Of a stretch of DNA of 64,000 nt, positions 1 to 64,000 are shown piece by piece. Below the pieces are notes generated by a model. That model had not been told where the DNA came from. It saw nothing but the letters and a program-made list of their open reading frames with translations, and did no database searches. The stretch is taken from NCBI GenBank assembly GCA_944324135.1, contig CALUVE010000003.1:1-64000 (forward strand), read 5' to 3'. The translations under genes were made by a program, and so were the position numbers. This DNA comes from Candidatus Gastranaerophilales bacterium. Lineage in GTDB: Bacteria; Cyanobacteriota; Vampirovibrionia; Gastranaerophilales; Gastranaerophilaceae. Within the stretch, counting starts at the first letter, position 1; the number at the start of each line of letters is the position of its first letter.

Positions 1-123
1 ATTTTGACAAAAGTAACAGACGAATATTTAAACAATGCGATGGAAGTAGAAGCCTACGCCTTGGGTAAAAAAGCCGGGCGCCAGGTCGGAATTGTCGAAG
101 ATTTGAACTTGATGCATATTTAA
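1..123 (+). CDS. C-terminal end of an unidentified protein
   Basis: An open frame runs from the window edge through 40 codons to a TAA at 121-123 and ends in DLNLMHI. It is the tail of a gene that begins outside the window. Nothing in these 40 residues let me name a family. No clear terminator hairpin follows before the next gene at 215. Confidence 0.6.
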   Translation: MLTKVTDEYLNNAMEVEAYALGKKAGRQVGIVEDLNLMHI

Positions 124-214
124 TAAAAATTTGTAATAATTTTGTAATCAAGTAGCAAAAATATTTTTTACGGGGTTTATATTCTTTGTTAACTTAAATC
201 ATAGGAGATAAACA

Positions 215-724
215 ATGTATATAACCCCGATTTCATTTGCATCAGCAGGACTAAAACAGCACAAAATTTCAACTCCGGCTTTTGGTTCAAAACTTGACGA
301 GACTGAAGTTAATAAAGACAAACCTAAAAATGAGGGTGACTTACCTAAAACGAATTTGAAAGATTTTGTCGGTACTGCAAAACAATATGTAAAGCCGTTC
401 CTTGCCGGTGTAGTCTTAACTTTTGCGGCTCAGTCGGTTTATAACAGCAGACAAAATGCAGAATTAAAACAGGAAATTTATACCGAACGTGTGGTTAACA
501 ATACTGCTGTACGTGCGATGATGGAATCTCTCAACAAAGATTTTCAGGATGTTGAAAAAATTGATTCAGTTGAAATGAAAAATGTAATGGGTGGATTCAG
601 CAAAGAATTGATTATCTATAAAGACGGTCAAAGAATTATCTATGACGCTGACGCAAAAGCAAGATACGAAGATTTAGGCGGTGACAATTACGCCCGTACA
701 AGATTCGGCTTTGTGTTGGAGTAA
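215..724 (+). CDS. Lineage-specific membrane-anchored protein, unknown function
   Basis: The 169-residue protein is not recognised as any named family. The ATG is preceded by an AGGAGA ribosome site at a normal distance. Residues 1-26 are polar and end in a PAFGS motif. A single hydrophobic stretch follows at about residues 58-76 (FLAGVVLTFAAQSVY), then a charged, helical C-terminal domain. The F-x-G motif near the N-terminus recurs in two other proteins of this window (starts at 818 and 9965). The likely topology is one membrane pass with a soluble C-terminal domain. Function is unknown. Confidence 0.7.
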   Translation: MYITPISFASAGLKQHKISTPAFGSKLDETEVNKDKPKNEGDLPKTNLKDFVGTAKQYVKPFLAGVVLTFAAQSVYNSRQNAELKQEIYTERVVNNTAVRAMMESLNKDFQDVEKIDSVEMKNVMGGFSKELIIYKDGQRIIYDADAKARYEDLGGDNYARTRFGFVLE

Positions 725-817
725 TTGTTATTTGTGTAACAATAAATTAACAAAATGACATTTATTCTTACGCTTGACTTAATATAATAATGTGGTCTAA
801 AAAAGGAGTTAGTGTTT

Positions 818-1456
818 ATGAGAATTGCGCCGGTCAATAATTATCAAACCCGACCTAATTTCGCGGGCGAAAGTAAAAAGAATAACAACAAGTTAAAAAA
901 CGCAGCGGGTGCAGCTGTTGTTGCGCTTGCCGTTGCGGCTCCTATGCAGAAAGCGGATGCTCAGATATATTTCCGTCAACCGCCAGTTATTCCATACACA
1001 GTAGTGGTGCCGGAGCCTGTTATAACAACAGTTCCAGATTGTTTTGTGCTCGGAGATATGAATAATTTCAGCTATAACAAATCTATGGGACAGGTTTTTA
1101 ATGAACTTGATGCCGACGAAAGCGGTGAAATTTCTGCAAATGAAGTCATTCGTGCTGAACGTAACAACTGGAATCTGAGTAATATTTATCCTTACAACAA
1201 CTATCAGATGAACAGAGATGCCACTGAGTTTAACATTGTATCTAAGCTTTATAATGAGGATAACTCTAATCCGAACACAATGAGTTATAGTGAATATAGA
1301 GCGGCGATGAATGATTATATGAAAATGAAAAATGTTAATACATTTATCAATTTGATGAGATTGTTTGTCGCTCCGTCATACTGTCCGCCGCCTCATTATC
1401 ATGTACATCCGGTAGTGCCTCCGCCACCACCGCATCACCACCACAGACACTGGTAA
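818..1456 (+). CDS. EF-hand protein with hydrophobic N-terminal segment and His/Pro-rich tail
   Basis: I chose the ATG at 818 because AAGGAG at 803-808 is correctly spaced from it; the in-frame GTG at 812 is too close. The N-terminus carries PNFAGESKK (F-x-G motif), then an Ala/Val-rich hydrophobic stretch (about residues 29-45) ending near KADAQ, which could be a late signal or anchor. A canonical calcium-binding EF-hand loop, DADESGEISANE, lies at residues 98-109 (D, D, S, E, I and final E present). The C-terminus is rich in proline and histidine, ending in PPPPPHHHHRHW, a plausible metal-binding tail. Only one clear EF-hand is seen. Function is unknown; calcium binding is inferred from the loop. 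Confidence 0.75.
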   Translation: MRIAPVNNYQTRPNFAGESKKNNNKLKNAAGAAVVALAVAAPMQKADAQIYFRQPPVIPYTVVVPEPVITTVPDCFVLGDMNNFSYNKSMGQVFNELDADESGEISANEVIRAERNNWNLSNIYPYNNYQMNRDATEFNIVSKLYNEDNSNPNTMSYSEYRAAMNDYMKMKNVNTFINLMRLFVAPSYCPPPHYHVHPVVPPPPPHHHHRHW

Positions 1457-1502
1457 TTCTTAGCGCACAAAGAAATAGATATATGGGAGTATATAAAAGC
1501 CC

Positions 1503-1559
1503 GTCATTCTGTGGGTTTTAACCAGAAGAATCATCTAGATACTTCGCGCTCAGTATGAC
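1503..1559. repeat. Degenerate REP-like inverted repeat
   Basis: GTCATTCTG at 1503-1511 and CAGTATGAC at 1551-1559 form an inverted repeat with one mismatch in 9. The right half (about 1537-1559, AGATACTTCG then CTCAGTATGAC) resembles a second intergenic piece at 4416-4443. It lies in the 212-bp gap before secA and is not coding. It is probably a decayed interspersed palindromic element. Confidence 0.5.
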
Positions 1560-1668
1560 AGGCTATCGTTAGCAAAATATTATTTTTTTCCTTAAGGGCA
1601 ATACCTTTTTTTCTGTGTCCGTGTTAGTATGGAAATATATCAGACAAAAATGGAGAGGAAAAATTAAT

Positions 1669-4308
1669 ATGATAAGCTTACTGCTGAAACTGCTGGGTGA
1701 TCCCAATGAGAGAAAAGTTAAAAGCATTATGGGGATTATTGACCACATAAATGCCCTGGAACCGCAGTTTGCTGCTATGAGTGATGCCGAATTGCGAGCT
1801 AAAACCGATGAGTTTAAGGCTATTCTAGCAAAGCGTCCTACGTCTGATAATTTTAAGCAGGATAGAATTCTGGAAAAAGAAGCACTTGATAAAATTCTGC
1901 CGGAAGCTTTTGCAACCGTTCGTGAAGCGGGTAAAAGAGTTCTCAATATGAGACACTTTGACGTACAGCTTATAGGCGGTTATTTCCTCCATAACGGTCA
2001 CATCGCAGAGATGAGAACCGGTGAGGGTAAAACTCTTGTCGCTACACTCCCTGCTTATTTAAACGCACTTACAGGAAAAGGCGTCCACGTCATTACTGTT
2101 AATGATTATCTGGCAAAACGTGACAGCGAGTGGATGGGCAAAATTTATAAATTTCTCGGGCTGACCGTTGGAGTTATCCTCTCAGGCGGACGCAGTGCTG
2201 ATGATTACGAAGAAAAAAGAAAAGCTTATCAGTGCGATATTACGTATGGTACAAATAATGAATTCGGTTTTGATTATCTGAGAGATAATATGGCTGCAAG
2301 TGTTGAAATGCTTGTCCAAAGACCTTTCAATTATGCCATAATAGACGAAGTTGACAGTATCTTGATTGACGAAGCGCGTACCCCGCTTATTATTAGCGGC
2401 AGGCTTGAAAAATCCGCAGAAACTTATGAGCTTATGTCTAAAATTGCTCCGCAATTAAAAAAAGATGTCGATTATGAAGTAGATGAAAAAAATAAAAATG
2501 TTATCCTTACAGAAGACGGTATTGACAGAGCGCAAGAGCTTATCGGAATTAAAGATTTGTTCGATATAAATACCCAGTATGCTCACCATCTCTTGCAGGC
2601 GTTGAAAGCAAAAGAACTATTTGTGCGTGATACTGACTATGTTGTAAAAGACGGTGAAGTTATTATCGTAGATGAATTTACAGGACGTTTGATGGAAGGC
2701 AGACGCTGGTCTGACGGTTTACATCAGGCTGTAGAAGCAAAAGAGGGCGTTCCTATTCAGGATGAAACTCAGACTTTAGCAAGTATTACTTTCCAAAACC
2801 TTTTCAGATTGTATCCGAAACTTGCCGGCATGACCGGTACTGCAATGACGGAAGAAGCTGAGTTTGGCAAAATTTATAACCTTGAAGTTACTGCTATCCC
2901 GACAAACAAACCTGATATAAGAAAAAATTATCCTGATGTAATTTACAAAACAGAAAAACAAAAATACCTTTCTGTTGTTGATGATATTATAGAACAGCAC
3001 AAAAAAGGCAGACCTGTTCTTGTAGGTACAATCAGTATTGAAAAATCCGAATATGTTTCTCATCTTTTAAAATTGCGCAATATCCCGCACAATGTTTTGA
3101 ACGCAAAACATCACGAGCGTGAAGCTTATATTATTGCTCAGGCAGGGCGTGTCGGGGCTGTTACAATCGCAACTAATATGGCAGGCCGCGGTACAGATAT
3201 TCTATTGGGCGGCAACGCGGAATATATGGCAAAAGAAGAACTTGATAAACAGGGGATTACTCCTGAAAATACACCTGATTATGAAGCCAAAAAAGAGGCT
3301 GCTCTTGATGCTGCAAGAAAAATTACTGAAGAAGAACATAAAAAAGTTGTTGAAGCCGGCGGCTTACACGTAATCGGTACAGAGCGCCACGAATCACGCC
3401 GTATTGATAACCAGTTGAGAGGTCGTGCTGCCCGTCAGGGAGATCCGGGGTCTACAAGATTTTTCCTCTCGCTTGAGGATACTTTGATGAGAATTTTCGG
3501 CGGGGATAAGATTACTGCGTTGATGAATATGCTGAATGTGGAAGAGTCTATGGCGATAGAATCTCCTCTGATTACACGTCAGATTGAATCTGCTCAGAAA
3601 AAAGTTGAAACAATGCATTTCGATGCAAGAAAGAGCGTTCTTGAATACGACGACGTTATGAATATTCAACGTGAAAAATTCTACGCTCAGCGCCGCAAAG
3701 TTTTGTTTGGCAAAGATTTGAGCGAAGATGTTTATTATATGATTGAACGAGAAATTGACAGAATTCTGAAAAGTTATATCGCACCGGAACAGCATCCTGA
3801 AGATTATGTCTACGAAGACTTGCAGACTATGATGAAAGAACTTCATTCTGTTATCCCTCAGCTTTCAGGATTGGAAGTTTCCGATGTGCAAAATCTGAAA
3901 TTTGATGCTATTTATGATAAGGTCAGAGATTTTGCAATTAGAGCCTATAGAGACCACGAAACCGAAGTTGTTAATTTCTACAACGATATAGTTTCTCAGT
4001 ATGACGAAAATTATATTCCGCAGGTTGCGTTCTCTCATAATAATGTAATCAGAAATTTGGAACGAGATATTCTGCTCCGCGTTGTTGATAACAAATGGAT
4101 TGATCACCTGCATAATATTGATATGCTGAGAGATGGTATCGGACTCCGTGCTTACGGACAAAAAGATCCGTTGATTGAATATAAACGCGAGGCTTATGAC
4201 CTGTTCAACAAAATGATGTACGAAATTCAGGCTGATACAGTAAAACACCTGTTCAGAACAAAATTCGGTATTCAGGTTATGAACGGTCCGACAGAGGATA
4301 TGGCGTAA
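1669..4308 (+). CDS. secA: Preprotein translocase ATPase SecA
   Basis: SecA is the cytosolic motor that pushes unfolded preproteins through SecYEG. The ATG at 1669 follows a GAGAGG site at 1653-1658 and gives 879 residues, a normal length; in-frame GTG codons upstream (1615) lack a ribosome site. The Walker A core GEGKT is at residues 118-122. Walker B ([15 protein letters not shown], near residue 224), the TGTA segment ([13 protein letters not shown]), the second helicase lobe ([20 protein letters not shown]) and the C-terminal helical scaffold ([14 protein letters not shown]) are all present. The C-terminus stops at [14 protein letters not shown], so the zinc-binding CxC tail found in many SecA proteins is absent. 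It appears monocistronic. Confidence 0.98.
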
Positions 4309-4415
4309 GAAAACGGATGTTTTAAAACTATTTCCTCAGACTTAGATGTCGATTTTTTCTGAGTGGGAAATGAAGTGTACATAATGAGGCTATGTTTACA
4401 TTTTATGTATAACCT

Positions 4416-4443
4416 GAGATTCTCCCCTCCCCTCAGAATGACT
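4416..4443. repeat. Remnant of REP-like element
   Basis: This short piece, GAGATTCT followed by a C-rich run and CTCAGAATGAC, lies between secA and ychF. Its ends match the right half of the inverted repeat at 1503-1559 with the AGAT-x-CT and CTCAG-x-ATGAC blocks in the same order. It is non-coding. The remaining intergenic sequence (4309-4547) holds no gene I can support. Confidence 0.4.
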
Positions 4444-4547
4444 GAAAATTATCATTTGCATTGTGAAATAACGCAGAAAATTTTTGTAATTCATTTGTGT
4501 TTGCGCTAAGATGAACATACGTAACAGAAGAAAAGGAACTAATCATA

Positions 4548-5645
4548 ATGCTTAGAACAGGTATAGTAGGATTGCCGAATGTTGGAAAGTCAACTTTATT
4601 CAATGCTTTGACAAGTGCAAAAAATGCTCAGAGTGCTAATTATCCGTTTTGTACAATTGAACCGAATATCGGAGTTGTTAACGTGCCGGATGAAAGACTT
4701 GAGGTGCTTGCAAAACTTTGTAAAACCCAGCAAATTATTCCGACTGCTATTGAGTTTGTCGATATAGCCGGACTGGTCAAGGGGGCAAGCAAAGGTGAGG
4801 GATTGGGAAACCAATTTCTGCACAATATCAGAGAAGTTGATGCCATTATTCAGGTCGTAAGATGCTTTGATGACCCGAATACTATCCACGTTGCCGGCCG
4901 TGTTAATCCGTTAGATGATATTGAAGTTATTAACACAGAACTCGCACTTGCTGATTTGGCGTCTGTCGAAAAACGTCAGGCTCGTATCTCTAAACAGGCT
5001 AAAGGCGGCGATAAAGATGCAGTTCTTGAAGATAAAGTGCTCACTAAATTGACTGATTTGTTATCAGAGGGAACATTTATTAATGTAAAAGAACACTTTG
5101 ATGAAGATGAAATTCCGGTTGTCAAACAGTTGAATCTTATGTCTACAAAACCGGTAATTTATGCGGCAAATGTTTCTGAATATGATTTGAAAAACGGCAA
5201 TGCTTATACAGCACAGGTAAAAGATTATGCCTCAAAACATAATGCCGAAGTCGTCCTCATTTCTGCCAAAATTGAAGAAGAACTTGCAGAGCTTGGCGAA
5301 GACGAGGCAAAAGAATACCTTGCTGAACTTGGTATTGAAGATAGCGGTATCAACAGAATGATTAAATCCGTTTACCATTTGTTGAACTTGAGAACCTTTA
5401 TAACTGCCGGTGAAAAAGAAGTCCACGCTTGGACAATACCTGCAGGTGCCAAAGCTCCTCAAGCAGCAGGTGTTATCCATACTGATTTTGAAAAAGGTTT
5501 TATCCGTGCCGAAATAACTCCGTATGATGAATTTGTAGCCTGCGGCTCTTATGCGGCTTGTAAAGACAAAGGTGTCACCCGTCTTGAGGGAAAAGATTAC
5601 GTTGTACAAGACGGCGATTTAGTACACTTTAGATTTGCAGTGTAA
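4548..5645 (+). CDS. ychF: Redox-regulated ATPase YchF (OLA1 family)
   Basis: YchF is a ribosome-associated Obg-family P-loop NTPase that prefers ATP. The protein is 365 residues, the usual size. The N-terminal G domain opens with RTGIVGLPNVGKSTLFNAL (G1) and has DIAGLVKGASKGEGLGNQFL (G3). The G4 position reads NVSE instead of NKxD, which explains the ATP preference in this family. A coiled-coil region and a C-terminal TGS domain (LRTFITAGEKEVHAWTIPAG) follow. AAAGGA lies just upstream of the ATG. The gene stands alone and ends in a strong hairpin shared with the convergent gene. Confidence 0.97.
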   Translation: MLRTGIVGLPNVGKSTLFNALTSAKNAQSANYPFCTIEPNIGVVNVPDERLEVLAKLCKTQQIIPTAIEFVDIAGLVKGASKGEGLGNQFLHNIREVDAIIQVVRCFDDPNTIHVAGRVNPLDDIEVINTELALADLASVEKRQARISKQAKGGDKDAVLEDKVLTKLTDLLSEGTFINVKEHFDEDEIPVVKQLNLMSTKPVIYAANVSEYDLKNGNAYTAQVKDYASKHNAEVVLISAKIEEELAELGEDEAKEYLAELGIEDSGINRMIKSVYHLLNLRTFITAGEKEVHAWTIPAGAKAPQAAGVIHTDFEKGFIRAEITPYDEFVACGSYAACKDKGVTRLEGKDYVVQDGDLVHFRFAV

Positions 5646-5655
5646 GTATAAATAC

Positions 5656-5690
5656 AAAAGAGTTTCAGTTATAAACTGAAACTCTTTTTC
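5656..5690. terminator. Bidirectional rho-independent terminator
   Basis: A 12-bp perfect stem (AGAGTTTCAGTT at 5659-5670 with its complement at 5674-5685, 3-nt loop) is followed by a T-run on + and has an A-run before it. It sits between the convergent ychF and the GH13 gene and can serve both. Confidence 0.85.
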
Positions 5691-5729
5691 TTTAAGTGCT
5701 TTTATTTCCTGCCTGTTATTTAAGGCGAA

Positions 5730-8700
5730 TTATCTTGCAACCAGTTCTAATTTTGAACCTGTAGTTATTTCTTTAGGCTGCTGGTAGCGGTTAGGAACAA
5801 GTGCTTTATTGATTCTGCCAGTGAATGACGGTGCGTGTGTAAGAACAAGGGTCGCATCTTTAAGTTCTACAGGCAAATCCTGATTCGGGTCATCCGGATT
5901 ATTTTTGTTTACTTTTTTGATAAAGTAATTGTTATTAAATTCTCTGACGACATATTCATCATTGCCGTCTCTTGCATCAACAAATCTTGTTCCGGGCTGG
6001 ATACCAAAGTTAAGACCTACATCTTCGTTATATTCCGCTAAGTCTTTCCCCAGTCCGATTGAATCTAATGTGAGGTGAGCAGGCTGGTATTTAACATTCG
6101 GGTCACGGGTCATTCCGGTCGGGTTCAGTAATGTAACAGCCATTGCGCCATCTGTACTTTGTCTGAAAAATGCTGTAATAGGGCAATTTTTGGAGTTTTC
6201 ATCACCTTTTGGATACTGCAGTTTAAGCATAATCGGTGCGCCATCGTTCAGTGCGTGGTTTTCAAATTTTGTTCTGATACCCATTTCTTTATCAATTTTC
6301 TGTTTGCCTTTAACGATGAAATCTTTAGCTTCCGGACTATTCGGGTCTGCCCATTCATTATGAAGATAGCCGCGGTTTTGGAGGTAGATATTTTTTGTTT
6401 TTGATTCGTAACCTGTTGAACCGAGTTCGTCACCGGCATAAAGTGTCGGGATGCCGACTATTGCCTGAAGATATTGCATCATACCTTCAAGTTTTGAGTA
6501 AGGTGCTTCCATAATTACTTCAAAGGCTTTGTTTTCAAGAAGTTTTCTGTCTTCTTTGGACATTTTAAGTCCGTGAACTTGTTCTGCTTGATTTAATGCA
6601 ATATGTATCAGCCAGTGAACTTCTTTTGTACCGAGAGCGTCATTTTCAAAGTATTTATTCAGGTATGAGCCTCTGGCTAAATCTTGTAAACTTTGCCCGA
6701 CTGCTTCATAGATTTTTTTATGATTTTCTCCGCGGAACCCCGGTCTTTCCGGATCGTTTTCACCTGCGAGAGCATTCAATCCGCCCATCAAACCGGTTCT
6801 CAACATTTCGGCAGCTGCAATAGCTTTCGGACTGTATCTGCTAAAATCAAAATTTTCGACTCCGGCAGCAACCTGTGCTTTTGTTGCATCATCAAAATTA
6901 TGTATGTCGTTCAAAACCCTGTATGCACGGACTCTGTAGTCATAGTTTGCCGGATTTGTCAAATCAGTGTAGAACATTCCCATATCCATTGCCAAGCATT
7001 GCAAAATTCTCGGTTTGTCGTGGTTGCCGACAAAGTTGTATGAGAACAACAAGGCATCAAGAGGCATTGCTTTCAGATAGTTTTTAAACATACCAGGCTG
7101 TATAAATTTGTCGTAAATTTCTCTGCCGATTTTTTTAGGGTTAGTGTCGATTTTACTGTCACCGTCTTCTGTATTTTTTGTAAAGATATCTGAAATTGTA
7201 GAGAATATGTATGAGTAGTTCGCAAGAGAAGTTATGCCTGTTTCTCTCAAGAATTTCATATCAATAGATTCCATATTGGAGTCGTTGTCTCTGTTCGCAG
7301 GGTTGGAGTATCTGTCGGAGAATTTGCCGCCGCCTATTCTGTACAAATCTGTTTCGTCAGTTACTTCTGCGACCATATAAGCATTCGGGTTTTCTGCCAG
7401 AACTTCCTGTCCGAATTTGCCCCAGAAATCTATTATTTTGTCCCACGTATATTCAAAATCTGTATTGCCGTCTTTCAGGGCATCAACATCAGCGATATCT
7501 TTTGTCGCGTCAATTCTCCAGTCAAGTCCGTTGCCGCTTCTGTCAACAATCATTTCTGCCAGTTTGAAACTGTTTTCGTTTGTACCCTCAATAGACTTGA
7601 GCAATCCGTCGATAAGGATTTGTCTGTCTTCATCATTTATATTTTTAACGCCGGATTTGATTTTGTTTATGAGTGCACGGGCTTCTTCTTCCGGACCGCC
7701 TTCAGTGATTTTAAGGCTTTTCAGACTTTTTTGTTTTAATTCATCATAATTGTAGAGGATTTCACCGGTATTTTCATCAAAGCTGACATCAGCTCTCGGG
7801 TCGAGCCCCTTGATTACGGCAAATTTAACTATTTCATCAGACAGATAAGGCAGCACGTATTTGCCGTATGGTGTTGCGTCTCTGTAGATGTTCATCAAGG
7901 AACGTTTTTTGCCTAGCTGCTGGTTTACAGCAGTTAATATATCCATTGCAAACTGGTTGATGACACCGTCTTTGAGAAATAGTTTATTTACTTCTTCATA
8001 AGTTGCTTTGCATTCTTCCGGAATGGTGCTGTTGTGTTCCAGATATATATCAAAACGGGATTTTCCTATATCTTTGTCGGAAGTTGCACGTTTTGAAATA
8101 TAAGGAGATGCAAGTACACCTACTACATCATTTCCAAATCCTATTGATTCAAGCTGGAAGTTCATCAAATTTGTTTCAAGCTGTGTCATAAAACTTTCTT
8201 TGGAAAGAGTTTTTAAGTTGTAATCATCATTTAAAACATTTTCCACAGTAGTTTTATCAATTTTTCTTCTGAGGCTTTGCGGGAAAATTCCTGCATCTAT
8301 ATTTTGAAGAATTTGTTCATAAGCCTCATTCGGGTTTGCACTGTCAGGTGTTTTTAAGTGTTGTGCAACCTGCAAATTCATAATTTGTCTTGTCTGTTTT
8401 GTCCAGAATTTTGCAGAGGAGATAATGTAATCTTGAACTTCGCAATTCTTTTGTTCAAGTCTGGTAAAGAATTTTCTTCTTTCTTCTTCTGTTTTAATAT
8501 TAAATGAATCCTGAGTGTCTCCATTTGAGGCTATAAAGTTTAATTTTGCGATATCAGGGTTTGCTTCCCAGGTTTTGAAACCGCCCTCAAATTTTTCATC
8601 AAGATACAAGTTGCCAAGTTTTGTAAGAATTCTTGTGCCGAGATAAGAATCCATTTTTACCTGTTCGTCCTGCGGTTTTGAACTGTTATATTCATTCAGC

Positions 8701-9965
8701 CTGTCAATGTTTCTGTCGTAAACCATCGGGTCAAATACCATAAACGGATAAGGTACAATTGTGTCATTATGGTTGTTGATTTCCAGAGGATTGTCAGTAT
8801 TAGGCTTGACATAAGTTGTAATTAATTTAGTAGAATCTTTTTTCTCATTTTCAGCGACAAGTCTTGTATCAAATACCTGTACGTAGGTTGGTTTTCTCTT
8901 GTCATAATTGTGGTTTTCAGTCTTTTCGATTTGTCCGTTGTGTTTTTGTCTATATGCGAAAGGACTGTTAATAATTTTATGAGAAATAAAGTGGTGATTT
9001 TTGCCGAAAACCCCGGCAGTGAGGTGCCCGCTTTTTAAACCGTCTGCACTAAGCCAGCCGTCTGCGTAGGATTCACCCTCCCATTTAAGAAGATGCTGGA
9101 AGTGTGCACCTAACAGACCTTCGTTTACGAAAGCTGCGTCTGTGATAAAGTGTTTGTCTTTTGCAAAGATTTTCTTGACGAATTTTCTGTAGTCGCTGAT
9201 ATCTCCAAGATTAGGTGAAATCTGGAAACAGTCCTCACTCCAGTATCCGTGTCCGCCCATTGTTGCTGACATAAACCAAGGCGGAGTAATCAAATAATCG
9301 TAGTTGTCAAAGTCCCCATCGTCAAGTCCTTTTATTACACCGGCGATATTCCCGCCCATAACAGTTGTGATGTTTGGGATTGTATTTTTTGCGCGGTTTT
9401 TGATTTCTTGATTTTCTTTGATTTGTCCGTTTTTGTCGAAATATACGCCGGGTTTATAAGTGTCTGTTATGAATAGTTTTGCGGAGCCGCCGTGGAAATT
9501 GTTTGTTCCGTTTTGAGTGAAAATGTTGACAATTTTGTCAGGGGTGTCTTTGGTTCTTTCATCAACGATGATACCGTTATCAATTTTGTAAACAATCTTG
9601 TTGCTGCCGTCTTTTGAGATACCTTTGTAGTGATAAGCTATAGGTTGTGACATATCTGTCACATCAAAATCTGCGGCAATATTCACTCTGTTTACTTTGT
9701 TTGGTTCAAGTTTTTTGCCGTTCGGATTGTCATTTTCCGGATGTTCTGCATCAAAATATTGAAGTTTATCACCCAGGTAGTAGTTGCCGTAGTCATCTGT
9801 GTGAACTTCGTACAGTTCAAGGTAACAGTCATATTTATTACTGTCAAACGGGTAATTGAATTCAAAAACTTTGTGACCTTTTTCATCTTTGGTAGGTCTG
9901 TAACCTTTAAATGCTACACTCTTATTTTGTTGATTTATCCCAATATTATTTAGATTGACTTTCAC
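5730..9965 (-). CDS. Giant GH13-type alpha-amylase-family protein with large insertion
   Basis: I place the start at the GTG at 9965, preceded by AAGGAG at 9977-9972 with 6-nt spacing; this gives 1411 residues. The N-terminus reads VNLNNIGINQQNKSVAFKG and carries the F-x-G motif seen in other proteins of this window, so there is no classical signal peptide. GH13 catalytic regions are recognisable: WRIDATKD (nucleophile Asp 819), MVAEVTDE (acid/base Glu 867), FVGNHDKPR (third Asp 983) and PTLYAGDELG. A region I-like segment (FITDAAFVNEG) lies near residue 277. The DIAKLNF and AKFW segments, which in GH13 enzymes lie shortly before the nucleophile strand, are at about 500-520, so roughly 290 residues are inserted there. 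It probably acts on alpha-glucans; exact specificity is unknown. Confidence 0.8.
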   Translation of the reverse strand: MKVNLNNIGINQQNKSVAFKGYRPTKDEKGHKVFEFNYPFDSNKYDCYLELYEVHTDDYGNYYLGDKLQYFDAEHPENDNPNGKKLEPNKVNRVNIAADFDVTDMSQPIAYHYKGISKDGSNKIVYKIDNGIIVDERTKDTPDKIVNIFTQNGTNNFHGGSAKLFITDTYKPGVYFDKNGQIKENQEIKNRAKNTIPNITTVMGGNIAGVIKGLDDGDFDNYDYLITPPWFMSATMGGHGYWSEDCFQISPNLGDISDYRKFVKKIFAKDKHFITDAAFVNEGLLGAHFQHLLKWEGESYADGWLSADGLKSGHLTAGVFGKNHHFISHKIINSPFAYRQKHNGQIEKTENHNYDKRKPTYVQVFDTRLVAENEKKDSTKLITTYVKPNTDNPLEINNHNDTIVPYPFMVFDPMVYDRNIDRLNEYNSSKPQDEQVKMDSYLGTRILTKLGNLYLDEKFEGGFKTWEANPDIAKLNFIASNGDTQDSFNIKTEEERRKFFTRLEQKNCEVQDYIISSAKFWTKQTRQIMNLQVAQHLKTPDSANPNEAYEQILQNIDAGIFPQSLRRKIDKTTVENVLNDDYNLKTLSKESFMTQLETNLMNFQLESIGFGNDVVGVLASPYISKRATSDKDIGKSRFDIYLEHNSTIPEECKATYEEVNKLFLKDGVINQFAMDILTAVNQQLGKKRSLMNIYRDATPYGKYVLPYLSDEIVKFAVIKGLDPRADVSFDENTGEILYNYDELKQKSLKSLKITEGGPEEEARALINKIKSGVKNINDEDRQILIDGLLKSIEGTNENSFKLAEMIVDRSGNGLDWRIDATKDIADVDALKDGNTDFEYTWDKIIDFWGKFGQEVLAENPNAYMVAEVTDETDLYRIGGGKFSDRYSNPANRDNDSNMESIDMKFLRETGITSLANYSYIFSTISDIFTKNTEDGDSKIDTNPKKIGREIYDKFIQPGMFKNYLKAMPLDALLFSYNFVGNHDKPRILQCLAMDMGMFYTDLTNPANYDYRVRAYRVLNDIHNFDDATKAQVAAGVENFDFSRYSPKAIAAAEMLRTGLMGGLNALAGENDPERPGFRGENHKKIYEAVGQSLQDLARGSYLNKYFENDALGTKEVHWLIHIALNQAEQVHGLKMSKEDRKLLENKAFEVIMEAPYSKLEGMMQYLQAIVGIPTLYAGDELGSTGYESKTKNIYLQNRGYLHNEWADPNSPEAKDFIVKGKQKIDKEMGIRTKFENHALNDGAPIMLKLQYPKGDENSKNCPITAFFRQSTDGAMAVTLLNPTGMTRDPNVKYQPAHLTLDSIGLGKDLAEYNEDVGLNFGIQPGTRFVDARDGNDEYVVREFNNNYFIKKVNKNNPDDPNQDLPVELKDATLVLTHAPSFTGRINKALVPNRYQQPKEITTGSKLELVAR

Positions 9966-10155
9966 ACGAGACTCCTTACATACGTACATGCCATATAAGT
10001 TTCCTGAATAAACTTTTTTGCCAAAACGACATACTCTTTTAACAAATTTTAACATAAAAATACTTTTTTTTTACATAGTGAAAATTTGTTTTATAATATA
10101 AATTGTACTAAATACATTTATTCATTTAAATGTACTAAAAAGCAGGAGAAAATGA

Positions 10156-11424
<1,269 letters not shown>

Positions 11425-11442
11425 GTTTTGTCAGGAATAAAT

Positions 11443-11484
11443 AAAAAGCGTATGGTTTGTACCCGCAGGCTGTACGCTTTTTTA
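11443..11484 (+). terminator. Rho-independent terminator after ahcY
   Basis: AAAAAGCGTA at 11443-11452 pairs with TACGCTTTTTT at 11473-11483 across a GC-containing loop, followed by T-rich sequence. Confidence 0.8.
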
Positions 11485-11502
11485 TAATATAATTTTTAAA
11501 TC

Positions 11503-11587
11503 CAAAAGCAAGACAGATAAATTATTTGAGGACGATAGCGAGAGCAGAGCGGGAGCGTGTTCCGAAAATAATTTATCTGTCTTTTGT
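11503..11587. repeat. Palindromic intergenic element, copy 1 (compact)
   Basis: A 17-bp perfect inverted repeat (11511-11527 with 11566-11582) extends outward to about 11503 and 11587 with a 2-nt bulge. It encloses a GC-rich core with TTGAGGACGATAGCG at 11526-11540 and GGGAGCGTGTTCC at 11551-11563. The same two core blocks occur, reverse-complemented, at the ends of the element at 34995-35155. The arms of the two copies differ in sequence but are each self-complementary. It lies between ahcY and the convergent glycosyltransferase gene. Confidence 0.7.
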
Positions 11588-11603
11588 TCGTCCTATTGTT
11601 AAT

Positions 11604-12464
11604 CTACAAACATAAAAGCGATAATTTTATAACATTGCGCAGTCCGAGTTTGGATTTTTCCTGCCAGAGAAATTTAATTGTTTCCGGACGAATTTTGATA
11701 TTGTTATTTAGATTTACGAGAGAGGTTTTGTCAGAATGTAATTTTTTGTTGCCGGTGACAAGTGTGCAGTTGCCGGCATTTGATGCATGCCGTCTGTAAG
11801 CAACAAGCGGCGCGTTTATGTTGGCACTTCCGCCGATGAGGTGCGCGTAATTCATTATGAATTTGTCAGGACAAATCCTCCATTTACCTGCATTTTTGTA
11901 ATAGCACAGAAGTTCTATTGCTGCTTTTCTGTACATCGCAGAACTGTTTGGCGACCAGTGCCAGCCTCCAAATCTTGCTTTGACTATTTTATAATCATTT
12001 TTTTCTGTGTTTAATAAGTCTTCAATGCTGCAGCATGGCGGAGATGATATTGAATTAAATGTGTGCACTTCATCCTCCTCCCCGATTTCAATTATTGCAC
12101 AAGAAGTCATTCCGACGCTTGTTTTCAGATGGGTTTGGATGTGAATTTTTGCAAAATCAGGCATGAGGATGTCATCAGAATCTATAAAACTTACAAACTG
12201 TCCTTGTGACTCTTTCAGTCCTTTTAGCATTGCCGCCATCTGACCTTGATTTGTTTCATTAACAAACAAAGTTATTTTCAAATCTTGATTTTCTTCAATG
12301 AATTTTTCGGCTATTTTAACGGAGTTATCACAAGAGGCGTCATCTACTATAAGAATTTCAAAATTTTTATAGGTTTGGTTCTTGATACTTTCAAGAGTTT
12401 TCAGAAGATATTTTTCATAATTATATGAAGTTACGACAAAACTGACGAGCGGCAGGTTAAGCAT
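11604..12464 (-). CDS. Family 2 glycosyltransferase
   Basis: This 286-residue protein has the GT-A fold signature of GT2 enzymes. It contains LVSFVVTSYNYEKYL at the N-terminus, ILIVDDASCDNS near residue 37 (first Asp pair, nucleotide sugar), NQGQMAAMLKGL, and FIDSDDILMPDF near residue 93 (the DxD-like metal site). No transmembrane helix is obvious. It overlaps the upstream DUF475 gene by 8 bp, so the two are probably co-transcribed. The acceptor and sugar cannot be told from sequence; cell-envelope polysaccharide synthesis is the likely setting. Confidence 0.88.
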   Translation of the reverse strand: MLNLPLVSFVVTSYNYEKYLLKTLESIKNQTYKNFEILIVDDASCDNSVKIAEKFIEENQDLKITLFVNETNQGQMAAMLKGLKESQGQFVSFIDSDDILMPDFAKIHIQTHLKTSVGMTSCAIIEIGEEDEVHTFNSISSPPCCSIEDLLNTEKNDYKIVKARFGGWHWSPNSSAMYRKAAIELLCYYKNAGKWRICPDKFIMNYAHLIGGSANINAPLVAYRRHASNAGNCTLVTGNKKLHSDKTSLVNLNNNIKIRPETIKFLWQEKSKLGLRNVIKLSLLCL

Positions 12465-13527
12465 TTTTCTCTTCTCCCTCTGCGATTAATCTGGACATTT
12501 TTCTGTTATGAATTACAGAAGAAATAAATGCCGCAACAATAAATCCGAGTCCGATACCGCCTGTGACAACTTCAGGAATTTCTTCAACAGTAGATACAAG
12601 CATCAATATTGATAAAGCTCCGATGGCCCAGTGTGCGCCGTGTTCAAGGTAAATAAATTTGGCAAGAGTCTTTTTTTCTACGAGCATAATGGTCAAAGAC
12701 CGCACAAACATCGCGCCGATTGCAAGACCTATGGTGATAATAATAACATCTTTGCTTAACGCAAAAGCTCCGAGAACTCCATCAAGTGAGAATGAAGCAT
12801 CAATCAGTTCCAGATAAAGAAAGCTGATGAGTCCTGTGCATTTAGCACCGGAATTTACACACTGCGCAAGTCTCATTTCTTCATGTTTTTCCAGATAATG
12901 TGTAAAACCGTCTATCATAAGATAAGTTATTATTCCGGCCATACCGGATATCATAACAGATACTTTCACCTCGGCAGGAACATAATTCTGGGTCGCAATT
13001 ATTGCAAACAGTGCAATAACAATTTCTATCCCTTTGATATGGTCAAGGTGTGAAAGCGGGGCTTCAACGGGTCTAATCCAGTGCACATCTTTTTCGTGGT
13101 TAAAGAAATAGTGAAGGAATAGCATCATAAGAAAAATTCCGCCGAAAGTTACAATAGGCGCATGCGTTGCGTGCAGATAGCCTGCATATTTGTCCACGTT
13201 AGTCAAAGCCATTCTGGTGACTTCTACAATCCCGACTTTAGCAAATATTGCAACAACTAATATCGGGAATAAAAACCTCATCCCGAAAACTGCAATAGCA
13301 ATACCCCACGTTAAAAATCGGTGCCGCCATTTATCTGACATATGTTCAAGTTTCATCGCATTTACAACTGCGTTGTCAAATGAAAGGCTTATTTCCAGAA
13401 TACTCAAAACGAGTGCAATGAATACACAGGCCAGTCCTGTGCCTGCATGGGCGTGTTCTCCCCAGAAATATGCGCCGATAAAACCGGCTATTGCAACTAT
13501 ATATGACCCTAAAAAGTAGTGCAGCAT
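12457..13527 (-). CDS. TerC-related integral membrane protein (DUF475 family)
   Basis: The 356-residue protein is strongly hydrophobic, with about nine membrane segments. It carries acidic membrane motifs typical of TerC/DUF475: SILEISLSFDNAVVNAMKL near residue 45 and LELIDASFSLDGVLGAFALS near residue 235, two inverted copies of an E...S.DNA/S.DG pattern. TerC relatives are linked to metal ion (for example manganese) export or tellurite resistance; the substrate here is unknown. The gene is followed with an 8-bp overlap by a GT2 gene. GAGGAGAATAAT precedes its ATG. Confidence 0.88.
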   Translation of the reverse strand: MLHYFLGSYIVAIAGFIGAYFWGEHAHAGTGLACVFIALVLSILEISLSFDNAVVNAMKLEHMSDKWRHRFLTWGIAIAVFGMRFLFPILVVAIFAKVGIVEVTRMALTNVDKYAGYLHATHAPIVTFGGIFLMMLFLHYFFNHEKDVHWIRPVEAPLSHLDHIKGIEIVIALFAIIATQNYVPAEVKVSVMISGMAGIITYLMIDGFTHYLEKHEEMRLAQCVNSGAKCTGLISFLYLELIDASFSLDGVLGAFALSKDVIIITIGLAIGAMFVRSLTIMLVEKKTLAKFIYLEHGAHWAIGALSILMLVSTVEEIPEVVTGGIGLGFIVAAFISSVIHNRKMSRLIAEGEEKNA

Positions 13528-13616
13528 TATTATTCTCCTCTTCTATAATTTTAATTATACATAAAAGCCGTTTCTTTTGCAAAAGCGTCAATAAGTATTT
13601 TACTTATTCCACTCAT

Positions 13617-13644
13617 TTGAAAAAATTTTTGTTCCTGTTATAAT
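13617..13644 (+). promoter_or_regulatory. Promoter of the prfA operon, close to the start codon
   Basis: TTGAAA at 13617-13622 and TATAAT at 13639-13644 are 16 bp apart. The prfA ATG at 13651 begins only 6 nt after the -10 box, which places transcription start at or near the start codon. The mRNA may be leaderless unless the second ATG at 13660 is used. Confidence 0.6.
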
Positions 13645-13650
13645 CGGGGT

Positions 13651-14733
13651 ATGAAAGATATGTTAGACAAAATTCTCCAGATAGAGAAAAAATATAATGA
13701 ATTAGGGGTAACACTCTCTGATCCTGCCGTAATTCAGGATTATAACAGATTTCGTGACCTTTCTAAACAGCGTAAATCAATGGAAGAAACAGTTGAACTC
13801 TATTACGCTTGGAAAAAGGCAGTTGACGCAATAGAAGATGCCAAACAAATGATTCACGAAGAAAAAGATGAAGAAATGCGCAGTTTTCTAAAGGCAGAAA
13901 TGGAAGAAAACGAGGCAAAACTTCCGGAATATGAAGAGCGGATGAAAGTTCTTCTTCTTCCTCGTGATCCGATGGATGACAAAGATATTATGCTGGAAAT
14001 CCGCGGCGGCGCCGGCGGTGATGAGGCAAATATTTTTGCCGGTGATTTGGCCAGAATGTATATGCGCTACGCAGACAAAAAAGGCTGGCAGACACAGGTT
14101 CTGAGTAAAACAGAATGCGAAGCCGGCGGTGTCTCTGAAATTATTATTTCGATAAAAGGGGATGCTGTCTATTCTCAATTAAAATATGAATCTGGTGTAC
14201 ACCGTGTTCAACGTGTTCCGGCGACAGAATCTCAAGGCAGAGTTCATACTTCAACTGCAACTGTTGCAGTTATGCCGGAAGTTGATGATGTTGAAGTCGA
14301 ACTTAATATGAATGATATTGAAATTACAACAGCACGTTCAGGCGGTGCCGGCGGACAAAATGTTAACAAAGTTGAAACTGCAGCACGCGTATTTCACAAA
14401 CCGACAGGGATAATGATTTTCTGTACAGAAGAACGTTCACAGTTGCAGAACAAAGAACGAGCCCTGCAGATTTTAAAAGCAAAACTGTATGACATGGAAG
14501 TCCAAAAACAAATGCAGGAAATAACTGACCTGCGCCGTTCTCAAGTCGGTTCAGGCGACAGAAGCGAACGTATCAGAACATATAACTTTCCTCAGGGGCG
14601 TCTGACTGACCACAGATTGAATCATAACCTGAATGTATGGACAGTTATAGACGGGGATTTGGACGAGTTAATCAAACTTTTGATGGAATACGACCAAAAG
14701 TTAAAATTGGAAAAACTGGCAGAGATAAATTAA
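13651..14733 (+). CDS. prfA: Peptide chain release factor 1
   Basis: RF1 reads UAA and UAG stop codons in the ribosomal A site and triggers release of the peptide. The 360-residue length is typical. The stop-codon recognition tripeptide PAT (in [16 protein letters not shown]) identifies RF1 rather than RF2, which has SPF. The catalytic GGQ loop occurs in [16 protein letters not shown]. It starts a translation operon followed 10 bp later by ylxR. There is no strong ribosome site before the ATG at 13651, and the promoter -10 box ends 6 nt upstream, so leaderless initiation is possible. Confidence 0.97.
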
Positions 14734-14743
14734 GGAGCGCCAA

Positions 14744-14989
14744 TTGGTTGAAAGAAAATGTATCGCTTGCGGAGAAATTAAAAACAGAGAAAATCTTATT
14801 AAAATTACCAGAGAAAATTCCCGCGGTGACATAGTTATCAACCCTGATTCTAAAATATTTGGCAGATCAGCATATCTTTGTTATAATAAATCGTGTGTAG
14901 AACTTGCTTTGAAAAAAGGTAAAATCCAAAAAGCTCTAAAATGTTCTATATCCGACGAACTGAAAGGGAAATTAATAAATGAGTTTTGA
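14744..14989 (+). CDS. ylxR: YlxR family RNA-binding protein (DUF448)
   Basis: This 81-residue basic protein matches the YlxR family, found almost always between nusA and infB. RKCIACGEIKNRENLIKI at the N-terminus, GRSAYLC in the middle and ALKKGKIQKALK near the end are family landmarks. I place the start at the TTG at 14744 because AAGGAG at 732-737 of the same kilobase (14732-14737) lies 6 nt upstream. The 3' end overlaps infB by 11 bp, indicating translational coupling. Unlike the usual arrangement no nusA precedes it; prfA does. Confidence 0.92.
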   Translation: MVERKCIACGEIKNRENLIKITRENSRGDIVINPDSKIFGRSAYLCYNKSCVELALKKGKIQKALKCSISDELKGKLINEF

Positions 14990-17504
14990 AACAATAAGAA
15001 TAAATGAATTAGCAAAAGAAATGAAGCTGACGAGTAAAGAAATTATTGAAAAATTCGCGCAGCTCGGGGTTACGAACAAAACTCATTCAAGTACAGTAAC
15101 ATTAGAACAGGTCAAGCGCCTGAAAGATTTTGTTGCTGCAGGTTCTGTGAAAGAAGTTAAAAAGCCGAAAGCCTTTGTCGTAAAAAAGGCAAAAACTGCA
15201 GAACATGAACAAGCAGAAGCTGCTCAAGAAGAAAAAACTCCTGAAATAAAAGACGAAGTTAAAGAACGCCCGAAAGTGGAAGTTGTGAAACAAACACCGC
15301 AGAGCCGTCTTGAAATTGTAAGAAAAGCACCGCAGCGTCCTGACGGACACACGGTTGTTAAACGTCCTGATAAAACAAAACCGTTCCGTAAAGACGGTGA
15401 AGAGGGCGCTAAAAAATTCCCTCCGCGTGATGCAAAAGCAGGTAAAAAGGAATTCCCTAAAGAGAACGCCTCCGGTGAAAATAAATCTTTTGCAAAAGGA
15501 GACAGAAGTTCAGAGAAAAAACCTATTCAAAGACATATTATTCCGCAGGATATTTACGAAAACAAAGGTACAAATCGCAAACGTTCTGACGGCAAAAGAA
15601 AAGATAAAGATTTTAATTCAAAAAAAGAAGAGCAGGAACGTATATCGTTAGAAAAAGCCGCCGCTCAAAAACATAAAAAAAGAGTCCATAAAGATGAAGA
15701 AGTTGCAGAAGTTACACAGATAGTCGTTAATCAGGCTATGACAATTTCCGAACTTTCAGAAAAAATTCACAAAACCCCTGCCGAGATAGTTAAATTTTTA
15801 ATGCTCCACGGGATTATGGCAACTGTTAACCAGCTTATTGATATTGATGTTATCAAACAAATTTGCGCAGAATATAATCTTGAAGTTCTTGATGAAGACT
15901 TAGACGCATATATTGAAGAAGAGATGGAAAAAGAGCAGAAACATAAAGCTCTTACGGATGTTGATAAAAAATTACTCAAAAAACGTGCTCCTGTCGTAAG
16001 TATTATGGGTCACGTAGACCACGGTAAAACAACACTGCTTGACAGTATCCGTGCATCAAAACACAAGATTGTTGCAACCGAAGTCGGCGGTATTACGCAG
16101 TCAATCGGTGCTTATACGGTTTATCTGGATAATAACAAAGAAAAGAAAATTGTTTTTGTCGATACCCCGGGTCACGAAGCATTCACAGAAATGCGTGCCA
16201 GAGGTGCAAAAGCTACAGATATTGCAATCCTTGTTGTCGCAGCCGATGACGGTATAATGCCTCAGACTATAGAGGCTATAAGCCACGCAAGAGCTGCAGA
16301 AGTTCCGATTATCGTCGCGGTGAACAAAATAGATAAGCCAGGTGCAAATCCTGATAAAATATTACAGCAGCTTACAGAACACGGTCTTGTTCCTGAAGAA
16401 TGGGGCGGCGATACAATTACGGTTAAAGTTTCAGCCTTGAACGGTACAGGTATAGATGAACTTTTGGAATACATCCTGCTGGTTGCTGATATTCAAGACC
16501 TTAAAGCTAACCCGAAAGCAGAAGCCTCAGGTGTTGTCATAGAGGCAAACCTTGATAAAGGTAAAGGTCCTGTTGCAACACTCCTTGTCCAGAACGGTAC
16601 ATTAAGAGTCGGCAACTGCATAGTTGTAGGTACTGCCTGCGGCCGTGTAAGAGCTTTGCTTTCCGATAGCGGTGAAAAAATTCAAAAAGCTGAACCGTCT
16701 ACCCCTGTTGAAATTTTAGGGTTAACAGAAGTTCCGCAGGCCGGCGACTACTTTGAAGTGGTTAAAAACGAAAAAGAAATGAAAGCAATTGTCGAAAAAC
16801 GTAAAGAAAAAGCGCGTAACAAACGTCTTGAGGCAATGCTGCCGGCACACATCAGACGTGAGGCTGTTGCAGGAGAAGAAGATATTCCGCAGCTTAACCT
16901 GATTATTAAAGCAAATACTCACGGTTCCGCAGAGGCTGTTTCTCAGGCAATTGCACAGCTTGAATCAAAAGAAATTAAGACAAAAATCATCCACGTTGGT
17001 GTCGGTGATATTTCTGAAGCAGATGTTATGCTGGCCTCTGCGTCAGGTGCTATTATTCTCGGATTTACGGTAAAAGAGGACGGCAATGCTCTTGTGGCAG
17101 CTGAACGTGAGGGAGTTACAATCAAGAAATATGATATTATCTATCAGATTTTAGAAGATATGGAAAAAACAATGCTCTCACTTCTTCAGCCGGAAATTAA
17201 AGAGGTTGAACTCGGTAAAGCAGAAGTTCGTCAGGTATTTACAATCGGTAAAACTACAAAAATTGCCGGCTGCTATGTCACAGAGGGCAAAATTGTCCGC
17301 AGCAAGACGGCTATTCTATACCGTGACGGCAAAGAAATATTCAGAGGGGCAATTGACCAGCTTAAACGATTCAAGGATGATGTTAAAGAAGTCGCCCAAG
17401 GTTTTGAATGCGGTATATCTTTCAGCAAATGGAACGACATCGAAGTCGGTGATATCATTGAAGTTTCTACAACCGAAGAAATTGAACGTAAAAGTTTAGA
17501 CTAA
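14979..17504 (+). CDS. infB: Translation initiation factor IF-2
   Basis: IF-2 is the GTPase that brings initiator tRNA to the 30S subunit and promotes subunit joining. The 841-residue protein has an N-terminal IF2 helix domain (MSFETIRINELAKEMKLTSKEIIEKF) and a long charged linker rich in Lys and Glu (about residues 60-235). A second IF2-N module (MTISELSEKIHKTPAEIVKFLMLHGI) precedes the G domain with GHVDHGKTT, DTPGHEAF and NKIDKPGAN. Domains II to IV follow to KSLD. It overlaps ylxR and is followed by rbfA. Confidence 0.98.
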   Translation: MSFETIRINELAKEMKLTSKEIIEKFAQLGVTNKTHSSTVTLEQVKRLKDFVAAGSVKEVKKPKAFVVKKAKTAEHEQAEAAQEEKTPEIKDEVKERPKVEVVKQTPQSRLEIVRKAPQRPDGHTVVKRPDKTKPFRKDGEEGAKKFPPRDAKAGKKEFPKENASGENKSFAKGDRSSEKKPIQRHIIPQDIYENKGTNRKRSDGKRKDKDFNSKKEEQERISLEKAAAQKHKKRVHKDEEVAEVTQIVVNQAMTISELSEKIHKTPAEIVKFLMLHGIMATVNQLIDIDVIKQICAEYNLEVLDEDLDAYIEEEMEKEQKHKALTDVDKKLLKKRAPVVSIMGHVDHGKTTLLDSIRASKHKIVATEVGGITQSIGAYTVYLDNNKEKKIVFVDTPGHEAFTEMRARGAKATDIAILVVAADDGIMPQTIEAISHARAAEVPIIVAVNKIDKPGANPDKILQQLTEHGLVPEEWGGDTITVKVSALNGTGIDELLEYILLVADIQDLKANPKAEASGVVIEANLDKGKGPVATLLVQNGTLRVGNCIVVGTACGRVRALLSDSGEKIQKAEPSTPVEILGLTEVPQAGDYFEVVKNEKEMKAIVEKRKEKARNKRLEAMLPAHIRREAVAGEEDIPQLNLIIKANTHGSAEAVSQAIAQLESKEIKTKIIHVGVGDISEADVMLASASGAIILGFTVKEDGNALVAAEREGVTIKKYDIIYQILEDMEKTMLSLLQPEIKEVELGKAEVRQVFTIGKTTKIAGCYVTEGKIVRSKTAILYRDGKEIFRGAIDQLKRFKDDVKEVAQGFECGISFSKWNDIEVGDIIEVSTTEEIERKSLD

Positions 17505-17518
17505 TAGGATTTTTGATT

Positions 17519-17863
17519 ATGACATTAAGAAATGAACGTGTAAGAAAAGAATTGATGCGTGATATCTCAGATATCCTTAGAAAGGAAGTCCGAGGGTTGG
17601 AGGGTGTTGTGTCGGTTCTTGATATTGAAGTCGCGCACGACAACTCTTTTGCAAAAGTTATATACAGTGTTCTCGGTTCTGATGAACAGATAGAAAAATC
17701 TAAAGAAGTTATTGAAAAAAATACTCCTAAAATCAGATATGAAGTCGGAAAACGTATTAGACTGCGTCTTACTCCGGAATTGAAATTTGTCTATACTGAT
17801 TCTCTGGAAAAAGGTTCACGTGTGAGTGAACTTATTGATAAAATTTCAAAAGGAGAACTCTAA
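17519..17863 (+). CDS. rbfA: Ribosome-binding factor A
   Basis: RbfA is a KH-fold factor needed for late maturation of the 30S subunit and 16S rRNA 5'-end processing. The ATG at 17519 gives 114 residues starting TLRNERVRKELMRDISDIL; an in-frame TTG six bases earlier is less likely. The family segments ISDILRKEVR, VLDIEVAHDNSFAKVIYSVLG and RLRLTPELKFVYTDSLEKGSRV are present. The gene is 14 bp after infB and 7 bp before truB, a conserved order. Confidence 0.95.
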   Translation: MTLRNERVRKELMRDISDILRKEVRGLEGVVSVLDIEVAHDNSFAKVIYSVLGSDEQIEKSKEVIEKNTPKIRYEVGKRIRLRLTPELKFVYTDSLEKGSRVSELIDKISKGEL

Positions 17864-17870
17864 TTCCCTT

Positions 17871-18722
17871 ATGTTTGGTTTTTTGAATGTTTACAAACCA
17901 AAAGGAATGACGTCTCATGACGTTGTCTCTTTTATGCGTAAACTGACAGGGATAAAACAAATCGGGCATACCGGAACTCTTGACCCGTTTGCAGAGGGTG
18001 TGCTGCCTGTTTGTATAGGAAAAGCCACACGTCTTATTGAATATCTTAATGATGACAAAGAGTATCTGGCAACAGTGCAATTCGGCTCAAATACAGATAC
18101 CTATGACCTCGATGGGGTTGTAACGGAAACCTTTGATAAAAAAATAAGCAGAGAAGATGTTATCACGTCACTAAAAGATTTTGAGGGGGAAATTTTTCAG
18201 ACTCCTCCGATGTATTCCGCGATAAAGGTTAACGGTAAAAAACTCTATGACTACGCCAGAAAGGGGCAGACTATTGAAGTCGCGCCGAGAAAAGTTTTTA
18301 TAGAATTAATATCTCTTGAAAATTTTGATGAGGCAAAACAAACAGCAGTAATTCGCGTAAAATGTTCCAAAGGAACATATATACGTTCTATAGCATACGA
18401 TTTGGGCGTAAAACTTGCTTGCGGCGGGCATTTGATAAAATTGATACGTACGCGGGCAGGCAGGTTTACGCTTGAAAATTCAGCCCGGCTTGAAGATATT
18501 TCAAAAAGCCCCGAACATTTTTTGATAAATCCTATGTCCGTTCTGGATTTGGATAGTATTGAAATCAGCGAAGCTGATTATCTCAAATTGCAAAACGGCA
18601 ATCCTATTGTTAACAAAACTAACAAAAGTAACGATTTTGTAATTTTGATTTATAATGATGTTATTAAAGCAATAGGCTTTAGAGATAATGAAAAAATACT
18701 TATGAAGAAAGTGTTTAATTGA
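17871..18722 (+). CDS. truB: tRNA pseudouridine-55 synthase
   Basis: TruB makes the universal pseudouridine 55 in the T-loop of tRNAs. The ATG at 17871 gives 283 residues beginning with the standard FLNVYKPKGMTSHDVV; the AAAGGAG site ends about 15 nt upstream, a long spacing. The catalytic block GHTGTLDPFAEGVLPVCIGKATRL contains the nucleophilic Asp. The RVKCSKGTYIRSIAYDLG segment and a C-terminal PUA-like region follow. It is the last clear translation gene of the operon and overlaps nothing; the next ORF starts 2 bp after the stop. Confidence 0.96.
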   Translation: MFGFLNVYKPKGMTSHDVVSFMRKLTGIKQIGHTGTLDPFAEGVLPVCIGKATRLIEYLNDDKEYLATVQFGSNTDTYDLDGVVTETFDKKISREDVITSLKDFEGEIFQTPPMYSAIKVNGKKLYDYARKGQTIEVAPRKVFIELISLENFDEAKQTAVIRVKCSKGTYIRSIAYDLGVKLACGGHLIKLIRTRAGRFTLENSARLEDISKSPEHFLINPMSVLDLDSIEISEADYLKLQNGNPIVNKTNKSNDFVILIYNDVIKAIGFRDNEKILMKKVFN

Positions 18723-18724
18723 TT

Positions 18725-19597
18725 ATGAAAAAGTTTTTAATTTTATTAATGGCTATAATTTTAACCGGCGGAGTTTCATTAGCATCTCAACCAGCCTTTG
18801 TCGGCTGCTCGGCTCCGTACGATTTATCATCAGGGCTGAAAAGAACGCTTGCTAATGCTACAGGTTCCAATCTGCTTGCCCAGCAGGTTGCGCAATCCTT
18901 GATTAAAAGACAACTCAAAAAAGAATCCGGTGAAAAATTTAAGGTAAAAGTAAGCTCTTACAGCCTTGCGGATTTGAAAGCAGGACGTTTTAAATCATTA
19001 GATATTTCAGGTGAAAATCTTGATTTGGACGGAGTTTATATTTCCTATATGGATTTTAAAACTTTGTGTGATTTTAATTATATTGTCTTTGACAAGAGCA
19101 CAAACTCGATGTTTTTTAAAGAAGCTTTCCCTATGAGTTATTCAATTGTTATGGACGAAAATGATTTGAACAAAACAATGAACTCCAGTTCTTATGCAAA
19201 ACTCATAAATGAAGCTAATAAACTAGGTTCAGCATTGAATCTTTTCAAAATTAATGACACCCATGTAAAAATTCACAACAATCAATTTTTCTATATTTTT
19301 GATTACTCGCTGCCGTTTTTGGGCGGGCACTACAATATGGTTGTAGAAGCTGATTTGAAAGTAGTTGACGGCAATATTGAGTTTAAAAATACTAAAATAG
19401 CCAGTAAAAATTTCAGTATAGATATAAGCCAGATGGCTAAAGTGTTAAATTATCTTAACCCGCTTGAATTTTCGCTGAATATACTGGAAAATAATAACAC
19501 AACTATGAGTGTTAGAAATATTTCACTTTCAAACAATGCAATCAATGTCAACGGAACTGTTATAGTTGATAAAAATACTGTAAAAGCACAAAAATAA
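18725..19597 (+). CDS. Exported LmeA/DUF2993-like lipid-binding protein
   Basis: The 290-residue protein starts MKKFLILLMAIILTGGVSLAS, a clear signal peptide. The mature part resembles DUF2993 (LmeA family): paired patterns such as FKSLDISGENLDLDGVYISYMDFKTLCDF and a C-terminal VRNISLSNNAINVNGTVIV. These proteins are thought to bind phospholipids through an elongated tubular fold and occur in actinobacteria and Cyanobacteria. It begins 2 bp after the truB stop and so is probably part of the same transcript. Membership of the family is by pattern only. Confidence 0.7.
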   Translation: MKKFLILLMAIILTGGVSLASQPAFVGCSAPYDLSSGLKRTLANATGSNLLAQQVAQSLIKRQLKKESGEKFKVKVSSYSLADLKAGRFKSLDISGENLDLDGVYISYMDFKTLCDFNYIVFDKSTNSMFFKEAFPMSYSIVMDENDLNKTMNSSSYAKLINEANKLGSALNLFKINDTHVKIHNNQFFYIFDYSLPFLGGHYNMVVEADLKVVDGNIEFKNTKIASKNFSIDISQMAKVLNYLNPLEFSLNILENNNTTMSVRNISLSNNAINVNGTVIVDKNTVKAQK

Positions 19598-19608
19598 GGG
19601 TAAGAATC

Positions 19609-20223
19609 ATGAGTATTTTAAGAAAAATTGTAATATGCGCACTGCTTGTAGCCTTAGGCGGATTGATTACTTTTGCGGCATTAAAATATTTTAATTTCGG
19701 ACATGATATAACAGGTTCTGATATAGAGGTATCAGAGCGAATAACAGAAGAAGAGGAGGCGGATCCTATTCAGCAGCCCCAGACTCAACTTCAGGAAAAA
19801 GTTTATGTTAATATCTTCTTTATAGGTCAGAATGATAACAAAGAAGAAGTTTATAAAGCTGTAAAAAGACAGTATGACGAAACCGTAGACGGTTCAAAGA
19901 TAAAATTTGCGATAGAAAGTCTTATTGCAGGCCCTCGCCCGAATGAAAAAGAAAGAGGTGTCTACTCAGAAATTCCGTCGGGGACAGAAGTTTTGTCTAT
20001 CAAGGAATATCCTGATAAAGTAATTATAAACCTTTCAGCAGCATTTGAAACAGGCGGCGGCACTGATAGTCTGTATAAAAGATTATATCAGTTGATTAAA
20101 ACAGCTAAACGTAACACAACTCTGCCTGTTTATTTATACATAGAAGGACAAAAAGCCGATGTTATAGGCGGTGAGGGAATTATGCTCAACCAACCGCTGA
20201 GTGACTCATCTCTTGACGGATAG
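19609..20223 (+). CDS. GerMN-domain membrane-anchored protein
   Basis: The 204-residue protein has one N-terminal membrane segment (about residues 7-26) and an acidic linker. A C-terminal GerMN-like domain follows, with VYVNIFFIGQN, IKFAIESLIAGPRPNEKERGVYSEIPSGTEVLSI and KVIINLSAAFETGGGTDS. GerMN domains occur in spore germination proteins and in many non-sporulating bacteria as envelope proteins. It probably faces the periplasm. Context with the LmeA-like gene supports an envelope role; the exact function is unknown. Confidence 0.8.
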   Translation: MSILRKIVICALLVALGGLITFAALKYFNFGHDITGSDIEVSERITEEEEADPIQQPQTQLQEKVYVNIFFIGQNDNKEEVYKAVKRQYDETVDGSKIKFAIESLIAGPRPNEKERGVYSEIPSGTEVLSIKEYPDKVIINLSAAFETGGGTDSLYKRLYQLIKTAKRNTTLPVYLYIEGQKADVIGGEGIMLNQPLSDSSLDG

Positions 20224-20228
20224 AAAAT

Positions 20229-20495
20229 ATGGAAAAATCTTTAGACTATTACATGAATTTGGACTGGACGCTAATTGAGGGCGAAGATCTTGATTTTGAG
20301 GGAAAACCTTACCATTATATTGAAATAAAAGAAATTCCGAGCTTTGTGTTTTGTGCAAAATCAATAGAAAAAGCCCGTGAAAATTACAAAAGACAGCTCA
20401 AATTAACTTTAATGGTCATGCTCGAAAGCGGCGAACACATAGTAGAACCTGGGGAAGAAGAGGACGAACCTGATTGGGAAAGCCTTTGTCCGTAA
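20229..20495 (+). CDS. Small acidic protein, unknown (weakly HicB-like)
   Basis: The 88-residue protein follows the GerMN gene by 5 bp and is rich in acidic residues. The segment YHYIEIKEIPSFVFCAKSIEKARENYKRQLK has the strand-strand-helix order and aromatic pattern of the HicB fold. It lacks the HicB helix-turn-helix and has no toxin next to it. I do not assign a function. A strong terminator follows, marking the end of the operon. Confidence 0.6.
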   Translation: MEKSLDYYMNLDWTLIEGEDLDFEGKPYHYIEIKEIPSFVFCAKSIEKARENYKRQLKLTLMVMLESGEHIVEPGEEEDEPDWESLCP

Positions 20496-20513
20496 ATTTC
20501 CTGTTTTAAACTT

Positions 20514-20552
20514 AAAAAAGCCTCTGTTGATAGTTGCGGCAGAGGCTTTTTT
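20514..20552. terminator. Bidirectional terminator
   Basis: AAAAAAGCCTCTG at 20514-20526 pairs perfectly with CAGAGGCTTTTTT at 20540-20552. It separates the convergent prfA-operon tail and the GntR-type regulator gene and has A/T runs on both sides. Confidence 0.9.
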
Positions 20553-20558
20553 ATAATT

Positions 20559-21719
20559 CTAATTTTCTTTGCTGTAAGCTTTTGCGTACTGCGGGTTGAC
20601 TGCGAGCCATTTGAAAGCCTGCTCTTCGGTTTCCGGAATATCTATGACAAATGTTCCGCCGTATCTCCCGCGCGCAAATACCAGATATCCCTCTTTTGCA
20701 AGATTGTGGAAAGCTTTTCTTATTGTGTTAGGGCTTAAATCAAGTTGTTTGGATAATTCCAGAATTGATGGCAGTTTTTGACCGACCTGATAGTTTTCGC
20801 TAATCATTTTTTTGATGTGGTCCTGAGTCTTTTCATAATAATAGAACGCAGTTTCAGGTGCTGATGCAAAAATTGAAGTTTCTTTTTTGTCGCCAAAATT
20901 TTTGTCGTAAGGCATTCTTAGTATGGTCGTGCCGTATCGGCCTCTTCTTGCAAGCAAAATTTTGTCGTCAATAAGCATTTTCAGAGCATCATGTATTGTT
21001 TTTATGCTTACTTTTAATTCTTTGGAAAGCTGAGAATGTGGTGGTAATTTATCACCGACTTTCAGGTTTTCAGTAATATAATTTTTTAAATCAACCTCAA
21101 CTTTTTGTACAAGAGTTTCGTTATTATTTTCAGCTAAATCTTCAATTACATCAAAGTCAATTGATTTTAGAACCCAGCCGTTTTCAGTGCTGTTTCTGTA
21201 TTCGTGTTGAAGTATGTTCATATTGCACAGATGTTCAAGTGCAAGGCGGGTGGTGTTTGTAGAACAGTTAATCAGCCCTGCAATGACTCTTGAGGACGGC
21301 AGGAACGAACCAAGTTTTATACCGTTTTTGACTATAAACTTTTTAATCTCATTAATTGCAATTTCGCGTTTTGAGGTTAGTTTTCTCATCTTTTTTACGC
21401 GGTTTTCAGGATTGCGGATAACTGTTCCGATGCACTGTTTGGATTCTACATAGCCGTTATCTTCAATATATCTCAGAGCATTCTGAATCGTTCCGATGCT
21501 TACGCCAAAAAGGTAGGCGAGGTCAGGCTTTGACGGTAAAAGAGTTTTTTCATCTACACTGCCGTTTTTTATGCTTTCTTCTATCCATTCCATTAACCAT
21601 TTTGCAATAGTTATTGTTCTTGATTCAAAACAATTTTTTAAATCAGGCAGTTCTTTTGTAATTTCTTCCACTTTTGCCTGTTTTAATTCTGATTTCAACG
21701 GTAAAATATAGTCATTCAT
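20559..21719 (-). CDS. Regulator with four tandem GntR-type winged-helix domains
   Basis: I place the start at the ATG at 21719, with AAAGGG upstream; an in-frame GTG at 21725 is too close to that site. The 386-residue protein contains four successive GntR-like winged helix-turn-helix units, each with a P-S/H-x-x-x-(L/I) hinge followed by recognition-helix sequence. They read LLPSKPDLAYLFGVSIGTIQNALRYI (about 60), FLPSSRVIAGLINCSTNTTRLALEHL (about 140), LPPHSQLSKELKVSIKTIHDALKML (about 225) and LPSILELSKQLDLSPNTIRKAFHNL (about 318). The wings of units 3 and 4 share RGRYG-T/G-T. No ligand-binding domain (FadR, HutC or MocR type) is present. Target is unknown. Confidence 0.85.
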   Translation of the reverse strand: MNDYILPLKSELKQAKVEEITKELPDLKNCFESRTITIAKWLMEWIEESIKNGSVDEKTLLPSKPDLAYLFGVSIGTIQNALRYIEDNGYVESKQCIGTVIRNPENRVKKMRKLTSKREIAINEIKKFIVKNGIKLGSFLPSSRVIAGLINCSTNTTRLALEHLCNMNILQHEYRNSTENGWVLKSIDFDVIEDLAENNNETLVQKVEVDLKNYITENLKVGDKLPPHSQLSKELKVSIKTIHDALKMLIDDKILLARRGRYGTTILRMPYDKNFGDKKETSIFASAPETAFYYYEKTQDHIKKMISENYQVGQKLPSILELSKQLDLSPNTIRKAFHNLAKEGYLVFARGRYGGTFVIDIPETEEQAFKWLAVNPQYAKAYSKEN

Positions 21720-21837
21720 CTGCACACACCCTTTTCTGATTAATTTATATGTACTTATTATTACACTATTTATAAAAAAACATCAACCCTTTTTTTGCTA
21801 TTTTGTTACGAAACTTTAAACTTATTTTATACAAATA

Positions 21838-21868
21838 TAAAAGCCTCCTTTTGTAGGAGGCTTCTATA
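21838..21868. terminator. Terminator after the RHH gene
   Basis: AAGCCTCC near 21841 pairs with GGAGGCTT near 21856-21863, flanked by A and T runs. Read on the minus strand it ends the small RHH gene; it may also block reading towards it. Confidence 0.75.
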
Positions 21869-21898
21869 TTTGTCCCAAATCTGTTTGTCCGTTTTTTT

Positions 21899-22087
21899 TT
21901 ACTCAAGCAGTTCTTCCAGCAGGTTTGCATTTTTTACTGCACTGGCTGATTCACGTACTCTTTGTTTATAAATATAAGTACGTAGAGCTTCTCTAATCAG
22001 CTCACTTCGTGAACGATTTTCTCCATCAGCAACCTGATCGATTTTGTTCAAAAATTCTTCCGGCATAGAAATTAGTACTCGCGCCAT
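21899..22087 (-). CDS. Ribbon-helix-helix DNA-binding protein (CopG/NikR type)
   Basis: The 62-residue protein matches the RHH fold: ARVLISMPEEFLNKIDQVA (ribbon strand and first helix), ENRSRSELIREALRTYI (turn and second helix), then a short coiled tail. AAGGAGAATAT precedes the ATG. Such proteins bind DNA as dimers and often act as antitoxins or autoregulators. No toxin gene is adjacent in either direction, so it is an orphan regulator here. The 239-bp gap upstream to pyrH may hold its operator, but I could not pick out a clear repeat. Confidence 0.85.
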   Translation of the reverse strand: MARVLISMPEEFLNKIDQVADGENRSRSELIREALRTYIYKQRVRESASAVKNANLLEELLE

Positions 22088-22326
22088 ATATTCTCCTTTT
22101 CATTATGTAAGATTGTTCACGCTTATACTATATTAAAAACATTTGTATCTAAAAAAGTGCTAAAATTTAGATAAAAAATATATACTAATTTGTGAAACTA
22201 TTGCGCAGGGCGGATTTCGAGGAGTATATATTGTTTACATATCTTAACAATTAACAGCTATATAAAAATGTTTAATAGCTTTACATTCTGGGTGTTTTAA
22301 TATAATATAGAAAAAGAGGTATCCTT

Positions 22327-23055
22327 ATGGATGTGGAGAAATTGAAGTATAAACGTATATTATTAAAAATAAGCGGAGAGGCATTACTGGGAGATCAGCA
22401 GTTTGGGATAGCCCAGAAACCGGTCATGATGATTGCCGGAGAGATTAAAAAGGCAAGAGATTTAGGTGCAGAGGTTGCTGTAGTTGTTGGAGGCGGGAAT
22501 ATTTTCCGCGGTATGAAAAATTCTTCAAAACTTGGCATGGATCAGGTTTCCGGCGATTATGTAGGTATGCTTGCAACTGTTATGAATGCTATTGCTCTTC
22601 AGAGTGCTTTTAAACAATTGGATGTACCATGCCGGGTTCAGAGTGCACTGGCGATTAATCAGGTAGCAGAACCCTATATCAGACATAGAGCAATTCGTCA
22701 TCTTGAAAAAGGCAGAGTTGTTATATTTGCAGCCGGGACAGGCAATCCGTTTTTTACGACAGATACGGCAGCAGCACTGAGAGCATCAGAGATTAATGCA
22801 CAGGCTATGCTTATGGCTAAAAATGGCGTTGACGGGGTTTACACAGATGACCCGAATATCAATCCTGATGCTAAAAAATTAGAAAAAATTTCCTATGATG
22901 ATATCATAATCAACGGCTTGAAAGTTATGGATACATCGGCATGTGCTTTGTGCAAACAAAATAACATTCCGATTGTTGTGTTTGATTTTCTTGCTCAAAA
23001 CGGTTTGAGCCGTATTTTAAGCGGTGAAGATATCGGTACGTATATAAGTTTATAA
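22327..23055 (+). CDS. pyrH: UMP kinase
   Basis: PyrH phosphorylates UMP to UDP in pyrimidine nucleotide synthesis and belongs to the amino acid kinase fold. The 242-residue protein shows RILLKISGEAL, VAVVVGGGNIFRG, VSGDYVGMLATVMNAIAL, FAAGTGNPFFTTDTAAALRA and GVDGVYTDDPNINPDAKKL. It opens a five-gene operon with frr, the order also used in many bacteria. A TATAAT at 22301-22306 with TTTACA at 22280-22285 upstream could be its promoter, though the 15-bp spacing is short. Confidence 0.97.
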   Translation: MDVEKLKYKRILLKISGEALLGDQQFGIAQKPVMMIAGEIKKARDLGAEVAVVVGGGNIFRGMKNSSKLGMDQVSGDYVGMLATVMNAIALQSAFKQLDVPCRVQSALAINQVAEPYIRHRAIRHLEKGRVVIFAAGTGNPFFTTDTAAALRASEINAQAMLMAKNGVDGVYTDDPNINPDAKKLEKISYDDIIINGLKVMDTSACALCKQNNIPIVVFDFLAQNGLSRILSGEDIGTYISL

Positions 23056-23079
23056 TTTGATATAAGAAAGAGGTAAAAC

Positions 23080-23646
23080 ATGTCCGAAGCGTTAGAAGAA
23101 TTATTCTTATTTGGTGAAGAAAAAATGGAAAAAGCGGTTGCACAGTTGAAACGTGAATTTGCTTCTATCCGTTCAGGCAGAGCTAATCCGCTTATTCTTG
23201 ATAAAGTTATGGTTGATTATTACGGAGTTCCGACTCAGCTCAGACAAATGTCTCAGGTTACAGTGTCGGAGGGTACAACTCTTGTAATTTCACCTTTTGA
23301 CAAGTCTACAATCAAAGATATTGAAAAAGCTATTATCAAAGCGGAACTCGGGATTACCCCGAACAATGACGGTGTCTGCATAAGATTGAACTTCCCGCCG
23401 CTTACGGAAGAAAGAAGAAGAGAAACTGCCAAAGAAGTTAAAAAAATCGGTGAAGAAGCTAAAGTCGTTGTAAGAAATGCACGCCGTGATATGGTTGACG
23501 ATTTGAAAAAGCTTGAAAAATCCGAAAATCTCCCTGAAGATGTTGTAAAGGATAATCAGGATAAAATTCAAAAACAAACCGACAAATATACAGGTATTGT
23601 TGATTCCTTAGTTTCAGAAAAAGAAAAAGAGGTTATGACTGTATAA
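23080..23646 (+). CDS. frr: Ribosome recycling factor
   Basis: RRF splits post-termination ribosomes together with EF-G. The 188-residue protein has the canonical KMEKAVAQLKREFASIRSGRANPLILDKVMVDYYG opening, LVISPFDKSTIKDIEKAI, NNDGVCIRLNFPPLTEERRRE and the C-terminal coiled helix. AAGAGGT precedes the ATG. It lies 24 bp after pyrH and its stop overlaps the cdsA start by one base. Confidence 0.97.
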   Translation: MSEALEELFLFGEEKMEKAVAQLKREFASIRSGRANPLILDKVMVDYYGVPTQLRQMSQVTVSEGTTLVISPFDKSTIKDIEKAIIKAELGITPNNDGVCIRLNFPPLTEERRRETAKEVKKIGEEAKVVVRNARRDMVDDLKKLEKSENLPEDVVKDNQDKIQKQTDKYTGIVDSLVSEKEKEVMTV

Positions 23647-24518
23647 TGACGGAAATAAAAGGCTTAAATAAAAACGCAACAAGAATGTTAACCGGCTTTA
23701 TACTGGGAACAATTGCAATGAGCTGTATCCTGTACGGAGGGCTTGCACTATTGCTTCTGGTGCTGGTATTTGTATTCTTTGCATCAAAAGAGTATGTAAA
23801 AATACTTGAAAACAAGGGATTTTATCCGAGCCTTAAATTAATATTTTTAGCAGAAGTATTTCTTGCCGCAATTGCATATTTTCAAAGGTTTGATCTGGTT
23901 GCACTGGCGCTTACGGTATGTTCAATCGGAGCTTTTATGTGGGTGCTGTTCAAGGGGCGTCAGCCTTATATTGCAAATGTTGCAACAACCATTCTGGGCT
24001 TTGTGTATGCAGGGTGGTTCCCGCTCCATCTGCTGTTTTTGAGAGATTTATCCTGCCCGCAGTTTGACAGCGGATTGGGATTTGTAGTAATGCTGTTTAT
24101 CGCGGTATTGCTCACTGATATCGGCTGCTATTATGCAGGACGTCATCTCGGAAAACACAAGCTGGCGCCGGTTGTCAGTCCGAATAAAACTATTGAGGGT
24201 TCTATCGGCGGCGCAATTTGTGCGGTTATCGGGACTCTTGTTATAGGAACTTATCTCGGGCTTGAATGGTATATGTCACTTATTTACGGTTTGTTGTGTA
24301 CTATTTTTGCGCAAATCGGTGATTTGTCTGAATCTTTGATAAAAAGAGACGCTGGGGTTAAGGATTCCGGTGATACTCTTCCTGGTCACGGCGGATTTTT
24401 GGATAGAACTGACAGTTTTATCTTCACAATCCCTGTTATGTATTACTTCTGTAAATATTTTATTTTTACCGACCAAACAGTTATTGATATTATAAATCTA
24501 TTCAGAGGATTGTTTTAA
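23646..24518 (+). CDS. cdsA: Phosphatidate cytidylyltransferase
   Basis: CdsA makes CDP-diacylglycerol from CTP and phosphatidic acid in the inner membrane. The 290-residue protein has about eight membrane segments. It carries the family signature near the C-terminus: SLIKRDAGVKDSGDTLPGHGGFLDRTDS, with the conserved Asp residues that bind metal and CTP. The HKLAPVVSPNKTIEGSIGG segment precedes it. Start and stop codons overlap those of frr and rnc by one base each, so the operon is translationally coupled. Confidence 0.96.
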   Translation: MTEIKGLNKNATRMLTGFILGTIAMSCILYGGLALLLLVLVFVFFASKEYVKILENKGFYPSLKLIFLAEVFLAAIAYFQRFDLVALALTVCSIGAFMWVLFKGRQPYIANVATTILGFVYAGWFPLHLLFLRDLSCPQFDSGLGFVVMLFIAVLLTDIGCYYAGRHLGKHKLAPVVSPNKTIEGSIGGAICAVIGTLVIGTYLGLEWYMSLIYGLLCTIFAQIGDLSESLIKRDAGVKDSGDTLPGHGGFLDRTDSFIFTIPVMYYFCKYFIFTDQTVIDIINLFRGLF

Positions 24519-25216
24519 TGGAATTTAATAAGAGTGCAATTGAGCAGATTTTCGGAATTCCTGTTGAAAATTGCGAAAATTTCAGAAGAGCTGTTACACA
24601 CTCCTCATACACAAAAGAAAAAGAGATGCCGTTTGTGGAATGCTATGAACGGTTGGAGTTTTTGGGAGATGCTGTACTAAAGCTTGCAGTTTCTGATTGT
24701 CTTTTCAGGATGTTTCCTGATTATACCGAGGGTGAACTTTCTAAAATTCGTTCTATAGTTGTATCGGATGCTGTTCTTGCTCAAATTGCCGGAAAAAACG
24801 GACTTTCTGAGCTTATCATTATGAGCCGTCATGAAGAAAAGCAGGGCTGCCGTAAATTGGAATCTGTTTGTGCTTGTGCATTCGAGGCTGTTTTAGGTGC
24901 TTATTATCTTGACGGAAAATTGAATGAACTTCTGAATTATATTTCTGAAGAATTTGCCGGATATATAGACGAGATAAATAAAAATTCCTGCAGATATAAT
25001 GCAAAAGCCGTGCTTCAAGAATATACACAGGGATTGACCAAAGAAACGCCTGTATATCGGGTTGTTGCGGAAATCGGGCCTGCTCATAAAAAAGAATTTG
25101 AGGTGGAAGTTTCCTATCAGGATAATGTTATTGCGCGGGCTACTGGTAAATCAAAAAAAGAGGCAGAACAAAAATGTGCTTATGAAGCATGTAAAAAATT
25201 GGGAGTTATCAATTAA
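24518..25216 (+). CDS. rnc: Ribonuclease III
   Basis: RNase III cuts double-stranded RNA during rRNA processing and mRNA turnover. The 232-residue protein has the catalytic signature YERLEFLGDAVLKLAVSD near residue 43, with the Glu and Asp metal ligands, and CACAFEAVLGAYYLDG with the second metal Glu. A C-terminal dsRNA-binding domain runs from about residue 155 (NAKAVLQEYTQG to KKEAEQKCAYEACKKLG). It overlaps cdsA and rpe by one base each. Confidence 0.97.
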   Translation: MEFNKSAIEQIFGIPVENCENFRRAVTHSSYTKEKEMPFVECYERLEFLGDAVLKLAVSDCLFRMFPDYTEGELSKIRSIVVSDAVLAQIAGKNGLSELIIMSRHEEKQGCRKLESVCACAFEAVLGAYYLDGKLNELLNYISEEFAGYIDEINKNSCRYNAKAVLQEYTQGLTKETPVYRVVAEIGPAHKKEFEVEVSYQDNVIARATGKSKKEAEQKCAYEACKKLGVIN

Positions 25217-25860
25217 TGGGCAGCGTAATTATATCACCGTCTATTTTGTCCGCGGATTTCGCTAATCTTGAACGCGATATAAAAAAAGTTGAAGATGGCG
25301 GTGCGGATTGGCTGCATATTGATGTAATGGACGGACATTTTGTCCCGAATATTACAATAGGTGTTCCTGTAACCGCCTCGATTAAAAAAATCGCAAGACT
25401 TCCGCTGGATGTCCATTTGATGATTGAAAATCCTGAAAAATACGTCGAACCCTTTGCAAAAGCAGGAGCGGATATTTTGACGTTCCACTATGAGGCGGTG
25501 GAGGAGTCCAAAATTAAAGCGGTTATTGATAAGATAAAATCTTTCGGTATAAAAGCCGGATTATCAATCAAACCCGGGACATCTCCTGAGAGAATAACAG
25601 AATTTCTTCCATATTTGGATATGGTTTTAGTTATGACAGTTGAACCCGGTTTTGGCGGACAGTCATTTATGGAAAATTGTGCACAAAAACTTCCTGTTAT
25701 CAGGGCTAATGCTCCTGAAAATTTAATTTTGCAAGTTGACGGCGGAATTAATGATAAAACCGGAAGAGTTTGCACCAAACTCGGCGCAAACTCTTTAGTC
25801 GCTGGTAATTATATATATAAATCACCTGATATTAAATCTGCTATATTGTCTTTACGATAA
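25216..25860 (+). CDS. rpe: Ribulose-phosphate 3-epimerase
   Basis: Rpe interconverts ribulose 5-phosphate and xylulose 5-phosphate in the pentose phosphate pathway. The 214-residue TIM barrel shows ISPSILSADFANLERDI, WLHIDVMDGHFVPNITIG (metal His and Asp), LDVHLMIENPEKYV, VLVMTVEPGFGGQSFM and LQVDGGINDKTG. It is the last gene of the pyrH operon. Its 3' end overlaps by 9 bp the end of a convergent gene on the opposite strand. Confidence 0.97.
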   Translation: MGSVIISPSILSADFANLERDIKKVEDGGADWLHIDVMDGHFVPNITIGVPVTASIKKIARLPLDVHLMIENPEKYVEPFAKAGADILTFHYEAVEESKIKAVIDKIKSFGIKAGLSIKPGTSPERITEFLPYLDMVLVMTVEPGFGGQSFMENCAQKLPVIRANAPENLILQVDGGINDKTGRVCTKLGANSLVAGNYIYKSPDIKSAILSLR

Positions 25861-26988
25861 TCCCAGACGTTCTTTTCTTTTCAGGATTTCGTTAGGGTCA
25901 GTCAGGATTTCTGACGGGTCTGCCTGTGCAATTTCTGCCGGTGACTCTTCCTGTGGTGCGCTGGCTGCTGCACGAGTTCCGCCCTGTTCTACAGCAACTT
26001 CATCACCTGTCGGCGGGGCTTCATTTCCGCCCTCGTTACCGCCTGTACCCGTATCAACGTTACCCTCAGAGGCTACACCGGAGGCTTCTTTGCCAACGTT
26101 CTGGATTGTAATACCGGTTGCATCAGCAGCTTCCTGGGCTATTTGTGCGCCCTGCTGTCCGACGGTATTGGTTTCTGTACCCTGCTGAACTGCCTGACGT
26201 CCGACTTTTCGTTTGCCGCCGCCTCCGAACAGACCGCCGAAGAAATCTCCAATGTCTTGAATAAATCCGGCAAATCCGCCTTTATTGCCTAAAAGTTCAT
26301 TACCTATTGCAACTGTTTCAGTACCGTAGTCCTGAGAAAGTTGTGATATTGCAGCGCCTTCATTAACGACTCCTTGAATGTCTGTCAGATTTTCATTCAA
26401 GCCCTCAAGCTGTGCTGATGCCGCATTTGCAAGTGCTCCTGCTACAGCCTGCAAACCTTTCAGCTCGCCTTTATCTTCATTCGAGCCAAGGAATCGTGTT
26501 TTAACTGTATTTTTTTCGCTGACCTGCGCGTTTATCTGATCGCTGATTTCCTGCAGTCGTGATTTTGTTTGGTCAGCAAGCTGGCTTGCTTCTTCATTTA
26601 TTTCTTCTGATTGGCTCAACAGCGGCGCCATGTTTTCTATTGACGCAAGTGTTTGTTCTTCTTTATCCTGGCTTTCTGTGATAAAGATTTGCCCCTGTTG
26701 TTTCAGGCTAACCCCGCTGTCACCGAGTTCTGAACGGAAAGTCTGCGCGGCATTCATTCCGCCTTCTTCTTCATTTACCTGTCCGTTTGCCATTTCATAC
26801 GTAACGTCATCCTGTACGTTCATAGCTGCAGCCATCTCTTCTGCCCATTTTAGATACTGTTCAGGTACCTCCTGACCTTCTTCTTCGTAGTTGAGAATTT
26901 CATCTGCAGTGCAACTATTCCAGTTTACTACCGTCTGTGTTTTTGGCTGCTGGAATGGTAATCTTGTTACGTCATAACTGTTTGCCAT
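25852..26988 (-). CDS. Unknown Ala/Gln/Glu-rich helical protein with acidic tail
   Basis: The 378-residue protein is not recognised. AAGGAG precedes its ATG. The first 80 residues contain WNSCTADEILNYEEEGQEVPEQYLKWAEEMAAAM. Residues about 100-260 are predicted long helices rich in Gln, Glu and Ala. A glycine-rich patch (DFFGGLFGGGGKRKVGRQ, about 245-262) separates these from a low-complexity Gly/Glu/Ala tail ending in DPSEILTDPNEILKRKERLGLS. There is no signal peptide or membrane helix except possibly the Gly-rich patch. It overlaps the convergent rpe end. The composition recalls secreted or structural coiled-coil proteins, but this is only a guess. Confidence 0.65.
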   Translation of the reverse strand: MANSYDVTRLPFQQPKTQTVVNWNSCTADEILNYEEEGQEVPEQYLKWAEEMAAAMNVQDDVTYEMANGQVNEEEGGMNAAQTFRSELGDSGVSLKQQGQIFITESQDKEEQTLASIENMAPLLSQSEEINEEASQLADQTKSRLQEISDQINAQVSEKNTVKTRFLGSNEDKGELKGLQAVAGALANAASAQLEGLNENLTDIQGVVNEGAAISQLSQDYGTETVAIGNELLGNKGGFAGFIQDIGDFFGGLFGGGGKRKVGRQAVQQGTETNTVGQQGAQIAQEAADATGITIQNVGKEASGVASEGNVDTGTGGNEGGNEAPPTGDEVAVEQGGTRAAASAPQEESPAEIAQADPSEILTDPNEILKRKERLGLS

Positions 26989-27262
26989 GTTTCATCTCCT
27001 TTTATGCGTAATATATATAAGTATTTTGCTATTTGTATTAATCTACGGAATTTCAGAAATAAATCTTTAATACAAATTAACCCGTCGTTCTTGAAAATGC
27101 TTGACACATCCGTATATTACCCATTTTTACAAACTGTAATAAACTGCAAAATGTAAAGAATTGTAACAAAATTTATATAAAGTGAATATAAAAAGTCAAT
27201 ATTTTTTTATAGGAATTTTTTATATATATACGAGAGAGAAATAAAGAAAAGAGAGGTTCAAA

Positions 27263-27436
27263 ATGGCAACAATGTTATTGTTTGAAGCTGTAAGCGAAAA
27301 ATATAAAGAAACTTCAAAAGCTATTAATGAAGTAAAATTATCAGAAAAAGTTGTCATAAGAAAAACTCTGGTGGAAATGATGCGACAGTCATTCTTCCAC
27401 GGTCCAAACAGATACGGAAACAACTTTATTGCGTAA
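27263..27436 (+). CDS. Small basic protein (57 aa), unknown
   Basis: An ATG at 27263 with GAGAGG nearby opens a 57-codon frame ending in TAA at 27434-27436. The product begins MATMLLFEAVSEKYKETSK and ends FFHGPNRYGNNFIA. It is mostly helical with a basic middle (KVVIRKTLVEMMRQ). A rho-independent terminator follows about 80 bp later. The ribosome site, ATG and terminator support a real gene; no family is recognised. It lies in a small accessory stretch with unknown genes on both sides. Confidence 0.55.
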   Translation: MATMLLFEAVSEKYKETSKAINEVKLSEKVVIRKTLVEMMRQSFFHGPNRYGNNFIA

Positions 27437-27516
27437 TCGTTGGAAATCAAGATTAAGGAAAAACACAAGGAATGATAGGATAAAGGATTTTATATTAAGG
27501 ATAGGATGGATTTTTG

Positions 27517-27545
27517 AGACCGGTAAACAACCGGTCTTTTAATTT
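27517..27545 (+). terminator. Rho-independent terminator
   Basis: AGACCGG at 27517-27523 pairs with CCGGTCT at 27531-27537 and is followed by TTTAATTTTT. It ends the 57-aa gene. Confidence 0.8.
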
Positions 27546-27650
27546 TTCTTCACAATAAAATAAAACCACTTGACAATTGTATATAAATAGTATATAATAA
27601 ATATATAAGTAAGTCTGTGTTACAAATTTACCCTAATGGAGTTTAAGAGA

Positions 27651-27983
27651 ATGAGCATCAACGGAATATGTGGTTTTGGCGTATTTGGCTTGTATAGCGG
27701 CGTAGACAGTGAACATCAGAGAATAATGAGAGAATTGAGAGCACTCGGGATAGAACCGAGCGGTGATAAAGCGACAGACAAGGCAAAGCTGCAGAAAGTT
27801 CAAAGCAGCAAAAATGTTGACGGATTACAGCAGGAGGAGAGTGTTCAGGCAAACAAGACATTTGGAGAGACAATAGAAGAATTAGCCGGAATAGATATTA
27901 ACGAGCGTGTAAATGCGTCGGCAATGACAGGAGCAACTCAGATAGCAGAATTGAACAAGATGAGATTTTTGGGAGCTGTATAA
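27651..27983 (+). CDS. Unknown small protein beginning MSINGICGFG
   Basis: I prefer the ATG at 27651 because GGAG at 27638-27641 lies 9 nt upstream; the ATG at 27636 overlaps that site. The 110-residue product starts with a Gly/Phe-rich segment (GICGFGVFGLYSG) followed by a charged helical body (HQRIMRELRALGIEP). No family is recognised. It stands just upstream of the tRNA-Asp gene with its own AT-rich promoter region (TATATAAT-like sequence at about 27590). Confidence 0.6.
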   Translation: MSINGICGFGVFGLYSGVDSEHQRIMRELRALGIEPSGDKATDKAKLQKVQSSKNVDGLQQEESVQANKTFGETIEELAGIDINERVNASAMTGATQIAELNKMRFLGAV

Positions 27984-28055
27984 ATCATTATAAAAAAAAG
28001 TTGTTGCAATTTTTTTTTTAGCATATTATAATAAAACTTGTCGAAAGACCCCTAT

Positions 28056-28133
28056 GGGAGCGTAGCTCAGTTTGGTTAGAGCGCATGCCTGTCACGCATG
28101 AGGTCGCGAGTTCGAGCCTCGTCGTTCCCGCCA
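28056..28133 (+). tRNA. tRNA-Asp (GTC), CCA encoded
   Basis: The acceptor stem GGGAGCG pairs with CGTTCCC (28123-28129). The anticodon loop CTGTCAC gives GTC, and the T-loop GTTCGAGCC is present. The discriminator G at 28130 is followed by an encoded CCA (28131-28133), unlike the two following tRNAs. Confidence 0.96.
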
Positions 28134-28137
28134 TTTA

Positions 28138-28168
28138 TCAAAAGACCGCCCTATGTGGTCTTTTTTTA
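28138..28168 (+). terminator. Terminator after tRNA-Asp
   Basis: AAAGACC pairs with GGTCTTT across a 9-nt loop and is followed by a T-run at about 28161-28167. Confidence 0.75.
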
Positions 28169-28178
28169 TAAAGTTTAT

Positions 28179-28249
28179 TCCCGGATCGTCTAGCGGCAGG
28201 ACTGAAGATTCTGGCTCTTCCAACGGTGGTTCGAATCCATCTCCGGGAA
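28179..28249 (+). tRNA. tRNA-Gln (CTG)
   Basis: The acceptor stem TCCCGGA pairs with TCCGGGA (28242-28248). The anticodon stem GAAGA/TCTTC closes the loop TTCTGGC, so the anticodon is CTG (Gln). The T-loop GGTTCGAATCC is intact. No CCA is encoded. Confidence 0.93.
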
Positions 28250-28368
28250 TTTTTTTATGGGCGTTGTTGTTTATCAGTACTGCAGGTCGGATTTACTAAT
28301 CCGACAAAAATTTTTCCTTTTCAATGTTATTTTTTATTATTTTGTTATAAAATAGTTCTTGTAAGTAT

Positions 28369-28440
28369 GCGGATGTAATTCAGTGGTAGAATGCAACCTT
28401 CCCAAGGTTGACGTCGCGGGTTCGAGTCCCGTCGTCCGCT
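28369..28440 (+). tRNA. tRNA-Gly (CCC)
   Basis: The acceptor stem GCGGATG pairs with CGTCCGC (28433-28439). The anticodon stem CAACC/GGTTG closes TTCCCAA, so the anticodon is CCC. The T-arm is CGGGTTCGAGTCCCG. No CCA is encoded, and a T-run follows. Confidence 0.95.
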
Positions 28441-28447
28441 TTTTATT

Positions 28448-28777
28448 TTACTCTCTTACGTGTTCAAGCGCCATCTCAAGTACTGTTCTTACGTGATGGT
28501 CACTCAAGGAATAGAATACATTTTTGCCGCGTTTTTCGGCTTTTACAAGCTTAGAACTCCTCAGAATTTTTAACTGATGCGATACCGCAGATTTTGTCAT
28601 ATTTAATAAATTCGCCAAATCACCGACGCACATCTCACTTTCCTCTAACGCCCACAAAAGTTGTATCCGTGTGCTGTCTCCCATTAGTTTGAAAAAATCC
28701 GATAAATCATAAAGCAATGTCATATCAGGCATTTTAGGCTTTACTCTGTCAATTATGTCTGTGTTAAGCTTTTCCAT
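28448..28777 (-). CDS. ArsR/SmtB-family zinc-responsive repressor
   Basis: I place the start at the ATG at 28777, giving 109 residues; the in-frame TTG at 28813 is actually the -35 box of its promoter. The winged HTH reads MCVGDLANLLNMTKSAVSHQLKILRSSKLV. The last helix, SDHHVRTVLEMALEHVRE, has the Asp, +2 His, +13 His, +16 Glu pattern that forms the SmtB/CzrA alpha-5 zinc site. This makes zinc (or Cd/Co) sensing likely. It is divergent from a zinc-type P-ATPase and shares an identical operator with it. The -10 box ends 6 nt before the ATG, so its mRNA may be leaderless. Confidence 0.93.
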   Translation of the reverse strand: MEKLNTDIIDRVKPKMPDMTLLYDLSDFFKLMGDSTRIQLLWALEESEMCVGDLANLLNMTKSAVSHQLKILRSSKLVKAEKRGKNVFYSLSDHHVRTVLEMALEHVRE

Positions 28778-28783
28778 ACTTTT

Positions 28784-28813
28784 ATTATATTTGAATAGTT
28801 GTTCAAATGTCAA
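28784..28813 (-). promoter_or_regulatory. Repressor promoter with internal operator
   Basis: Reading the minus strand, TTGACA (28813-28808) and TATAAT (28789-28784) are 18 bp apart. The spacer contains the palindrome TTGAATAGTTGTTCAA (28791-28806 on +), a typical SmtB/ArsR operator. Bound repressor would block RNA polymerase directly. Confidence 0.8.
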
Positions 28814-28851
28814 ATTGTTGTGAAGATTTGTAAAAATATTCCCTCCAACAC

Positions 28852-28881
28852 TTGACAGTTGAATAGTTGTTCAACTATAAT
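28852..28881 (+). promoter_or_regulatory. Zinc ATPase promoter with internal operator
   Basis: TTGACA (28852-28857) and TATAAT (28876-28881) are 18 bp apart, and the same 16-bp palindrome TTGAATAGTTGTTCAA occupies 28859-28874. The layout mirrors the divergent repressor promoter exactly. Confidence 0.85.
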
Positions 28882-28911
28882 ATATATAGATAGCTGATAA
28901 GGAATATAAAT

Positions 28912-30717
28912 ATGTGCGATTGTCATGAACATGGTCTCGAGGAGCATGAACACAGTAAGGATAATGATACAACTTTAATGCGGTCAATAATTGCATTGTT
29001 GTTATTTGCCGGAGGTTTCAAGTTCAAATTATTGTTTTTTATTGCATATCTGTTAGCCGGCGGAGATGTTTTGTTTAAGGCTGCCAAAAATATTACAAAG
29101 GGCAGGGTTTTTGATGAGAATTTTCTTATGTCTGCTGCTACTGCAGGTGCCCTATGTATAAAAGAATATCCGGAAGCTGTAATGGTTATGATTTTATATC
29201 AGGTTGGGGAATATTTTCAGCATAGGGCAGTTGAAAAATCCAGACATTCCATAAGTGAGCTTATGGATATCAGACCCGATTATGCAAATTTGAACGGCGA
29301 AAAGGTAGAACCTAAAAAAGTCAAAATTGGCGATATTATTACAGTTAAGCCTGGCGAAAAAATTCCGCTTGACGGAGTTGTGACGGAGGGGCATTCTTCT
29401 GTTGATACATCGGCTCTCACTGGAGAATCCGTGCCTCGCATGGTGTATGCCGGTGATAATGTAGTCAGCGGTTGTATAAATCTTAGCGGGGTTTTGCAGG
29501 TCAGAGTCACAAAGGAATTCGGGGAATCGACTGTTTCTAAAATATTGGAATTGGTTGAGCACGCATCTACTAAAAAAGCTCGTACTGAAAACTTTATTAC
29601 AAAATTTGCCGGATATTACACTCCTGCTGTTGTTATTTTGGCTGCGATGATTGCGTTAATTCCGCCTTTATTTGTCTCAGGAAACTGGTTTGCCAGAGCG
29701 CTTACTTTCCTTGTCATTTCCTGTCCGTGTGCGCTGGTTATATCAGTGCCGTTGAGTTTCTTTGCCGGTATCGGAAGCGCTTCAAAAAACGGGGTTCTTA
29801 TCAAAGGAAGCAACTATCTGGAATTGTTAGCCAATCCGGATACTGTTGTGTTTGATAAAACCGGTACATTAACCCGCGGCATATTTAAGGTGAGTGAGAT
29901 TCATCTTGATAATCAGGAAGCATTGAGATATGCAGCTTATGCAGAAAGTGTTTCTTCCCATCCTATTGCGGCTGCTATACGTGAAGCTTATGGTAAAGAA
30001 ATCCCTGAACAAAAAAATGTTGATGAAATCGCAGGGTATGGCGTGAAAGCAATAATTGACGGAAAAGAAGTGCTTGCAGGCAGCGCAAAATTAGTCGGCG
30101 TAGAGCCTGTTGAGGCTGACGGAACGGTGGTTTATATTTCAATTGACAGAAAATATTCAGGTTATATCGTAATTTCTGATGAGATAAAAGAAAAGTCTTT
30201 TGAAACAATAAAAGAATTGAAAGAGCTCGGTATAAATACAGTTATGCTGACAGGAGATTCTAAAGCAACTGCAGGCATAGTTCAGGAAAAACTCGGTGTA
30301 ATGAATAGTTTTGCAGAACTTTTGCCGGAGGATAAAGTTAATAAACTTGAAGATATTATATCAAAAGCAACCGGCAGTGTTATATTTGTCGGGGACGGAA
30401 TTAATGATGCTCCTGTTCTGACTCGTGCTGATGTCGGGATTGCTATGGGAGGATTGGGGTCTGATGCTGCTATTGAAGCTGCAGATGCCGTTATTATGGA
30501 TGATAATCCCGAGAAAGTTCTGGATGCAATCAAAATTTCAAGAAAAACACTGTCCATTGTGAAACAGAACATAGTATTTGCACTCGGTGTCAAAGCAATA
30601 TTCCTGCTGCTCGGAAGTGTCGGCAGAATGTCAATGTGGGGTGCTGTTTTTGCCGATGTCGGAGTTACTTTGCTTGCTGTATTGAATTCTCTCAGGACAA
30701 TGAAATATCGATATTAA
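28912..30717 (+). CDS. P1B-type zinc/cadmium exporting ATPase
   Basis: The 601-residue membrane pump resembles ZntA/CadA. The first 25 residues are rich in His and Cys (CDCHEHGLEEHEH) and replace the usual N-terminal HMA domain. Landmarks are the TGES phosphatase loop (DTSALTGESVP), the membrane metal site SCPCALV, the phosphorylation motif DKTGTLT, the HP motif (SVSSHPIAAAI) and GDGINDAPVL. The last helices carry Lys (GVKAIFLLLG) and Asp (FADVGVTLLAVLNSLR), the class signature for Zn/Cd/Pb pumps. It is controlled by the divergent SmtB-like repressor. Its end overlaps the convergent gene by 4 bp. Confidence 0.95.
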   Translation: MCDCHEHGLEEHEHSKDNDTTLMRSIIALLLFAGGFKFKLLFFIAYLLAGGDVLFKAAKNITKGRVFDENFLMSAATAGALCIKEYPEAVMVMILYQVGEYFQHRAVEKSRHSISELMDIRPDYANLNGEKVEPKKVKIGDIITVKPGEKIPLDGVVTEGHSSVDTSALTGESVPRMVYAGDNVVSGCINLSGVLQVRVTKEFGESTVSKILELVEHASTKKARTENFITKFAGYYTPAVVILAAMIALIPPLFVSGNWFARALTFLVISCPCALVISVPLSFFAGIGSASKNGVLIKGSNYLELLANPDTVVFDKTGTLTRGIFKVSEIHLDNQEALRYAAYAESVSSHPIAAAIREAYGKEIPEQKNVDEIAGYGVKAIIDGKEVLAGSAKLVGVEPVEADGTVVYISIDRKYSGYIVISDEIKEKSFETIKELKELGINTVMLTGDSKATAGIVQEKLGVMNSFAELLPEDKVNKLEDIISKATGSVIFVGDGINDAPVLTRADVGIAMGGLGSDAAIEAADAVIMDDNPEKVLDAIKISRKTLSIVKQNIVFALGVKAIFLLLGSVGRMSMWGAVFADVGVTLLAVLNSLRTMKYRY

Positions 30718-31859
30718 ATATTTTCATTAATTTTATTCAGGTCAACACCGCCGGAAGCTTTGTATAATCCAATTATGGAAATTACAGAATTTATTTTGTT
30801 TGAGACTTCTTCTTTCTGTACATCAAGATAAGCTTCTTTGGCGTATAAAACTTCAAGCTCGCTGCTTGCCCCGATTTGGTTTTTGTCATTCACAAGGGTA
30901 AAGATTTTTTTCTGGGTGTTCAGTCTGTCTGCTGTTTCATTATAGTTTTTAATTGCGGTGTTGTACTCTATCAAACCTGAATTCAATTCTTTTATACTTT
31001 CAAGAATTGTTTTCTGGTAACTATTCATTGCTTCTTCATACTGATATTTTTTGAATTTTAAAAACGCAGTTTTTCTTCCGCCGGAAAATAAATCTATTGA
31101 CGGTAATATTCCTAAATTAAGAAACTGTGATGGAGAATTGAACAGGCTGCCAAGGTGGTATGCGTTTAAACCTATTTGTCCGAGTATTGTGAATTTAGGG
31201 AGAAATTCTCTTTTGGCAACTCTTACATCAAAACCTATAAGTCTTATGTTTGCCTCTTCCTGGAGGTAATCGGGTCTGTGTTCAATTATGCTCGTGCTGT
31301 ACTCTGTCGGGATATTTGAAATTAATATTACATCGTCATAATCACTTCGTTTTATGTCATTATTCGGGGTCGCGAGGTAGACACACAGCACATTTACCAG
31401 AGTGTCGCGTGCGGACTGATGGCGGTTGCGTTCTTCTTTCAGTGTTGTCAGAATTTTTTCTTCAAGCAGCAGTTCATTTATAGAACACAATCCTGTCTCA
31501 TATTTATCGGAAATTTTCTGTACTATCTCCTCCTGAATTTTTATAAGCTCATCCTGTATGGATAATAATTTATCAGCTTTTATCAGATTAAAATAGTCTG
31601 ATGCAAAGTCTGATGTCAGTGAAATATAAGTTGCTCTTTCTGCCTGTTTAACTATTTCCAGCTGTTCTTTTATGCTTTTTGTTTTAAGGCGGTTTGTACC
31701 CCAGATGTCTATTTCGTAGCTCATAGTAAGCGGCAGATAATAGTTGTATTGTGCATAAGGCGGAATTCTCATATTACCGTATTGCACTCTGGCTCCGCGT
31801 AAATCTCTGGAGAGATCACCTGATAGTGTCAGCTGCGGCAGTTCATTTGCAAATTGCAT
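30714..31859 (-). pseudogene. 5'-truncated TolC-family outer-membrane efflux gene
   Basis: The 381-residue frame matches the outer membrane factor family: LPQLTLSGDLSRD, DIWGTNRLKTKSIKEQL, DFASDYFNLIKADKLL, SIIEHRPDYLQEEANIRLIGFDVRVAKREFLPKFTI and DLFSGGRKTAFLKFKKYQYEEAM. The signal peptide, lipid-attachment Cys and about the first 60-90 residues are missing. The frame is open upstream of the ATG and includes residues still resembling the family (AINAKIVKMQFANELPQL), but reaches only to the stop codon of the upstream gene at 31950, in the same frame. No inner-membrane pump or adaptor is nearby. I think it is a deletion product and not exported as it stands. Confidence 0.65.
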
Positions 31860-31949
31860 TTTGACAATTTTTGCATTGATAGCTTTTATTTTAATGCCGC
31901 TGGCTTTGCTTTTCAGAGTCGAACCGAAACGCGTTAAATCGTCATAAAA

Positions 31950-32555
31950 TTATTTTTTGAGCGAGTCTTTTATAAACCACTCAATAAGCGGTTTCTTTTC
32001 TCCGAATTGAAATTTAAATGTCTCTTCAAACTCTTTATCAGTCAAATATTTGTAGCTCACGTTAAAGCCTAGCGGTTCTTCTAAGCACTCACGGGTTTTG
32101 ACTTTTTCCGGGGATAATTTGTGCGTGTCAGCATCAATTACCGAGGAATAATTCATCCCCTCAAAACAACAAAAAGGTACAGTTATTTTGCCGTCCTCTT
32201 CCTGTTTCATAAGTCCAAATGTTCTGCAGATAATCCCGCGATACTGATATGCTGAACACGCATCATCTATTAAAAACGGGCAGTTGTATCGGAATTCTTT
32301 TTTATTTTCAGCAACATCGCGTACTTTTAAAATATTTTGGATGTTTTGAGATACAATATCCTGAGTTTTTTCATCAGTGGAATTTAAAAATCCGTTCAAA
32401 AGATAAATCATTTCAATTCTTGAGGTTGGAAATTGTGCCATCCTGCAGCATTTGCTGCAGCCTTTGTGACACTGGATATAAGGTCGTTGGCTGTCGAAAA
32501 ATTTTTTTAATTTTTCGTCTAAAAAATCAAGATATTTTTGATAATTTTCAAGCAT
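31950..32555 (-). CDS. YkgJ-family cysteine-cluster protein
   Basis: The 201-residue protein has the CxxC/CC cluster pattern of the YkgJ (putative zinc- or iron-chelating) family: CHKGCSKCCRM near residue 29, CPFLIDDACSAYQYRGIICRTFGL near 90-115 and FCCFEGMNY. The role of the family is not settled; metal or Fe-S cluster binding is inferred from the cysteines. AGGTTAAG precedes the ATG. Its stop codon is in frame with, and 90 bp before, the truncated TolC-family gene. Confidence 0.88.
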   Translation of the reverse strand: MLENYQKYLDFLDEKLKKFFDSQRPYIQCHKGCSKCCRMAQFPTSRIEMIYLLNGFLNSTDEKTQDIVSQNIQNILKVRDVAENKKEFRYNCPFLIDDACSAYQYRGIICRTFGLMKQEEDGKITVPFCCFEGMNYSSVIDADTHKLSPEKVKTRECLEEPLGFNVSYKYLTDKEFEETFKFQFGEKKPLIEWFIKDSLKK

Positions 32556-32596
32556 CTTAACCTCAAAAAATTATGATTAAATTTATTTTAAATAAA

Positions 32597-32630
32597 AAAC
32601 GCCGGTCATACAATGACCGGCGTTACCCAT
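32597..32630 (-). terminator. Terminator after the GH57 gene
   Basis: AACGCCGGTCAT pairs with ATGACCGGCGTT around a 3-nt loop (about 32599-32626). On the minus strand it is followed by a T-run, so it ends the GH57 gene. Confidence 0.85.
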
Positions 32631-32640
32631 ATTATTTTTA

Positions 32641-34362
32641 TTAGTTGTAAAGCGGAGCAAGTTTTGCTGACTGCTGCGGAATTACACCCTCTTCAATTGA
32701 TTGGTAAACTCTGTAATCAATTACAGGGAAGCAATTGTCGATACTTTCAATTTCTTGAAGTTTAGCGTCGTCAATATTGCCGCTTTCAATCATATCTGCA
32801 ATAAATTCAAATCTGTCAACGTGTTCTCTGAATCTATCTGTAGCATAATCTTTAGCCTGCCATGTAGTAATCAGGAACGGCCAGTCTGAACTTTGGAGCA
32901 GTAAGTTTTCTCTTGCAAGCTGGTTTAAGGCTCTATGCAGAAGTTTATCTTCCGGAATTTCAGGATATTTGTCTGCAATTGCATTAATACGTTTTTCGCA
33001 AGAATGGATAATAGGCCACATCCATTCAGTCAGGTGGTTCTGCCATACATAGAAGTGACCGCCTTGACCCCATGAGCTTTCCGGAATCTGGATAGCTTCT
33101 GTAGGAGGATGTGCGTGAACGTATTCGCCTGCTGTCATTCTTTCAACTTCCGGCAGGTATGTGTTGAATTTTTTGATTACCTGTTTGATAAATTCAACAC
33201 CCTCAAACCACCAGTGTCCGAATAATTCAGTATCAAATGATACCATTACAAGACCCTCTTTACCGTTGTGAGCTTTTTTATAATCGTTCAGCAGGTGGTA
33301 AATAAGAGTTGTATAGTGGTCAGAGTTTTCGTTGACTTTATTCAAAGCCAAAACCGGATCGTAGAGCATTTTGTCACCCAAATCAGTCGTAGGTGAAGTA
33401 ATTCTCCAATAGTGCATTCCGGATTTGTCGTCTTTTTTGTGGAATTCTCTGAAGCATCCGTCGCCAGGGTATCCGTCAGCTGCAGACCAAACCTGATAGC
33501 CAGCTCTGTCATTTCTGCCCATAACAGCGACCTGAGCATCAGGCAGCCAGTATGCAGAATATGTATCATAACCTGTTGCAGCTCTTTCCGGGAGCGGAAT
33601 ATATTCAATGTTTCCGTAAACACCGATTACACGTCTGTTACCGATAGAGTTGCCGCCTTCAATAACGTGAGATTCTGTGAAGAAGTATTCAATGCCGTTA
33701 TTTTGAAGCGTAACTTCAATAGCCGGTCTCCAGTGTTTTTGACCGTCTTTGCCTACATATTCATAACCTTGTCTGTAAGCACATTCAGGGAGCCAGCATC
33801 CGATAGCTTTTTTACCGAAGAGGCGTTTTGTAGTATCTGAACCGACTTTGAATTGTGCGTTCAGGTTGCTGTCAGTTGCAAGCAGCGGTGAAAAACCGTG
33901 TGTTGCTCCGGATGTGGTTATTTCAATACAGCCTAAATCCTGATATTTTTTGAACTGTGAAATCAAGTCCATGCCGTATTTGTTTACGAAAGAATCTTTA
34001 ATATGGTTGAACCAGTCAAAATAATATTTGGCAAGATATTTCAAATGCTGAGAATGCGCAACTTTCGGATCAGGATATCTTTCCAAATCTTTTGATACTG
34101 ACGCGATTCTTGTGTCGAGGTATTTGACAAACCCTTGTTTGAGGTGTTCATCATTGAGCTGTTCAGCTAATATCGGGGTGATACCGACAGTTAATTTTGC
34201 CTTAATACCTTCATCGTAAAGTTCGGAAATTGCGTTCAAAAGAGGAACGTAAGTTTCTGCCATACATTCATAAAGGTTTTCTTCCCCGAAAGGCCACATG
34301 CCGGCTTTTCTGTAATAAGGAAGGTGGCTGTGTAACATAAATACGAATTGTCCTACTGACAT
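32641..34362 (-). CDS. Glycoside hydrolase family 57 protein (likely alpha-glucan branching enzyme)
   Basis: The ATG at 34362 follows GGAGG with 5-nt spacing and gives 573 residues. The protein opens with FVFMLHSHLPYYRKAGMWPFGEENLYE, the GH57 N-terminal HxH segment. GCWLPECAYRQGYE carries the catalytic Glu candidate of the GH57 branching enzymes, and MVSFDTELFGHWWFEGVEFI carries the catalytic Asp region. The C-terminal helical domain (RALNQLARENLLLQSSDWPFLI) is typical of GH57 branching enzymes of Thermus and Cyanobacteria type. It would form alpha-1,6 branches in glycogen. Specificity is inferred, not proven. Confidence 0.85.
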   Translation of the reverse strand: MSVGQFVFMLHSHLPYYRKAGMWPFGEENLYECMAETYVPLLNAISELYDEGIKAKLTVGITPILAEQLNDEHLKQGFVKYLDTRIASVSKDLERYPDPKVAHSQHLKYLAKYYFDWFNHIKDSFVNKYGMDLISQFKKYQDLGCIEITTSGATHGFSPLLATDSNLNAQFKVGSDTTKRLFGKKAIGCWLPECAYRQGYEYVGKDGQKHWRPAIEVTLQNNGIEYFFTESHVIEGGNSIGNRRVIGVYGNIEYIPLPERAATGYDTYSAYWLPDAQVAVMGRNDRAGYQVWSAADGYPGDGCFREFHKKDDKSGMHYWRITSPTTDLGDKMLYDPVLALNKVNENSDHYTTLIYHLLNDYKKAHNGKEGLVMVSFDTELFGHWWFEGVEFIKQVIKKFNTYLPEVERMTAGEYVHAHPPTEAIQIPESSWGQGGHFYVWQNHLTEWMWPIIHSCEKRINAIADKYPEIPEDKLLHRALNQLARENLLLQSSDWPFLITTWQAKDYATDRFREHVDRFEFIADMIESGNIDDAKLQEIESIDNCFPVIDYRVYQSIEEGVIPQQSAKLAPLYN

Positions 34363-34645
34363 TTTTGCCTCCATCTTCTTCTTTCAAGCTGAATCATTAT
34401 TTACTATAATTCAACCTTATATTATATTTATATACCACAAAAGGATAAAAAATATAATCCTTGAGAGCTAGTTGCCTAGGATAATGTTACAAATATTTAC
34501 AGACTTGATTTTGTGTTGGCAAAAATATGAAAAATACTTTACAAATACTTGCAAAGTTAAATTTTTTTCATAAAATATTTGTATACTCACATCCTCAAAT
34601 GTGTCTGAAGTCATTAATCAGACTAAGAGTAAAGGAAAGGCAAAA

Positions 34646-34915
34646 ATGGCAAACATTAAATCTTCTAAAAAAAGAGTATTAATCGCAGAAAGAAACAGAT
34701 TGAGAAACGTAGCTGCAAAATCAGCTATCAAAACTGCTATTAAAAAAGCATTGGAATTAGCTTCTGGTGAAGATAAAGATGCTTTAAATTCAGCAATCTC
34801 TAATGTTTATAAATTGTGCGACAAAGCTGTTGTAAAAGGCATCTTGCACAAAAACACAGCTGCTCGTAAAAAATCAAGATTGACTGTTGCTGTAAACAAA
34901 TTACAGGCAAAATAG
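34646..34915 (+). CDS. rpsT: 30S ribosomal protein S20
   Basis: The ATG at 34646 follows AAAGGAAAGG and gives 89 residues: ANIKSSKKRVLIAERNRLRN at the N-terminus, then VKGILHKNTAARKKSRL. S20 binds 16S rRNA early in 30S assembly. Frames extending upstream (from 34601) are not supported by a ribosome site. The gene stands alone, preceded by a long AT-rich region and followed by a strong terminator. Confidence 0.96.
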   Translation: MANIKSSKKRVLIAERNRLRNVAAKSAIKTAIKKALELASGEDKDALNSAISNVYKLCDKAVVKGILHKNTAARKKSRLTVAVNKLQAK

Positions 34916-34931
34916 TCAAAAGCCAAAAATT

Positions 34932-34968
34932 AAAAATCCCGCTGTAATGTACGGCGGGATTTTTTTTG
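34932..34968 (+). terminator. Terminator after rpsT
   Basis: AAAAATCCCGC pairs with GCGGGATTTTT and a T-run follows to about 34968. Confidence 0.9.
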
Positions 34969-34994
34969 TACTAACTTTTATATATAAAGCGTTA

Positions 34995-35155
34995 GTGTAA
35001 GAAATGTTATTTGAGGGACACGCTCCTGTCCAGCCCACGCGTCTTGCTCACTCGCGATTAACGGGGCTGCGGGTTGCTCCGCCGGCTCATTGCCGCCGTG
35101 TGCGTTCTCGCCCTCAGCTCGTTCGCGCTACCGTCCTCAAATAACATTTTTACAC
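34995..35155. repeat. Palindromic intergenic element, copy 2 (full length)
   Basis: Arms at 34995-35016 and 35135-35155 are nearly perfectly complementary and flank a GC-rich core of about 118 bp. The core ends carry GGACACGCTCC (35016-35026) and CGCTACCGTCCTCAA (35126-35140), the reverse complements of the two blocks in the element at 11503-11587. The GC content is far above the surroundings. I see no coding frame in it. The rest of the gap from 34916 to 35274 holds only the rpsT terminator and an AT-rich upstream region of pxpA. Confidence 0.75.
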
Positions 35156-35274
35156 CAGCCTCTATCCCGTATAAAATATAAATTAACTATTGTGAATTAA
35201 ATTTATATTAAGATATTGGAATAATTCCTTTATAGGATATAATTAACATAGATTATTTAAAGAGAAAGAAATTT

Positions 35275-36069
35275 ATGCAAAACACACTGGAAAGAAAAGC
35301 TATAAAACAAATTGATTTTAATTGCGATTTAGCGCAGAGTTTCGGGATATACAGGAATAACAGAGAGTTTGATATTATGGATTATGTCAGTTCTGTGAAT
35401 ATTGCCTGCGGTTTCCACGCCGGTGATCCCGTAGCAATAAAAAACGCATTGCTCAAGGCAAAAGAAAAAAATGTTGTTGTCGGGGCGCATATCGGATTTT
35501 CTGATATTCAGGGGTTTGGATATAGACAGATGGATTTGACAGAAGATGAAATTGAAGCACTGGTAATTTATCAGGTTGGCGCGTTGATGTCTTTTGCCAA
35601 AAGTTTCGGGCTTGAAATCGAACATGTCAGACCTCACGGTGCAATGTACAAGCAGGCCGGAGAAGATTTTCAATTTGCCTGCTCTATTGCAAAAGCTGTT
35701 AAAAAGTGTTCAAAATGGCTGGTTTACTATGGACCTGCCGGTGATGTTACTTTAAAAACCGGTGAATATGTTAATATTCCGATAGCTCAGGAAATTCAGC
35801 TGGAAAAAACATATAATGCTGACGGTACCGTTGATTATTCAAGAAAAGATTTGGAAGATACCCCTCAATGTATTCAGCGTTTGAAAGATTTGTTGTCCAA
35901 TTCACAAGTCCAAAACAACGAGGGCGGCAAAACTATAGTCACTGCTGATACAATTCACTTTAGCAACAAACTTCCAAATGTATTATCATTAGCAAAAGAG
36001 GCAAGGGATATAATTACTCCTGTACCTGTAAACTATAAAAACGTATATGAATCAGGCTGGGTGGGATAA
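35275..36069 (+). CDS. pxpA: 5-oxoprolinase subunit A (LamB/YcsF family)
   Basis: The 264-residue protein matches the LamB/YcsF family: FNCDLAQSFGIYRN, SVNIACGFHAGDPVAIKNALLKAKEKNVVVGAHIGFSDIQGFGYRQMDLT and VRPHGAMYKQ. PxpA works with PxpB and PxpC to open the ring of 5-oxoproline with ATP. The partner genes pxpB and pxpC are not next to it here. It is followed after 5 bp by yvcK. AGAGAAAGAAATTT precedes the ATG, a weak ribosome site. Confidence 0.9.
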   Translation: MQNTLERKAIKQIDFNCDLAQSFGIYRNNREFDIMDYVSSVNIACGFHAGDPVAIKNALLKAKEKNVVVGAHIGFSDIQGFGYRQMDLTEDEIEALVIYQVGALMSFAKSFGLEIEHVRPHGAMYKQAGEDFQFACSIAKAVKKCSKWLVYYGPAGDVTLKTGEYVNIPIAQEIQLEKTYNADGTVDYSRKDLEDTPQCIQRLKDLLSNSQVQNNEGGKTIVTADTIHFSNKLPNVLSLAKEARDIITPVPVNYKNVYESGWVG

Positions 36070-36074
36070 AAATA

Positions 36075-37451
36075 ATGAACATGAAAAATTTTAGAAATAA
36101 TATGAGAATGCCAAAAGATGCCGGCTGGTTAATTCCGGGCCTGCAGGTAAAAAGATGGTTTGCTTTGATTTTATTCGGAGCTATTTTGATTACTCTCGGC
36201 ATCCTTATTCTGGTAGATGTAAAACCTGTATTTTACACTATGGAATTTGTCAGAAAATTTGCATCTACAGTATCAACCGAATGGATTGCAGTATCAATAA
36301 TTTTGTTTGGCTGCGCTGTATTTTTTAAAGGCTGGCAGAAAACAAATTTATCTATCATGGGATTGGACAGCGAAAAAGATAACCAGCATCTTCTGGAAGC
36401 GCTATACAGAAAACGTAAACTTAACAGAGGGCCTAAAATCGTTGCAGTCGGCGGCGGTACAGGCTTGTCAATGCTTTTAAAAGGGATTAAACATATTACA
36501 AATAATATAACTGCGGTTGTTACAGTCGGTGATGACGGCGGCAGCTCAGGCAGATTGAGAGAAGAAATGGGCATACTTCCTCCGGGCGATATCAGAAACT
36601 GTATCGCAGCGCTTGCCGATGATGAAGATTTGGTTACAAAACTTTTCCAATATCGTTTTAAAACAGGTGAGGGACTTGAGGGGCATAGTTTTGGCAACTT
36701 GTTCCTGACAGCACTCTGTTCTATTACCGGTGACATGGTTCGTGCAGTGAAAGAATCCTCCAACGTATTATCAATCAGAGGTAGAGTTCTTCCGTCAACC
36801 CTTGATGATATGAAACTTGTTGCAGAGATGGAAGACGGCAGAATAATTAAAGGTGAATCAAATATTCCTGAGGCTCACGGAAAAATTAAACGTCTCTACA
36901 CCGATCCGGCTAATTGTACTCCGCTGGAAGATGTAATTACAGCTATCAGAGAAGCTGAATTAATTATTCTGGGGCCGGGAAGTTTGTATACAAGCGTAAT
37001 ACCTAATTTGCTGGTAGAAGAAATTGCAAAAGAAATTGCAGCCTCTCACGCAAAAAAAATATATGTATGTAATATTATGACTCAGCCGGGTGAAACTGAT
37101 GATTATGCAGTATCAGACCACATTAGAGCTATAATGAAACATGCAAACAGCTCCAAGGTTATGGATGCTGTTCTGGTTAACGATTTTCTCCCTAAAAATC
37201 TTGCGGATAAATATGAAAGAGCAGGTTCTTATCCTGTTAAACTTGATTTTGAAAATGTTAATCGTCTGGGGGTCAAATTGTACTCTAAAAAATTAATTGA
37301 GGACAGCCCTGAAGGGCTCGTAAGACACAGCTCTACAAGAGTTGCAAGAGCCATATACTCCTGGTTCCGCAGACAGGCAAAAGAGGATAAATCTTTTTTT
37401 TTAACGAAAGAAAATAATAAATTTAATGAAAAACAGGAATGTAAACTGTAA
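36075..37451 (+). CDS. yvcK: Membrane-anchored YvcK/CofD-like protein (gluconeogenesis factor family)
   Basis: The 458-residue protein has two membrane helices at about residues 28-52 and 66-85, then a CofD-like Rossmann domain: KIVAVGGGTGLSMLLKGIKH, VVTVGDDGGSSGRLREEMGILPPGDIRNCIAALA, EGHSFGNLFLTAL and LIILGPGSLYTSVIPNLLV. YvcK proteins bind UDP-sugars and influence cell wall and carbon metabolism in Bacillus and others. An N-terminal membrane extension of this kind is what I would expect in Cyanobacteria-related lineages. It overlaps the panB start by one base. Confidence 0.93.
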   Translation: MNMKNFRNNMRMPKDAGWLIPGLQVKRWFALILFGAILITLGILILVDVKPVFYTMEFVRKFASTVSTEWIAVSIILFGCAVFFKGWQKTNLSIMGLDSEKDNQHLLEALYRKRKLNRGPKIVAVGGGTGLSMLLKGIKHITNNITAVVTVGDDGGSSGRLREEMGILPPGDIRNCIAALADDEDLVTKLFQYRFKTGEGLEGHSFGNLFLTALCSITGDMVRAVKESSNVLSIRGRVLPSTLDDMKLVAEMEDGRIIKGESNIPEAHGKIKRLYTDPANCTPLEDVITAIREAELIILGPGSLYTSVIPNLLVEEIAKEIAASHAKKIYVCNIMTQPGETDDYAVSDHIRAIMKHANSSKVMDAVLVNDFLPKNLADKYERAGSYPVKLDFENVNRLGVKLYSKKLIEDSPEGLVRHSSTRVARAIYSWFRRQAKEDKSFFLTKENNKFNEKQECKL

Positions 37452-38308
37452 TGACAAAGAGAGTAACAGTAAAAACAATTCAAAAGATTAAAGACAGCGG
37501 TGAGAAATTTTCAGTTCTCACCGCCTATGACTATTCTACGGCTAAATATATTGATGAGGCCGGTGTTGATATTATATTGATAGGTGACAGTCTGGCAATG
37601 GTTGCGCTCGGATATGAGACAACTCATTATGTCGGGGTTGAGGAAATGGAAATTTTCACCGGCGCAGTTGCAAGAGGTGCCAAAAGAGCCATGGTAGTTA
37701 CTGATATGCCTTTTATGAGCTACAATGTCTCCGTCGAAGATGCTTTAAAAAATACAAGCCGAATGATAAAAGCAGGCGCGTCTGCCGTAAAAATTGAGGG
37801 TGCAAACGAGCATATTTTAAAAGTCATTACGCGATGCGTACAGTCAGGAATTCCGGTAATGGGACACCTCGGGTTTACTCCGCAGCTCCTTAATACTATC
37901 GGCGGGTATAATATTCAGGGCAAATCTTTTGACACTACACTGGAGATTTTAGATTCTGCCAAAAAATTGGAAGCTGCCGGCGTATTTTCAATAGTTTTAG
38001 AATTGATGCCGGAAGAAAGCGCCAAGTTTATAGCGGATAATTTGAATGTTCCTGTTATTTCTTGCGGTGCCGGCAAATATTGTTCAGGACAGGTGCTTGT
38101 TTCAGATGATGTGTTCGGCAAGTATTCTGAATTTAAACCAAAATTTGCAAGAAAATACGGTGATATGAAAACACTGATTTTCAATTGCGCAAAACAATTT
38201 GATGAAGATGTAAAGAACGGAAAATTCCCCTCTGATGATGAGATTTTCAGTTTAAGTGAAGAAGAGTTAAAACAGTTACGATTACACGAAGGAAGTATAA
38301 AATGTTAG
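37451..38308 (+). CDS. panB: Ketopantoate hydroxymethyltransferase
   Basis: PanB adds a hydroxymethyl group from 5,10-methylene-THF to alpha-ketoisovalerate, the first step to pantothenate. The 285-residue protein shows VLTAYDYSTAKYIDEAGVDIILIGDSLAMVALGYETT (metal and substrate residues), AVKIEGANEHILKVI, GIPVMGHLGFTPQ and ELMPEESAKFI with the catalytic Glu. It overlaps yvcK by one base and panC by 7 bp, so the three are co-expressed. Confidence 0.97.
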   Translation: MTKRVTVKTIQKIKDSGEKFSVLTAYDYSTAKYIDEAGVDIILIGDSLAMVALGYETTHYVGVEEMEIFTGAVARGAKRAMVVTDMPFMSYNVSVEDALKNTSRMIKAGASAVKIEGANEHILKVITRCVQSGIPVMGHLGFTPQLLNTIGGYNIQGKSFDTTLEILDSAKKLEAAGVFSIVLELMPEESAKFIADNLNVPVISCGAGKYCSGQVLVSDDVFGKYSEFKPKFARKYGDMKTLIFNCAKQFDEDVKNGKFPSDDEIFSLSEEELKQLRLHEGSIKC

Positions 38309-39156
38309 TTCATACAATAGAAGAAGTTAGAGAGCAGGTTAAAAATTGGAAAAAACAGGGGCTTACTGTAGGGCTTGTCCCGACAATGGGTGCACTGCAC
38401 AACGGACATTTGAGTTTGATAAAAAAAAGTGTTGAAAAATGTGACAAAACCGTTGTTTCTGTGTTTGTAAACCCTATACAATTCGGACCGGCGGAAGATT
38501 TTGATAAATATCCGAGAACCATTGAAGCTGATGAAAAATTGTGTAATGATGCCGGCGTTGATATAGTGTTCGCCCCGTCACCAAAAGAAATGTACGGAGA
38601 CGGACATATGCTTTCAAATGATTTTTTAACCTATGTTATTCCGCCGTTCTTCTATGTAAACCAGTTGTGCGGAAAATCCCGAGTAGGACATTTTGACGGT
38701 GTTTGTACGGTTGTGAATAAATTGTTCAATATAGTGCAGCCGGATTTTGCATTTTTTGGAGAAAAAGACAGGCAGCAGTTAATAATTCTTAAAAAAATGG
38801 TTAAAGATTTAAATATTCCTGTAACTATCATCCCGTGCCCGATTGTCAGGGAAGAAAGCGGGCTGGCATTGAGTTCAAGAAATAAATATCTTGACGAAAA
38901 CTCCAAAAAAGATGCACTTGCGCTTAATAAAATTCTATTTAATATCAAATTATGTTATGATAAAGGTATCACAGATGTGAGAGCTTTGAGTGAAACGGCA
39001 TATTCGTTTTTAAATGCCAACCATTCGCTTGAATATCTGGAATTCAGAGACAAAGATACTCTGGAAGAAAAAGACAGAGCAGATGCTGATACTATCGTAT
39101 TCATCGCTGTCAAAGTTGGCGGTGTTCGTCTTATCGACAATATTGCCTTAGGGTAA
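38302..39156 (+). CDS. panC: Pantothenate synthetase
   Basis: PanC joins pantoate and beta-alanine using ATP. The 284-residue protein has the HIGH-like LVPTMGALHNGHLSLIKKS, VSVFVNPIQFGPAEDFDKYPRT, FFGEKDRQQLIILKKMV and the KMSKS-like REESGLALSSRNKYL. It follows panB directly. panD (beta-alanine source) is not in the window, whereas coaD is about 9 kb downstream. Confidence 0.97.
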   Translation: MLVHTIEEVREQVKNWKKQGLTVGLVPTMGALHNGHLSLIKKSVEKCDKTVVSVFVNPIQFGPAEDFDKYPRTIEADEKLCNDAGVDIVFAPSPKEMYGDGHMLSNDFLTYVIPPFFYVNQLCGKSRVGHFDGVCTVVNKLFNIVQPDFAFFGEKDRQQLIILKKMVKDLNIPVTIIPCPIVREESGLALSSRNKYLDENSKKDALALNKILFNIKLCYDKGITDVRALSETAYSFLNANHSLEYLEFRDKDTLEEKDRADADTIVFIAVKVGGVRLIDNIALG

Positions 39157-39190
39157 TCGGAAAGACATATAAAAAGGTACTTTTCATAGC

Positions 39191-40120
39191 ATGGATTCAG
39201 CTTACAAATTAACAACTAATATATTGAAACTAATAAATCAAATTGCATTTATTATTCAATTAATTCTGGTTGTTTTTATGTTTCTGGTTACTGCATACTG
39301 GTTTCTCAACCTGCTTGACATCGGGCTGTTTAATTTCATGGCAGATACGGCAGATGCTATCACAGCAAGTATGCACAATATCTATGAGGAAAAAATTATA
39401 ATCGGTAAAAATGAACTGGATCCGGCTCTTCTGGTTTTTGATATTCTCGGGATGGTTATTCTTGTCGGGTTCAACTTTCTCAAAGAATTTAATATTCAGA
39501 AAATGAAAGAGATAGATAGCGCTCTTGAAAAAATCAGAGTTCAGCGTGAGGCAGAATTTAACAAAAAACTTCAGGCAGAATTTGAAGCCAAAATGAAAGT
39601 GTATTCAAATTATGCCATAATTGTTACCTTTATAGCTAAAAATTTGTTTGTGGAAAACGTCTATATGAGGGCAGAACCTAATACAGGCGCAAAAGAATAT
39701 GAAGAATTAGCTTTCAAAACATTATATGCCGCCGTAAAAGATATACCCAACTGCAAATTTGCCAAAAACGGCAGTCAGTTAATCTTAACATCAAACCGTT
39801 TTGACAGTATTGATAAGGTTCTGACAACAATTGATTTGGCGACTGCGCGTATAAGACAAAATTTTAAAAAAGAAAAATGGCTTATCACAAATTATATGGC
39901 TGTCGAAACTTACGACAACAAAACTACAATAAAAGAAGTTTATCCGACATTGATTAAACTTGTAAAATTAAAAGTCCCGAATGAAATTTTATGTCTAGGT
40001 AATTTTAACCTGCGTTACGGACTTTTGTCCAGAAAACTTTTCAACGCTTATTTGAACGGTTTATATGACCTTGGCGACGGTCAGGATACAAATATTTACA
40101 GTTTAGTTAAGATTGTTTAA
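39191..40120 (+). CDS. Unknown membrane protein with cytoplasmic domain
   Basis: The 309-residue protein is not recognised. Two hydrophobic stretches (about residues 16-42 and 80-98) flank a loop, followed by a charged coiled-coil (KEFNIQKMKEIDSALEKIRVQREAEFNKKLQAEFEAKMK) and a soluble alpha/beta C-terminal domain of about 170 residues. In that domain LITNYMAVETYDNKTTIKEVYPTL and LGNFNLRYGLLSRKLFNAYL stand out. The position 34 bp after panC suggests co-transcription, but nothing links it to pantothenate. An upstream GG-rich ribosome site is weak (AAAAAGGTAC). Confidence 0.6.
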   Translation: MDSAYKLTTNILKLINQIAFIIQLILVVFMFLVTAYWFLNLLDIGLFNFMADTADAITASMHNIYEEKIIIGKNELDPALLVFDILGMVILVGFNFLKEFNIQKMKEIDSALEKIRVQREAEFNKKLQAEFEAKMKVYSNYAIIVTFIAKNLFVENVYMRAEPNTGAKEYEELAFKTLYAAVKDIPNCKFAKNGSQLILTSNRFDSIDKVLTTIDLATARIRQNFKKEKWLITNYMAVETYDNKTTIKEVYPTLIKLVKLKVPNEILCLGNFNLRYGLLSRKLFNAYLNGLYDLGDGQDTNIYSLVKIV

Positions 40121-40127
40121 GTACTAC

Positions 40128-40156
40128 TTGATTTTAAAAATTTCTTTTGTTAGTAT
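40128..40156 (+). promoter_or_regulatory. Promoter of the rplJ-rplL leader
   Basis: TTGATT at 40128-40133 and TAGTAT at 40151-40156 are 17 bp apart, directly after the preceding gene. Transcription would start near 40163, leaving a leader of about 390 nt before rplJ. Confidence 0.5.
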
Positions 40157-40162
40157 ATGTGT

Positions 40163-40552
40163 ACAACCGCAGACAATTAGCGGGGGTGGAGCATACGATA
40201 AGGCTCTTACCGGTGACAAATAAATATGCACAGCGATGGAGTAACAACTTCAATCTATGTAAAATTAGCAGGAAGCCTGTTAAATGAAAAATGCAGTTTA
40301 TTCACGGAAGTCTTAAAAATGTTTCAATCTCCTTAATACACCAGCTAATCGAGGTTACACAGACGAAATATTTATAATTTATTCTAAATTATGTTTAGAC
40401 GCTGATGTAAGATTTTGCGGTTCCGGAGAAAAAGGATGCAAAGTCTTTTTAGTATTCGGAAAAATCAGGTCGAGCCCGGGGAAATCCCCGAAAAGTAAAA
40501 GGGATTACTGATTCAGCTTAATCCCCGAAAGTATAAATTAAAAGGAGCAAAA
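40163..40552 (+). promoter_or_regulatory. Long structured rplJ leader (probable L10 autoregulation)
   Basis: The 432-bp gap before rplJ has no credible gene. It begins with ACCGCAGAC and later GGTGAC elements that recall the bacterial L10-leader, then a long variable part. It ends in two hairpins, CGGGGA/TCCCCG (40477-40490) and GGGATTA/TAATCCC (40501-40525). Each hairpin is followed by the repeated block ATCCCCGAAA-AGTA (40484 and 40521). L10-L12 binding to its own leader is established in several bacteria; that this RNA binds L10 is inference. A separate small RNA at 40163-40400 cannot be excluded. Confidence 0.5.
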
Positions 40553-41074
40553 ATGGCAACAAAAGCATTCAAATCAGACAAAATAGATGCTCTTAAATCC
40601 AAAATCGAAAAAGCTCAAGTCGCACTGGTGGCTGATTACAAAGGTTTGTCAGTTGAAGAAATCACTAAACTTAGACGCAGCCTCCAACAAGACGGCGGTG
40701 ACTTTATGGTAATTAAAAATACTCTTGCAAAAATAGCTGTAAAAGGCACACCGTTTGAAGTGTTGACTGAAACTTTCAAAGGCCCGATGGCTTTGGCTTT
40801 CGGTTTTGAAGATCAGGTTAGCCCTGCAAAAGCATTGTCTAAATTTATCAAAGAAACTAAAAAAGGCGAAATTATCGCAGCAGCTTTGGACGGCAATTTG
40901 TTATCAGCTCAGGAAGCAAACGCATTGGCATCTCTTCCGTCAAAAGAAGAGCTTTATGCAAAAATGCTCGGCTGTATCAATTCACCTGCTACAGGTATTG
41001 TCGGCTCTATCAATGCAGTTATGGCACAGCTTACCCGTGCTATGGCAGCTGTCAGAGACCAAAAAGCAGCGTAG
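40553..41074 (+). CDS. rplJ: 50S ribosomal protein L10
   Basis: L10 anchors the L7/L12 stalk on the ribosome. The 173-residue protein shows KSKIEKAQVALVADYKGLSVEEITKLRRSLQQDGGDFMVIKNTLAKIA and the C-terminal helix (AVMAQLTRAMAAVRDQ) that binds L12 dimers. AAAGGAG precedes the ATG. It is followed by rplL after 84 bp. In most bacteria rplK-rplA lies directly upstream; here an unrelated membrane protein does. Confidence 0.97.
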   Translation: MATKAFKSDKIDALKSKIEKAQVALVADYKGLSVEEITKLRRSLQQDGGDFMVIKNTLAKIAVKGTPFEVLTETFKGPMALAFGFEDQVSPAKALSKFIKETKKGEIIAAALDGNLLSAQEANALASLPSKEELYAKMLGCINSPATGIVGSINAVMAQLTRAMAAVRDQKAA

Positions 41075-41158
41075 CCTGAATTACACGGACTTTATGTTCT
41101 GTAATCTAACAATTTAAAAATGTAGAAACTAAAAAAACAAAAATAAAGGAGAAAAACA

Positions 41159-41536
41159 ATGAGTGTAGAATCAATTTTAGAATCAATTGAAAAATTAACA
41201 TTATTAGAAGCTTCTGAATTAGTAAAAGCTATGGAAGAAAAATTTGGTGTATCAGCAGCAGCTCCTGTAGCTGTTGCAGCAGTTGCAGCTCCTGCAGCAG
41301 GTGCTGACGCAGCAGCTGACGAAGCTACTGAAGTTAGCGTAATCCTTGCTAATGCAGGTGCTAACAAAATCGCTGTATTGAAAGAAGTTCGTGCTATCAC
41401 TGGTCTTGGCTTGAAAGAAGCTAAAGATTTAGTTGACGCAGCTCCGAAACCAGTTAAAGAAGGCATCAAGAAAGAAGATGCTGAAGCTATCAAAAAACAA
41501 CTTGAAGCTGCTGGCGCAACTGTAGAAATCAAGTAA
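41159..41536 (+). CDS. rplL: 50S ribosomal protein L7/L12
   Basis: The 125-residue stalk protein has the N-terminal dimerisation domain ([27 protein letters not shown]), an Ala-rich hinge ([23 protein letters not shown]) and the conserved C-terminal factor-binding domain ([33 protein letters not shown]). AAAGGAG precedes the ATG. A terminator follows, and rpoB does not come next as it does in many genomes. Confidence 0.98.
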
Positions 41537-41556
41537 TTGATTTTTGTTAATTTTAT

Positions 41557-41594
41557 AAAACAAGCTCTGATTCATTGTCGGGGCTTGTTTTTTT
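41557..41594 (+). terminator. Terminator after rplL
   Basis: AAAACAAGCTC (41557-41567) pairs with GGGCTTGTTTT (41581-41591), followed by a T-run. Confidence 0.85.
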
Positions 41595-41636
41595 GTGGAT
41601 GGAATGCTAAAATTTCATTAAGAAGAGTTTGGAATT

Positions 41637-42056
41637 ATGAAAAAAATATATTCTTTAATTTTATTTTTAACAATAATCTGCGCAGGTACTGCGATTGGAA
41701 TGGAGGCAGACCGTTTTGTGGAGAATTTTATGACCTGTACACCGTATACGGAGCGTAACAGCAGTCAAATGTTCGGGATGCAGGTTGATTCTGCGCTGGA
41801 AGTGCTTGGATTCCGAGGCGGGTTGTGCGGATTCAGGAGCACAATCAACACTCCGTCCGGCAGTGCAAAAATTGAGTGCAATTTTACTGAAGAGCAGATT
41901 ATGGAACTTATTTCAGCAATGGAGAATAATCGTTCGGAAATAGAAACATTTGCTCAGCAGGGGCTGGATTCTAATCCAAATATTGATAGTAATCCTGCTG
42001 TAGTTATTTTCAACAAATATTTTACGGACAGCTCTGTTTGTTCCGTTACAAATTAA
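41637..42056 (+). CDS. Small secreted protein, unknown
   Basis: The 139-residue protein starts MKKIYSLILFLTIICAGTAIG, a signal peptide. The mature part has four Cys (MTCTPYTERN, GLCGFRST, KIECNFT, SSVCSVTN), likely two disulfides in the periplasm. No family is recognised. A similar small exported Cys-containing protein follows at 42130, so the two may be related in role. No strong ribosome site is visible (AAGAAGAG, about 12 nt upstream). Confidence 0.6.
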   Translation: MKKIYSLILFLTIICAGTAIGMEADRFVENFMTCTPYTERNSSQMFGMQVDSALEVLGFRGGLCGFRSTINTPSGSAKIECNFTEEQIMELISAMENNRSEIETFAQQGLDSNPNIDSNPAVVIFNKYFTDSSVCSVTN

Positions 42057-42129
42057 AATATTTAGTAGACAATTCTCAAAAGCAGTGCTATAATTCAGGT
42101 AAATTTAGTGTTTATTAATTAGGAGTTAT

Positions 42130-42516
42130 ATGTTTAACCGGATTGTAGTTCTTAGTGTTGTTATATTTACCTGTTGTGTCGGATTAGTTGCAGAAGCGTG
42201 CAATGTGCCTCAATTCCATTGTGAGGGATTTGATAACGCATACATATATTCTCCTGAACAGGATGCGGAAGAAAGCTGTAAATGGCTGAACGGTACTGAG
42301 GATTACAATGTGTGCCTGAATGAATACAACAAAATGTTCAGGGCTTACGAAAACGGTGAATGTACTCCGATTTTAAGTGAAAAACATACCTCAGAAGATG
42401 GTGAAACTGTTTGTAAAGTCTATTATTTCGGCGACAGAGTTCTTCAGCGAATAAATTGTAAAGGGCCAGATGCCGGAGTATGGGAAGAAAAAGTTAAAGA
42501 AAAATTTGATATCTAG
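42130..42516 (+). CDS. Small secreted Cys-rich protein, unknown
   Basis: The 128-residue protein starts MFNRIVVLSVVIFTCCVGLVAEA, a signal peptide; TTAGGAG precedes the ATG. The mature part contains six Cys (ACN, FHCEGF, ESCKWLN, NVCLN, GECTP, TVCKVYYFGDRV, INCKG) in a low-complexity spacing that fits disulfide bonding. No family is recognised. It has no obvious operon partner beyond the 41637 gene. Confidence 0.6.
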   Translation: MFNRIVVLSVVIFTCCVGLVAEACNVPQFHCEGFDNAYIYSPEQDAEESCKWLNGTEDYNVCLNEYNKMFRAYENGECTPILSEKHTSEDGETVCKVYYFGDRVLQRINCKGPDAGVWEEKVKEKFDI

Positions 42517-42554
42517 CGGGCTTTGAGTGCCATCACACAAATATTTAGAATTTA

Positions 42555-43178
42555 TTACAGACAAAGTTTTTGATATTCGCAGAATTTGCAGGCGTTTGAT
42601 TTCTGCGGAAAGTTTGTTGTATTTATTTTGGCTAAAATCTCGCTGAGCCTTTTTTCATATTCAATTTCTGTATCTTTAGAAAATTCTATGATTTTATTTT
42701 CATTATTTTTCAAATCAATATAGACAAATTTTAAGCAGTGAGTATTCAGGATTTTGGCGGCGCAGTAGAGATAAATCATTGTTTGAAAATCGAATTCAGG
42801 ATTTTGTGGAATAGCACCGGTTTTGTAGTCAAGAATATAGTAAAAGTTTTCATCTTTCATCAAGGCATCAAGCCTGCCGCCAACCCAGCAATCTTTTATT
42901 TTTGCGGAAATGGTGTATTCGGAATTGACGTATTGTTTGTTAAAAAATTCATTTGTTTTCAATTTTTGCCAGACGATAGACTCTTCATTAGAGAGAGCTT
43001 TTTCAAGTTTTGTTATGTCGGCACCTTTGAGGTAATAGTTTGCTAGTGCGTGAATTTTTTTGCCGCGTTCAAAATTAGAAGCCTTTTGAGGCATTGAGAT
43101 TTTTTTTATGTATTTGTATTCAAATTTTTTCGGGCAATCTGCAAATGTTTTTACCATATAAGGTGAAAAATCACTCAT
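42555..43178 (-). CDS. Standalone RecB/AddB/Cas4-like Fe-S nuclease
   Basis: The 207-residue protein has the PD-(D/E)xK nuclease core: His43 (KKIHALANYY), Asp104 in GGRLDALMK, then Asp117 and Lys119 in ILDYKTG. Four cysteines, Cys15 and Cys197/200/206 in CKFCEYQKLC, match the 4Fe-4S cluster arrangement of AddB C-termini and Cas4. It is therefore a free-standing nuclease domain of the RecB family. It overlaps the large helicase gene upstream by 8 bp, so the two are translationally coupled and probably act together on DNA ends. No cas genes or CRISPR array are present. Confidence 0.85.
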   Translation of the reverse strand: MSDFSPYMVKTFADCPKKFEYKYIKKISMPQKASNFERGKKIHALANYYLKGADITKLEKALSNEESIVWQKLKTNEFFNKQYVNSEYTISAKIKDCWVGGRLDALMKDENFYYILDYKTGAIPQNPEFDFQTMIYLYCAAKILNTHCLKFVYIDLKNNENKIIEFSKDTEIEYEKRLSEILAKINTTNFPQKSNACKFCEYQKLCL

Positions 43179-46100
43179 TGTGCACCTCTTTCAATATTTC
43201 ACAGAAGATAAGATTTGGTTCTTGCTGTACAATTTTTTCGAATGATTTTGACTTAGTGCTGACCGTAAAGAAGAGTTTTCTTTTTGCGCGGGTTATTGCG
43301 ACGTACAAAAGTCTCAGGTTTTCGGAGAGAAGCTCCTGCTTGAGGTCAAATTCTGTTTTGGCTTTGTAATTCGGGTTGAGTCGTCTTATATTTTCCATAA
43401 AATCTGAGGATTTCAGTTTTATTTGGCTGAAGTCAAGAGTCAGATTTTTTTCGGTCATTTCAGGGATAAAAACGTAATCAAATTCATCCCCTTTGGATTT
43501 GTGGAGTGTCATAATCTGGACTTTACCCTCCAAAAATTCGCGGTTTGATTCATCTTCTTCGGAGAAAAACTTAAATCCGCTCAAAGACGGCTTTTTCGAT
43601 AATTCGCCGAGTCTTTCCGCTATGTAATTAAGATTTTTATTTGTTGTGCTTATTCTTTTGATTAATGTTGAAATTAAGTATACGTTGGATTTTTCTATTT
43701 CGCTTTTGAAATAGTACCGACCGATTTTTATGGCGAGTTCCTCCGGTGTGAGGGAGGAAAATGACAGCCAGTATGTTAAATCCCAGTAGAATTGTTCAAG
43801 GTATTGATTGTTTAGATTGTCACAATTCATTTGAACAAACGGGGTTTCAAGTTTACGGATTTCTGACCCCATTCTCTGTTTGTAAAAACCGAGTTCTGCA
43901 AGAATTTCGTAATTATCCGCAATTACATTATTATCAAACGGAGTCAGTATCATTTGCAAAACTGCAAAGATGCCTTTAAAGATGGATTTTTGTTCAAGAC
44001 ATTCACTTCTGGTAATGCTTTTTAAGCCGCTGTCGTTTACAAAATTCTGCCATTGCGCGACCTGATAGTTGTTTCTGAGAAGTATTCCGACAGTTGCTTT
44101 AGGTTCTTTTTCAAAAGTGTTTTTTATAACTTTCAGGATATAATTTCTTTCTTCAAAGTAATTTTCAAAAATTTTAGCGCTTACAGCATTTTTCTGAACC
44201 GGATTTTTCCCCTCAACCGGATGCATAAAAATTTTGAAGAAAGCTTTTTGGGTTTCCGGATTTGTTTCTGCCCAGTTTACAAGTGTGTTTGCAAGTTTCC
44301 AGACCTCTTCAGTGCAGCGTTGTGAGCAATCCATGCTGACGCTGTTGCTTTCTGTGATAAATTTTCTGAATCCCTCTACATCCGCATTAGAAAATGTTGT
44401 TGTGATTGCCTGATTTATGTCTCCGCAGCGGATTAAATTTTTGTGTTTCGCACTCAAAAGATTAATCAGACGCTGCTGGATTGAGGAGGAATCCTGCGCC
44501 TCATCTTCTATAATATAATGACAGATTTCCTGATAGTGTTTCAGAATATCTTCATTTTCTTCAAGTAGTTTGACAGAGGAAATCAACATGTCATCATAGT
44601 CGATAAGGTTTCCTTCTCCCATAATTCTTTGATATTCATTAAAAAATTCAAAGAACTTTTTAACCTTGACATCCGTAATATTTTCAGGCGGAATTCCTTG
44701 CGAGATTTTAAATACAGAAACAGCTCTATCAAATTCTTCAGTCTCAGTTTTTTTGAGTTTCAATTTGGTGGAAATTTCTCGAACTATTCTTGTGCGTTGA
44801 GAGTCATCGCAAATTTCGAAATCAGAAGAGAGTCCGAGCCGCTCAAAATTTCCGTTCTCTTTCAAAATTCTGAGCGCAAGCCCGTGAATTGTGCTGATAT
44901 TCGGCAGCTGTGAAGAATTTTGCCTTATGTTTTTTATTCTTTCCCTGAAATTTCTTGCCGCAGATTCCATATATGTCATTACAAAAATATTTTCCGGATT
45001 AACGCCGTTATCAAGCAGTTTTACGATTAGGGCAAGCAGGATAGTTGTTTTGCCAGCCCCGGGAACTGCGGAGATTGCCATTCTGCCGGAGTTGTATTCC
45101 AATACAGGCTTCTGGTCGTCTCTCGGAATTATCCGGAAAGCTTTTGTCTCTGTTTTTTCCTCCGGAATATTTTCTTCCGCTATATAGTTCTCAATTCCGC
45201 CGAGGTTTTCCACTCCGTTGCCGTCAAAGAGACTTGAGAATGTATAAATGTGTTCATCCGCGCAAAGGGTTAGTTTCCTTAAAATTCTTGCTGTTTTGTC
45301 TTTCCCGAGTTCTAAATTATCATCTATGGTAAATTCATCTTTGTGCCAGTCTTTTTGAAATACCCACGCGTTATACAATGGGCCTGTGTCGCTTTTTATC
45401 CATTCTGAACTCGAGGTATCGAGCCAGAACTGGTATTTTGTACGGATTTGGTTGTCAATAATTTTTTGCGGTGTTCCTATAACTAAATCTCTGTCAGAAA
45501 GTTCAAGTGTGGAATATGGATTTTCTGAGATTATGGAATTTTCTATCTGGGTTAGAATTTCCTGTTTTCTATCTATAAATTTGTCTTTATAAATGTTTTC
45601 AAAATCCTGCAGCTGTTTTATGAAAAAGTTGAATTTTTTCAAATCTTCCGGCGCAATAAACGTGAAGTCGCAAAGTTCCGTGAAGATTTCGTAAACCTGT
45701 TCAGATAATTTAAGATTGTCTGTCTCAAGTTTGTTTTTGAGCTTTAGCAGTTTTGAGTATTTTTCATTGTGCTCTTCCCGTGCAAATTTGTATTCTATTA
45801 ATGTTTTATTCTCAGAAAAATTCTCAAGAATATCTTTCAGGTATTTGACAGGAATCCCGAGAAAGTCTGATAGTATAACCCTTAAATCAAATTCAGTCAG
45901 GTCATTTTTAAATTCAGATGTGAGTTTTAAAATGTTTAATGACGCGAGTACAAGTTTGTTCTGTATAAGTTTTTCATTACCGGAAAGGTAGACAATATTC
46001 AAATTATTAAGGCTTTCAGACAGGGTGAATTTCAGCATATCATCCACAACAGGAGTGATTATTGAAATTTCTGACGGAAGTACGTTTTTGCAGAGGAGTT

Positions 46101-47037
46101 CTTTGATTTTTTTCGCAGTCAAATCTATCATTTCAGCGCGTTTTGATGGTGATGATACTGAAAAATGTTTCAGATGTGTTTTGGTATCTTCTTTTACATT
46201 TGTGAATAAAATTTCTGCGTCATCTTTTAGATTTGAATCCTCAGGAATTTTTTGAACCTGTTCTTTGAATAAATCTTCAAACCCGAATACAGAGGATTTG
46301 TCTGCACTTAAATATCCGGCACGGCTTGAACCTTTTGTGTCAAATGCTATGAAAACATCTTTCAATTGAGGAGCAATTGCTCTTACAAAATCCATTGCAG
46401 CCGGCGTTAGTTCGTCCGCATCATCTATAAACAGATACTCAATATTCTTGAAGTAATCTGTGTTTTTATAAATGTATTTGAAAACAAGGGTCTGCCTTAA
46501 ATAGTCAAAATCTCTCATCTCCAGAGTTGTGGATAAGAATTTTTTCAAGGCTGACTTTGCATCTTCAGCAAAACTTTCTTTCAAAATCCCTGCGCGGTAG
46601 TCAATTTCTTCATCACTCAAATTGTTCTGGACTATCAGTGAATATCTTCTAAAAAGCTGGTGCAGGAGAGATTTTTTTGAGTTGTAACCTTTGAACTTGA
46701 TATCTTTTAGAATATCTTTCATTATAAATTGCGAAACCTCAAGACCTGCGAGGTTTGGCAAAACTTCCGGGTTATTAAACGGGTTTACATTTTCCAGCAC
46801 TGCCCAGTTGTCAATCACTGAATTATATACAAGCGAGAAAAATGAATGTATCTCCAATTTTTCGTGTGCTTTAATTTTTAGCAACTTATGAACCCGTTGT
46901 GTAAAGTTTTCTTTCAAAGAAGAATTTTGAACGAGCACAAGAATTTTTGAAGAATCTACATTTTCATTCAAAAGTTTTGCATAATTTTCAACAAGCAAAT
47001 CAGTCTTTTTCGATGATATAGAGCCGTTTATCAGCAA
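43171..47037 (-). CDS. Two-lobed UvrD/AddA-type helicase with degenerate N-terminal half
   Basis: The 1288-residue protein has two SF1-like modules. The C-terminal module carries an active helicase: Walker A AVPGAGKTT (Lys663), motif Ia VMTYMESAARNFRERI, Walker B IIEDEAQDSS (near 845), CGDINQAI, MTLHKSKGDEFDYVFIPE and LYVAITRAKRKLFF. The N-terminal half (1-600) has a degenerate P-loop (INGSISSKKT, with the usual GKT reading KKT), then helicase-like LVLVQNSSLKENF, LFIDDADELTPAAMDFV and VFIAFDTKG. This is the design of AddB joined to AddA. With the adjacent nuclease it resembles an AddAB-type DNA-end resection complex. A role in double-strand break repair is inferred. Confidence 0.8.
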   Translation of the reverse strand: MLINGSISSKKTDLLVENYAKLLNENVDSSKILVLVQNSSLKENFTQRVHKLLKIKAHEKLEIHSFFSLVYNSVIDNWAVLENVNPFNNPEVLPNLAGLEVSQFIMKDILKDIKFKGYNSKKSLLHQLFRRYSLIVQNNLSDEEIDYRAGILKESFAEDAKSALKKFLSTTLEMRDFDYLRQTLVFKYIYKNTDYFKNIEYLFIDDADELTPAAMDFVRAIAPQLKDVFIAFDTKGSSRAGYLSADKSSVFGFEDLFKEQVQKIPEDSNLKDDAEILFTNVKEDTKTHLKHFSVSSPSKRAEMIDLTAKKIKELLCKNVLPSEISIITPVVDDMLKFTLSESLNNLNIVYLSGNEKLIQNKLVLASLNILKLTSEFKNDLTEFDLRVILSDFLGIPVKYLKDILENFSENKTLIEYKFAREEHNEKYSKLLKLKNKLETDNLKLSEQVYEIFTELCDFTFIAPEDLKKFNFFIKQLQDFENIYKDKFIDRKQEILTQIENSIISENPYSTLELSDRDLVIGTPQKIIDNQIRTKYQFWLDTSSSEWIKSDTGPLYNAWVFQKDWHKDEFTIDDNLELGKDKTARILRKLTLCADEHIYTFSSLFDGNGVENLGGIENYIAEENIPEEKTETKAFRIIPRDDQKPVLEYNSGRMAISAVPGAGKTTILLALIVKLLDNGVNPENIFVMTYMESAARNFRERIKNIRQNSSQLPNISTIHGLALRILKENGNFERLGLSSDFEICDDSQRTRIVREISTKLKLKKTETEEFDRAVSVFKISQGIPPENITDVKVKKFFEFFNEYQRIMGEGNLIDYDDMLISSVKLLEENEDILKHYQEICHYIIEDEAQDSSSIQQRLINLLSAKHKNLIRCGDINQAITTTFSNADVEGFRKFITESNSVSMDCSQRCTEEVWKLANTLVNWAETNPETQKAFFKIFMHPVEGKNPVQKNAVSAKIFENYFEERNYILKVIKNTFEKEPKATVGILLRNNYQVAQWQNFVNDSGLKSITRSECLEQKSIFKGIFAVLQMILTPFDNNVIADNYEILAELGFYKQRMGSEIRKLETPFVQMNCDNLNNQYLEQFYWDLTYWLSFSSLTPEELAIKIGRYYFKSEIEKSNVYLISTLIKRISTTNKNLNYIAERLGELSKKPSLSGFKFFSEEDESNREFLEGKVQIMTLHKSKGDEFDYVFIPEMTEKNLTLDFSQIKLKSSDFMENIRRLNPNYKAKTEFDLKQELLSENLRLLYVAITRAKRKLFFTVSTKSKSFEKIVQQEPNLIFCEILKEVHNE

Positions 47038-47202
47038 AAGTTTCCCGCTCCTTTTCCTTATAGATTATCTTAACATAAAAATTTTCTGTATTATTCAAAA
47101 TCTAATCTAAATAAACTATTGCATTTTTCTGAAATTTAATATACTATTCAGATATCAAATAAAGGTTAATGTACTATTTAGACAAATTTGCAGGAGGTTA
47201 AG

Positions 47203-47409
47203 ATGCAAGAATTACAAGAACAAATTGGTTTTTCAGCTGGTCAAATCTATGATTATTTGAACAATAACGGAGAAACAACTTTCTCTAAAATTAAAAAAGA
47301 ATTAGATTTGAAAGGCAATTTTGCTGATTTAGGTCTCGGCTGGTTAGCAAGAGAAGACAAAGTAGCTATTTCTAAAAAAGGTTCTTCTGTTAACGTAAGA
47401 CTTAAATAG
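47203..47409 (+). CDS. Small winged-helix protein (DUF2582-like)
   Basis: The ATG at 47203 follows AGGAGG (47191-47196) and gives 68 residues. The sequence SAGQIYDYLNNNGETTFSKIKKELDLKGNFADLGLGWLAREDKVAISKKGSSVNVRLK fits a winged helix-turn-helix with the WLAREDKV wing-forming turn seen in DUF2582. Such proteins occur in many anaerobes; their targets are unknown. A strong terminator follows. Confidence 0.75.
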   Translation: MQELQEQIGFSAGQIYDYLNNNGETTFSKIKKELDLKGNFADLGLGWLAREDKVAISKKGSSVNVRLK

Positions 47410-47428
47410 TTGTTTGTAAGACAAATTT

Positions 47429-47465
47429 AAAAAAAGCACTTCCGATATCAGGAAGTGCTTTTTTA
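47429..47465. terminator. Bidirectional terminator
   Basis: AAGCACTTCC pairs with GGAAGTGCTT around a short loop (about 47435-47459) with A and T runs at both ends. It separates the convergent winged-helix gene and HAD gene. Confidence 0.85.
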
Positions 47466-47467
47466 AA

Positions 47468-47815
47468 TCATTTGTACCAGGGACTAAAATTGTTAATTCG
47501 TGAAAGTACAGACTGGTAGTTCCCCTCAAAACATATACATCTGTCATCAATGTACAAAAAAGCAGGCTCTTTGTGGTCAGTTATGCCTGTAATATACCTG
47601 TCAAGCCGATTTTCTTTGAGCCAATTTTTAACTAAGAAAGCCTGACGAGCAGAAAATATTTTTAACTCAAAGTTTTCTGACAATTTTTCAAGAAATTCTT
47701 TCGCACCGTTTTTTATCGAGGGTATGTATTCTTCCTTGTAATCCCCGTTGTAATTATTCAGAACCCCGTCCAAATCAATTAATATAATTTTCTTTTTATT
47801 AGTATTATTATTCAT
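47468..47815 (-). CDS. Small HAD-superfamily phosphatase-like protein
   Basis: The ATG at 47815 gives 115 residues; a GTG six bases earlier is possible. The HAD nucleophile motif is IILIDLDGVLNNYNGDYKEEYIPSI, followed by LKIFSARQAFLVKNWLKENRL (motif II Ser region) and a late acidic motif FLYIDDRCICFEG. This small HAD type resembles those acting on nucleotides or polynucleotide ends, but the substrate is not known. It is divergent from the XRE gene, and its -10 box lies inside the perfect palindrome at 47819-47856. Confidence 0.78.
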   Translation of the reverse strand: MNNNTNKKKIILIDLDGVLNNYNGDYKEEYIPSIKNGAKEFLEKLSENFELKIFSARQAFLVKNWLKENRLDRYITGITDHKEPAFLYIDDRCICFEGNYQSVLSRINNFSPWYK

Positions 47816-47818
47816 AAA

Positions 47819-47856
47819 CACATATTATTATACGTTTATACGTATAATAATATGTG
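47819..47856. promoter_or_regulatory. Perfect 16-bp palindrome with divergent -10 boxes
   Basis: CACATATTATTATACG (47819-47834) and its exact complement (47841-47856) are separated by TTTATA. Both arms contain TATAAT-type -10 boxes, one per strand (47827-47832 on minus, 47843-47848 on plus), serving the HAD and XRE genes. A dimeric regulator such as the adjacent XRE protein could bind it and repress both. Confidence 0.7.
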
Positions 47857-47872
47857 GGAATTACTCCTGTCA

Positions 47873-47893
47873 AGTATTAAAATATTTAATACT
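47873..47893. promoter_or_regulatory. Second palindrome abutting the XRE start codon
   Basis: AGTATTAAA (47873-47881) and TTTAATACT (47885-47893) are exact complements with a 3-nt loop and end directly before the ATG at 47894. It may be a second operator or an mRNA hairpin that hides the start. No Shine-Dalgarno sequence is visible for this gene. Confidence 0.55.
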
Positions 47894-48121
47894 ATGATTA
47901 CCGATTTGGAGCAATTAAAAAAGAATCTAGGTCTTAAAATACATATAGAGCGTCAAAAGAGTAAAATAACTCAGGAAGAATTAGCCGAATGGGCAGACGT
48001 CAGTGTTGCGACTCTTAGCAATGTCGAACGGGGTCTTGTTCTGCCGACTCTTGAAAGTGCTGCAAAGATTGCAAACGCACTGCAGTTGTCTCTGCCGGAA
48101 CTGTTTACTTTTAATTTTTAA
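47894..48121 (+). CDS. XRE-family helix-turn-helix regulator
   Basis: The ATG at 47894 gives 75 residues. The HTH reads RQKSKITQEELAEWADVSVATLSNVERGLVLPTLESAAKIANALQLSLPELF, the classic lambda-repressor-like fold. An ATG at 47852 in frame would add 14 residues that lie over the palindromes and is less likely. It is divergent from a small HAD gene and probably autoregulates through the two palindromes upstream. Its targets beyond that are unknown. Confidence 0.85.
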   Translation: MITDLEQLKKNLGLKIHIERQKSKITQEELAEWADVSVATLSNVERGLVLPTLESAAKIANALQLSLPELFTFNF

Positions 48122-48144
48122 TTTCTTTAAATATTGCAAAAAAA

Positions 48145-48185
48145 AAGAGCTTTCTTTTTGGAAAAAGCTCCCGGAATTTTTTACA
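48145..48185 (+). terminator. Terminator after the XRE gene
   Basis: GAGCTTTC pairs with GAAAAAGCTC through a T-rich loop (48147-48170), followed by a T-rich tract. Confidence 0.6.
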
Positions 48186-48331
48186 ATTCCTCGTGTAAAA
48201 GGTTAGTAGGTAGAAAGTAGAAGGTATTAGTAAGTAATATGTGTAAGTCTGTTTTGTATATCGTTCTTATATATCTATAAAGTAAAATTTATATAAAAAA
48301 TTGCGGATTTACTCATTTTCTGTAACAAATA

Positions 48332-48361
48332 TTTACATTGTTATTTCGCGCGGTTTATAAT
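48332..48361 (+). promoter_or_regulatory. Promoter of coaD
   Basis: TTTACA at 48332-48337 and TATAAT at 48356-48361 are 18 bp apart, 31 bp before the coaD ATG. Confidence 0.65.
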
Positions 48362-48392
48362 ATAATTTTAAAGTCGACCAGAAAGGAAAACT

Positions 48393-48863
48393 ATGAAAGT
48401 AGCGATATATCCGGGGAGTTTTGACCCGATAACAAAAGGACACCTTGATATACTAAAGACAGGCGCAGGTATATTTGATAAAGTAATCATTGCTGTGGCT
48501 AGAAACTCCGAAAAACACGGGTTTTTAACTATAGAAGAACGTGTTAAATTGATTAAAGAAAGTGTAACAGACCTGAATAACGTAGAAGTTGACTGTTTTG
48601 ACGGATTGACCGTAAATTACGCAAAAAAATGCGGTGCGCAGGTGCTTATCCGCGGTTTGAGGGCGGTTTCTGATTTTGAATACGAGTTGCAGCTTTCTCA
48701 GGCTAATAGTGCGCTGGATTCAGATATAAAGACAGTATTTTTGACTACAAAACCTAAATACAACTTTATCTCTTCAAGTACAATACGAGAAATACTTTTG
48801 AACGGTGGAGATATCTCAAAATTTGTCCCTGAGCCGGTTTTTGAATATTTAACCAATCGTTAA
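48393..48863 (+). CDS. coaD: Phosphopantetheine adenylyltransferase
   Basis: CoaD transfers AMP from ATP to 4'-phosphopantetheine in coenzyme A synthesis. The 156-residue protein has the nucleotidyltransferase HIGH-like motif AIYPGSFDPITKGHLDIL, QVLIRGLRAVSDFEYELQLSQANSAL and the C-terminal SSSTIREILLNGGDISKFVP. GAAAGGA precedes the ATG. panB and panC are in the same window, so several CoA steps are encoded nearby without forming one operon. Confidence 0.97.
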   Translation: MKVAIYPGSFDPITKGHLDILKTGAGIFDKVIIAVARNSEKHGFLTIEERVKLIKESVTDLNNVEVDCFDGLTVNYAKKCGAQVLIRGLRAVSDFEYELQLSQANSALDSDIKTVFLTTKPKYNFISSSTIREILLNGGDISKFVPEPVFEYLTNR

Positions 48864-48944
48864 GATATTTAAGCCCAGTGAAATTAATTATTTGACAATT
48901 ATTTCAGGCTTATGTAGAATGTAAGTATTAAGAAAGGTATATGT

Positions 48945-49559
48945 GTGACAGACATGCAACAAAACGGAGTATACGATTTACTGAAATTATTGGAAATATC
49001 ACTGGATGAGGGCTTCCCGCTTATCCCGAGAAGATATACAATTGTAAAAACAAAAGAAATTGAAACATTAATAGACAGAATATATGCGGCATTACCTGTG
49101 GAAGTTCAGGAAGCACGTGCTTTTTTGAGACGCAGAGAAGAACTTCAGCTTGAAGCCCAGCAAAAAGCTGAAAGAATTATAAATGATGCACAGATGGAAG
49201 CAGATAGAAAACTCAGCGAGGCTGACTTTATCAAAGCTCTGGAAAAAGAAGGCATCAGAATAAGAACTCAAGTTCAGGAAGAATGCGAAGAAATCAAACG
49301 TAAAGCAATGGAAGAGGCTGATAATATCCGCGTTCAGGCTACAGAAGATGCTATGAAAACCAGAGAGGGTGCAGAATTGTACGCAGAACAGGTTCTCACT
49401 AATCTGGAACGCGACTTGACTCAATTACAGCAAGTAGTTAAAAACGGTCAGGTCTATATGGAAAAACTCAGAGCAGACAATTATGGCTCTTATGATTATT
49501 CATCGCCATACAGCACACGTGATTCTGCTGTGAAAATGACAGATTATAAAATAAATTAA
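48945..49559 (+). CDS. Coiled-coil protein, unknown (DivIVA- or AtpF-like)
   Basis: The 204-residue protein starts at a GTG (or an ATG at 48954) after AAAGG. The first 70 residues are soluble (DLLKLLEISLDEGFPLIPRRYTIVKTKEIETLIDRIYAALPVEVQEARAFL). Then an uninterrupted, highly charged coiled-coil (about 71-150, rich in E, R, K, A) recalls DivIVA or the ATP synthase b stalk. There is no membrane segment. Short homologous-looking proteins of this type sit near coaD in Cyanobacteria-like genomes as far as I recall, but I cannot verify this here. Confidence 0.65.
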   Translation: MTDMQQNGVYDLLKLLEISLDEGFPLIPRRYTIVKTKEIETLIDRIYAALPVEVQEARAFLRRREELQLEAQQKAERIINDAQMEADRKLSEADFIKALEKEGIRIRTQVQEECEEIKRKAMEEADNIRVQATEDAMKTREGAELYAEQVLTNLERDLTQLQQVVKNGQVYMEKLRADNYGSYDYSSPYSTRDSAVKMTDYKIN

Positions 49560-49582
49560 TTATTAATAAAATCAATTTATCT

Positions 49583-49617
49583 AAAAGAGTATTCGATATC
49601 CCGATTACTCTTTTTTT
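49583..49617 (+). terminator. Terminator after the coiled-coil gene
   Basis: AAAGAGTA pairs with TACTCTTT across a loop (49584-49613) and a T-run follows. Confidence 0.75.
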
Positions 49618-49700
49618 ATGCATGTTTTATGCTTATTGTTTGTTAACAATTTGTTTGCATTTTATTTTTTTTGTTTTATGATGTTTACATAAGCCGAAAA

Positions 49701-49730
49701 AATAGAATGTGATATCTCTCACATTCTATT
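49701..49730. promoter_or_regulatory. Perfect 12-bp inverted repeat upstream of rpmG
   Basis: AATAGAATGTGA (49701-49712) and TCACATTCTATT (49719-49730) are exact complements with loop TATCTC. It lies 41 bp before the rpmG ATG in a 212-bp gap. It may be an operator or an mRNA hairpin. No T-run long enough for a clear terminator follows. Confidence 0.55.
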
Positions 49731-49771
49731 TTAAAAAGGAGAAAAGTAATAACTAAATAAGGAATAAAACA

Positions 49772-49939
49772 ATGGGTATCAAAGGAAAAAATGACAGAAT
49801 GGTAGTTCTTGCTTGTGAAGATTGCAAAGAAAGAAACTACACAACAGTAAAAAATAAGAAAAATACAAAAGACAGACTTGAGTTGAGCAAATACTGCCCG
49901 ACTTGCAAAAAACATACCAACCACAAAGAAACTAAGTAG
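49772..49939 (+). CDS. rpmG: 50S ribosomal protein L33 (zinc-ribbon form)
   Basis: The ATG at 49772 follows AAGG and opens a 55-codon frame ending in TAG at 49937-49939. The product shows [39 protein letters not shown], with two CxxC pairs typical of the zinc-binding (C+) form of L33. The order rpmG, tRNA-Trp, secE, nusG, rplK, rplA is widely conserved. It is too short to appear in many ORF lists. Confidence 0.95.
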
Positions 49940-50086
49940 GCGGCTTCTCGGCAGGGTGCAGCAAAGCCCCTCCATACGTTGTTCCTATTGAGCAGCGCAA
50001 ATTTGATAAAATTTGCATAACGAAAATAAGGAGCAGGTAAGCCGAATAACCCGCAAGGTCAAATTACCGTGAATTTCACGGTTTAA

Positions 50087-50159
50087 GCGTCCTTAGTTCA
50101 GTTGGTAGAACGTCGGTCTCCAAAACCGGATGTCGAGGGTTCGAGTCCTTCAGGGCGCG
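50087..50159 (+). tRNA. tRNA-Trp (CCA)
   Basis: The acceptor stem GCGTCCT pairs with AGGGCGC (50152-50158), discriminator G. The anticodon stem TCGGT/ACCGG closes CTCCAAA, so the anticodon is CCA. The T-loop GGTTCGAGTCC is present. A tRNA-Trp in front of secE is a conserved arrangement. Confidence 0.96.
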
Positions 50160-50189
50160 ATTTATAAAAATAAAATAAGGATTTTTACT

Positions 50190-50414
50190 ATGATAGGCTC
50201 AGAAAATGCTACTCCGGCATGGATGGCACAAACAATGAATTCAATACAAACCTACTTCCGCGGCGTAAAAGCCGAATGGGGAAAGATTAACTGGCCTGAA
50301 AGACGTCAGGTAGTTACAGAAACAATTTTTGTTATAGCAATTGTTTTTGTATTTACCGTTGCAGTTTATTTAATGGATATAATTTTTAAAGGGTTACTCA
50401 GCTTAATTAAGTAA
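50190..50414 (+). CDS. secE: Preprotein translocase subunit SecE
   Basis: SecE stabilises SecY in the membrane channel. The ATG at 50190 follows AAGG and gives 74 residues. The pattern FRGVKAEWGKINWPERRQVVTETIFVIAIVFVFTVAVYLMDIIFKGLL is the conserved cytoplasmic hinge plus a single membrane helix (about 45-67). Upstream in-frame codons run into the tRNA gene and are not start sites. nusG follows 22 bp later. Confidence 0.95.
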   Translation: MIGSENATPAWMAQTMNSIQTYFRGVKAEWGKINWPERRQVVTETIFVIAIVFVFTVAVYLMDIIFKGLLSLIK

Positions 50415-50436
50415 CTAACAAAGAATAAGGTGGCTT

Positions 50437-51075
50437 ATGACTAAAAAAGAAAAATCAATGGAAGAACAATTGAACGAAGATTTGCAGGCAGAAAAAGAAG
50501 AGGCAGAAGCACAGGCTCAGGCTGAAGCAGAAGCTAAAAAAGCCAAGAAAAATCAAAAACGCTGGTACATCGTTCATACATATTCAGGACACGAAAACAA
50601 GGTTAAAGTAAACCTTGAAAAACGTATTGAATATATGAACATGGGCGAAAAAATCTTCAGAGTAGAAGTTCCTCAAAAAACAGTTACCCAGGTAAAATCA
50701 GGCAAGAAACAAGAAAGAGAAGAAAAAATCTTCCCAGGATATGTTCTTGTAGAAATGATTATGGACGAGGACAGCTGGTATGTTGTAAGACACACAGCAG
50801 GGGTTACAAAATTCGTAGGGTCAGCAAAAAGACCTATACCTGCTAAAGACAGTGAAATCAAAAAGATTATCAACCGCTCTACATCAACAACTCAGAAAAT
50901 TGAGCTTGATGTTAAAGCAGGCGACAAAGTCAGAATTATCTCAGGACCGTTCGCAGACTTTATCGCTGATATTATTGAAGTTTATCCTGATAAATATAAA
51001 CTTCGTGCAAATGTATCAATCTTCGGTCGTGAAACACCGGTTGAACTTGAATACAAACAAATCAACAAATTATAA
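50437..51075 (+). CDS. nusG: Transcription termination/antitermination factor NusG
   Basis: NusG binds RNA polymerase and couples it to Rho and the ribosome. The 212-residue protein has an acidic, Ala/Glu-rich extension of about 40 residues (EEAEAQAQAEAEAKKAKK). The NGN domain follows (WYIVHTYSGHENKVKVNLEKR, FPGYVLVEMIMDEDSWYVVRHTAGVTKFVGS), then the C-terminal KOW domain (KAGDKVRIISGPFADFIADIIEVYPDKYKLRANVSIFGRETPVELEYKQI). The extension is unusual in length. Confidence 0.97.
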   Translation: MTKKEKSMEEQLNEDLQAEKEEAEAQAQAEAEAKKAKKNQKRWYIVHTYSGHENKVKVNLEKRIEYMNMGEKIFRVEVPQKTVTQVKSGKKQEREEKIFPGYVLVEMIMDEDSWYVVRHTAGVTKFVGSAKRPIPAKDSEIKKIINRSTSTTQKIELDVKAGDKVRIISGPFADFIADIIEVYPDKYKLRANVSIFGRETPVELEYKQINKL

Positions 51076-51143
51076 TAACTCTGGCAGCCTTGCAGCGTGA
51101 GCACAAGGTTGTCTGCAAAATTGTAATAAACAGTACAAAAAAC

Positions 51144-51171
51144 GTGGAAGGGACGCCCCCGCTATAACCAC
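51144..51171 (+). promoter_or_regulatory. L1-type mRNA operator upstream of rplK
   Basis: GTGGAAGGG (51144-51152) and the complementary CCC...ACCAC block (to 51171) form a short stem with an asymmetric internal loop. The same layout and length recur at 51615-51642. It resembles the L1-binding site on rRNA and known L1 mRNA operators. It lies 15 nt before the rplK ATG. Confidence 0.75.
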
Positions 51172-51185
51172 AAAAGGAGAAAAAA

Positions 51186-51611
51186 ATGGCAAAGAAAGTA
51201 GTAGGAAAAATTAAGCTTCAAATTGAAGCCGGCAAAGCAAATCCGTCACCACCGGTTGGTCCTGCTCTGGGTCAGCATGGTGTTAACATCATGGATTTCT
51301 GTAAGCAATTCAATGCTAAAACCGAATCACAAGCAGGATATATTATCCCGGTTGTTATTGATGTTTACGAAGACAGAAGTTTCACATTCGTAACAAAATC
51401 ACCACCAGCTCCTGTTTTGATTAAAAAAGCTTTGAATCTCTCAAAAGGTTCTGCAGCTCCTAACAAAGATAAAGTTGCTGAAATCACAAGAGAACAGCTT
51501 GAAGAAATCGCTAAAATTAAAATGAATGACTTGAACGCAACAACTATGGAAGCTGCAGTGAATATGATTAAAGGTTCTTGCAGAGCTATGGGTGTTACTG
51601 TTAAAGAATAA
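51186..51611 (+). CDS. rplK: 50S ribosomal protein L11
   Basis: L11 binds the GTPase centre of 23S rRNA. The 141-residue protein shows [38 protein letters not shown] and the C-terminal RNA-binding part with [27 protein letters not shown] precedes the ATG. It follows nusG by 110 bp, the gap holding the L1-type operator. Confidence 0.97.
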
Positions 51612-51614
51612 TGT

Positions 51615-51642
51615 ATGGAAGGGGTAAACCCGTTATTACCAT
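51615..51642 (+). promoter_or_regulatory. L1-type mRNA operator upstream of rplA
   Basis: ATGGAAGGGG (51615-51624) and CCCGTTATTACCAT (51629-51642) form the same 28-nt structure as at 51144-51171, with compensating outer pairs (A-T here, G-C there). It sits directly between the rplK stop and the rplA ribosome site. Confidence 0.78.
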
Positions 51643-51659
51643 GAAAGGAAAAATTAAAA

Positions 51660-52385
51660 ATGGCAAAATTAACTAAAAAACAAAGAAAAATGCAGGAAAT
51701 GCTGGAAGGTTTTGAACAACCGTCTACAGCAGTAAATGCAGTTAAAAAATTACAGGAAATTTCAAAAGAAGTTTCTAAATTCAACGAAACAGTTGAATGC
51801 CACATGAGATTAGGTATTGACGTTCGTCAAGCTGACCAGCAAATCAGATCTACAGTAGTATTACCTGCAGGTCTTGGTAAAGAAGTCAGAGTTTGCGTTA
51901 TCGCAAAAGGTGCAAAAGTTACTGAAGCTAAAGATGCAGGTGCTGATTTCTACGGTACAGAAGAAATTATCGACAAGATTTCAGGCGGCTGGTTTGAATT
52001 TGATACATTAATCGCAACACCTGACTGTATGGGTATGTTAGGTAAACTCGGTCGTGTTTTAGGTCCTAAAGGCTTGATGCCTAACCCTAAAACCGGTACA
52101 GTTACTCTTGATATAGCTAAAGCTGTAAAAGATGCTAAAGCTGGTAAAGTTGAATTCCGTGCTGATAAACAGGGTATGATTCACTGCCCTATCGGTAAAG
52201 TTCAATTCACAGAAGAAGATTTGCTTAAAAACTTTGCAACTCTTGCAGATGCAATTTTGAGAGCTAAACCTTCATCAGCAAAAGGTACATTCGTTAGATC
52301 AGTATACCTTGCAACAACTATGGGGCCTGGTATCAAATTAGATCCTAAAAACCTTGCAGCTGAAGTGAAAGAAGTAATTGCGTAG
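51660..52385 (+). CDS. rplA: 50S ribosomal protein L1
   Basis: L1 forms the mobile L1 stalk and represses its own mRNA in many bacteria. The 241-residue protein has [62 protein letters not shown] and the C-terminal [18 protein letters not shown]. It follows rplK by 48 bp with an L1-type operator between. rplJ is not next; a terminator and tmk follow. Confidence 0.98.
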
Positions 52386-52400
52386 GCTATATAAAATTAA

Positions 52401-52438
52401 AAGATGATGCTCTTAATTTTTAAGGGCATCATTTTTTA
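52401..52438 (+). terminator. Terminator after rplA
   Basis: AGATGATGCTCTTA pairs with TAAGGGCATCAT, followed by a T-run at about 52432-52438. Confidence 0.85.
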
Positions 52439-52464
52439 TGTTATAATATATTTTGGAGGAGCAC

Positions 52465-53076
52465 ATGAAAAAGGGGTTATTTATCACATTTGAGGGAGCT
52501 GACGGGTGCGGAAAAACCACACAGCTCAAACTTGCAGCCGAATATTTGCAAAAGAAAGGGGAAATCGTTCTTGTTACAAGAGAGCCCGGTGCAAAAGGTT
52601 TGGGCGAAAAATTGCGCGATATTCTTTTGAATTATGATGGTGTTGTCTCAGATAGATGTGAAGCATTTCTTTTTCTTGCTGATAGAGCGCAGCATATTGA
52701 TACTATTGTGACCCCGGCTGTAGAATCAGGCAAGATTGTCCTCTGTGACAGGCATATTGATAGCACGGTTGCTTATCAGGGGTATGGAAGAGGACAGGAT
52801 ATTGAGCAAATTAATAAGCTGAATATGCTTGCGACAGGAAATAAAAAACCTGATTTAACCATTGTTTTTGATGTTGATGTAGAAACCTCTATGGCACGTG
52901 TCGGAGCGGAAAAAGACAGAATGGAAAGCGCCGGAAGAGAATTCTTCAACCGTGTCCGTTTCGGGTATCTTGAAATAGCAAAACAAGAATCCGAAAGAGT
53001 CAGAGTTCTTGATGCTACTAAATCTATTGAAGATGTTCAAAAAGATGTCATTAAACTAATAGATTCTCTTTTTTAG
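52465..53076 (+). CDS. tmk: Thymidylate kinase
   Basis: Tmk makes dTDP from dTMP. The ATG at 52465 follows GGAGGAG and gives 203 residues. Landmarks are LFITFEGADGCGKTTQLKLAAEYL (P-loop), VTREPGAKGLGEKLRDILL (DRE/RE loop), FLFLADRAQHI, LCDRHIDSTVAYQG and the LID region. Its last 26 bp overlap the end of the convergent gene at 53051. Confidence 0.96.
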   Translation: MKKGLFITFEGADGCGKTTQLKLAAEYLQKKGEIVLVTREPGAKGLGEKLRDILLNYDGVVSDRCEAFLFLADRAQHIDTIVTPAVESGKIVLCDRHIDSTVAYQGYGRGQDIEQINKLNMLATGNKKPDLTIVFDVDVETSMARVGAEKDRMESAGREFFNRVRFGYLEIAKQESERVRVLDATKSIEDVQKDVIKLIDSLF

Positions 53077-53686
53077 GGATTTTAACAACGTCTATAACAT
53101 TCAAATCTCTAAAGTGTGAGATGACTTTTATATTTTCAGGATTGTTGGTATTTTCTTTTGCCAGCATAGCCCCGATAATAGCTTCAAGTTGTGCCATAGG
53201 CATCATATTTACAGGCAAATCTTCATAGCCCCATTCGTATTTCAATGCCTGCTGTAGAAATTTGCAATCTGCCGGAGAGCGTTCTTTAAAACAGGAATTA
53301 AGGTGCATACTCTGGCGGGTCAGGTATATCTCAAACCTGTTAACCTCAACCCCCTGTTCTTCCTGCAGTGTTTTAAAAAACTCTGCTCCGCGAGTGGAGT
53401 ATCTTTGTGTCCAGTTATCCTGATTGGGCATCAAAGGGTTTGTTGCAACCATCTGATACGGTTTTGAAAGTACTCTCCACTTGCCGTTGAGCATTGTTTT
53501 GTCCCACGGCAGGGATACACAGATTTTTGATTGTTTCAGTGATGAAAAATTTTCGAAAAAATGAATGACATCATTCATTTTGTACAATTTATCAATCATG
53601 ATTATGCTGTTGTTATCATCCATAATAGCCAGCCCTGTATCAATGGTTGAGCCGGCTGATAGAGATAATCCTACATAATAATTCAT
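53051..53686 (-). CDS. Unknown protein, possible RNase H-fold (DUF429-like)
   Basis: The 211-residue protein begins YYVGLSLSAGSTIDTGLAIMDDNNSIIMIDKLYKM, a beta-hairpin with an Asp/Ser-rich turn like RNase H-fold proteins such as DUF429. The metal-binding acidic residues of an active nuclease are not clear. LEAIIGAMLAKEN near the end resembles a helix that closes such folds. It ends 26 bp inside tmk on the opposite strand. It lies 6 bp downstream of map on the same strand. Family assignment is weak. Confidence 0.5.
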   Translation of the reverse strand: MNYYVGLSLSAGSTIDTGLAIMDDNNSIIMIDKLYKMNDVIHFFENFSSLKQSKICVSLPWDKTMLNGKWRVLSKPYQMVATNPLMPNQDNWTQRYSTRGAEFFKTLQEEQGVEVNRFEIYLTRQSMHLNSCFKERSPADCKFLQQALKYEWGYEDLPVNMMPMAQLEAIIGAMLAKENTNNPENIKVISHFRDLNVIDVVKIPKKENLLV

Positions 53687-53692
53687 CAGGTT

Positions 53693-54445
53693 TTACTCCA
53701 TAAGTTTTGTCATAATCATAGGTTCGTCATCCGTTGCAAGAACCGTATGTTCAAAGTGCGCTGAGGCTTTGTTATCGGCTGTGCTGACAGTCCATTCATC
53801 AGCAGCTACTACGACTTCATCACATCCAAGGTTAAGCATCGGTTCTATTGCAATCACATATCCCTGTTTAATCAGAGTATGGTCGCCGACCCTGTAATTA
53901 TAAAGGAAAGGCTCTTCATGCATAGTTCTGCCGACTCCGTGCCCGCCGTATTGTCTTACAATTCCATAGTGTTCACGGTTTGCAACGGCTTCAATCGCGC
54001 CTGATATGTCATCCAGAACATTACCGGCGCGCATTTGTGCAATCCCTGCATAAAGTGCTTCTTCAGTAACTTTCATAAGTTTTTGTTTTTCTTCGGAAAT
54101 TTTTCCGACTGCGTAAGTCCACGCGCTGTCTCCGACAAATCCGCCGTATGTTGCTCCGACATCAATACTTATGATGTCTCCCTCTTTCAGGATTACATCG
54201 GCAGACGGAATCCCGTGTACGACCTGTTCATTTATAGAAGTGCATATAGAGCCCGGAAAACCTTGATATCCTAAAAATGTCGGTATTGCGCGGTTTTCTT
54301 TTATAACTTTAGTTGCAATGCTGTCGAGTTCCAGCGTACTTATACCTGGTTCTACAACTTCTTTCATTTTTTGGTGAACAAGGGCTACGATATGTCCTGC
54401 GTGTCGTAATCTTTTTATATCGTCTTTTGATTTTCTGTTAATCAT
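53693..54445 (-). CDS. map: Methionine aminopeptidase type I
   Basis: MAP removes the initiator methionine. The ATG at 54445 gives 250 residues; a TTG at 54478 inside adk is less likely. Metal ligands are in ISIDVGATYGGFVGDSAWTYAVG (Asp, Asp), GHGVGRTMHEEPFL (His), IEPMLNLG (Glu) and AHFEHTVLAT (Glu). The adk-map order is common in bacteria, often with infA and rpsM next; here an unknown gene follows. Confidence 0.95.
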   Translation of the reverse strand: MINRKSKDDIKRLRHAGHIVALVHQKMKEVVEPGISTLELDSIATKVIKENRAIPTFLGYQGFPGSICTSINEQVVHGIPSADVILKEGDIISIDVGATYGGFVGDSAWTYAVGKISEEKQKLMKVTEEALYAGIAQMRAGNVLDDISGAIEAVANREHYGIVRQYGGHGVGRTMHEEPFLYNYRVGDHTLIKQGYVIAIEPMLNLGCDEVVVAADEWTVSTADNKASAHFEHTVLATDDEPMIMTKLME

Positions 54446-54461
54446 ATTTTCACCGTTAAAA

Positions 54462-55121
54462 CTATCTGATAACTTCAAGCAATCTTTCCCATACGGTTTC
54501 TATATCACCGTTGGCATCTATGCTTTTGAGAACGCCTTTATTTTTGTAGTAATCAATAAGAGGCGCAGTTTCGTTGTTGTATGTGTCAAATCTTGCCTGA
54601 GCGACTTCTCTTGTATCGTCTTTGCGTTGAGTCAATTGAGCACCGCATTTGTCACAGGTGTTTTCTTTTTTCGGCGCTTTGAAAGCAAGGTTATAAATCT
54701 CTCCGCATACGGGGCAAGAACGACGGTTCACAATTCTTTCAACAAGAATACTTGTATCAATGTCAAAATATACTGCAATAAATTTCGTGTCAGTATTTTT
54801 ATCAATTTCCGCGTTCATTTTTTCAAGTTCGTCGGCCTGTTCAACGCTTCGTGGAAAACCGTCGAGGATATAGCCGTTTTTGCAATCTTCTTGAGAGAGT
54901 CGGTTTTTGATGATTCTGGAAACTAATTCAACAGGTACAAGCTGACCTTTATCAATGTATGATTTAGCCTCTTTACCGGCTTCAGTTTCGCCTTTAATTT
55001 CAGCTCTCAAAAGTGAGCCTGTGTCTACGTGCGGAAAGTTTAAATATTCTGCAAGTCTGTTAGTTTGTGTACCTTTGCCGCAAGCTGGCGGTCCTAAAAA
55101 AATAAGTTCTTTTTTGGTCAT
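54462..55121 (-). CDS. adk: Adenylate kinase
   Basis: Adk interconverts ATP + AMP and 2 ADP. The 219-residue protein has LIFLGPPACGKGTQTNRLAEYLN (P-loop), DTGSLLRAEIKG, ILDGFPRSVEQAD and a zinc-finger LID (CPVCGEIYNLAFKAPKKENTCDKCG). It lies 28 bp after gyrB and 17 bp before map. Confidence 0.97.
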   Translation of the reverse strand: MTKKELIFLGPPACGKGTQTNRLAEYLNFPHVDTGSLLRAEIKGETEAGKEAKSYIDKGQLVPVELVSRIIKNRLSQEDCKNGYILDGFPRSVEQADELEKMNAEIDKNTDTKFIAVYFDIDTSILVERIVNRRSCPVCGEIYNLAFKAPKKENTCDKCGAQLTQRKDDTREVAQARFDTYNNETAPLIDYYKNKGVLKSIDANGDIETVWERLLEVIR

Positions 55122-55148
55122 TTGGTATCTCTCTTTCGTATTGTACGT

Positions 55149-57743
<2,595 letters not shown>

Positions 57744-57857
57744 TCAAAATTATTTCCCTTTATTACAAAATATTGCCGCCTGTGATTAACTCGGGTGATG
57801 ATTTATTTTTTCGGGCTGCCAATTTATGATTAAGCTGTGAAAATAAAGGAGTTTTTT

Positions 57858-58148
57858 ATGTCTAAATCTATTTCAAAATCTATTTACAAAATTGCAGAAA
57901 AAGTTGATTCCAATAAAATCATAGTATTCACAAATCATTTAAAAATTGACGGCGATTTATTTATGAAAGACGGCAGGTGCGAAGAGTGCCACGAAGACAT
58001 TCTTTCGTTACAAAATGCGCTTGTCTGCAGATTGAATGATTACTGTGTGTGCGAAGATGACGAATGCAAATGCAACGATTATGTCTGTTTCAAATATGAT
58101 TGGCTGAATGTGGCAATTTCTGATATTGTGGCGTACAGTATTGTGTAA
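57858..58148 (+). CDS. Small Cys-rich acidic protein, unknown
   Basis: The ATG at 57858 follows AAAGGAG and gives 96 residues; a GTG at 57837 overlaps that site. The middle is Cys-rich (CEECHEDILSLQNALVCRLNDYCVCEDDECKCNDYVC), with CxxC, CxC and CxC pairs that could bind metal or form disulfides. There is no signal peptide. No family is recognised. The gene is divergent from gyrB. Confidence 0.6.
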   Translation: MSKSISKSIYKIAEKVDSNKIIVFTNHLKIDGDLFMKDGRCEECHEDILSLQNALVCRLNDYCVCEDDECKCNDYVCFKYDWLNVAISDIVAYSIV

Positions 58149-58185
58149 AATCAGGCATCGTACATACGCTGCACACCGTCGATTT

Positions 58186-58659
58186 TTAAGATTTTATAAA
58201 TTCCGATATAATCCAGAATATTACAATTAAGAGTATTAGGAGTTCATAACCGGTTGCAAACGGTTCTTTGTATTCTTCTGCATTTATATCTAATTTTATA
58301 TGTTTGCCAAGTTCAACAAGGTATTTATGTAAGGTTTTTCGTCTTATTGTCGGAATTTTAACATGTGAATCATCTCGCAGTGTAATAATTATTGCGTCAT
58401 AATTTAATCTTGAGCAAGCGCCGCCAGCGAAAAATCGTGTTGAAACTTCCACGTCCGATGTATTCAAATGTATCTGTACATCCTTGATATCAGTATATTT
58501 TACATCCTGTCCGTTAAATTTTAATGAGTTTTCTCCAAAAATGGGGGCATCAATCAAATATTTTGTCAGGTTTTTGTAAACGTGACAAATTTTTTTGATT
58601 AATATCACTCCGACAAGAATAACACCTATACATAAAAATATCTGTATAGGCTGCAGCAC
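58186..58659 (-). CDS. Two-helix membrane protein with PH-like middle domain, unknown
   Basis: The 157-residue protein has membrane helices at about residues 6-22 and 139-155. Between them is a soluble beta-rich domain (LKFNGQDVKYTDIKDVQIHLNTSDVEVSTRFFAGG, IIITLRDDSHVKIPTIRRKTLHKYL) with the strand pattern of bacterial PH-like domains. It shares its start with the stop of the HD-GYP gene at 58659, so the two are co-expressed. Confidence 0.6.
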   Translation of the reverse strand: MLQPIQIFLCIGVILVGVILIKKICHVYKNLTKYLIDAPIFGENSLKFNGQDVKYTDIKDVQIHLNTSDVEVSTRFFAGGACSRLNYDAIIITLRDDSHVKIPTIRRKTLHKYLVELGKHIKLDINAEEYKEPFATGYELLILLIVIFWIISEFIKS

Positions 58660-59903
58660 TAATTTTCTCCTGCGACTTTTGCAAGAGCCTCAGCAACAAC
58701 CGGATCCCATTTTGAGCCGGATTCTGATTTGATAATCTCTAAGGCTTTTTCTTTATCCATAGCTTTTCTGTATGGTCTGTCAGAAGTCATTGCGCTATAG
58801 GCATCAGCTGCTGCAATGATTCTTGAGCCGAACGGGATGGACTGCCCTTTGAGTCCTTCAGGTTCGCCGGAGCCGTCAAATCTTTCTTTCTGATAAGTAA
58901 TATACGGTACAACTTCTGAAAGGAAGTTTATGTTCATCAAGAGGTTGACCCCGAGGTTTGCGTGTTCTTGAATTTTTTTGAAATCTTCGTCAGACAATTT
59001 GCCGTGGGTTGCAAAGATACTTTCAGGCAGCGTAATTTTGCCGATATTCTGGAGCAAGCCTGCATAGTATATCAAATCTGTTGTTTTTTCGTTCAAACCA
59101 AGCTCGCGGCATATCTTGCGTGCAAGTTCTGCTGTGTTTTTGGAGTGTGAAACTTTGTACTGACCTTTTGTGTCAACGGCTGAGGCAAGTCTTTCAACAA
59201 AGAACTGCTGGTAATCGCACAGGTCGCCGATGAGTGCAGTGAGTTCAGCTCTGGAATGCTGCAGGTCTGTGATATCTGATTCAGAATTTTCTATGAGTTT
59301 GTTAACTATATCAATTTCTTTTTGTAATGCAATTGATGTTGCAAGCAGGTTGGCTATGCTTTCTACAAGTGTCAGATATTCAGGGATGATTTCTTTTGAA
59401 TTGATAATATCAATAGCTCCGATGAGGCTTGTTCCGCTGAACATAGGTATGACTGTACGGTTGCGGAGTTTCTGGGTTTCTTTTGTTTTGAAATCTTCCG
59501 GTTTGAATATAAATCTGGCACTCTTGCCGTCTGATGAACCTGCGTGGCTGAATACGTTTTCTCTAATTATGTAAATATTACAAATCTTTTCTTCAATCAT
59601 TTGCGTAATGGTATATGCAATTGAATTGAATACGGCAGTTTCCTGCTGAGGGTCAAAGTTTAGTACGCAGAGTGTTTTGTCCAGTGAATATATAGAGATA
59701 AGTTCTTTCAGCTGGTTTATTAGACCGGCTTTTTTGTCATGGCTTTTTGCTCCGATTTTTTTAGCTAAATCTTCTGAAATTAAATGCTCAGAGAGAAAAT
59801 CTCCAAGATTCAGCGCAAAAATTTCTTCAATCGGATCGCCGTCTATCAGGTTTTCTGATTGGCTAAATAAAGACACTCCGTTTTTGATATCATCTTTGTT
59901 CAT
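58659..59903 (-). CDS. Degenerate HD-GYP protein with GAF-like N-terminus
   Basis: The 414-residue protein has a GAF-like domain (about 75-200) and a coiled linker. A C-terminal HD-GYP-like domain follows: HSKNTAELARKICRELGL (first His near 252), GLLQNIGKITLPE, EHANLGVNLL (third His) and YQKERFDGSGEPEGLKGQSIPFGSRIIAAADAYSAMTSDRPYR. Active enzymes read LLHDIGK and HHExxDGxGYP; here HD is Gln285-Asn286, the HH pair is absent and GYP is Gly-Glu347-Pro. It is therefore unlikely to hydrolyse cyclic di-GMP and may act as a sensor or scaffold. Confidence 0.85.
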   Translation of the reverse strand: MNKDDIKNGVSLFSQSENLIDGDPIEEIFALNLGDFLSEHLISEDLAKKIGAKSHDKKAGLINQLKELISIYSLDKTLCVLNFDPQQETAVFNSIAYTITQMIEEKICNIYIIRENVFSHAGSSDGKSARFIFKPEDFKTKETQKLRNRTVIPMFSGTSLIGAIDIINSKEIIPEYLTLVESIANLLATSIALQKEIDIVNKLIENSESDITDLQHSRAELTALIGDLCDYQQFFVERLASAVDTKGQYKVSHSKNTAELARKICRELGLNEKTTDLIYYAGLLQNIGKITLPESIFATHGKLSDEDFKKIQEHANLGVNLLMNINFLSEVVPYITYQKERFDGSGEPEGLKGQSIPFGSRIIAAADAYSAMTSDRPYRKAMDKEKALEIIKSESGSKWDPVVAEALAKVAGEN

Positions 59904-59986
59904 TAAAATTAATCCTTTACTCTACATACATGACCTTCATGTATATATACGGCATGACATGGAAAAAACTTTAATGATTTTTACAA

Positions 59987-60026
59987 AAATTCATACTTTA
60001 GTATGGGAAAGTTCAAACTAAAGTAT
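59987..60026 (-). terminator. Terminator after the ftsL-like gene
   Basis: ATACTTTAGT (59993-60002) pairs exactly with ACTAAAGTAT (60017-60026). On the minus strand a T-rich run follows. It ends the rsmH-ftsL operon. Confidence 0.7.
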
Positions 60027-60030
60027 ATGA

Positions 60031-60504
60031 TTAATAACCTATGGCCCAGTTAAACGGGGTTGAAAAATCTTTTTTCGGGGTTACTGTGACGTCAGAATTT
60101 ATAGCTTGAACTTCGATTACTTTGTCAGCTTTTTGGAGTGTATTATTCTGGGTCATTCTGGTATCAACATTGTTGAAAGATTTAAGTCTTTCCAAATTGG
60201 TTTCCAACTCTGCGTTTTCATCATTAAGAGCAATAATCTGTCTGTTAAGTGTATTGAGACGGAGTTCATGAGTCATGGAAAAATAGTAGCTTACAAAAGC
60301 CAGCACAACAAGCACGCCTAATAATCCGCATAAAGTTGTATTGACCTTTCTGATTGCCATAGCCTTAATTGAAATCTCCATCTGTTTTTGTTTCGGGAAG
60401 TACCCTTCTATTACTGGATTTTCTTCCCTTATCGGATTTTCTGCGTATCCGGATTGTTCATAAGAATATATAAGTTCTTCTTGTATTACTCTAGCTGTAT
60501 TCAA
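60031..60504 (-). CDS. ftsL: FtsL-like cell-division protein
   Basis: The 157-residue protein has a cytoplasmic N-terminus of about 55 residues, one membrane helix (about 56-76, TLCGLLGVLVVLAFVSYYF), then a leucine-zipper coiled-coil (LNTLNRQIIALNDENAELETNLERLKSF) in the periplasm. This is the FtsL design, and the position right after rsmH is where ftsL is usually found. FtsL links FtsB and FtsQ to the septal cell-wall synthase. The sequence itself is poorly conserved, so the name rests on topology and context. Confidence 0.75.
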   Translation of the reverse strand: MNTARVIQEELIYSYEQSGYAENPIREENPVIEGYFPKQKQMEISIKAMAIRKVNTTLCGLLGVLVVLAFVSYYFSMTHELRLNTLNRQIIALNDENAELETNLERLKSFNNVDTRMTQNNTLQKADKVIEVQAINSDVTVTPKKDFSTPFNWAIGY

Positions 60505-60542
60505 TTTTTTCTGTCCCCAATTGTCTTTAAAACAGGCTGCCG

Positions 60543-61478
60543 CTAAGCTTCATTAATACATCTTGCAATTCTTAATTTGGCACTTCTTGACGGCGGATTT
60601 TCTTTAATCTCCTTATCACTCGCTGTTATCGGTTTTTTATTAACCAGTTCCAACCTTGGTGGCGGGCATGTGCAAATCATTTGATTTTTTTCGCAATGAC
60701 ACCGCTGCGAGTGGTATTTGAATAAGTTTTTCACTATTCTGTCTTCCAATGAATGAAAACTTATTACACTTATTATACCACCTGTTGCCATCAAATCCAA
60801 CACATCATTCAATGTATTTTTTACATTTGTTAACTCATGGTTAACTTCAATTCTTATCGCCTGAAACACACGTGTTGCGGGGTGAATGCTGCTTTTTATC
60901 TTCGGGGTGCAATTTTTTATCAAATCGGCTAATTCGGTTGTAGTTTCTATCTTTTTAAGCTTTCTTTGTTCCACTATTTTTTTTGCAATTCTTTTGGAAA
61001 ATCTTTCTTCTCCGTATTCGGAAAAAATTCTGACCAAATCGTCTTCTCTGTAAGTGTTTACGACATCGTACGCCGTAAATTCTGCATCTGTGTCAAAACG
61101 CATATCAAGCGGGGCTTCTTTTGAAAACGAAAAACCTCTTTCTGCCTTGTCAAACTGGTGATATGAGGCGCCGAGGTCAAACAGTACTCCGCCTGTAATT
61201 TTACTTATCCCGAGTTCTTGTAACACTTTTTTAATATTTGTGTATGAGGATTTTACAATTGTTAAGTTTTTGTAATCTTTAAGCCTTTCTGACGCAGCCA
61301 GAATAGCTTCGTTATCGATGTCAAAGGCAATCAGTCTGCCGTTGGGCTGAATTCTCTGCAGAATAAGTTCGCTGTGCCCTCCGCCTCCAAGGGTACAATC
61401 CACATAAACAAGACCGTCTTTGCATTCCAGCGCATCGACAGCCTCATTTTTCATTACTGTATAGTGCTTAAATTCCAT
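60543..61478 (-). CDS. rsmH: 16S rRNA (cytosine-1402-N4)-methyltransferase
   Basis: RsmH methylates C1402 of 16S rRNA. The start is at 61478 or possibly six bases earlier; 311 residues follow. Landmarks are FKHYTVMKNEAVDAL, YVDCTLGGGGHSELIL (SAM-binding), GVLFDLGASYHQFDKAERGFSFSKEAPLDMRFD, RIEVNHELTNV and VISFHSLEDRIVKNLF. A typical dcw-cluster gene; mraZ does not precede it here. Confidence 0.96.
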   Translation of the reverse strand: MEFKHYTVMKNEAVDALECKDGLVYVDCTLGGGGHSELILQRIQPNGRLIAFDIDNEAILAASERLKDYKNLTIVKSSYTNIKKVLQELGISKITGGVLFDLGASYHQFDKAERGFSFSKEAPLDMRFDTDAEFTAYDVVNTYREDDLVRIFSEYGEERFSKRIAKKIVEQRKLKKIETTTELADLIKNCTPKIKSSIHPATRVFQAIRIEVNHELTNVKNTLNDVLDLMATGGIISVISFHSLEDRIVKNLFKYHSQRCHCEKNQMICTCPPPRLELVNKKPITASDKEIKENPPSRSAKLRIARCINEA

Positions 61479-61499
61479 AAGCAAATTTTATCATAAAAC

Positions 61500-61748
61500 T
61501 TAGTATTTTATAAATCCGTCCGCGCCGGATTTGTCATAAATCTCAATAAATTTTTTGTATGTATAAACTTCCGTGTTTTCGCTTCTTCTGGTATCAAGAA
61601 TCACGATTTTGCCGCCGGCAGCACGCTTATCCAGAGTTGATATAAAGTTAATCATATCTGTGATATAGTTTTTGTCCGCAAGTTCGTCAAAAGTGATACT
61701 CTTCATAAATCTGAAGTCATTCGCATCAAATTTTCTTGTTGATTCCAT
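61500..61748 (-). CDS. Small unknown protein (82 aa)
   Basis: The ATG at 61748 follows AGGAG at normal spacing. The product is soluble, with alternating charged helices and strands (FDANDFRFMKSITFDELADKNYITDMINFISTLDKRAAGGKIVILDTRRSENTEVYTYKKFIEIYDKSG). No family is recognised. It lies 22 bp before rsmH on the same strand, in the position often held by mraZ, but it does not resemble MraZ. Confidence 0.6.
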   Translation of the reverse strand: MESTRKFDANDFRFMKSITFDELADKNYITDMINFISTLDKRAAGGKIVILDTRRSENTEVYTYKKFIEIYDKSGADGFIKY

Positions 61749-61875
61749 AAAAATACTCCTGTTTAAATACACAACATGTATGCCAGTTGTTACGGCAATA
61801 CTTCGCAGAAACTTTAATATTTGCACTCTATTGTTACAAAACTGTTACAATAAAAGCCGCAAAAGTATGCAAAAA

Positions 61876-61926
61876 AAATTCTTCGCATTCGCTTAACATA
61901 GCGAGTGGTGCGAAGAATCTTTTTGT
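61876..61926 (-). terminator. Terminator after gltX
   Basis: ATTCTTCGCA and its complement TGCGAAGAAT, with inner TTCGCT/AGCGAG pairs, form a long hairpin (about 61879-61917). T-runs flank it on the minus strand. It ends gltX. Confidence 0.8.
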
Positions 61927-61945
61927 TTTTTTATATAATTCAAAA

Positions 61946-63418
61946 TTAAACAGGCTGTTTAATTGCGCTTTCAATACGTCTAAGGGATTTTTCTTTGCCG
62001 AGGATTGCAAGAATTGCAGTCATATCAGCCCCGCAGGTTCTGCCGGTAACTGCTGCTCTAACTGCCCACATTGTGACTTTCGGCTTGATACCCAGTTCTT
62101 TAAACTGAGCACGGAATGCTTCAAGTTTTTCGTGGAGAGTTTCTTCGTCAAAGCTCCAGTCTTTTGACTGTTTTACAAATTCTTTCAGAACATTTTGTGC
62201 GACTTCCGTATCAAGAATTTCTGCTTGAACTTTCGGTTCAACTTCTACATCTTCCCCGAAGAAATACGGTACTGCATCTGTTATATCAGAAAGCAATGTC
62301 AACGGCTCGCGAGTGATTTCAACCATTCTTGTGTATTGTGCATCTGTGAGTTCATTCAGATTGTATTTTGTAAGATAAGGTTTCAATCTTTCTTTCAATT
62401 CTTCAATCGGGAGCATTTTGATGTAGTGGCTGTTCATCCAGTTCAATTTGTCATATTCAAAGATTGAATTTGATGAAGAAACATCGTTGATTCTGAAGTC
62501 TTGAGCGATTTCATCAACGGTTTTAATTTCTTTGCCGTCGGACGGAGACCAGCCCAGAAGTGCTACAAAGTTAATCAAAGCATCTGTGAGGTATCCTTTT
62601 TCTACAAATTCTGATACTGCTGTTGCCCCGTGGCGTTTAGAAAGTTTGCTTCTGTCCGGTGCTAGAATCATACCGAGGTGTCCGAATCTTGGAACTTCTG
62701 CGCCGAGAGCTTCAAATATCAAAATTTGTTTGAAAGTATTGGAAATATGGTCCTCCCCTCTGATTACATGAGAAATTTTCATCAGCATATCATCAATTAC
62801 AACTGCAAAGTTGTAAGTCGGGGTGCCGTTTGATTTCATTATTACAAAATCGCCCAGAAGAGCTGTGTCCATGTGTAATTCGCCTTTTACAAGGTCGTCA
62901 AATTTTAATATTGTTGAATCGTGGAAAGCTTTTTGGGCTTTTGCAATATTAAATCTGATAGCAGGTTTTCTGCCCTCTGCGCGTAATTTTTCCTTTTCCG
63001 CTTCTGTTAGGTTTTCACATTTTTTAGAATAAACATAAGGCTTTTTATTCTGGGTTGCGAGTTCTTTTTCAGCCTCGAGTTCTTCCGGTGTGCAGAAGCA
63101 CTCGTATGCAAAGCCTTTGTCTAAAAGCATTTGTGCATATTTAGGGTAGATGTCGAATCTTTGAGACTGTGTGTATGGGCCGTAAGGTCCGCCGACGTCT
63201 GGCCCCTCATCCCAGTTGAGCCCGAGAGCTTTCAGGCTGTCAAAGATGTTATCAATATATTCCTGGCTTGTGCGTTCTGCGTCAGTATCTTCAATTCTTA
63301 AAACAAATTTGCCGTTATTTTTCTTTGCAAATAAATAGTTGAACAGAGCTGTTCTTGCTGTTCCAACGTGTAAATTACCGCTTGGTGACGGTGCTATTCT
63401 GACTCTAACTTCTGACAT
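61946..63418 (-). CDS. gltX: Glutamyl-tRNA synthetase
   Basis: GltX charges tRNA-Glu and, in bacteria lacking glutaminyl-tRNA synthetase, also tRNA-Gln. The 490-residue protein has the class I motifs RIAPSPSGNLHVGTARTALFNYLFA (HIGH region), GEDHISNTFKQ and KLSKRHGATAV (KMSKS). AGAAGGAT precedes the ATG. The C-terminal anticodon-binding helices end in KQPV. The window has tRNA-Gln, but glnS and gatCAB are not here, so discrimination cannot be judged. Confidence 0.97.
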   Translation of the reverse strand: MSEVRVRIAPSPSGNLHVGTARTALFNYLFAKKNNGKFVLRIEDTDAERTSQEYIDNIFDSLKALGLNWDEGPDVGGPYGPYTQSQRFDIYPKYAQMLLDKGFAYECFCTPEELEAEKELATQNKKPYVYSKKCENLTEAEKEKLRAEGRKPAIRFNIAKAQKAFHDSTILKFDDLVKGELHMDTALLGDFVIMKSNGTPTYNFAVVIDDMLMKISHVIRGEDHISNTFKQILIFEALGAEVPRFGHLGMILAPDRSKLSKRHGATAVSEFVEKGYLTDALINFVALLGWSPSDGKEIKTVDEIAQDFRINDVSSSNSIFEYDKLNWMNSHYIKMLPIEELKERLKPYLTKYNLNELTDAQYTRMVEITREPLTLLSDITDAVPYFFGEDVEVEPKVQAEILDTEVAQNVLKEFVKQSKDWSFDEETLHEKLEAFRAQFKELGIKPKVTMWAVRAAVTGRTCGADMTAILAILGKEKSLRRIESAIKQPV

Positions 63419-63597
63419 TTTAATAATCCTTCTTTCTTATTTATAAATCAGCATTATTAAAATATCACGCACATATTTTTATTTCAAGTTTAAAGATAGA
63501 ACCTCAGCCGGTATATAACTACTTATACAATATTTTTATTAATTTAATCCAAATTAAGGAGTTGCCAAAGGTACTTTTGCGTTTAAAATATTAATGT

Positions 63598-64000
63598 ATG
63601 AGAAGAGTTTTGCTAGGTATATTTTTAATGGTATTTGCTGTTCTTCCCTGTTATTCGTATCAGGAAGATATTTTGCAGAATATTTTTATAACCGATGTTC
63701 CAGAGCCTGCCGAAACTCCTAAAACAGCGGACGAAATACAAACCCTGCGCGGTTATGCAGAATATATCGACGGAGAGGAAGAGCTTTACCTGACGGATGA
63801 TGACGGAAAATTTGTCCTGAACCTGAAAGAACCTCAGAAAATCGAGTCTGAAAGCCTGCTGGATAAATCACAGCCGGTAGTTCCTGACAGGAGTCTTGCT
63901 GCTTATTCCAAATTCGCTTCGGAAGAATACAGGGTAACTGATTTTAATAATAAGAATACTGAAAAAATCGGAAATTTCTCTTTCGGAACAAGATACAGTT
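63598..64000 (+). CDS. N-terminal part of an exported protein, unknown
   Basis: An open frame from the ATG at 63598 runs without stop to the window edge (134 codons). It starts MRRVLLGIFLMVFAVLPCYSYQE, a clear signal peptide. The mature part is acidic (GEEELYLTDDDGKFVLNLKEPQKIESESLLDKS) and may be the entry to an outer-membrane or periplasmic domain (FSFGTRYS at the edge). The gene continues beyond the window, so no family can be named. AAGGAG at about 63556-63561 is too far upstream to be a normal ribosome site. Confidence 0.65.
   Translation, partial: MRRVLLGIFLMVFAVLPCYSYQEDILQNIFITDVPEPAETPKTADEIQTLRGYAEYIDGEEELYLTDDDGKFVLNLKEPQKIESESLLDKSQPVVPDRSLAAYSKFASEEYRVTDFNNKNTEKIGNFSFGTRYS

Follow-up and report, generated by a model that had tools for sequence, protein, structure and literature searches.

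A helicase fused from two SF1 modules and its neighbouring nuclease point to an unrecognised candidate machine for trimming DNA ends in Cyanobacteriota

How are broken DNA ends processed in bacteria of the cyanobacterial phylum, where RecBCD is often missing? According to a published survey, the model cyanobacteria each lack recB, recC or recD (Synechocystis 6803 and Nostoc 7120 lack E. coli-type recB and recC, Synechococcus 7942 and 7002 lack recC and recD), whereas marine Prochlorococcus and Synechococcus have recBCD (PMC5101192). What processes double-strand breaks in the model strains has therefore been unclear. One paper asserts the presence of AddAB in S. elongatus (PMC10269773). In this context, a pair of genes found in a gut relative of cyanobacteria, Candidatus Gastranaerophilales bacterium (contig CALUVE010000003.1 of assembly GCA_944324135.1), deserves attention. 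The window, that is, the whole stretch of 64,000 nucleotides analysed here, carries a long helicase gene overlapping a small nuclease gene. The original prediction described them as a compact AddAB-like system, with a helicase made of an inactive N-terminal and an active C-terminal SF1 half, a separate RecB-type nuclease with four Cys ligands and an 8-bp gene overlap, and proposed that this split, single-helicase design may be a distinct end-resection machine.

A two-module helicase and a separate nuclease

The described anatomy of the locus is confirmed by the present analysis. The helicase gene, at 43171-47037 on the minus strand, encodes a protein of 1,288 aa and begins with a TTG start codon located 10 nt after an AAGGAG sequence (47048-47053). 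The nuclease gene, at 42555-43178 (-), encodes a protein of 207 aa. The two genes overlap by 8 bp, ATGAGTGA, at 43171-43178 (-), which makes translational coupling likely. On the other strand, at 41637-42516 (+), two small ORFs of 139 and 128 aa show signal-peptide-like starts and have no Pfam match over cut-off. The C-terminal half of the helicase (aa 637-1288; 43171-45129, -) scores 180 bits to PF00580 and has all SF1 motifs. Its Walker A motif, AVPGAGKT (aa 657-664; 45046-45069, -), is invariant in all 18 aligned rows of homologues, and the motifs DEAQD, GDxNQAI, SQR, MTLHKSKGDEF and RLLYVAITRA are conserved. The N-terminal half (aa 1-620; 45178-47037, -), taken alone, still scores 28.7 bits to PF00580 (cut-off 23), so that it is a helicase module by sequence too. 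Its P-loop, GSISSKKT (aa 5-12; 47002-47025, -), is broken by replacement of the second G by K, and none of 17 homologues has the GxxxxGK[ST] form, nor does any Gastranaerophilales member or homologue in the fused family.

A search of PDB sequences with a profile of the N-half returned nothing, and its fold was therefore examined by structure prediction. The AF2 model (pLDDT 85, pTM 0.83) is that of an SF1 helicase. In a Foldseek search, UvrD, PcrA and Rep come first by E-value, whereas by TM-score over the query the closest chains are AddB (4cei_B, 0.64) and AdnA/AdnB (0.62-0.64), with rmsd of about 7-8. The absence of a helicase fold in this half had been named beforehand as an outcome that would overturn the prediction, and the fold is recovered. 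The relative placement of the two modules is not well predicted (pTM 0.62) and Foldseek searches with the 1,200-aa model aligned mainly one helicase module at a time; hence no claim is made on how the modules pack. The second protein is a stand-alone PD-(D/E)XK nuclease of the Cas4/RecB type (PF12705, 1.9e-21), with invariant catalytic residues D104, D117 and K119 and with Cys at positions 15, 197, 200 and 206. C15, C200 and C206 are invariant while C197 is lost in a few relatives.

The host genome (1.82 Mb, 99.9% complete) belongs with Gastranaerophilales. It contains no other PDDEXK_1 protein and its only further UvrD-type helicases are PcrA and a 970-aa protein in which a PHP-domain-like region is fused to a UvrD helicase (locus L033, 4430-7342, +; L and G numbers denote the loci and genomes sampled here). 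RecC is absent. The finding of a canonical RecBCD or AddAB elsewhere in the genome had also been set in advance as a refutation of the prediction, and none is present as far as these profiles can see. Of the roughly 130 sampled genomes of the same genus and family, all have a strong match to the N-half profile except G130 (no hit) and G300 and G305 (one genus, marginal hits only), and the one genome of a second family of the order also has it. G130, G300 and G305 carry another helicase-nuclease, a single-chain UvrD-PDDEXK protein of about 1,020 aa. Many relatives carry such single-chain proteins of about 1,010-1,060 aa with a C-terminal Cys motif (L060:7251-10289, -, and L061-L068); they are patchily distributed and absent from the window's genome. 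Those of about 1,010 aa were at first considered as possible AddB, but they have a helicase at the N-terminus and a nuclease at the C-terminus of one chain, and they form a separate clade. In a sample of 27 Gastranaerophilales with the fused helicase, the nuclease gene is adjacent in 21, lies elsewhere in 4 and was not found in 2. A literature search on recombination in Gastranaerophilales, limited to open-licence papers, found none on point.

Three separate genes in cyanobacteria, an operon in other lineages

In photosynthetic cyanobacteria, the N-half profile hits stand-alone proteins of about 660-750 aa. Profile-profile alignment of the N-half is end to end with these proteins (603 of about 620 columns, E 1e-25), and it is also end to end with the corresponding protein of the operons described below (E 6e-40). 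The stand-alone cyanobacterial examples scanned have no Pfam or NCBIfam family over cut-off. Most of these cyanobacterial homologues have an intact Walker A, so that, in correction of the initial view, it is the fused form and most operon forms that have lost the P-loop. However, their motif II reads DDxDD rather than DExxD, and binding of ATP without normal hydrolysis is plausible, as an inference. In one cyanobacterium (G194; L105:8017-10071, -) the N-like protein is split over two adjacent ORFs, either a natural split or a frameshift. In L106, L109, L110, L111 and L220, the N-like gene lies near the same gene of about 420-450 aa, whose product ends with ISPSAVATYRNMNE and is PcxA-like. Cyanobacteria also carry a UvrD of about 770 aa, other than PcrA, with the motif MAVSAVPGAGKS, and a PD-(D/E)XK nuclease of about 270 aa. 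The three genes are scattered in cyanobacteria, although in G303 (C1:1499568-1503786) the UvrD and nuclease genes are convergent neighbours, a remnant or a new linkage.

In a helicase tree of 55 rows, 13 fused C-halves, 10 cyanobacterial UvrD and 7 operon-type UvrD form one clade (100/99), apart from PcrA, PHP-UvrD, UvrD-PDDEXK and AddA of the same phylum. Profile scores agree, since a profile of cyanobacterial UvrD alone gives 220-286 bits to the fused proteins and at most 153 to PcrA. The nuclease tree, intended to establish orthology, is less clear. Operon and cyanobacterial nucleases form a clade (95/99), but the Gastranaerophilales nucleases are its neighbour with weak support only (71/47). 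Two-way profile searches link the three groups and do not reach the nuclease domains of UvrD-PDDEXK, AddA or AddB at 1e-6; nevertheless, a separate ORF in the AddAB region of G214 and two other small cyanobacterial nucleases score 27-40 bits, close to the weakest true links.

In lineages of the phylum without photosystem I genes, the three genes stand together in one orientation and in the order N, UvrD, nuclease, with overlapping or nearly touching ends (L209, L210, L211, L212, L213 and L214). This is the order seen in the window. In L210, L211, L213 and L214 the next gene is recJ, over the curated cut-off each time. A photosynthetic cyanobacterium (L195) has recJ on the same strand beyond the nuclease, with one ORF between them. 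The operon N proteins also have degenerate P-loops, except that of L215, an N gene without the partners beside it, which keeps GEHKSGKT; the P-loop was probably lost more than once, as an inference.

Among 156 sampled genomes of the phylum outside the class, 100 carry at least two of the three cyanobacterial-type genes, 95 carry all three, and helicase and nuclease occur together in 97. None of the 100 has RecC (PF04257). Conversely, 40 genomes have RecC and none of those carries the cyanobacterial forms (Fisher p 1.5e-24). The p-value treats genomes as independent, whereas 35 of the 40 belong to one family, so that the real number of replacements is small. One contaminated draft (G070) has both RecC and operon-type genes. 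Three photosynthetic genomes (G102, G258 and G168) have neither the three-gene set nor RecC, and what processes their DNA ends is not known.

A candidate machine acting on DNA ends

The interpretation of the pair as AddAB-like is only partly supported. One active and one inactive SF1 module in a single chain, a separate Fe-S-type nuclease gene and the lack of canonical RecBCD or AddAB in the genome are supported, whereas AddAB-like ancestry is not. Moreover, the design is not an isolated curiosity, a point missed in the original prediction. It is the fused form of three genes widespread across Cyanobacteriota, so that the separate nuclease is probably the ancestral state and the helicase fusion is derived.

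The explanation favoured here, with fair but not full confidence, is that the pair represents the fused form of a three-component helicase-nuclease system of Cyanobacteriota acting on double-stranded DNA ends in the way AddAB, AdnAB or RecBCD do. The sequences themselves demonstrate a degenerate SF1 module (N), a complete UvrD-type 3'-5' helicase (H) and the active-site set of a Cas4/RecB-type nuclease (X), together with the orthology of the two helicase modules, the operon linkage and the co-occurrence; orthology of the nuclease is supported but weaker, and the joint action of the three proteins as one complex on DNA ends, the AddB/RecC part of N and the cooperation of RecJ are deductions. 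In this view, N and H would sit side by side on a DNA end. H would translocate 3'-5' and unwind, while N, which would be unable to hydrolyse ATP in the usual way, would guide or scan the other strand. X would cut the emerging strand with RecJ as a companion 5' exonuclease, giving 3' ssDNA for RecA or degrading foreign linear DNA. ATP-dependent unwinding and degradation from dsDNA ends were not assayed, and resection itself is inferred. Against this view stand the weak tree support for the Gastranaerophilales nucleases, the genomes in which the nuclease lies elsewhere or was not found, the scattering of the three genes in cyanobacteria, the poorly predicted placement of the two modules and the few independent events behind the exclusion of RecC. 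A broader possibility, judged somewhat more likely than not, may be envisaged. The system would be a fourth family of bacterial DNA-end resection machine, phylum-wide in Cyanobacteriota and ancestral there as an operon beside recJ, dispersed into three unlinked genes in photosynthetic cyanobacteria, fused in Gastranaerophilales, and exchanged for RecBCD in the small-genome photosynthetic family that looks like the marine picocyanobacteria. Helicase-nuclease resection machines are already known; this is a distinct family with its own architecture and, in a literature search limited to open-licence papers, an undescribed N subunit, its absence outside Cyanobacteriota not having been examined. 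The fused protein acts as a Rosetta stone, tying together three unlinked cyanobacterial genes, one of them with no family name in Pfam or NCBIfam, into a single candidate machine that can be tested at once in genetically tractable strains.

Published genetic data bear on this view. In a transposon screen in S. elongatus, loss of ago, cas4, uvrD, recJcy, rpoD2 or a PD-(D/E)XK gene raised maintenance of a foreign plasmid and natural transformation (PMC10653904). That is what loss of an end-degrading machine would do, and the proposed system offers one explanation for why uvrD, cas4-like and recJ mutants behave alike, with practical use for cyanobacterial genetic engineering. The genes of the screen were not matched to the present families, and a sampled genome that looks S. 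elongatus-like (G053) has two non-PcrA UvrD and two PDDEXK proteins. The same data could suggest that the system is primarily a defence or anti-plasmid device degrading foreign DNA with Argonaute or Cas4-type partners rather than a repair machine, and the helicase half does give GajB-class hits in PADLOC. This reading is considered unlikely. The near-universal, mostly single-copy presence across the phylum is unlike that of patchy defence genes, the PADLOC hits reflect the shared UvrD fold, and recJ is found in the neighbourhood. However, RecBCD itself also degrades foreign DNA, so that the two readings overlap.

Two other possibilities appear still less probable. It may be imagined that the pair is a rearranged AddAB, in which AddB and AddA were fused, the two nuclease domains were lost and one was re-encoded as a separate gene. 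The architecture is the same in outline, the N-half model aligns best by TM-score to AddB and AdnA/AdnB, and the order N-H-X recalls addB-addA. Yet the active half is outside the AddA rows of the tree, NCBIfam addA matches are far below cut-off and there is no addB match. In addition, canonical-looking AddB and AddA pairs (L187:1265-7352, L188:3109-9457, L189:918-6799 and L190) co-exist with the fused helicase in two Gastranaerophilales (G167 and G278) and with the three-gene set in two cyanobacteria (G100 and G214). Finally, that a UvrD-like accessory helicase and a solo-Cas4-type nuclease would be neighbours by chance is the most doubtful view. The 4 genomes of 27 in which the genes are unlinked, the 2 without an identified nuclease and the weak nuclease tree would agree with it, but the adjacency in 21 of 27, the same adjacency in the separate operon lineages and the joint occurrence in 97 of 100 cyanobacteria argue against it.

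Comparison with known systems

The cyanobacterial uvrD, cas4-like and recJcy genes of the S. elongatus screen (PMC10653904) represent the same three kinds of protein and share one phenotype, but they are not described as one machine in the papers found and the N protein of about 700 aa was not named. Solo-Cas4 and Cas4-like proteins of pfam12705 are also small stand-alone nucleases with a four-Cys Fe-S pattern, and Cas4-like domains fused to UvrD helicases, the single-chain form, have been reported (PMC5704561). The present nuclease falls just below the NCBIfam cas4 cut-off (63.8 vs 65 bits) and is partnered with a specific helicase gene. No cas-like gene was recognised by reading among the neighbouring ORFs, cas1 not having been sought in the whole genome, and a CRISPR Cas4 label was rejected. 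The Gabija GajB label was rejected too, because the neighbour is a PDDEXK_1 nuclease and not an OLD-type GajA.

With the RecBCD, AddAB and AdnAB functional class, the pair shares two SF1 modules, at least one of them active, plus a RecB-type nuclease. As in AdnAB of mycobacteria, two SF1 modules accompany a PD-(D/E)XK nuclease, and the N-half model and the nuclease profile match AdnA/AdnB chains; however, AdnA and AdnB each carry helicase and nuclease domains, whereas here there is one nuclease, encoded separately. As in RecBCD, an inactive SF1 module (as RecC) stands beside a UvrD-type helicase (as RecB) with a RecB-type nuclease, and the distribution is complementary to that of RecC in the sample, but no RecD motor is seen at the locus, the nuclease is not fused and RecC is absent. 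AddAB of the B. subtilis type likewise combines one inactive SF1 subunit, one active 3'-5' SF1 helicase and an Fe-S PD-(D/E)XK nuclease. Concerning AddB, alignments of the N-half profile to three AddB N-termini were weak and local, the closest family being that of the partner UvrD, while the predicted fold is compatible with AddB; these observations leave homology between the two undecided. In contrast, the active half is not in the AddA clade, and no nuclease domain is present in the 1,288-aa protein, whereas in AddAB C-terminal nuclease domains are fused to both subunits; here N and H are fused and the only nuclease is encoded by a separate gene. The lack of these two features lowers the likelihood that the system is AddAB, but not that it works like AddAB.
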